From NCBI RefSeq assembly GCF_910592395.1, contig NC_088308.1:27729501-27793500 (forward strand): a DNA stretch of 64,000 bases. The letters run 5' to 3'. The notes beneath the pieces are model-generated. The model was not told where the DNA came from and searched no databases. It worked only from the letters and a program-made list of their open reading frames with translations. Origin of the DNA: Lineus longissimus. Its lineage: Eukaryota; Nemertea; Pilidiophora; Heteronemertea; Lineidae. Within the stretch, counting starts at the first letter, position 1; each line of letters starts with the position of its first letter. Positions 1 through 64,000 of this stretch are shown here, piece after piece. A program made the position numbers and the translations under genes.

Positions 1-218
1 GATCCTAACATATAACGGACAGGTCTTCCAAGTCCAAGATTTGGTATATAATACATGTATTACAGAAAAAAGCCTGGTTCAAGTCAGTCTGATTTATGCA
101 AGGATTACTTGTCCCTTTCAGAAAAACAATGGTGGTCTTAGTTTTTTGCTGTCAATGTTTATGTCAATCGTAGTGTATGTATTCATATCTGATTGTTTGT
201 TTCAATTTCAAGGTTACC

Positions 219-494
219 TAAACACCTTCAGCGCCGAACCACGCAGATCTTCGCGGCCCAAATCCCCCTCTTTGAGCTGGTTATCGGAGTCTCATGGACT
301 TCATGGAAGAACTACGCCATCGCCATCTTCAGGGCAAGGTAGAAACTGGAAAGACCTCTTCTTGTCGTTTCTGTTCCTACCTTGCCCTGAAGATGGCGAT
401 GGCGTAGTTCATTCATGAAGTCCTTGAGACTCCGATAACCCGCTCAAAGGGGAGGGGGATTTGGGCCACGTAGGTTCGGCGCTGACGGTGTTAA
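219..494. mobile_element. TTAA-flanked foldback element, copy A
   Basis: The two ends are near-perfect inverted copies, starting with (T)TAACACCTTCAGCGCCGAAC and ending with the reverse complement before TTAA. The centre is itself a hairpin built on CGCCATCGCCATCTTCAGGG and its complement. There is no coding capacity. Four more copies lie in this window (6093, 10036, 36466, 39010). TTAA at both edges is the target-site signature of piggyBac-type elements, so a non-autonomous piggyBac-like MITE is the likely class. The left TTAA of this copy is mutated. Confidence 0.75.
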
Positions 495-2904
495 TCCCTT
501 AAATAGGGTAACGGTCCTCAGTTTCTAATCTGAAATTGTGTTAAAGCTGAAATAAAGAAGTGTGTCAAGATAATGTCTGGCCAGCACTACATGATTAACA
601 CAGTCAGTTTCCCTGCTAAAAATGAAACATGGTCATGACTTCAATGTCGCCATATTTTGAATTCATACCATCGTAATCTTGATAGCATTTTGTGTTTTCG
701 TACACAATTGTGAACTTTGTAAACTTTGGCCAAAACTATTGTTTAAGTGAAAAGCTCATGTTGTCTACCTGAGAAGTACTTTGCCAGTGGTAGTGCGTGT
801 AGTGTCAGATAGAGCTTCTTAAAGATTCTAGCTACTGAATGCTGCCAGGGTTATGATGGGAGGGACTGCACATCATCTGAATATTGTACATATTGGAGGG
901 GTGAAATATTTTTGAAAGTGTCGATATATTCAGTAGGTGTGTGGTAATGCCTATAATGTACACAAGGTTGCAAGGTCCATAGTGTCTTCATGTGCTCATT
1001 CATATAATAAGTGGGTGAAATATTACCTTTTTAGTCAAAACATATCAAGTTTAGAATTGAATGTGTCTGGTTTCGTGGTCATGTTTTAGTGCCAAGTGGT
1101 TTCCCTGCAATAAGTAAACGTTTTCACTGTACATGTAGATGATGTATTGTTATGTCACCAGTTTGCCAACAGATTTATTTAGCTCACACAGTACATGTGT
1201 CGACCAGCGGGTCAAATATTTTCTGCCTAGCTTCTATCAGGGTGAGGGGTGGATCCAGGGACTGAGAAAGGGGAGGGTGCCTTGAGAGAGCCGCGCTGCC
1301 TTGGTGTTCCTTTAGGAAAAATGTCCCAAAATTCATGGTCAGTTTCAAAGTTTGGGGGCACCTCCCTTGGATCCTCCACTGTCTATGTCGCTAAGTGTGG
1401 AGTGATGGCGTCAACCTGGCATAATACACATTTTTGAGATAGCTTTTTTTAGTGGGAAGGGCTATGTACACAAAGTTTTGGATAAATGTAAGCCTAAAAT
1501 ATATCAAGATCGACAATATAGGTAGCAGCTGGGCAGGCAAAATAAAGTTACATGAAGTCGCCAATAGGGGTCTCTCACATCTCAGAGTACGTCGAAATGA
1601 TTCCTGCCAGTATGAGGAATATATTAAGTGCTGAATCTGACATGACCCAGGGCCCTTACAGTGTATATTAGTTACCTGGAGATGGCCAAATTAGCCCCTC
1701 TGCTCCTGTATATAGTCCCTTTAAGTACAAACTGGGATGCCTTCTTGTCATTTTATGAACAGATTCTGGTAAACTTCATTTTTATTGTGCTGTGGTATTT
1801 GAGTGATGCTGTGGCTATACTAGATACTGAGTATCTTACAACAGTTGTAAACTAGTTGCTATTGTTACTGCTGTGGAAGATTTGGTTATCAAGTGCTGCA
1901 TTTAAAAGATGTTTACATAATAAAATTGTTGATCCATGGATAAAATATCTCTTGTTGTCTCTTCTTGTCCTTGAGTTGCTTCTTAAAGAAGTTGGCAACC
2001 AACCTTAGTGAGGAAGACGCAACTAGTTCATAGGAAATAAGAATGAGAGCTGGCCAAAGTTGAGTGCATGCGAGACATTGTCACATCCAGCCAATAACAA
2101 TGCATGAGAGGCATGGTCACAATCAGTCTCAATACACCAAACATCTCACAGCAAGTCTTCTCGTTAACTGCATCAGGTCTTCAGCAAGGCCAGCTGTTGT
2201 ACCGTTTCACATCAAACCATCTCTGACATGTCCGGTCTCTTCTCTTCTCACCAACTTGTTCCGGGCGTTAGTTCACTGAGCAGCCTCTTGGAGGGTCTGT
2301 CTTCTTCCATAGGGACAAGATGTCTGCAACAGCGAAGACATCCTACTTTCAAGTCACAGCAAATCTGAAAGTCGTTGAGGAATGTTGAATGTTGAGGAGA
2401 CTACTATAAAACCTGTGTGTTGTACCTCATAGAACACATGTACAAGAGATCAGGCCCCTCCTGTCCTTGAAAGGGCATCTGTCTCACTCTACTCTTGGAA
2501 CCCAGGCCCAGGAGCCCGACCTGGCAACTCAAGTAGCCTCATTGGACTTATTATGTAGCTCATGTACCATTGGCAACACCAGAACCATTCCGCCTATGGT
2601 AGAGAATCTCTCTCTCTCTCTCAAGTTGTCTACTTAGTAGCTCATGTACCTGTACATGGTTAAATCCAGCCAAACTCAATACATCAGGGACATCCAGCCA
2701 ATCTGATTGAATGAGTGACATGGTTACAAACAGTCTCAATACATCGAAGACTTGTCCAAGGCCCGTATGTCTGCATGAGAGACATATCAAAGCCATGCTG
2801 AATGCATCAGGAGATGTTAACTGCCTGTTTGAATGCACTGGATTTATGATGACAACCATATCAATTCAAACCAAGCCAATGTCACAACAAGATGAGTCGT
2901 TCTC
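495..2904. other. Intergenic stretch, no gene recognised
   Basis: No open frame here has recognisable protein similarity, and the possible ORFs are short and compositionally random. An AATAAA at 1919-1924 could be the polyadenylation signal of a + strand transcript whose gene lies left of the window, but nothing else supports that. A short CT run lies near 2609-2621. From about 2700 the sequence already resembles the degenerate edge of the minisatellite that follows. Confidence 0.4.
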
Positions 2905-3870
2905 CCAACACACCATTGCCCAGAGCAAGCACTGATCTGTCTTCAAGATGGGTTGTTCTCCCTGTACACATTCGTCCACAGCTGCACTGATCTGTCCTCA
3001 AGATGAATTGTTCCCTACCATCGCCCAGAGCAAGCACTGATCTGTCTTCAAGATTGATTGTCCCCTAATACACCATCACTCAGAGCTAGCACTGATCTGT
3101 CTTCAAGATGGGTTGTTCACTACCATCACCCAAAGCTAGCACTGAACTGTCCTCAAGATGGATTGTTCCCTACCATCGCCCATATAGCAAGCACTGATCT
3201 GTCTTCAAGATGGATTGTCCCCAAATACACTATCGCCCAGAGCTAGCACTGATCTGTCATTAAGATTGATTGTCCCCTGATACACCATCGCCCAGAGCTA
3301 GCAATGATCTGTCTATGGTTGTTCCCCCGTACACATTCGTCCAGAGCTGCACTGATCTGTCTTCAAGATGGATTGTTACGTTGTCCCATGATACACCATC
3401 GCCCAGAGCTAGCAGTGATCTGTCTTTGGTTGTTCCCCCGTACACATTCGTCCAGAGCTGCACTGATCTGTCTTCAAGATGGATTGTAACCCTGTTCACC
3501 ATCGCCCAGAGCTAGTACTGACCTGTCTTTACTATTGATTGTCCCATGATACACCATCGCCCAGAGCAAGCACTGATCTGTCTTTGGTTGTTCCCTTGTA
3601 CACATTCGTCCAGAGCTGCACTGATCTGTCTTCAAGATGGATTGTAACCCTGTTCACAATCGCCCAGAGCTGGTACTGTTCTGTCTTCAAGATTGATTGT
3701 CCCCCGATACACCATCGCCCAGAGCAACCACTGATCTGTCTTTTGGTTGTTCCCCTGTACACATTCGTCCAGAGCACCACTGATCTGTCTTCAAGATGGA
3801 TTATTACCCTGTTCACCATCGCCCAGAGCTAGTACTGTTCTGCCTTCAAGATGGATTGTCCCCTAATACA
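2905..3870. repeat. Minisatellite block 1, ~60-bp imperfect units
   Basis: Units repeat the words CACCATCGCCCAGAGC, ACTGATCTGTCTTCAAGATG and GATTGTTCCCC, with two unit variants (one with ACACATTCGTCCAGAGCTGC) that alternate in places. Repeat boundaries drift by several bases. The many overlapping open frames on both strands here come from the repeat and are not genes. A second block of the same family lies at 4556-4816. Confidence 0.85.
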
Positions 3871-4555
3871 CCCCACGTGACTTCATCGACGAGTGTGCGA
3901 AATCCTTTTGTTCGGCCTCATTCAGCCTTTTGCCCCGAGAGGGGAGGAGAATGGCTGCTCCCCAGCTGTCCCGTTCTAGGAGACAAGACCACAATGGATT
4001 TTTTAAGCCTTTAAGCAGTTAAATTGTCAATGTTTGACCGCGACGCATCAAATACTGCGTGGGGTTGTGAATCTGAAATTTAGATTATGTTATTCCGGAG
4101 AGTCGGGCAAGTAAATGGTGAAAAATAAACTGGTAGTTGACCACAGGAATTTTTTTTTTTGATAATCGACAAATTAGACAGACTTTGATATTTCCACTCT
4201 TCAGCCAACTGGCAGAAAAACTCAAAACACGCCCCCTATTACCCAATTAGCAAAATTCGAAATTAATTTTTTCATCAAATAATTTCTTTATATCTGTAGA
4301 CTTGCCACAGCAAATATTTTTTCAAAACCTCTCCAAATATGTACTTGAGAGTTAAAAGCATGCACTCGTCTAATTGATAGGCCTAGTTCATACATTAGAA
4401 ATAGCGTCGTCAGCTTTCTTAAGACGTTTGCTTTGCCCACCCACCCACCCTAGTTCTCCGTCCTTTCGCTTTTCTGCTTTTGCAGATGTCGTGCTCAGTT
4501 CCTCCCAATACTCTTCCTCATGAGCACACGATTGGATGGAGTCACGTGGGGTGCT
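3871..4555. other. Unique sequence between two minisatellite blocks
   Basis: Non-repetitive, AT-rich in its middle part, with a short ACCC run near 4438-4450. I see no gene, RNA or element in it. Confidence 0.4.
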
Positions 4556-4816
4556 ATCACACCATCGCCCAGAGCAAGCACTGTTCTGTCCTCAAGATGG
4601 GTTGTTCCCCAGTACACCATCGCCCAGAGCAAGCACTATCTGTCCTCAAGATGGGTTGTTCCCCAGTACACCATCGCCCAGAGCAAGCACTGTTCTGTCC
4701 TCAAGATGGGTTGTTCCCCAGTACACCATCGCCCAGAGCTAGCAATGACCTGTCCTCAGGATGGGTTGTTCCCCAGTACACCTTCGCCCAGAGCTAGCAA
4801 TGATCTGTCTTCAAGT
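4556..4816. repeat. Minisatellite block 2, same family as 2905-3870
   Basis: About four to five units of ~60 bp with the words CACCATCGCCCAGAGCAAGC and CTGTCCTCAAGATGGGTTGT. These units are more alike than those of block 1, which suggests more recent expansion or homogenisation. Confidence 0.85.
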
Positions 4817-4987
4817 CTCACTATTAAACAATACAAAAAAAATTCTTTTTCCAAAGCTTTGAATTTTATTCCTGAAGTTTGAATGAACAGTAAAGGGGTA
4901 CAGTCAGGAGTAGATTGAACTTACGAACGTCTCTTGTATACTATAGAGTATATCAATTACGATGACAGCAAAATGTTTTAATTGACA

Positions 4988-5092
4988 TGAATAAAGACTA
5001 GCAAATGCTTTTATCTAAATCTCCATGTACATTTACACTAGGCCTTCCTGTACAAAACCGGAGTAAAAGCATTTGCTAGTCTTTATTCATAT
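4988..5092. repeat. Inverted repeat with ~28-bp arms
   Basis: The left arm begins ATGAATAAAGACTAGCAAAT and the right arm ends with its reverse complement, with a ~48-bp spacer. Both arms carry an AATAAA hexamer, one per strand. The structure lies in the distal 3' region of the annexin gene, so it may be a small foldback insertion that supplies a polyadenylation signal. Confidence 0.6.
5082..5087 (-). terminator. Candidate polyadenylation signal of the annexin gene
   Basis: AATAAA on the minus strand, about 530 nt downstream of the annexin stop and inside the right arm of the 4988-5092 inverted repeat. A second minus-strand hexamer lies further on near 4862. Only position supports the assignment. 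Confidence 0.35.
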
Positions 5093-5617
5093 CACCCATT
5101 CATTCACTTCGATTCAAGCTCAGTATACATGAAACAGATAGTATCACAACAATAGCCATAACAAGAGTGTTTGTACAGTCTTCAACAAAAAGGACGGATA
5201 AAAAGTTGCATATAAATATACGTACACGCATGCATATCTGGTAAAATAGATATAACATAAAGAACATATGGACAAATGTAAAATACCAAGAATAATATAC
5301 AGATACGCCGACAGAATTTGTTCCTTTAAACCTGATTTAAACTGGACGGCAATCTAAGCTGTGCAATACATCAGCTATCTTGGGTTTCGATTTTACTTCG
5401 TTACCAGAGTTGTAGAATAAATTTATAACTCGATTATGTAGGCTACATGTACATAATCAGACAACATTTATGTCTAAGCCAAGTCAAGACTTTACCAATC
5501 AACAATTGCACGGGGGTAATGGAACAGAACATGAATTACAGCATGGACATGATAATCTATCCTAGATAGAAGGTAAAACAACTTCCTTGCGAGTCTGCAC
5601 CGAGCTCATTATCAAGT

Positions 5618-8600
5618 TTAGTCCCGTCCAACAATCTGCAACAAGATCCTCTTGAAGTCGCCACTGGTGTCATCCTTGATCCAGTTCCACAAGGTCTGTT
5701 TGGTCAACTCCAGGAAGCACTGCTTGATCTGGACCAAATCGATCTGGAAAATAGGTAGAGTTATCACAGTAGTCGGTATCAACCTGACTTAAAGCATGAA
5801 AATCCCATTGAAGCTTGAATTCCTGCTCCTACTTCTCACAGATCCAAGAGTCTGAGAAAGAGGAACGTGTCATTTCGTCAATCATCCTATGATTTCATGG
5901 TGTATTGCAAAGAAGTTTTTCAAATAAGGAGGGTGCTGTCCCAAGACACCTACCCCAAATTCGGGCACAAGTATTCTTAAATTGTCATTTCATCACTGCA
6001 CAGTTGTCTTTCCTAGAGAACAAGTAGGAATCAAATCCAATCAAGGCAGCAACAATGATTACCACACTCTGTCAAAGTTTTGTCAATGCCAATTAACACC
6101 TTTCGCGCCGAACCACGTAGATCTACGTGGTTCAAATCCCCCCTCTATGAGCTGGTTATCGAAGTCTCATGGACTCAAAGAACGCCATCGCCATCTTCAG
6201 GGCAAGATAAAAACTGAAAAGACCAAACGGTCGTTTTTAAGTTCCTACCGTGCCCTGAAGATGGCGATGGCGTAGGTCAGAACTTTAAAAGACTTCATGA
6301 AAGAACTATGCCATCGCCATCTTCAGGGCAAGATAGAAACTGGAAAGACCTCTTCTTGTCTTTTCAGTTCCTACCTTGCCCTGAAGATGGCGATGGCGTA
6401 GTTCTTTCATGAAGTCCATGAGACTCCGATAACCAGCTCAAAGGGGAGGGGATTTGGGCCACGTAGGTTCGGCGCTGAAGGTGTTAATATGATCCGAGAA
6501 CTCCCACCTAACTGAAAGTCACAGGGATGTACCATGGCCACTTTTCGAAATGATACTCACCTCCGAACGTGAGACAATAATTCTGATGAGTGTCTTCTCA
6601 TCAGTGCCAAGACCCTTCATAGCCTTCTTCAGGCGTTCAGCAAAGAACATCGGACGGTTCTTGATGTTCATCACTGAAACAGACAACAGAAATACTAAGT
6701 CTTAAATCAAAATCGAGCCAAAGCATACCTGATATATGTCAAATCCTTGCAAATTATACAGATTCAACAGAGACTATAAGATAACCAAATGTGGCACCCA
6801 CACTGTGACACTGTAAAGTGTAATAATCCACAAAATGGTCTTGCTCCAGTAGGCCTACACCCAGCCCAGCAGTGCTTGTTAGTTGCAGGATAACTGGGCC
6901 ATGCAGTTACAAATCACCTCCTAATTCCAATAGTGACTGGACTTTTCGATTTATAATTGGCAACAGTGTGTAACAGGGCTAGATGAGTTATCAAACTTAC
7001 CAATAGCTCTCAGGGCAGATTTATAGTCACCAGAAGTTTCGCGATCAACTGAGTTGATGATGTCACGCTGGGAGAGCTGAAATAACACAGATTGATTTTT
7101 AAAATACTGCGAGTAATTGTGGTAGACACTCTGGAAAATGACTCCAAATGCAAAGCAAACAACAAAGACAAAGGGAATACCCAACTTAATACAAAGGCCA
7201 AACCCCCACAATATGAAATCATAGAAATTAACTTCTGCACTTCTGAAACTGATTCCTTCAACTTCTCAAAGACTATATTTGTGTCGACTCCTGGACGTGC
7301 GAATGTTTACTTACTGACACATAATCCTGGTAGATGGCTCTGAGAGTATAGTAGTCTCGCACGGAGAAGATAAGGTTGAACTCTTGTTCATCTGTGCCGA
7401 GCCTCTTCTCTCCAGCATCAAACAGGCGTTTAGCATCACGCTTCACCTTTGCCTTGTTGACAAGCTTCGCATAGTTCACCTGCCACATGCCTACAGAGAA
7501 ACAGTATAACAGTAACTCGCACAGAGAAAAAGTCTAAAGCATGTTATACCTGACACAAGACTTGCATTCATTATCTGCGACTCTTACCATGGTTTTGTTG
7601 ATTATAAAGTCCAAATACAATCCATTTAGTAGAATCAAATATAAACTGAAAGAAATCGATCAGCTAGGAAGCACGGTAGCATAGTGGTTTGACAGCAGCA
7701 GGACTTCTGACCTCAAGGTTGTGGGTTCCAATGCCTATCTGTCTTAGAGCCATTCTTTCTGCGTCAACAGTTTGATTGTCAAGAGCATGCCATGGGTAGT
7801 TGCGTCTCGACATCCCCCCCAAGCACTCGAGAGGTGAGAGCAGGATAGACTTGGAAAAGCGCTATCAATGCCAATTTTAAACTTTGACTTCATAACAAAT
7901 AGCTTTTATACCTGTGTGCACATCATTCATTACAAGTTCCTCCACAGCTGCTTCAAGAGCCTCCCTTGAGATGATGTCACGGTTACCCTAGGAAGAAGGA
8001 AGTTGGAGGCAGTAAATATAACTGTGTTAGTATGTTTTTGAAACAGGAGAATGAATGAATCTCTATTTGAAGGAAAGGCAGCTAGCAATTTACATCGAGT
8101 GTGCATACCTGAGCAGCTGCCACAAGAAGCCTCTTGAAGTCACCGCTGGTGTCATCAACAATGTCCTTGTCAAGAAGTGTGTCAGCTTTCTTCCTATTTG
8201 GACTAGCAACTGAAATGAAGCAAACAAACATGTCGAAGGCCTGTTTATCTGTGCTACTACATATCTGTTTCTTCGCTTACTTTCACGTCTATATGTTTAG
8301 CAGATGTAACGGAGCTTTTATTATCTGACACATCAGATAAACATGTTTATATATATATATATGTCACTTAAGGCATCTTACCGTCAGCGTAAACGTTCCT
8401 CATTTCCTTCAGCTGAGCATTGGTTCTCGTCATGAGAATCTCAATGAGCGACTCCTCGTCAGTCCCCAAGCCCTGAAATGAAGCACAAATTACGTCTCAA
8501 GTACATATAAAGGCAATAGAGTCCCGGATTTATAGGATTAAACCAGAATTACAAATTGTAACTCACATAGATTGCTTCCTTTACGGACCAGGCATCGTAA

Positions 8601-11600
8601 ACAGCTGGCTTCACAAACATTCCCATAACAGATTCCCTGAAGTCGCCGCTCAGCTCACTGTGAATATCATCAATCAGATCCTAGGGAATAAAAGGACAAG
8701 TTTTCATTAGGCATGTCAGGTGAAACACGATATCAGTTGTACTCCCTTTCCCAAGTGACATAAACTATGAGCTGTGCCAGTAGCTCTCCCAATACACCGG
8801 ATGGATAACTCATTCTCTTAACGTGTGGACAATTTCCACATGTAACCTGGTTCTAGGTTAAACCCAAGACATGATGATAAGAAGAAAACGCATCACACCT
8901 TATCGAGCCCATGACAAACGAATGCTCCACGGAGCCATCATGACAAGCAGAATGCTGCACCTTCCTGCATTTCTCTAAGAAGCACTGTCTCTCTCAGCAG
9001 CTGATCTATGACAAATCACAATCTGACTCACCCTGCCATACATAGTCTTGAACTTTTTCTTCAGCTCCTGTCGTTGAGTATTGTTGCGGGTGGTGACCAC
9101 GTGAATGATGGCCGCCTCATTGGTTCCTAATTACACCAAAAGAATAGATAAGCAAGACAAACATTAATGGAAGCAGTCGACTCAACTTTCAGAGTATCTC
9201 ACAAGAGGAATTCCTCACTGTGGACTTGATCTTATCCCAGCATGGGTCACAAAGACCTGCAGATGGTGAAAATGATCGCACAGCTGATGACCTATGTGGC
9301 ATCATTGCTAGAAGTAAGTAAGTAGTGCAGAGAACTATTCTTAACAATGAAGCAAAGCTCACAGACTCGTATACCAGATAAGAGACCGTTGAAAACTGAG
9401 TCCTTACCAAGCCCCTTCATTGCTTTTCTGAGGTATTCACAATCAGCCTCTGCGTCCCACGGCTGTGAAACCAACTCAGTTTGTCTCTCCTTTGCATAGA
9501 AAGTCACCACCGGATCGTCAGCGGTATACTTCTTGTACTCTTCTATCGTTCCTTGGGTGATGTCGAACGTGCCACTCACATCTTGGCGTCTCATCATCTC
9601 ATCAATGAAAGCTTGTTTCACTTTCTCCTTTATTCCTTCATTTTCTTCCAACTTCGCTGCAAGTTTGTCAGCCTTTTCCTTAGCAAGCTGTAAACACATT
9701 ATAACTTTATTAAAATCTTGTGGATGGAACCATTTCAGGGCCAAGAAACGAAAGTTCATGTACTGGTGGAATGAATCCGGCACACTAGAATGCTGATGAA
9801 TCAAAGCATATACTGGTGCATGACTTCACGTCTCTCGTCTCCGGCTTTTGCCTTACCCTTGCTTCTTCTTTTGGGTCGTAGTCATCTTCTTCCTCTTCTT
9901 CTTCTTCTTCCTCTTCCTCCTGAAACCTACGGCGACGCCCCTTCTTGCCTCGACGCCCTTTCTTACCCTTGCGTCCTTTCTGAAAAACGGTTTAAAGATC
10001 ATAAGATTACAGCACCGGGTAAACACTATGTTCACTTAACACCTTCAGCGCCAAACCAACGTCATGACGTGGCCCAAATCCCCCTCCCCTTTGAGCTGGT
10101 TATCGGAGTCTCATGGACTTCATGAAAGAACTACGCCATCGCCATCTTCAGGGCAAGGTGGGAACTGAAAAGACTAGAAGAGGTCTTTCCAGTTCCTACC
10201 TTGCCCTGAAGATGGCGATGGCGTAGTTATCTCATGAAGTCCATGAGACTCCGATAACCAGCTCAAAGAGGGGGGATTTGGGCCACGTAGATCTACGTGG
10301 TTCGGCGCTGAAGGTGTTAAAGAAAGTGTGGTCATCACAAGAGGTCAATCAAAATATGAGACGTGCTTACAGGACCGGTCTATTCTCTGATGCAGATACA
10401 GCGCACCATCACTGTTGATAATAGATCCTGCCCATCTAAGTTGATCAAATGAATCTACCGTCTATCATTATGAGTTAGTTTCCCCACCTTCCTCCTGTAA
10501 TCATCTTCATCATCTTCTGATTCAGATTCTGAGATGAGTCCCATCTTTTTGTACATTTCCCACTGAACCATCTGCTGGGACATGGTATTCATCTGGGCGT
10601 TCATCACAGCGGCATGGGCTGATGGCGGCATCACAAGCTGCTGGGGTGGCGCCTGAGAAAGATTTATACGAAGTGTCACCATTTATGAATATGCAAAGTA
10701 TAAGAGTTTTCATAAGTGAATGGGAAAACATAAATCTGACCTAAGGTCAAATAAATTTGGAGTGAACGCGTGGGAGTGACATTTAGTGTCCATTTAAGAT
10801 GACTCTTATAGAGCCTAACCAATCAATTAGGGGATGAACCATATAGTGTAACCATAAAACAGGAGGGACTGAGCCATGGCACAACCTCAGGTAGTATGAT
10901 CTGATAGAAAAATGCTGTGAGAAGTTAAAGCCTACCATTTGGCCACCACCATATGCCATCTGCATGGACTGCATGTTTTGAGCACTATAATTTGGACCCA
11001 TATTATATGCTGGAAAGAAAATAAGACCAGAGTTAAGATATTTCTTTTTTGAAAGTGCCATTTTCTGATGAAATAGACTACTGATTGAATGAATGGAATG
11101 AAACAGTTAAGCAGACTTTAAAAGTTTTTGAAAAACCAACCACCTACCGGACAAGCCTCCTCCGTAACATCCCCCTCCGTAATTAGGTTGGGGCATCCCG
11201 TATGGAGCCATGGCGGCATTGGCTCCAAATACACCACCAGGGGGCGGGCCTCCTCTATACTGCTGAGGGTAGTTACTCTGGAATTGAGAGAATCAGCTAT
11301 AAAGCTATAGGCCGGACTTGATAAGCCACTGGATCAATGATCAATAGTCAGGTTGGTGAATTCACAGATGATGATTATAATCATTGCCTACCATCTCCAC
11401 AGCTTAATTCAAGTTCAAATCAAAATCTGTCCCAGAAGATTTTTTCAACAAAATTACTCTGTACTTTTCCAGAGGACTTTGCAAGGAGGCACCAGTAATA
11501 TTCTATCAGCCGTACAGTCACACTCACAGGACCTGGTGGAAAAACAAAGTCCTGTTCTGACGTACATGCACGTCTATAAACCAAAGAAACGTCATGTCAT

Positions 11601-11885
11601 TTCAGTGCAAATCATACTAGTCTGTATGCGACAATGGAATGAGAAAACAGCTGGGCCATAATGTAAATAAACATAGAAATTGTTGATCACGTCAGGGTTA
11701 AGAAAGGAATTTGCTTTCGACGATTTTCTCCTGTATTCAAAATCTCCATGTGTGAGTCTAGTTGGTCTAGGCCCAGCATACACATGTTCATGTTGGTAAT
11801 TGATAATGCTGAAGACTGAATTCACTACAGAAGCAGGTTAACATGTAATATGACACATTTCTCAGATAACCCTCCTACTCACCAT
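5618..11885 (-). CDS. Annexin with four intact repeats and a long, charged N-terminal region
   Basis: Calcium-dependent phospholipid-binding protein expected at membranes. The predicted protein has 580 aa. Exons (high to low): 11885-11883 (only the ATG), 11277-11148, 11009-10936, 10652-10488, 9979-9857, 9687-9408, 9126-9032, 8680-8567, 8472-8382, 8209-8109, 7987-7912, 7490-7315, 7076-7001, 6673-6561, 5743-5618. All join in frame with GT-AG sites. Residues 2-70 are Gly/Tyr/Pro/Met-rich, as in ANXA7/ANXA11. Next come a Ser/Asp/Glu patch ([11 protein letters not shown], ~105-120), a polybasic block ([18 protein letters not shown]), a run of ten Glu and a helical charged segment. The core from ~residue 245 has four repeats. 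Type II calcium loops are visible in all of them: [22 protein letters not shown] and GLGTDEKT, with downstream SGDF or SGDY. The start is inferred from an exon ending CAGTTATG before GTGAGT. Exons 4 and 5 are phase 0 and could be skipped without a frameshift. The family is certain; the vertebrate counterpart is not. Confidence 0.93.
6093..6487. mobile_element. TTAA-flanked foldback element, copy B
   Basis: Same termini as copy A (TTAACACCTT at the left, AAGGTGTTAA at the right). At 395 bp it is longer than the others because the central hairpin unit (CGCCATCGCCATCTTCAGGG and complement) occurs twice in tandem. It sits in the last intron of the annexin gene. Confidence 0.8.
7672..7870 (+). mobile_element. 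tRNA-derived SINE-like element
   Basis: An A-box-like TAGCATAGTGG at 7677-7687 and a B-box-like GGTTCCAATGCC at 7724-7735 are spaced as in a tRNA gene. They are followed by ~130 bp of unrelated body. The surrounding sequence does not form a clean cloverleaf, so this is a tRNA-derived retroposon rather than a tRNA. It lies in an annexin intron. No target duplication was verified. Confidence 0.5.
10036..10320. mobile_element. TTAA-flanked foldback element, copy C
   Basis: The cleanest copy: TTAACACCTTCAGCGCCAAA at the left and CGGCGCTGAAGGTGTTAA at the right, TTAA on both sides. The arms run almost to the centre, around CAGTTCCTACCTTGCCCTGA and its complement. It sits in an annexin intron directly before the polybasic/poly-Glu exon. 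Confidence 0.85.
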
Positions 11886-14117
11886 AACTGTAGGCCTAGC
11901 TAGTAGCTGTAGTTCAAACGTCCTGAAAATAAGCCAAATGTACGATCAATCATTCATATACCACTCAGTTGAGTATATCCATAACCTCACTTAATTTGTA
12001 TTTTTGATGGACAGAGAGATTATTATAAAATGACATGACACTACTGAGCATTCTCCCATCCTTCTTAGTAACCCAGTGAGAAAAAAGGCCACACAATACA
12101 TTGTATACAGGTAACACACACACTTTGAATGATTGCGTGCATAGCAACCGCAAGGTAATGTGGTGTTTTCACAGAATTTGCGGCTCATGAATAACTATTT
12201 ACGAACACAATAGATTATCCTTAGTAACATATCCATAACTAACACAGAAAAACGAAAATTTCAAAGAGAAATTGGAACAAAAAACGTGGAAGAAACACTT
12301 ACAAGAAAGACACCACAAATTAATACCATTTGACAGATGTTCCTCTAATACTGGAGAGCTCTTGTGTCGTCTGCTCGAAGGAACTTTTTGGGCGGGAAAT
12401 TCAAAATTCGATTTAGTGGGCGAATCCAGGAGTTTGTTTGGTAAATTCCCAAAAGTTACTGGTCAAACTTCAAAGAACTTTTCTCAGAAAAGGGAAGGAC
12501 ACCATTCCTGTCGTCCAGACATAACCAGTGATTTTCAATATACTCCTCCACTCGATATTTCGTATAAGGTTGTAAGCGAGCTATTAAAGAGTATAGCAAA
12601 AACCTGACCTTTGGTTAATAGGCTACCCCCGGTAGAAAACCTTGGTATATGAAGTATTCTGTTCAATCTAGTCTTGAACAGCATATGACCTTATGTGTCT
12701 CTGCCTTAAAGTTAGGTCACTGGATGGAGACACATAGTTGGACAGTCCTAAATCCTGCAGAATCAGAAGGGACAGGGGCTCCTCGGGGGGGGGGGTCACC
12801 TCCGATCTAATAACAAAGTCATGTCACAACTGATGAGTTTGTCTGTGACGAAGGGAAGGGACATCACCTCAGGACGTTACTGGACTTGAAAAGTTTTCCA
12901 AACCAACATTTGTAAGAGCACCATCCAAGAGTGGCACTGGCATGACTGGCAAAAGGAAAATGATACCATATTGGTTGAATCGTGACGCAATTTTTATTCA
13001 TTTCTTCACCATTCTTACATTGATTACACAATCAACAATCTCACACAAAATCAACACACATGTTACAAACACCACCTCTAAACTGCATTTAAATCATTTA
13101 TTTTTGGACATTTTCAGATTATTTTCAGATGACCAACAAAAATCAAAGCGAGTTACACTGCAACCTTTTGAAAATTGAAAGAAATTGATAGCCAGCAATG
13201 TTTAATTAAATGGCCAGGGCCATTGTGCTCACCTCATGTGGAGGAAAGATGGATGAAGAGCATGGTATTGTGTCATGTAGTGTTAGGTTTGATGTAGGTC
13301 CAAACAGGATACGACGACGACGACGGACACAGGGCTATTTTATAGACTCCCCTAATGGTGAGCCAAAAACGCCATACTAAAAGTTTGCAAAAGTTGTGAT
13401 CAAACGAAATAAAATGGCAGCGATTGTTTCTGCAATGAAGTTAATCAACAAATATTAATCTGACAAAGCCTCCTATGTGAAATGCACTGCACATTAACAA
13501 AACAACAGGAACTATCAGCTAAATGCTGGAGACAAAACACACATGATTAACAACAAAAACATCAATGTAATAGCGACAAAATTGAACATTTACATGTAAG
13601 GCCTGCTTCCAGAGAAGCATTTCACAACAAGGCATTTATTTCACACGTGGCACCCACCAACACAAGGCTTGTCAATGCGCATGATACACGTCTTGAACTG
13701 CTTATATTATAGCAGGCCTCTAAACAATATGAAGCAACAGTGTCTTGGAAAGTGAAGATGATGCATCAAGTCTAATGCCCAGAGTCAGCTTATTTTGACC
13801 TAACATCACAGAAGAACACATTACAATTGCTTCAAATCTATTTGAGTCAATATCAAGCCAATATATGAATGGCTTTCAAATAAACTTATACATAGTACAT
13901 CTGCACAAATGAGTTATCATTTTTTATTCTACAAAAGTCAACAAAATTATCAAGAAAATGACCCTGTTTTTTGTTAAAATCAAATTCCTCCTACGTATGT
14001 CAATTTGCATTACTGATCACAATATCAAAGATCAACAGCAGGAAGTTTTTCATCAACAACAACTACACTTATTCCAAAGTCATTCTATCAGATAAATCCC
14101 TTCCAGTCTCCAAATCG
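11886..14117. other. Region between the annexin 5' end and the ABCC 3' end
   Basis: The annexin non-coding first exon and promoter should lie in the first few hundred bases above 11885. The right part (from 14117 downwards) is the ABCC 3'UTR, with minus-strand AATAAA candidates at 13924-13929, 13635-13640 and near 12993. A G run lies near 12785-12795. No further protein-coding gene is evident. Confidence 0.4.
13205..13365. repeat. Possible short interspersed repeat with GCTCACC/GGTGAGC ends
   Basis: Begins with GGCCATTGTGCTCACCT and ends with GGTGAGCCAAAAA, giving short inverted ends around a GACGACGACGACGG tract. Similar words recur as dispersed repeats in some mollusc genomes, as far as I recall. 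There is only one copy here, so the call is weak. Confidence 0.25.
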
Positions 14118-32909
<18,792 letters not shown>

Positions 32910-33594
32910 CTTTTTTTTGTGGTTTATCTCAACTGTCTTTGTGAATAGGAATCAATCAACCACGCAGCTGTTGTGTCAGAACTTCTAACAGGGGTATTGT
33001 TCTATATAGCTCCCGTCATGGACAGTGAACATCTGTAATCTATAGTATGACCACGCAGGTAAAGTACACGTTCACGTTATTATTCTAAACCTCGCTACTA
33101 CTGTGTTGCATAACCTTCGTTTCTTGTGCTGCGAGAGACATATGCAGGTTGTTTTCGCCAGACAGTCACAACAGCAACTTATCTCCCCACACCGCAATCA
33201 TTTTTTTATCATTTTCATTATCAGAGTCTAACTTTTTCTGTCAAACAATGCAAGGAAATTAGGTTTTTATGACGAAATTTTCGCCAAAAATTGAAAAAAC
33301 TATAAACGCAGCCATGATGAAATTGTCCTCTAAACCATACAATATTCAGTTTCTAAATTTCTTCGTTAATCGACAATTCTTGTAAGTTTATGAAATAAAT
33401 TTCCGTAAAAGTATATTATTTGTTAACGCGTAACGTAAACGCATGGCCAAAAAAGGTTTATATTGATAAATTATATCATAATAAGACCTACTTCTAGAGA
33501 TTATTTGACTACTCCGCTGTATAGTTTGGGGAGTGGCGCCGGCTCTGGTTGTTCGTCCTTTTTGTATTCCTGAGAACCTGATTTGCAAAATAAG
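32910..33594. promoter_or_regulatory. Shared upstream region of ABCC (-) and ADH5 (+)
   Basis: The two start codons are 685 bp apart and the genes point away from each other. No TATA box is obvious near either start. The region is otherwise unique and AT-rich; transcription start sites cannot be placed from sequence alone. Confidence 0.5.
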
Positions 33595-37585
<3,991 letters not shown>

Positions 37586-37951
37586 CTGGTATTACAAGAT
37601 CGACCAAACCACATGAAGTGACGGACAGATAACCTCAAGGATTAGCTAGAAGAGTGTGTCAACTCAACTTTTGAAAATTCGAAAATAGTTCACATTATCT
37701 GATAACTTCATGTTTTTGTAAATCCCTCGTTGATTGTTTCTAAAAGAGATTATTGGTCAGGACAACCCATAGTTTTCTTTTTGATAATTCTAATCAAGCC
37801 TTTAAAGATTCATGAGGCACTTAAATAACACTGTCTTTGCTCAAAAACGTCCTCTGATCATGTTCAATTGAGTTTGCTATGTATAAATTTGCTAAACTGT
37901 GAATGATTGAAAATTGGTGATTCAATAATCAATTAATCGAATTTGTCTTAA

Positions 37952-37957
37952 AATAAA
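37952..37957 (+). terminator. ADH5 polyadenylation signal
   Basis: AATAAA 367 nt downstream of the ADH5 stop; the first good hexamer in the 3'UTR. Confidence 0.6.
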
Positions 37958-38489
37958 CTAGCATCTACATGTACATCTACATGTGTTTTCTTTTATTAAC
38001 TGAGGTAACTTGCGTGTCTTGCAAATGCAAATCCGAACCCCCTCCATTCCATCCCCTTCCTTCCAACATATTACAAGTTAAAACTTTCTGAAAAACTTTC
38101 CATATTTGGTACCTCTCAATAATGTTATCAGTAGACCTTTGGAACATGTAGGAGGGCAACCAACTTGGCCACTCTGATTCAGTTCAAATGGAATTTGGGT
38201 GGAGACAAAGAAGACGGACCAACCACTGATGCTAAAATGCTGTCCAAAGGGACAATCCTGAAAAAGTAAATTGACCTGAACCAGGTATAACTGACCTTAA
38301 AAACTGGTCAAGAGCAGTCTTGGTGTAATAAAGGTGAATTTGATCTCTCCTCCGATGACAGCTGCAAAAAACTAGAATCCTGAAGAAAAGACAAGCTGGA
38401 TCTAGTCAATTTCGTGCACTTTGTACATGCACAGAGGACATAGCAGGGATATCCCAGTGTAGAAACCCTGTAGAACATAACAGACCTTG

Positions 38490-38820
38490 GAGTGAGATGG
38501 CACATCCAGGAAAGACCCTGAAGACCTCATGGTGCACCATGAAGAGAGAAAGTACATCCGAACGAGACATAGTGCAACCCTGCATAGACATGACACCTCC
38601 AGTGGAGACATGTCATGCTCAGCAGAGATGGCACATCGAACAGAGACATGGTACACCCTGTAATATATCACACCCTGCACAGACAAGGCACATCCAATAG
38701 AAATATGGTACATCCTGCTATAGTATATTAGTAGAAACGCGGCACACTCTGTAGAGAAAGATGTATTCAATAGAGACATGCAGTGGTCCCCCACGTAGAA
38801 CATGGTACACTACATGCATT
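38490..38820. repeat. Degenerate tandem repeat, ~20-bp units
   Basis: Repeated variants of GAGACATGGCACATCC and CATGGTACACCCTG run through this stretch with poor register. The overlapping open frames on both strands come from it. The rest of the ADH5-ATF4 interval (37958-38489, 38821-39009) shows no gene. Confidence 0.5.
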
Positions 38821-39009
38821 GCTTGGGAGAGTATCCAGATCAGACAAAGTAGGCCTAATAAAGGGCCATGACAGAAGATACATGGTGCACCATGTAGAAC
38901 CTGACAACCCACAGTTCAGAGCAATGGCACATCATTGGGGAAAAAAGTTCATCACTAGGTACGCACGTTATGTTGCTGCTGCAGCAAGAAGTTACCACTG
39001 CCAATCCAA

Positions 39010-39357
39010 CATTCTCTCATGCGACCTCCCTTCATGAAAGAACTACGCCATCGCCATCTTCAGGGCAAGAGTGGAACTGAAAGAACTACGCAATCGCCAT
39101 CTTCAGGGCAAGAGTAGAACTGAAAGTCTTTTCAGTTCTTGCGTTGCCCTGAAGATGGCGATGGCGTAGTTCAGAACGACTTCATGAAAGAACTACGCAA
39201 TCGCCATCTTCAGGACAAGGTAGGAACTGGAAAAACCTCTTCGTCTTTTCAGTTCCCTCATTGCCCTGAAGATGGCGGTGGCGTATTGCTTTCATGAAGT
39301 CCACGAGACTCCGATAACCAGCTCAAAGGGAGGGGGATTTTGGCCACGTAGGTGTTT
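39010..39357. mobile_element. TTAA-family foldback element, copy E (ends eroded)
   Basis: Contains several tandem and inverted copies of AACTACGCCATCGCCATCTT and its complement, plus the GACTCCGATAACCAGCTCAA arm. The outer CACCTTCAGCGC ends are mostly lost (the right side stops at GGCCACGTAGGTGTTTAA). It is therefore a rearranged relic. Confidence 0.7.
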
Positions 39358-39473
39358 AAATCAGAACGAGGCTTCAAAGAAAGTCAAAGCAGGTGGCCTG
39401 GAGACTACTATTGTCTTCAGTCAAAGAGTCCTGTAGAAGGAACGACGAAACACCAAAGATTTTCATTTACTCC

Positions 39474-39479
39474 TTTATT
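39474..39479 (-). terminator. ATF4 polyadenylation signal
   Basis: AATAAA on the minus strand, ~1.3 kb downstream of the ATF4 stop. The stretch 39480-40785 is therefore taken as the ATF4 3'UTR; no other gene is seen in it. Confidence 0.55.
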
Positions 39480-40785
39480 TTACGAGTACAACGAAGGTAC
39501 TACAATTTCGGTGAATAGTTAAACTACCACTACATAATATAGTTTAAACAATTAGATACTCAAAGAGATAGGTGATCTTTGCAAAATTTTCAAAACAATA
39601 CCAGCTGTACATTTGGTTTGCATGGAAGACAAACAAATCAAATAAGACAGCTGAACTAGTCCCAATTTAGAACTTCTTTAAAATGGAGTGAGACAGCCAG
39701 TTGAGCGCGAATCAGAGAGTCACATTGGCATTGCTCATGTCATTATACATGTAGAAAATTCTTCGTACATCTGGGCATTCCCAAGTCAGGCAGTGCAAAA
39801 AGCAAAGCACAAGTACAGTACCAATTTATCCACAATGTCAATAACATGCACCGACGGACTCTAGGATTCTCCATTTGTTACTATTGGCAAGGGATATAAA
39901 TGAGGCATTGTGGTTAAAAATACCACACCAAATACATGTTCATCAATACATGTATCTATCGACGGAATCCTACTGTACCCAAAACCAGTTCCTATGAAAA
40001 TTTGACATGTAAAACATTGGAGTTTGTGCAGAATTCCTGAGTGTACTGAGATCACCAATACTGTTGGTCCACTTAAGTAGAAAGTACTAAATAGATCATT
40101 ATTGCACAGCCAGAAGGACCAAATTTGGTCTGGGGAACCTGTGTCCAATTGTAAAGAACAAAAAGAACAGGTTGCCCGAAACAAAAGTGGTCATAGCAGA
40201 CCTTTTATGCAATGTAAAGGACAAAACTGAGAGAAGACTCCAAAACAGAGATTTTTAACGGCAACAATAAATCTAGATGTTTAGAAAGTCAACACAACCA
40301 TTCCCCTAGATGATAGATTATCTTCACCAACTCAAGAAATGGAACAAATTTTGGTTGCTTTTTAATTGAAAAACTTTCTCTCAGGATTCTGGTTTTGGGT
40401 ACTTGTACTGATGATGGCTTTTCATAAACACATGACAATTATTTACAATACAGCAACAACAAGCACTCGCTGAAAATGACATGATTCGATTACAAGATAG
40501 TGCTAATGATTTTTTTACAATCAATTGGTTAACCCCAAAAGGACAGAGACTAACAACACAAATGTGTTTCTCAAAAATGTGATAGTCACATAACTTTGAC
40601 CAAAAATTACAAACTGGTATGGATCAAAAAATGTTTTGGGTTTTTTTTAGCATACCGTATATGAACTCAATTTCTGAGCATACGATTCCTTTGAGGTTAA
40701 CCATTGATCAAGTATCAAGTGCACACAAGTTATGAAGTGTTATATGAAACGCAAACTACACAAGTATGATTGTACATGTAAGTGC

Positions 40786-42049
40786 TTAATCAGTGATGAG
40801 ACCTTTTACTTTATAAATGTCTTTGAGGATACCCTTCATATATTGGATCTCATGCTCCATTTCATCAACTTTCCTTTTCAGTTCAGTGTTACGATCAGTT
40901 AACACTTCGAAGTCGCTTGCCGTGACATCAGCCTCGGTCTTTTTCTTCTGACGATACCGAGTTGCAGCATTTTTGTTCTGAACTTTCTTGCGTTCCTTTT
41001 TGGTCTTAGGGTCAAAGCCCTTGACCTTTGGAGTGGCAGTGGCTACTTCATACTTCTCACTGGGCCTTGCATAGGGCTTAGCACGAGCCTTCTTTGGCTC
41101 TTCAGAAGGTAACCACTCACTGTCGCTGCTGTGAAAGGAATCGCTTGGAGAGATTGGGGGAGATGACAAGAGGCTTTCGACTTCCTCTGGTGTCATGGGG
41201 CAGCTCCCATCCCACTGGGGACTGATGACCAAATCCTCTGACAGAATAATACTCCCTGCAGGGGATATCATACTGGAGTCCAAACTGACAGGGCAGTCAG
41301 GTAAAACTTGATCACCTTGCTCAATTCCCAGTGGTTGGGAGCTGGGAGCAATATACTGGGGGGTCAAGGTCGTGTAGCTGACCTCAGGTTCTGAGTTGTT
41401 CTCCACCATGAGCGACTCCAAGAGGTCAAAGGCAGCTGCCTGAAAGTCAGACAGCTGACCTTCATGGTTCTTGACTGGTGGTGGGATGGGATCTTCTATT
41501 GGTGGTTCCTCCTTCAACAACTCAAGGCCATCCAACAGACTGAAGTCAATTCTGTTGTCCAGCCAATCAAGGTCAACGCCAAGACCTGAAAGCACATGAA
41601 TGCAAGAAAAACAATGAACAAATTAGTTGAAATCCAGATCTGGCCATGCCAGTGGCTGGTGCTACTGCGACAAACATAGGATTGCAACTAAGTCCAACAA
41701 CCATGGTTGTGTATCCAATCAGATATGTTCACTCACTTGGCAACAGAAACTGATGACATTCTGATGTGTATCAAAATGTTGCACAACTTTTCTTCATCAT
41801 TCCCAGTGCCCCCTTTCAACAGGGGCACTGGGTATGATGAAGAAAAATGTCACACTCAGATTGGGCTTGATCTTTACCTTCATCCTCATAGGCTTTTGAT
41901 AAAAGGTCTACACCACTGTTGCTGCTGGCTTGAAAGCATGGTTTAATGAGGCCATCATCAGGAGCTGGGTCGGATTCATAAAAGGCTGGGGCAACTCCTG
42001 TGTCCAACAGCCAGTCGTCGGTCATAAGACTCTCGTATAACTCCATCAT
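40786..42049 (-). CDS. ATF4: bZIP transcription factor ATF4
   Basis: Nuclear activator of the integrated stress response. Predicted 323 aa. Coding exons 42049-41878 and 41585-40786; a non-coding first exon ends at 42565 and joins 42120. The C-terminal bZIP has basic region KNAATRYRQKKK and leucine-type heptads in the last ~45 residues. Directly before it, ARAKPYARPSEKYE matches the Lys-Pro-Tyr block that precedes the bZIP in ATF4 proteins, and a Ser-rich stretch (SPSDSFHSSDSEW) sits where vertebrate ATF4 has its phosphodegron. Translation should be controlled by the upstream ORFs annotated here. Two adjacent ATGs (ATGATGG) begin the ORF. The ATF4 call (rather than ATF5 or another CREB-family member) rests on the bZIP, the pre-bZIP block and the leader layout together. 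Confidence 0.93.
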
Positions 42050-42569
42050 CTACTTCTTCTGGTCCAAAAGTATAAAGGGAAAAAGCGACAAGCGCACGGA
42101 AAACGACTGCATTTTGGGGCCTGCAATGACAAAGATCCAGAAACATAAGATAAGAAAACAATGAACCATGTGAAGTTTATAGTGATGGAACGAGTTTACA
42201 ATCCCCGATCACACCCCAAAAAAAGGTCATCGGTTGACTAACCAAGCACCACTGTTCAATGGATTTATAGTTGAATGCGATCAAACTACGTCATTTCCGA
42301 TCGGGGATTCTAAAGTTTAGCCGATCAATTACGTCCCGAAAGGAACCCGATCATTATAAGGATGAAGATGAAGATCCGGCTGGTATTGTCTTCTGTACAA
42401 AATGTACACAACAACATAGCCTACATGAATATCAGTCACCATGACCATGTATCATTGTATGTCAGAAGTTATTGAGTCGACATATGTGACCATTTCAAAC
42501 TCAAAATAACCAATTCACAATGATGAAATATGGGATAAAAATTGTGTAAAAAGGTTCTACTTACGCCAT
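41976..42569 (-). promoter_or_regulatory. ATF4 overlapping upstream ORF (uORF2-type), split by an intron
   Basis: Exon 1 ends CACCATGGC|GTAAGT (ATG at 42569-42567) and exon 2 begins GCCCCAAAATGC at 42120. Spliced, this gives a 49-codon ORF starting MAPQNAVVF and ending CPSLL before TGA at 41978-41976. The start has near-ideal context (CACCATGG). The ORF runs out of frame past the ATF4 ATG, overlapping it by 74 nt. This is the inhibitory uORF2 arrangement of vertebrate ATF4. Confidence 0.85.
42050..42112 (-). promoter_or_regulatory. ATF4-frame upstream ORF abutting the main start
   Basis: ATG at 42112-42110 opens a 20-codon ORF (MQSFSVRLSL...) whose TAG is immediately followed by the ATF4 ATGATG, with no spacer. 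It lies inside uORF2 in another frame. Its start context (AAAATGC) is weaker. Confidence 0.6.
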
Positions 42570-42606
42570 GGTGCAAGAAATTGCACGGGTGTGTTTGCAA
42601 CGGCAA

Positions 42607-42618
42607 CTATAGAATCAT
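42607..42618 (-). promoter_or_regulatory. Three-codon upstream ORF (uORF1-type) in the ATF4 leader
   Basis: ATG ATT CTA TAG in exon 1, 37 nt before the uORF2 start. A tiny 5' uORF that allows reinitiation is the first element of the vertebrate ATF4 control system. Presence in the mRNA depends on a transcription start above 42618. Confidence 0.65.
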
Positions 42619-42656
42619 CTTGAAAGCTTTGCGTGAGCACAAATTATATTTCTTCG

Positions 42657-42671
42657 CTATGTAATCGCCAT
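42657..42671 (-). promoter_or_regulatory. Four-codon upstream ORF in the ATF4 leader
   Basis: ATG GCG ATT ACA TAG, with context ACATGG, 38 nt upstream of the three-codon uORF. The same frame is open upstream to an ATG near 42716, so a longer leader would extend it to about 19 codons. Confidence 0.5.
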
Positions 42672-43194
42672 GTAGGAAAGAATGTCCTCTTTGAAATTCC
42701 TACGCGCGATTTCCATAATAATGATAAACATTCTTTAAAGATACTCAATAAACTTATTTTGACTATTTCGTCAATTGAATAATGTTTTTCTTCATACAAT
42801 TTTATGAACAAAATAAGTAGAATTAGAATATTTAACCGATATGCAGGAAATATGTAGTGCACTATATCATTAAGTATGGTATACTCGATGTGTAATTGGT
42901 CGGGCACTTGCATCAGAAACTCATTCGGCACTCAGCAGATTTTAAAATGCACACAAAAACGTACTGCCCTTCAGACCTGATGTTCCGAGGACAGGCCGAT
43001 TTGCTAAAGTAGGTCCACGCCCTTCGTTGGCAGGTCATGTGATCTTTGAGATTTCGCGGGAAATGAAATTGTAAACAAACGCACGTGCGCAGTTCAAATG
43101 GTGAACAATTATTAGCAGATCCTGTCACAACCACACCATAACATGCTGCTGCCACCAGACCTGATAATACAGCATATGCTGTCACAACCCCAAC

Positions 43195-43289
43195 CCATCC
43201 TGAGGAAATCAGGGGTTAATGTTCGCTTCTCCGGCCCTGCACACATGATTAACCCTCGATTTCCTCAGGATGGGGGGGGGGGGGGGGGG
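43195..43289. repeat. Inverted repeat ending in a run of 18 G
   Basis: The arms CCCATCCTGAGGAAATCAGG (from 43195) and CGATTTCCTCAGGATGGG (to 43274) are imperfect reverse complements with ~28 bp between them. A G18 tract follows at 43272-43289. It lies between the ATF4 5' end and the UBE2O 3' end. Confidence 0.6.
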
Positions 43290-43336
43290 TATTTGTATTG
43301 AATTTGAGTGAGACATGTGTTTTTTTCATAACATTC

Positions 43337-43342
43337 TTTATT
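43337..43342 (-). terminator. UBE2O polyadenylation signal
   Basis: AATAAA on the minus strand in GCTCAAATAAAGAATG, ~1.76 kb downstream of the stop. The interval 43343-45099 is taken as UBE2O 3'UTR; another AATAAA occurs near 43556. No gene is seen in it. Confidence 0.5.
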
Positions 43343-45099
43343 TGAGCATCTCAAAGCAAAAGAGGGAGACAAGCAAGCTCCACTGGCACATGATAAGGTG
43401 ATTGTGTCGTCATGACTGCATAACAATTTTTAATTTGAGAGGATCCATGACCATTGAATATTTCTGCAGCAAGTGCCATGTTGAGGACTCATTTCACAAT
43501 ACCCTACAGTAAAAAACATGGAACTATTAGACGTAAAGGCCCTCAGACGGTGCAATTATTTATTTTTTTCACTGTATTCACGTTTCTAATTTGCAATATC
43601 TAACTATCATTAGGGCTAGATGTTTTTGTGAATCCACCAAATTACCAAAAATGATGGCAATTACAAGTGAGTTTTATCAATGTTTCCTCTATAGCAAAAC
43701 AGATTACAAGCAGGGATTCACAATTCTCCATGATGACAGACTGAGAAATGATCTGAAATATTGTAACAAAACCACCAGGATATACATGTATATAGCACAA
43801 ACAAAACATAAAAAACAACAAAACTTTGAAAGTACCTGCCTTAGTAATTAACATAAGATGACTAGCACCTAATTAGCAGCATAACTGTACATACATGTAT
43901 ATATGAACTGGCACATTGACCCCTGGACTTTCTCAAGTTAATTGGTTCAAGACTTAACTGCTCATTCACTGCTCAACTGTAAATGTTAAGTGGTCAGTCA
44001 CTCATGCATGGGTGTGTGAGTTCAGCTATGCAATGATCAAACATTCACTCAAAGGTATTCGGAAGAGAGGTCATATACGGTACTATCTTCTTGATGCTGC
44101 ATCAATCCACAAAAAGAAAGTTTATGGTATGGATCATCACTATTGATAGTCATCAAATATGATTAGATGAATTTCCATTCAATTTCTAAAGGTCACATGC
44201 TACAAGGCTGAATGATACGTATGACATAGCACATGAAAGCTTTTTCTCCACTGAATCATTCCTCTACTACATGTAATACATCAAGGAAAAAAGACAGAGT
44301 CAAAGGACTATTAGTCTGTGATATTCATCACAACATTGTGACTTTACATACTTGTGTCTGAACAACCTGATTAGCAATGTCAAGCCTACATAGTAGGTGA
44401 ACAAATCCAGCTATTATTCTGCTTCTGACCACAAGCTATAGCCTTTCAGCTCAGAGGTAGAGTCCATCACAAATGCAAGGGTTTCTTTCTATGCTATGTA
44501 TAGGAACTAGACAGTGGCATGAGGTCTACAGTCACAAAATGCAGAAACATGCTTTACAATAATAAACTACCGACTATTGACAGAAAGTCACATATTCGTC
44601 ACTGCACTGGCACTCAGTGAAGTCATTTTCAGAGACAAAAGTTCAGCACGACCCCACAGCATTAAGTTGTTTCTTTTTAAGGTCAGTGTTTAACAGGACG
44701 CTGATTGAGCTATTCTTGGCTGATGCCATGCCAACCTTCCATGTCGGACCATAGGAAGCTCCCTCTGTTGGAAGAACAGCAATCTGCCTGATCACAACTG
44801 CAACGACTGGAGTGCCAGTATGTATCGTTATCATACAAAACCATTCTCCAGATGAAGATTTCATACTGGTTTCATCATTAAATGTGCAACAGTACCTATT
44901 ATTCTGACATCAAGCCAAAGTGAAATGAAGTGATTCTCAAAGGAAAGCGATATAGCAGTGAGTCCTTGAAGGGGAATTCTAGGCATACAAGCTCTGCAGC
45001 ATGAAGCTTCCTTCAAACACATGTCACAGCACTTCATTTGGATCGACTTGATTTCAAAATAGTGTAATTTGTTAAGAACAATGCCTAATAAACTCTTCA

Positions 45100-48000
45100 C
45101 TAGGATGACTTGGCCTCATCCCCAACACCAAAAGTGTCCAGAATAGTCTTGAATTCATCAAGACGTTTCTCGAGTGTGATACAGAAGCCACGAGATGCTG
45201 GTAGAAGTGGGAACTCTGGCCTTTCACAGTCCTCTAAGCCATCACATATTGCAACTCCCATGGACGCACACTCAGCAGTCATACTTTTGTCTGCTTTCGA
45301 ATCTTCCTTTTGTTGTCCAGAACCAGGCTCAGGTTTCATCTTCTTCATTATGAGTAGGTTGTTACGCTGAGACACTTTGATCCATGAGGTTAACCTTTGA
45401 ATCATTCTGAAATTGAATTAAAAACCAGATCAACTGTAGAATCGGAACACGGCCCTCCCTCACCAAGTCGAGTAGTAGCGAAGGTTGACAACAACACAAT
45501 ATTTCACCAAGTCACAACACCACCTGTTGAAGTAATAAGAATCTAACTGTATGTAAACTCTGTGAAGCAAGAGCCTAACATGTGTTTGAAGTGATAATCA
45601 TTGAGCATTATTAGGTTAGTCTTACCTGTAAGCTGTTGTATGTAAGTGGGTGATGATTTCATCTTTGAAGACAATTGGTGGGTCATGGATCATCCGTGTC
45701 ATTGACTGAAATAGAAAGTTTGAAAATCTAAGTATGATAATATTGTCTGGTCACTAGACCAGGAAGAAATACTGGCGATTCCAAGAATGGGGATGACACC
45801 AGTTGCCTAGTACCGGCTTTTCAACCAATTTCGCACAAAAAGTGTTCCACAAAACCTGAACAAACTCTGTGGACAAGCCTCATAAATGCAGCAGAAGAGC
45901 TTGGTCAAAGTAAATATCCTCATCTATCAAAGAATGACCTATCATTTAAACTGTTTAACATTTACCCTGTTTACCCTCTCATCTACTGTTGCTATATCAG
46001 AAGACTTACTTCAACCAGTTTTAATATGGCCATCTCATTGTAGACCTTGCTGTTTTCCATGCCTTGTTGTGTTGCTCTTTGCCTTTCAAAACCTGCTTCG
46101 TTGTAGTAAGGTTCAGCATTTAGGATCAAACCCTGGATTGAAATCAACACCTGCAGCATGGTCGAGTTACTATTCCACAACTCTGTTCCCTGAAACAAGA
46201 AACAAAACATACAGATCTTGTCTATCAAATCAAATTTTTAGTAGTCCATGTCGCAATAACTCTCATGCCAATACTAACATGGCAGCCTATGATTTTTTTC
46301 ATGGAATCAAAAGTGTGACTCTCAGACAACACTTGTTTCGTAGCGGAACACAGTTTCTTCCTCCATTACAACTAGTTACCTTTCCTCCCCATGTTCCTAA
46401 CAAGCTCACACAGACTTTGCCATCTTCGTAGAGATTAGGATTCATACGATCTGAGCAGAACGAGAGGTAATGAAACGTTGGTGGTACAGACGGGTAGCTA
46501 CTTGGCAGCTGGACATCAAAGAGAAACAGTCCGTCTTCATAGGGTGTCTTAGACGGACCAACAATAAGGACTGAGTACAGATCCTGAAAATTGAGAAAAC
46601 GTTATATTTTTTAAGTTTCTGCCAAATATCGGAATATGGATATACCAGGAATGCTCCACATGGCTAAGTCAGTTCGCCACCTGATTACACATACAGTGGA
46701 TCCCACCTGGCAAGTGTTCAAATCTGAGGAAGACCGAGGCCAGTTCCTGTTTACCAACCTGGGGCCAGATATCAACAAACACTGATATTAAGCTTACACC
46801 AGGTTCTCTCCTACTCTCCCTCCTTATCTCTCACCAAATCAATTGCATCAGGTCCACTTCTCAGAAATGATGCATAACCTTACCATTCTGTCCTCAAATC
46901 CTTTCACTTTGATACCGGCTGGAAGATTCTTCCTCAGCAACTTGATCTGAAACGTTGGATGAATCATTTGCATCAACAAGTTACTACGCATTAAAAATCA
47001 CAATCTGTAAATGTACTCACTTACCGAGAAACAATAAATGATCAATGCATTTCATTTTCTCAGTTGTAAAAGCAGCCATGACAGATTTCCATTACATGTA
47101 TCAAGTCAAATCTTTTCCAATTTGTAAGACAAGTGTTGGGTATTCTAAAGGTCTGAAGAAATTGGTATTTTTCCTTCAGCAATCCACTTACCTCTTTCTT
47201 GACAGCGGAGAAGAAAGTTTTTGGATCCTGGGGTTGATGTTCCTTGGTCTTGAATCGGTGTTGATCAGGAGTCTCTTCCATGAGGGAGAACCCTTCAAGG
47301 TTGAGAAAGATCATTTAGAATGCAATAGAAAAAGGAAATCACTTGGGCTGGTCAATGCCGAGCAGGGGGGTGGGTGAGATTCTACTTTCTGGCACAATAT
47401 CAATTACAATATATCATACAGGTCTTCTTCTCGAGCGTCTACTCTGTAACAGGTCGATACGGACCAATTTCTATTCACATTTTTTCAAATCATTGCAACA
47501 AACATTCCCAAAAACAAGAATGAAACTTGATACTGCATGATACTACATGTACACTTACTCTCTTCAAATATCGGCAACAGCTTGGATTGGTCAGGTGTAA
47601 GCGGACTCAGGAGTTGATCAGGATTAAACGTCTTCTGATCGCCATCCGTCTGCTCACCACACGCACCCTCTATCTTTTCCCCATCTAACTCCTTCCCTTC
47701 AGTGCTGTCGTCTGCTCCAACAGGCAGCTGATTTTTCTGCATCTGGTTCAACTTCTTCTGCCAGATTTTGTCCAGTTCATTTTGAACTTTCTGAATCTGT
47801 TCCTTCAGGCAATGGCACGCACGTTCACACAGTTCCCGTGCTTTCATCGAGTCGACTTGAGACAACAACACATCACTCTCATCTCCAGACTGACCACTCT
47901 CACGTTTTTTATCATCACCAGTGTCCAGGTCAGAAGCATTCTTGTTCTCCTTCTCTTCTCCTGGCTTCACAGAGATTACAACTTTACCACCCTTTTTCCG

Positions 48001-51000
48001 TGACATACGTAGCGTAATATCAACATTGTCAGACATCAAACCAGAAACCTGATCTCCAGGTGTCTTATTCCTCCGCCTTTTCCGACCATGGTCTTCATCT
48101 GTACTCTCTGGTATACCTTCAGACCCCACAACTCCATCAGTTTTACCATTTGTAGCTTTGTCAGATAACTTATCTTCTACAAGTGTGTCTCTCGGAAACT
48201 CAACTGAGTCCTTTACAGCGTCCTTTTTAAAGTCTTCTTTCAAATTAGTGTCGCCAACAGAATTCTTACAGATCTGGTCACCCGATGCAGTCACTGCTTC
48301 TAAGTCAGATGCAGCTTTACCCTCAGTTGCCAATTCCATGCCACCCTCCGCCTCCTGATTCCTCAACTCATTCAGATTCTGCTCAAACAGCTGCAGCACC
48401 TGCTGTGTCATCTTAGCACGTTTCTCCTTTTTCACCTCCTTTCGTAACTTTGACACAACCGATATAAGATCTGGATCGGAGAAAAAAGATGACCCTAAAA
48501 TCCTGTCCAAATCTTGGCAATTTCTATTGACATGTAAGATATTTTTATAAAACTCGCCAGCCTGTGGGGAGATGTCAACTTGGATTGAAAAGAGTCCCTC
48601 TAACTTCTCCAAAGCATTCTTTGCTTTATCCAAGAGCTGATCCAACTCCACCTTATCTTCAGGCCTGATAGGGATCTCCTCGTCACTCTCTCTCGTCTCC
48701 TTTGGCTTCTCTCCATCCTTGTTCTTATCATCTTCGGAATCAGATTCTGATTGTGTTTCTTCTGCCTCTGTTTCCCAGCTGCACAGACTGTCGTCATCCT
48801 CCTCAAGGTCAGTACTAGAGTATTCACTGATTTCTGACGCCTGAAAAGTAGGGTAGATTTGTTTCACCAACATTATCAAAAGCTATAAAAGATCAGTTTT
48901 GCAGATCAATACCAACAAATGTTCATTACAGGATCAATAACTACAAGACTGTGCATGATGTCCCAGAAAAAACATAGCCAAATGGCACCAACCATACTGT
49001 GACAGAGTACAGCAGAGTACATCCTACATGTACGTGCAGAAGTGACTCGTCTAAATGAGCAACTTCTACCAACATACATGTAGGAAACCAGCAAGTATGA
49101 TCTTTTAGTGTAAGCAGGGGATAGAACAGCTGTGTATTGAAACCAAAAACAATACATTTTTTGGTAGATATCAAGGCAAGCACCACTCACCTCATCTCCG
49201 ACTAGAAATATTTCCTGAGGGTAGCTCCTAGCCTTGGTACCATTCGCCCACTGGATTTCTAGACTACCGTCTGGATGGATTTCATAGATTTGTCCTGCAG
49301 CTTCCATTGGCGAACTTGTATCCTAGATGAAAGAAGAAATGCAATAGTTGCCAAACAAATATTGGATGGCATTACCAGCAGTTGTATCATGTAGCCTTAG
49401 ATGGCGTAGCTGCATTACCACTGTTAGCACTAACATTGGTGTTGAGTCCTAACACCGGTTCCTGAATTGAGAATAACTGAAGCAGGCGTTAGAGACTAAC
49501 ACTGATTGAGCAACTGGGCCAGGGCCAACCTGCATTTGACTAACATTCAAGGAAACAGAAATTCTTTGTTTATCAGGTTCTGTACCTCATATCCACCAAC
49601 TCTCACTACGACTTGATCCGGCCTGAACTTGTAATCTGGGTGATCCTTGATATCGTACACGCTCACTTCATCTGGTTCAATAGACACATCTGGCCTGGAA
49701 ATATTTGAATCAAACATCAAAACATCATCCAAAGAGCAGTTTTGCTAACTACATGTAGATCTGCGATCAACTTTCAACCATATCTCACTTTGCAGACTTC
49801 ACAAAGAGGCTAACAAAGTACAGATGTCCCTGTTATGCGTGCTCGGCTTACAAGGCAGATGACATGAATGGCTTACCTATTTCCCTTTCCTACTTGGTAC
49901 GGCTTTAACCACCTTACAATACACGTCCTGGCCTGATGATCCACAGTCATAACTACACCATACTGGCCCTGGGGTCCATCAGCTAAAACAAGAAACACAC
50001 ATTTCTAGTTTGAACCTTTTCAATCTGACTTGATGACCAGGGCCGGGGACCAATTTTGACATTTAAACGAAATATGCTTCTTATCAAAGATGAGATATCT
50101 CTGCAGGCGTAGTTCCTACAAAAACCCAGGAGTCACAGAAAGAGTGTTATTGCTGTTACATCCTATATCACAACTACTCCGTTTAGGAATGATGTAACTG
50201 GCTTACCTTTGGCATCAATAACAAAATCACCTGGGAAGAATTCCAACTCATCGAGATGGTGAATAGGGAACAACTCAAGGGAGGGTATACCGGTTTCTAC
50301 TGTGGCATCCTGGAATAGAAAATCATTCTATGATATTAACTCAACTCAGACATGGTTACATGGAAACAGAAACATGATTCTTCAATATAGAAGCAACCTG
50401 ATGACACAGCAGATTATAATTAATGCAGCATGGTGCCAGCAGACTCAACATGATGTCTCATCACATGATGTGACCTATCATTACTCAAACTTCTCTAGCA
50501 GAACAAGGCAGTTGGAAATGCATCAAGTCGCATGTCCAGTCCAGTGTCAAACTGGACTTGACTGGCAGTTACCGGTAATGTCCGTTGCACAGATACACTA
50601 TACCATACAACAGGACCAGACCTGGACGACATGTTTGCCACTCGAGTATGGTCTAGAGGAATGAATAGTATCTCACCTGCCAGACTACATCAACATGGGA
50701 CAGTGTATAAATGACTTCAACAGCAACCATCTCGCCTGCGTGATATGTTCTAGGCTCTTTAGGGGGCACTTTCTTCTTACATCGTTTCGTCATGCGTTTA
50801 CGTAAATTCCGAGACTTGAGAGACATTCCTCGTCTGACACGTCGCTTCTTCGAGGGAGCATGTTCAGCTGTGTCTGATGCGCTAGAGTGCGACTCAGACT
50901 CACTATCAGTGTCAAACCCATCATACTCCCCATCCTCAAGGTCATCCTGCTCATCATTACCGTCTAGATTGACCGCTGTACTACTTGCGTCTTCCTCAGG

Positions 51001-54000
51001 ATCAAAGTTGCCTTCTAATGTCTCACCATCACGAGCACCAAGAGCACTCCTTGGAGTCAACTCGGAGCACGCTGCACCATCTTTATTGTCTGCTAAGCCA
51101 CACCTGTTGTCTGCTGTTGAATCAGTAATATCAATGGTGTCTGCTTTCAGCTCCAAGTCAACATTTCCAGTCTCTGGTTTCTTTACATAATCCCACTCAT
51201 GCTCGTACTGGTACTTCTTATCCCGATTCTTTCTCTCTTTGGAAGACTGTGAGACAGTTAGCGCCATGTCTCCCTTGTGGAGGAAATGCATTGGCGTCTG
51301 TTTCTTCTTGAGCACAAGGTTTTGTGTTTGTTCATTCTCCTTTATCTGGTAGTAACACCTATCACCAATTTGAACACTACAGTGTTCAAAGCAAGCCAAC
51401 TTTCTCAAACTGTAACAAAGAAAGCAAGAGTGGCCTCAAAATTTTGCCAGGCTGGCACTTACAACAATTATAGAGAATCACTGCAGATATAGATCCGCTT
51501 GTGTACAATTTCAGATCCATCCTAGTATCGTCTCGGTTTTACCTCAACTCACCTGTCAAAGCAAGAGCAAGTTATCCAAGTTCTACACTGATCTATGATT
51601 GAAAATTAAGACTCTCTTGAATGCAACAGGCAACACTCGACGGACATCAGATACAAATGTAGAAGACAACTATGCTAAGCAAAGAGAAAGTTCACAGTCC
51701 TCAACTTACTTTTTCAGGTCGTCTCCTTGGATCAGTCTCGGAGGAGGATGAATCTTGTCGTTGGGATTTTCGACTCGAGCATAGCCACGGCACATCCACT
51801 GGACCTCCAGTGACTTTGTAACAATCTGAAATAATCACAATGATGCAGTGACCCACTCCAGGTTTATAATGCATTCTATGTCTAAGAAAAGTGTCAATTG
51901 ATAATGTTAAATGTATTTTTCTGAATCTCATGAATCAAGAAGACTTGTCTACCTGTTCTACTGTCAGCCTTATATTCTGATCTTTCATCTTCTGCATACT
52001 ACTTGGATTATGAGCTTTGGTTTCATGCAGCCACTTAGCCTCGGGGTTTTCACTTGATGGAAAAACAAATATCTCGGGTCCACTTTCAAGCAACTGGCCT
52101 ATGTAGAAATAGCTGTTGCCAAATTCGGAATTCTGAAAGATAATGAAATAGATGATATATGATATAACATTGTTTGTCTTTTGGAGTCTATATATGCTAC
52201 TGGTTAGGAAACAAATACATGTATACCTCGAATTCTTCTGAATGCTTCAAACTACTGAGACAAAAATGTGAGGGTTATACTTACATCATCCCGTTTCTCA
52301 TTGACATCAGTAAAATCTGAGAGATCAACTTCTGGCATCTGCACTCTGAAAGTGTAATGAAAACTTTATTTTCATAACATGGCATGAAAAAGTTTGTTAC
52401 AGTCCATTCAATGTACATGAATGTATGTAAGCCCCCATGTTATTTTCCATGTTTATTTCAATCATAAGCGGGTTCGATTCTTACCTGGCTCCATCTGCAA
52501 ATCGAAGGATGACTTCAGTGTTTGGATAGACGACTCGTCCAACCCAAGAATCCAGCGTGACATAGCCAGGGTCTGGATCCCAGTCCTGAAACAAGCCAAC
52601 AGCAACAATTTTAGAATATGATATCCATAATCAAAATATCAGCTGTCTAAGACATTCACAGCGATGAAACTGAGCTTCATCTCATTACTGCTAAGACTGG
52701 TTTCTCAATGAGATCCCTGACGCCAGCTTCATATTCCTAAAGTCAACAAAATGTCCAAAATGACCACAATCACCTTTTGAAAATTACCACATCTCACCTG
52801 CATGGAGAGAAGATCCTTACTATCAGCATCACAGATGACTGTGTTTGTACCAAGGACCTGAAGGTGACAACTGACCCTCATATTTTTGACATAACCTCGT
52901 TGACTGTTTTCACCAGATATCAAGCGCCTGACAACGTCGCCCGGCATCAACGAGCGGTCAGCTAGTTTGATCTGAAAGAATGGAATAAAGGAACTTGAAT
53001 ACGTCGGAAGGCCAACATGAATCTTGCCCCTTTCATAGCGTCACCTGCATCGTATTCGTAACTATGATGTAACCTTGGGAAAATCACTTAGTTTTACTCT
53101 CTCACACTGTGCCAGAGCTCAATAGCACGGTGTGAAGATAGTATTTGTGATGTCATCTGATCAACCTCTGACAAGAGCCATCGGACCTCTGGCTTAGTGA
53201 AATACCCATTTGATTACGCAGACAATAGTCAATATTTGTAAGTTATCTTTGGCATGCTTTCACAATTATTTGCACAAGATAATTGAGAGTGTCCCAGTTG
53301 CTGAATGGATTATCTCATTTGGGATGGTTACCAATATTTTGGGTCAGGTCCAATTTCCCCGAGAGATATGATTCATCCCACATTTAATCATTCATCTAAT
53401 GTAGGTACGGCGACTGGTATTTCTTCTGGCCGGAGACACTTGCAGTCACATGAGTTCACCAAACGTGTGTAACTTTATAGTACAAACATACACAGAGCTC
53501 TTTGATATCTGGCCATTCTGGAACCACATGCATGTCATAAACAGAGAAATGTCCCCCACTTCTGAATAATGTTACAGGTGCTTAAAACACCATCAAATAT
53601 CAATAGATAGAATCAATATTTTCTTTTGTGTCTCAGATATATGTAACAGGTAACCAGATGGTACATGTATGTATGAGCTTTTTAGTCATGAATAAATGCA
53701 ACATGCAATGACATGTGGGACACAGGTGATCATGAGTGGCAAAGCAGTTTTCCCAGCATGTTGTTGTTGTACAGTATCAGACATATCCATGATGGCAATC
53801 ATCCCACTTGACGAGAATCCTAGTCACAGCCAGTGTCTATATTTCAAGATGACAGGACAGGGCACACCAAACACATTGATGCCAAAATCAACAGTTGGGG
53901 TCTGAATTAATGATGGATATTAAATGAAATACAAATAAACTGCTGTGTTATGAGTAATAATGCAAAGACTAACATACATGCAGTGCAAGACATGTTGCAA

Positions 54001-54663
54001 GAGGGAATAGTCATAATATTGAAGTATCAATGTCAGTGTTGACAACATCAAATCAACCATGTCAACACTACAGTAACCATGGTAACTACTGATCACCCTA
54101 TCCTCTATGGAAGTCTCGGAGTCTGAAGTGACCTTCTTGATGATGTTTTAACCTGAGAGTGTGATGGCTCCTGGTGGAGGGGACCAAAATTAGGTGTATT
54201 ACAGACTCCCTGGATGGATAGGGTGATTCCCTAGACACGAGGATATCAAGTCAATTCAAGGACCCTGGGCTATGGCTGATGCTGAAAGTAAAAGCTGTTC
54301 AATGAATGATGTCAATTCCACCTGCCCACTTCATTCAGTCCAGGAGATTGCCAAGATCACATGCTCTGAACGTCATCAAAATGGACAGTTACAATAAAAC
54401 AAGAATTTAAGATAACAAGCATAGGTGATGACTGAAGACAGAGAAGTGATACCAACCTCATTTTCATTCACGACCTCTTCTCCGCCCTCTGGATGCCAGG
54501 CGACGCGAACAGTGCCCTTTTTTACTCTATCCTCATTATCAAAGTTATCCTCCTCTTCATCAGAGCTTGTGTACTCAGCTGTTTCAAGAACAAGTCCATA
54601 AGAGACACCATCCTTGGTGATTTTGAACACTTCATCCTCCTCAAATATGTTGCAAGCAGCCAT
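45100..54663 (-). CDS. UBE2O: E2/E3 hybrid ubiquitin-conjugating enzyme UBE2O
   Basis: Large ubiquitin-conjugating enzyme that recognises and ubiquitinates orphan and basic proteins. Predicted 1,412 aa. Exons (high to low): 54663-54457, 52971-52798, 52585-52485, 52345-52285, 52132-51953, 51825-51710, 51409-50677, 50309-50207, 49982-49877, 49694-49586, 49322-49191, 48840-47559, 47292-47192, 46946-46884, 46583-46380, 46189-46010, 45705-45626, 45406-45100; all phases match. N-terminal SH3-like conserved regions come first (YVRV-like [12 protein letters not shown]; later [16 protein letters not shown], typical of UBE2O). An acidic/Ser and basic segment follows (residues ~310-480), then a 1.28-kb exon with a charged coiled-coil region. 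The UBC domain comes last, with [21 protein letters not shown] and active-site Cys in [11 protein letters not shown]. An in-frame ATG nine bases upstream (54672) could also start it. The first donor is GTTGGT and the exon at 47292 has a poor pyrimidine tract. Confidence 0.95.
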
Positions 54664-54672
54664 TTCAATCAA

Positions 54673-55135
54673 AATTGGTCTGCTCCTCTAAATGGTACTT
54701 CTGTGGATAGCAGAATGTGATTTCTAAGTAGTTATCGAAAAATCTATCGCCAATTTTCTGCGTTCTCCTGGATCTTCGGAAAGAAGTCACTATTTCTAAA
54801 CTTTCTATACAATAAACTTGCCCCTCAAAAGTATCTGTTGTATCGAGATTGTGTTTGATTGATGAAAAATCTGCAAAAATGTGGGCTGTTTTTTCCATCT
54901 GTATTACAAATTTTCGTGAATTAAAATATACAAAAGTACCAAAAAGTATTTTGCCTTTTCCACGAAAATCCTGTGTTAGGACACAATTTTCACGGTGTTT
55001 ATACAACCGTTCAATGACAAACTTCCTTAAGATGAACTTGTCGATAATCTTAACCGAATTATTTAAACGCTTTTGGTGATTTTTCGCTTTATTGATTTTC
55101 TAAGGGGTCAAGGTCACTCCATCACAAAAAGCAAG
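54673..55135. promoter_or_regulatory. Bidirectional promoter region of UBE2O (-) and EMRE (+)
   Basis: The start codons are ~470 bp apart with the genes pointing away from each other. The spacer is AT-rich and has no obvious TATA box at standard distance on either side. No other feature is seen. Confidence 0.5.
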
Positions 55136-55408
55136 ATGGCTTCCAAGTTGTCAAACATTCTCCGTTCCTCACACAAAATCGCCTCAAAAAGCAATGCTCC
55201 AGTTCTATTCAAGACTCAAGTGCGCACACTTGTTACTACAGAGACTGGTGCAATTATAGATAAACCTTTGAGGCACCGATTGGGGGTCTTGAAGGCGTTT
55301 TTGGTCTCTATTCCTTTCATGTATTTGGGAGCAACTGGAGGAAAAGAGGTCTCTGCCTTTTTGGAAGAAAATGACATTTTCGTGCCATCTGATGACGACG
55401 ATGACTAA
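55136..55408 (+). CDS. SMDT1: Essential MCU regulator EMRE, mitochondrial
   Basis: Small inner-membrane subunit that couples the MCU calcium channel to its MICU gatekeepers. Predicted 90 aa from one exon, start context CAAGATGG. Residues 1-35 are Lys/Arg/Ser-rich without acids, as expected of a matrix-targeting presequence. A single membrane helix follows (about 49-68, LGVLKAFLVSIPFMYLGATGG) with the conserved Pro and a Gly-x-x-x-small motif. The C-terminus (FLEENDIFVPSDDDDD) has the DIFVP-(E/D)-Asp-rich tail that defines EMRE and contacts MICU1. The lack of introns could be primitive or mean retroposition; its head-to-head promoter with UBE2O argues for a functional locus. Confidence 0.93.
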   Translation: MASKLSNILRSSHKIASKSNAPVLFKTQVRTLVTTETGAIIDKPLRHRLGVLKAFLVSIPFMYLGATGGKEVSAFLEENDIFVPSDDDDD

Positions 55409-56010
55409 AATTCAACCACTACGTTCTTCCTTGTGGTGGTATGTGTTCAATAGTACTTGGCAAAGCAGGTGGTTAGAACGTGGGTGATAGCATGTCATAT
55501 GCAAAGCTCGGACCTCGGTTATAAAAAATGACACGCCTACTTTTAATTTAGTTTTGGTTTTACTAGACTTGGGCTACACTGCTGTAACCCACTGCGACTT
55601 GGAGAGCAATATGACATATGTGTTCAATGGCAATAATGAAAATGTTAATGTAAATAGTACATTTGAAATCTTGGGTTTGACCGCAACAATCGACATAATA
55701 CTGACAAGTTCACTTGCAGCTCATGTAGCTTTCTACTTATTTTTTCACGTTCTTGTTGCAGCATCAACTGATTGAGTAACTCTGGATGTAGCTGGTGACT
55801 GGTAACTATCATCATAACAAGGAGAAGCTGAACATGTTGTAACATTTATGGATGAAGGATGAAAAGTGAATCCATCCACGTGGAGAAGATAGTCGATCTG
55901 GTGACGTCTCATTTTCGGAAAATTAAGTTCTCCAGTCAATGAACTTTCGCTGATGGAATGTATTAGTTGATGGTAACCAAGGAAGAACAGTGACTCAACT
56001 TTTTGTAGCA

Positions 56011-56016
56011 AATAAA
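56011..56016 (+). terminator. EMRE polyadenylation signal candidate
   Basis: AATAAA ~600 nt after the EMRE stop; a further one lies at 56540-56545. Which is used cannot be told. Confidence 0.4.
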
Positions 56017-57151
56017 TAACTATTGTCGACTATTTCACATACACTTCTAGTTTTACACTGCTGTAGTCATGGTAGTACTTATTTGCACATATGTACAGGT
56101 AGAGGAGTAGTGTAATTCTATAATTTTCCTGTCACTTTGTCAAAATATCATTTTTCAAGTTTGTGTTGTTGGGATGATATTATGAAGAAAATATATGGTT
56201 GTATTTACAGAGTATAAACTTACAGTCACTAAACACCTTACTAGTAGAAACACCGATTGTTTATAGATTCCTGTTGTTCATGAAATTCGACTTCAAATTC
56301 ACAGAGCTCTATCCATGGTCTGAACAAAAACAGTTCGCTGGTTCAAGTGTAATAGCACAGGATCGATCTACAATAGGACGTTTTCAGTTCATGGAAGAAT
56401 GTGCCCAGACATTGGAGACTTGACCTGGATTTCAAGTGAGAAATTGTTCCTTTTTTACCCATGATGTCCCACAGATCTCAAACCCTTTGTTATGATCAAG
56501 AGTGTAGGAGGAGATCTGTGTTTGTACAGAAGAGTTGTGAATAAAATTATAACATTATTTACATGATGGTTGTCATTGTCTTCATTGGTCGTTTAGTAGT
56601 CGTCTTATCTTTTGCCATGACCACACTCTCCTGAGAAAGAAGGTTCACACCAAATTGAAGAAACTCAATATGAGAATACTGAATAGAGCTGGAGAGTGTA
56701 TACCCTTGGAAATGATAACCAGCTGGCCAAGTGAAATGGTCCCACGAGACTGGTTGACCCCCTTGAGTGAACACTGCACAAGCGTGTCGCGAGAAGGCCC
56801 TGCTACACCAACAGGACGAGCATTCCAATGGAATTCCCTGTTGTATGGGGTGGACAAGTGCACACTTTAATGCCGACGGGGTTTAGAGTATTCAGTGGGA
56901 AATGTCCTCCAATGCACACCGACACTTGTGCTAGCCAATGATAATCATGGGGCTTATAGATCACCGCTGGTTTTAGTTGCTCAAACGCTTCACATGCCAA
57001 TGGTCATTATCACCTTGCAATGAGCATATCTTTGAGGATCACATCGTTAGTTCAGTACGGTACCAAGAACTATCTGTAGTTCAGTACTAAGTAGGACAGA
57101 CTAGAAACCAAGAATTGAAAGATTCAAAGCAATTGTTTATAATATGCATGA
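56017..57151. other. Interval between the EMRE and FLII 3' ends
   Basis: Convergent gene ends. I see no conserved coding frame, RNA gene or repeat. Short open frames on both strands overlap each other and look random. Confidence 0.4.
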
Positions 57152-57157
57152 TTTATT
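57152..57157 (-). terminator. FLII polyadenylation signal candidate
   Basis: AATAAA on the minus strand ~940 nt downstream of the FLII stop; 57158-58095 would be its 3'UTR. Confidence 0.45.
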
Positions 57158-58095
57158 GGTTACATCATACAAATGTAGTTATTGCTGTAATAAATAGAAA
57201 AGGACAATACATATTACATCAATTAAACAGGGCTAAGGAACTCAAAGCGGCTTTGGTATTGTCTCATTGTTTGATATGATGACTATTGTTCACACAATTC
57301 AATATACGAAGATTTTTCACAGGGACACTTCCATCCAGCCCTAGAAATAGGCCTGATCCTCTCCAGACTGTTCGAAGGAAGAAATGTAAGCTCTTTAGAT
57401 GCTGCAATCATAATGGTACTGCTAAAGATGCTTCTGGATTCAACAATGGATCAGTTCATGATACTGATGCCAACTCTCAGCAATCTGTATGACGACCATT
57501 TCAGGAATATTTACAGATCAGTCCTAAACAAAATGCATGAGACAAGGTTAACAACCAGAACCAAGTATGGTTTTTATCATTAGACATTTAAGTTGCCTAA
57601 CAAGATCCCCTTAAAGGTCACCATAACAAATAACTAACTGTGAAAAAGACACTAACGTCCTGTGTAAATAATGATTAGCACCACTTTGAACAGAACCATC
57701 ATAGCTACATTAACATACATTTTAAGAGATTTAGCTACAGGTACAATGTCGACTTCTTCAAGATTTGTTAAAAACACTGCAAGTAATTTCTTGCTATTTC
57801 ATGTGCCACATTTCAGAACGGGAAAATTTCAATACATTGAGATACATGTACATGTAATCTGGTTAGAAAATTATACTAGTAAGCTTATGTAACTTATAGA
57901 TTGTAAGGCCAAATGCCAAATGTTAAATTAAACTACCTGTATACATTCATTGCTGAAGCACAACACGTGTACATTATAAAAAAAAGGAAATATATTTGAA
58001 AGAGTTGGTTGACTTGAACAGGCCTATTTTTTACTTGATATTAAGGATGAAGTATCTACACTCAGGTCACTTGAACACAATTCAACACCAGTAGT

Positions 58096-61000
58096 TTACT
58101 CAATGACCGACTTATGTTTGCCCCAACCATGGAAGCACTTCGTAAAGCGTTTTGGTTCTTTGTACTTCAAACAAAGCAGCAGTTTTCTCGGCCTCTCCGG
58201 CTGTTTGTTTCTCAGGTGTTGAACATATACCTAAAAGAGATAAATGAAAATGACTTTGAGAATATTCACTACACAGCAGAATGCCAATGCCAGACAGCAG
58301 TGCAGACACCATGGACATCCTAAGACTGGCCCCTGCATCAGGATATACAACAGCAATTCTGTCAAGGAAAAACGGGGAACACAACAAGGCCTCGTTAATA
58401 GCTCACAGTTCGAAAAAGACTGTGTGTTTCACTCACCTGTGCACTCTTAAAAGCCAACTTGATTTCAACATCGCTTGTTTTCTTGCCCACCCATAAGAAG
58501 ACGAGTTCTCCATTATCAAGAATCATCACATCATCATCAGCCAAGTCATCCTGGAAATTAAGAAATACCAATGGTATAATGTGAAGTGAAAAGCAGGCAA
58601 ACTTTGGCTCAAATTCCCAGGACTTATAAGTTTGCCTGTGACAGTGCAACACCAGCGATGAAAAGATTCATCCCTTCTACTGTCATGTCGGAAATGTCCC
58701 CTCACTACACAGCTTCATGAGAAAGTTCATGAGAAATGAAAAAACTCTTACCTGACAGAAATCAGAACACTTCTCTGAAACAGTAAAGTAACCCTTCTCA
58801 TTTGAGCACCGAAACAATCGGGCATATCTCATGTAATCGGCCGTCTGCAATGGAAACAATGAGTTTTTAGAAATATGTTGAGAATGACAAGAACATGATA
58901 GGACAGCTCCAAAAGCACAAAGATCTCAACACAGAACTCTATCACACAAGCACCGCTGAGCTGTTCTGACACTTCCAGCGGGGAAGAAGCACATCCAACA
59001 CAAACACCAGAACACGAATTTCAGTTTTTGCAAATCTCACCTTTTCATACGGTTTTCTGCCACCAATACCAATCCAGAAGAAATTCTCAGGCTCATCACC
59101 TTCACTGATAATTTGAACACTGTGGTATTGCTGAAATAGATGATTACACAATCAATTGACTGAAGGTCCAGGGAGGCAAAGAGGCTAGGTCCTATGGAAG
59201 GACTCTCAAGACAGAACATGTTATAGTAAATGGTATATCTTCTGCATTCATCAGTACATAATGCAAGGAAAACTTTTAGAAGTGTTTTTTTATGAGTTTG
59301 TGCAATACATACTCAAATTTTACCCAGAATGTGGGAATACCCACCACCACCACCACCATCCCGCAGCTACACTTCAACATTTGACAGGTCTGACTTATCG
59401 CATACAATGAACAGATTTGCCGCAGGATTGACATGTTCAGAGCAAAGAATCATTGTAAAAGACACACATTAACATAAATAGATAACAAACAAAAGTTTTA
59501 CAACATTCAGATTCGGGGAAAAAAATTTCACCGCAGAAGGTGGAGTGACCCCCCCTGGACTGGACCCAAAATCTCACACGAATGAAAAGGAAAAGATATA
59601 AAATAAGCTGCAAGAGAAATCATTACATATCAACAATCAACAAACATCAAGAGTTTGGGATAAGCTACTTTACCCTTCTAAACCGAAACGTAGCTCTCCT
59701 CTGGTGCAGAAAGGAAAAAGCATTTCACGTGAACAACAAATATAACTTCAAAATCTTTTTAGGGGCAAAGTTTTTTAACTTAGGAGTTTGAGTCATATTG
59801 GGCCATGGGGATTGAATGATAATGGTATCAAGATTTTGTTGAACTTGTTAAAAACACAACCAATGTTGCATCAGGGCAACGAGTAACAACAAACATTGTG
59901 AACGAATGGTCTCTTTTAAAATATTTTGGTTGGCTCTGAAAAGAGCCGTTTGGGTCTTTCCTTGTGATGTATCATTAACAATCCTCATCACTGTCACTTG
60001 AGCTTTCTGACTGTTGGAACAATCGCGCAGCCAGCTGCATCCTGATGTCAGCAATCTCGTCAGCTTTCATATTGGCATACTCGTAGAAAGCTGTTCGCAC
60101 GCCCTCCAATGTGACCAGATGGAGACGGAGAGTATACCTCATGGCTCGGTTGCCGGCGGCATTAGCAAGACGGTGTCGGTGATGAAGCCCTTGAAGTTTT
60201 CTATCAATGACGGAGAGCTGCTGACAGGCCTTGACAAATTTCATCTCGGCTTCATCCAACTGACTGTAGAGTCGATTGTGGCTTCTGAGAATAGCAGGCA
60301 TGATGAAGTACTGACAAGGTGCTGAAGTAGATATGCTATCTAACTAGACAAATCAGGTTGTGATGATATTAGAATGTACCAGGATATTTTATACCAGTAA
60401 GTCTGACGGGTGGCAGGCCTGAGAAAGTCAATTATTGACACACAAGTGAGACATAACTTAGTAATTAACAAGTGAGTTAATTACTCATGGATGTTTTCTA
60501 GCAGGACACTAATTAGATTGTATCAGACAACTAATTACTTATGGTCCAAGCCTAATTCCATTTACTGACCTCATCAGATGACATTTAGCAAACTGACAGT
60601 TGTTGATAGCGAAAACACAAACAGCTCAATAATCAATTGCAATGATGAGGCAACAGTTAATCACACAAATCACAACAACTGCAAACAGCGTAATCAGAGT
60701 GTTCATGACAAGATGTCACCAATTAACATTTTAACGCTAATTGCCACATTAATTAGTGACATCTCGTACTAGAGTGATTAGGGTATAAAACCTTGTCATC
60801 TTCTCAGTAGTTCATCACTTTCTCAACTCATCACAAGAAATCAATATCACCATGGATAAGCAGAAACTTGACCAGCATTACCAAGCCCTCCTCCAGGATA
60901 GCCAGTACAAGTATCGGAAAGCTTGCCAACAAGTCAAGATCCTCAACAGACAACTCAATACCCTCCAGGACAGGTACAATCTAGCAACACGAGAACACAG

Positions 61001-64000
61001 CCGGGCTGTCTACCACAGTCTGCGGTTACAGCTGGTCACACTAGAGGGCGTCAGGAACGCATTCTATGAATATGCACGTCGGAAAGCTGCTGACAAGAAG
61101 GAACTGCTGGTGAAGATTTCTGGTGAGAATATCAGCCATCAGAGACAGCATCGTTAGCAGGGATGATCTGTTAAAGGCTCTTTTCAGGGCCATCACAAAT
61201 ATTTTAAAAGAGATAAACTGTTACACAACACTTTATTAGTATGACCTTGATTTCACTATCAGCACTGAAATTTGTTCTAAAGACTTTGAAGCTGAATAAG
61301 ATATCAATACACCTGTCCTACATATCACAGCTGCTCCTCCCCTTGCATGTTACGTTAAAGAAGGCAGTCACCTCAGAAGATTCAGTATTTCATGTAGCTT
61401 ATGTACACAATATGTACTGTATTTAGGGTCTGTGAATGTCTTGGACCCAAACATTTGAATGATCCCAACTGGCAGAACTTGTAATACAAAAGACATTGTA
61501 CTCACCCCATACATTTCATTAGCCATCTCCTCTGCAAGTTTAGCATCGTCAGGATCAGCATGATTCCCAATCCAGACATACACGATTCCTTGGTCCATTG
61601 TCTCAAATGGCACCTTCAGAATGTAACTGGAAAGTGAACAAGAAGTTCAAGTTATAAATTAGCCGAATGCAGACTTCAGCTGAATAGACTAGCATTGAAA
61701 GAACTGACAATATGGAAGTAAGCTTAATTTATCATACTCACCAAAATTCTGAATTCAGCTGTGAAGCATCGGCATTGCACTGAAATAAGACGTTTAGAAT
61801 GAAATATCACATCTCGAATAACAGACACAAATTCAAACATGTGTTTAAGGCAAGCCATTCAGTTGTGGATCTCAACATATCCGAGGGGAAATAATCCCAA
61901 AATAACTATGGCATTTTCTCACCTGGATACATCTTGTTGCGAGCAGACTACCATTCGATCGGATGTGGAAGAATTCCGTCTGCTCAACAATTTCATCACC
62001 TCCCTGTGGCCTCTTGCCATCATGAATGACAAACTTTCTCTTAAAGTGTGATAAGAACTTCAGGTTTTCTTGTTGCTGAAAGGATAAGGTGAACGAGGTT
62101 AAGATCCAGCCACCAGCAGTAGATGAAGTGAGCATTACTCTTGGTCGTCATGGATCAACGGCCACATATTGGGAAATAACGAGTCGAGAAGAGAAGCCTT
62201 TCATTCTTACCTGGTGCGTTCTACAAACTTCCAATTTCTCTCCAAAAAGTGTCTCAAACTTCTTCTGTAAACTGAATGTGAAGGTGAGCCAGCCCATGTT
62301 ACTGGCGTGGCGTCCTTGCCAGAAGTACACAGTACATTTAAAGTCATCTTCTGGCAAGTCATCTTCATCAACTTCCTTGTCCTCCTCCCCCTCTGGCAGC
62401 TCAGGGGGAACCCAGTAGCGACACAGGAACACGTAGCAGTCTTCACTGTAGAAGTGCCCTGAAAATGGAAACCGAAACCTAACAAAAGATGACAAATGAT
62501 TGCAATGATGAAGAATAAGGTCACCATACAGAGACAAATCAAGAAATTTGCTGCTGTTCGACAGACACAACTTACCAATTTCTCCTTCAGGCAGACGTAC
62601 AAACTTCTTTCCTTCCAAGACGAAGCTCTCCATTCCATCAAGATCCTCGTTCCATTCCAACATCAACTGTTCCTGGAAAGAAAAGATTGATCAGAAAATA
62701 AGTATTGGTTGCGCTGTAAAGAAACATGACAATAAAGGCATTATGTAGGCACCTTAATTCACAACAGTTAAGGCAAAGGCCCTAATCTATCAGCGGAGAC
62801 AAGGAACACTATTATATTCAAAGTACAATCTATCTGGAGACTTACAGCCTCTTCCTTTGGCATTGGAGGCTGTCTTGGCATAAACAAGGCAGACAGATCC
62901 GTCTTGATCTGATCTCGCTCCATGATTTTCTTTATATCAACACCTCTCCTAATCACCGATTCTGAAGTCCTGGTGTAGTCCACAGCCATCACATCATCCC
63001 AACCATGGAACTTACTCTTGAACACCTGCGACTCGGCACTGAAACAAGAACCGAACCTGTGAATCCAAAAGCCATTTAGTGTGACTGTGAGGTCCAAAAG
63101 GGAGACTTGCCTGATGATCCCAATTGGTGCGCAACTGTAGTGCATGCAAATACACTCCCAACTTGGTCTTGGAGGAGAAGTAGTCTGGAGAATAAGCAAG
63201 GACCTTGGAATTCTAGAATGAGCTGACCTCATCACCTAAAGTCATGTGACATGTTAATAAGGTATCGGGCACCCCTTCCAGGCCATGTCTAGTAGAAATA
63301 GGTATATTGTACTCACCCTTCCATGCACCTCTGAACCAGCACAAAGTCTGGCCGCTTGATCATGCCCTGGATCTCTTGAGACAACTTCAAGGCTGCCGCA
63401 CGGATCAGCCGAGTTGACTTCTTACCAATCCTAGGGAGAAATGTGAACAGTACTGATAAGGATTGCATTAGAACATGTCGATGCTAGTACCAGTCCTTCA
63501 GGAGGTTTCTCACACATATTGTTAGCGTTCTGAAACGTCTGAACTGAGTGCAGCCCAGGCAATATTTTAACTTAAATTGGTTCATCGAGATCCAAAAACA
63601 AATCCACATTTTCAGGTCATTTATGGCAGATAACATTCTGATCTGTCAATTTTCATTATCATTATTGTTATCATCAATATTTTACTTACCAAATGTAAAG
63701 CTCGGAATTCAAATCAAGGAGATAGACACATTTAGTGTTCAGCAAATTTTGGGTTAGCTTATGCTGGGGAAGTTCAACTGAAATGAAATAGATACATGTA
63801 CCGTTGACTTTATTCAATACAAGGAGTCAGCAGAGTCCTCAGGATACTACCGTGGACAATGCTGTTAATCAAAGAAACACATTATTTCTAAATCAAATGA
63901 ACCTACCTTGAGGCAGCTCCAGATATCCCATGCCAAGTCTGACATTATACAGGATGGGAGGTGATGGCTTGAAGTTATCAGGAACCCAATCTTGGATTTC
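58096..64000 (-). CDS. FLII: Flightless-1 (gelsolin-family actin regulator), 3' part
   Basis: Actin-binding and nuclear coactivator protein with LRRs (outside the window) followed by gelsolin-like repeats (inside). Exons read (high to low): 64000-63907 (partial), 63777-63690, 63430-63317, 63038-62846, 62672-62576, 62458-62211, 62075-61923, 61779-61743, 61626-61506, 59130-59041, 58844-58752, 58550-58437, 58230-58096. Diagnostic motifs are WVPPELP after [79 protein letters not shown] and [22 protein letters not shown], ending with ERPRKL and FTKCFHGW. The 2,375-bp intron 59131-61505 holds the divergent gene pair and is by far the largest here. The gene is cut by the right edge of the window, so its start is not seen. 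Confidence 0.95.
59341..59360 (+). repeat. Short (CCA)n microsatellite
   Basis: Six CCA units in an FLII intron. Confidence 0.7.
59910..59917 (-). promoter_or_regulatory. Histone-downstream-element-like purine box (minus gene)
   Basis: AAAAGAGA begins 14 nt after the stem-loop. It lies in AAATATTTTAAAAGAGA, a 17-base string found identically after the partner gene's stem-loop. Position and purine content suit a U7 snRNA pairing site. Confidence 0.65.
59932..59947 (-). terminator. Histone-type 3' stem-loop of the minus-strand nested gene
   Basis: GGCTCTTTTCAGAGCC, a perfect 6-bp stem with TTTC loop matching the metazoan replication-dependent histone consensus, 27 nt after the stop at 59975. 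The flanks (CAAAC before, AACCA after) fit as well. Confidence 0.9.
59975..60301 (-). CDS. Unrecognised 108-aa protein, intronless, histone-type 3' end
   Basis: I do not recognise the family. The sequence reads as mostly helical with heptad-like spacing of Leu/Tyr/Val over residues ~8-90. It shares KACQQ, R-x-L-x-x-L-x-x-R, [12 protein letters not shown] and AFYEYA with the product of the divergent neighbour (roughly 40% identity by eye), so the two are paralogues. The C-terminus is specific: an acidic Ser/Asp tail ([11 protein letters not shown]) resembling CK2 sites or the tails of acidic chromatin chaperones. The gene is intronless, with TATAAAA 86 nt before the ATG, and is followed by a canonical histone stem-loop and purine box. 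It lies in an FLII intron on the same strand as FLII. Inferred: S-phase-coupled, non-polyadenylated expression. It is not H1, H2A, H2B, H3 or H4. Confidence 0.8.
   Translation of the reverse strand: MPAILRSHNRLYSQLDEAEMKFVKACQQLSVIDRKLQGLHHRHRLANAAGNRAMRYTLRLHLVTLEGVRTAFYEYANMKADEIADIRMQLAARLFQQSESSSDSDEDC
60387..60393 (-). promoter_or_regulatory. TATA box of the minus-strand nested gene
   Basis: TATAAAA (GGTATAAAATATCC on the minus strand), 86 nt before the ATG at 60301. Confidence 0.7.
60784..60790 (+). promoter_or_regulatory. TATA box of the plus-strand nested gene
   Basis: GGGTATAAAACC, 61 nt before the ATG. An initiator-like TCTCAGTAG lies ~30 nt downstream, implying a leader of only ~40 nt, as in histone genes. 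Confidence 0.75.
60852..61157 (+). CDS. Unrecognised 101-aa basic protein, intronless, histone-type 3' end
   Basis: Paralogue of the 59975-60301 product. Start context ATCACCATGG is strong. Residues 1-90 look helical and coiled-coil-like (repeated L/Y at heptad spacing). They include YRKACQQ near 21-27, the core [20 protein letters not shown] near 57-76, and a basic end (ISHQRQHR) in place of the acidic tail of its neighbour. It is rich in Lys, Arg, Gln and Leu, with an overall basic charge. TATA box upstream, histone stem-loop 18 nt after the stop, purine box after that. It is antisense to FLII within its intron. The function is unknown; a chromatin, germline or S-phase role is only inferred from the 3' end. 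Confidence 0.82.
   Translation: MDKQKLDQHYQALLQDSQYKYRKACQQVKILNRQLNTLQDRYNLATREHSRAVYHSLRLQLVTLEGVRNAFYEYARRKAADKKELLVKISGENISHQRQHR
61176..61191 (+). terminator. Histone-type 3' stem-loop of the plus-strand nested gene
   Basis: GGCTCTTTTCAGGGCC: 6-bp stem (one G-U pair), TTTC loop, 18 nt after the TAG. Flanks are AAA before and ATCA after, close to the histone consensus. Confidence 0.88.
61206..61213 (+). promoter_or_regulatory. Histone-downstream-element-like purine box (plus gene)
   Basis: AAAAGAGA begins 14 nt after the stem-loop, within the 17-base string AAATATTTTAAAAGAGA also present after the minus gene's stem-loop at the same spacing. Confidence 0.65.

Follow-up and report, generated by a model that had tools for sequence, protein, structure and literature searches.

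The closest described systems to the locus reported here are the replication-dependent histone genes, which are short intronless ORFs with a TATA element, a short leader, a 3' stem-loop and a downstream element, arranged as divergent pairs in tandem arrays. To our knowledge, this type of RNA ending has been thought to be confined to histone genes. No account of non-histone genes with histone stem-loops was noted among the literature titles and opening parts of abstracts surveyed, a weak test of absence from print, and the family may have been published under another name. The gene family described here has the same gene layout, including the divergent pairs in tandem array. Unlike the replication-dependent histones, it encodes non-histone proteins predicted to be helical hairpins, and its main array is on contig C12, while the histone cluster is on contig C6. 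The pair lies in a 64-kb stretch of the genome of Lineus longissimus (391 Mb, 30 contigs); this whole stretch is called the window below. The features of the pair were as follows.

59975-60301, minus strand: ORF A (P0001), 108 aa with an acidic C-terminus, family HMM score 121 bits
60852-61157, plus strand: ORF B (P0002), 101 aa, basic, family HMM score 116 bits
60302..60851, no strand: divergent promoter region common to A and B, 550 bp from ATG to ATG
60387..60393, minus strand: TATAAAA of gene A, 92 nt upstream of the ATG
60784..60790, plus strand: TATAAAA of gene B, 68 nt upstream of the ATG
59947-59932, minus strand: histone-type 3' stem-loop of gene A, GGCTCTTTTCAGAGCC, 27 nt past the stop
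61176-61191, plus strand: histone-type 3' stem-loop of gene B, GGCTCTTTTCAGGGCC, 18 nt past the stop, with one U-G pair
59910..59926, minus strand: histone downstream element (U7-site-like) of gene A, 17 nt, AAATATTTTAAAAGAGA
61197..61213, plus strand: histone downstream element (U7-site-like) of gene B, 17 nt, AAATATTTTAAAAGAGA
59131..61505, minus strand: host intron of a gelsolin-repeat gene, approximate, with GT and AG placed by eye from the splice consensus

Both ORFs were complete and single-exon, and the divergent intronless pair of 108 and 101 aa with a TATAAAA for each gene in the intervening 550 bp, recognized in the earlier note, was confirmed. The same applied to the histone-type stem-loop and the identical downstream element at both genes. 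Against the Rfam Histone3 model (RF00032), the stem-loop of gene A scored 36.9 bits, above the gathering threshold of 34, and that of gene B 30.2 bits, below this threshold, with an E-value of 2.9e-6 in that search. The stems of both were fully paired, and the same 17 nt started 5 nt past each stem. A stem-loop pattern allowing up to two mismatches was found at just these two places in the 64 kb, and 100 shuffles of the 64 kb gave a mean of 0.15 and a maximum of 1. The earlier observation of a histone-style pair of non-histone genes was thus confirmed. Its placement in an intron of Flightless-1 was supported as to the nesting, because minus-strand frames flanking the pair on either side encode gelsolin repeats, a strong one at 58398-58652 with 38.4 bits in Pfam (cut-off 21) and a weak one at 62151-62690 with 17.5 bits, below the cut-off. 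The ORF pieces adjoining the host intron had no Pfam match. The host is presumably Flightless-1, the name given in the earlier note; the homology established here is of the gelsolin type.

When A and B were compared with 5.8 billion predicted proteins, 18 relatives were detected, and the iterated search raised this number to 196, of which 120 were listed; one relative among the matches listed was from the annelid Lamellibrachia satsuma. The precomputed annotation gave no Pfam domain for any of these 120. In a Pfam scan of 124 family proteins at E up to 0.1, no histone was present among the 25 of 50 families listed, which by eye were just coiled-coil-like noise, and neither A nor B of the window gave a histone match in Pfam at E up to 10. 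The profile search suggested in the earlier note thereby agreed with its claim of non-histone proteins, and its undescribed family of small proteins could be substantiated by relatives both within the L. longissimus genome and from elsewhere, without a Pfam model. A motif, EG.R..YEYA, was recognized in the family, with the E, the G and the last A invariant across the 124 proteins. Among the 117 tails scored for net charge, leaving out seven proteins without the exact motif, 114 were negative, one was neutral and two were positive, the latter being those of B (P0002) and its near relative P0003.

A and B showed 44% identity across 78 aa and are paralogues, with a dN of 0.51 and a saturated dS of 3.43. 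Each of them had a close relative in other sources, P0004 for A and P0003 for B. In a tree of the two classes, constructed from 23 proteins of the L. longissimus genome and 39 of the 122 relatives, the B genes of the window and of the tandem array described below clustered with P0003 and P0008 (support 94), and the same B group joined a pair at 22 Mb of contig C1 (support 95). Window A was placed with P0004 (support 99), whereas its grouping with array A had a support of 50 only. Because window and array B grouped with P0003 and P0008, the B class is older than the array; such an age is likely, though less certain, for the A-B pairing itself.

The histone fold consists of three helices. AlphaFold2 models on family alignments instead gave two long helices joined by a short turn, at residues 2-49 and 52-105 for A (pLDDT 90.1, 124 sequences) and 2-48 and 51-100 for B (pLDDT 92.6, 62 sequences), and a histone fold was rejected for both proteins on these two-helix hairpins of pLDDT 90 and 93. 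Foldseek with the model of A detected no solved or viral structure at E < 0.001, just generic helical hairpins, with ING4 and ING3 found at E 0.52 amid many of them. Like the dimerisation domains of ING proteins and further two-helix hairpins of solved structure, the model is a long antiparallel helical hairpin, a likeness that is probably one of generic shape and not of relationship.

The genome contained 105 matches to A including the window pair, of which 83 were on contig C12. Most of these 83 belonged to tandem arrays in which an acidic and a basic gene form each divergent pair. The array units measured 2.64-2.67 kb at 8.99-9.01 Mb and 2.81 kb at 9.41-9.48 Mb. By script, 75 genes of 94, 100 or 101 aa were counted in these arrays, one of them a frameshifted B, together with 32 divergent A-B pairs having an ATG-to-ATG gap of 371-398 nt. 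The window promoter and one array promoter had a few 9-10 nt words in common, such as TGGCAATTA, which may be due to chance. Copies outside the arrays were scattered, with pairs on C7, C17, C8 and at 22.07 Mb of C1 and the others single; one partner of the C8 pair was decayed. The earlier note had described opposite tails, one acidic and one basic. This pairing recurred in the array, where net charge was -7 to -2 in 37 A copies and +8 to +11 in 37 B copies, but the tail of array B alone was near neutral, and the pairs on C7 (-3/-2), C17 (+1/-7) and C1 at 22.07 Mb (+10/+12, convergent) deviated. The last locus (L041, C1:22072500-22078000) has two basic members facing each other, both with stem-loops.

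The arrays were not composed of A-B pairs alone. The C12 loci (L009-L026, e.g. L019) gave 42 matches to 5S rRNA and 44 to U5 snRNA, spaced with the array units and in some cases cut at locus ends, so that the tandem array combines U5 snRNA, 5S rRNA and the A-B pair. 5S rDNA has been described in linkage with histone and snRNA genes, among others (PMC3464664). The C12 array is likewise a linkage of 5S with other multigene families, U5 and the A-B pair; unlike the linked histones, its protein genes are a non-histone family. Because of the 5S/U5 linkage, the high copy number in the array may reflect hitch-hiking rather than demand. Within the array, dN/dS was 0.40 for A and 0.49 for B, corresponding to weak constraint, and the variable codons changed the residue in 24 of 34 cases for A and 17 of 25 for B. 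dN was lower than dS in every comparison that yielded a dS, two window-to-array comparisons being saturated.

The stem-loop was retained over most of the family. A strict stem-loop, by a pattern of our own and not Rfam's, was present within 60 nt past the stop in 88 of 94 family ORFs of at least 88 aa in the fetched loci outside the window (74 of 77 on C12 and 14 of 17 at scattered loci), a count that leaves out shorter pieces and decayed copies and includes near-duplicates. Most of the 88 are array copies with almost the same sequence, and among the scattered ORFs those on C6 and C29 are close duplicates, as are those on C15, C5 and C10. Conversely, the 254,516 bases fetched contained 100 strict stem-loops, 96 of which came after a family ORF. 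The six exceptions comprised one ORF truncated by the locus end, one whose stop was lost so that the frame enters the stem-loop, two whose stem-loops deviate from the pattern by a single position, and two that lack a stem-loop altogether, C4:3624032 and C1:17180751. The former encodes 129 aa and had the top family HMM score among the genome loci scored (147 bits). A third member, C19:14368094, has an intron inside the ORF and also lacks a stem-loop. The earlier note had named homologues without stem-loops and decayed ORFs as findings that would speak against it; both were found in this genome, each as a minority, with three such members beside the 88 of 94 that carry a stem-loop, and with some copies decayed.

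As for RF00032, array A ends passed the gathering threshold (42 in the C12 loci) and no array B end did. Of the scattered loci that were scanned, L027, L028, L030 and L041 had one passing end each, and L029, L032, L033, L034 and L036 had none. The stem-loops of these last five loci and of the array B ends are by the strict pattern only. Covariation was analyzed on 18 ends, two from the window, four from C12 and twelve of the seventeen scattered, the rest being two without a stem-loop and three near-duplicates. Two stem positions changed on both sides, among U-A, C-G and U-G types. There were 10 compensatory cells, and the score was 0.291 against 0.164 for shuffles, none of 500 being as high, although for two of the five measures the real alignment did no better than shuffled ones (236 and 323 of 500). 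The full pairing of 108 of 108 cells is partly built in, because the 18 ends were chosen for having a stem-loop.

The histone genes of the same genome served as control. The Pfam Histone model had 38 matches, the majority of them in a cluster of its own at C6:5.74-6.04 Mb. Three ends of this cluster were examined, of genes that we take to be one H3, one H2B and one H2A from their C-terminal peptides. All three had a stem-loop and AAAAGAGA in a like AT-rich context, with AATCGTT following in two, and the AAAAGAGA core is common to them and the window A element. Several of the 18 family ends compared by eye, e.g. those on C15, read like the C6 histone ends. With such similar downstream elements, the family would offer a similar target to the same U7 snRNP. 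Only the H2A end passed the RF00032 gathering threshold; real histones thus also miss it. In the H2B stem-loop of this cluster (L044), read by eye as CGTCCTTCTCAGGACG, the first pair is C-G and not G-C, and is missed by the GG..CC pattern.

Over the whole genome, at least 74 RF00032 matches were found, 72 of them above gathering, which is a lower bound as only 75 candidates were scored. By location, 42 of the 74 were in the C12 arrays, nine in the C6 histone cluster, five at scattered family loci, two in the window and 16 elsewhere. The last group consisted of one H1-like gene (L047), one remote family member (L049) and 14 apparent copies of a dispersed repeat (L046, L048, L050-L061), of which 12 shared at least 135 nt with another copy, and L054 and L058 at most 100 nt. 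In these copies the stem-loops were often doubled, and remnants of decayed ORFs and a downstream element accompanied them; a single frame was scanned and gave no clear Pfam family. The repeat may be a mobile element using histone-type 3' ends. Histone-type stem-loops can accordingly travel, because this repeat also carries them.

Signs of the same RNA element were present in relatives from other sources. Some of their ORFs passed the stop position of their kin, usually via W, where TGA was presumably read as W. A strict stem-loop was encodable in the tails of nine of the 122 relatives (P0014, P0016, P0033, P0051, P0068, P0085, P0089, P0099 and P0101), which fell into about five tree clades, some being close kin. 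Shuffled tails gave a mean of 0.041 and a maximum of 2 in 1000 rounds, and shuffled whole proteins a mean of 0.87 and a maximum of 4 in 100 rounds. The peptides at the stem-loop were in three frames, GSFQSH/GPFQDH, RLFSEP/WPFSGP and KALLRA/MVLLRA, suggesting that the RNA is conserved and not the peptide. Near misses by eye were P0029, P0083 and P0108, and a relaxed pattern was passed by P0083 only.

The pair is very probably part of a multigene family of animals that encodes two-helix hairpins of about 100 aa, acidic A and basic B, with mRNAs finished by the histone pathway. It is improbable that the genes are ordinary polyadenylated ones with stem-loops that are mere remnants or have some other function. 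The word A[AT]TAAA was found within 100 nt past the stop in 68 of the 74 array copies (37 of 37 for A and 31 of 37 for B), so that poly(A) may be used in the array, and three members lack a stem-loop, one of them with introns. Such poly(A)-type signals near stem-loops are, however, also reported after real histone genes (PMC1924863), and neither gene of the window has AATAAA or ATTAAA within 400 nt past the stop. Paralogues that have diverged from one another, moreover, retain the stem-loop, in which both sides of the stem have changed together, and the downstream element, and relatives elsewhere encode stem-loops in their read-through tails.

A mobile or selfish multicopy element carrying histone-type 3' ends, which is quite improbable, would account for the many copies, at least one pair within an intron, the decayed copies and the 14 of 74 RF00032 matches in the apparent dispersed repeat. 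The window pair is also flanked by a 41-nt inverted repeat, 88% complementary, but this consists merely of the two 3' elements facing apart. dN stayed below dS wherever dS was obtained, though array constraint was weak, A and B have close relatives in other sources (P0004 and P0003), and the array repeats regularly, with 5S and U5 genes in its units. That A and B are histones, or proteins with a histone fold, that have diverged to an extreme degree, as the histone-like gene layout, 3' ends and size would suggest, is highly improbable in view of the missing histone matches for A and B at E up to 10, the 25 of 50 Pfam families listed for 124 members, which include no histone, and the models with two long helices and a short turn at pLDDT 90 and 93.

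For the multigene family with histone-type 3' ends, the sequences directly support that the family exists and is conserved, that it has these 3' elements, and that they resemble the genome's own histone 3' elements. The earlier observation stands and reaches well beyond the window, to a non-histone family with histone-type 3' ends that spans one animal genome, with signs of it in other sources. SLBP would bind the stem-loop of the family mRNAs, the downstream element would pair with the U7 snRNP, and cleavage without poly(A) would follow, and these mRNAs would most likely rise and fall with histone mRNAs. From the analogy with histone mRNAs, we infer transcripts without poly(A) that become more abundant during S phase, in oogenesis or at early cleavage, and the A and B proteins would probably be abundant in S phase or early embryos. 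The members without a stem-loop, one with introns, would be replication-independent forms, as with replacement histone variants, from which they differ in not being histones.

It is likely that the family represents a second, ancient class of SLBP/U7-type genes in animals, paired A/B hairpins made with histones and borne in tandem arrays, which is probably widespread in invertebrates and would have been overlooked for having no known domain and being absent from poly(A)-selected libraries. From charge, fold type and expected timing, a chromatin role might tentatively be considered, namely an abundant chromatin- or histone-associated protein made alongside histones, possibly as an A-B four-helix dimer with the acidic tail on histones or on the basic partner; the acidic tails and basic hairpin core would fit a histone escort. 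The DNA-packaging supply line of the cell may thus also make a second kind of protein. If so, this would change what the loss of SLBP or U7 and the decay of S-phase mRNAs are taken to affect, and would point to an unknown protein produced alongside histones. The family also opens to testing the old question of what the histone 3' end is for, and whether its need is limited to histones.

Two further observations were made. The remote family member L049 (C8:10118860-10119380), with a score of 13.5 bits, has an acidic N-terminal stretch and a stem-loop. In the window, long repeats resembling a minisatellite occupy positions 18514-20553, and several frames on each strand are open across them.
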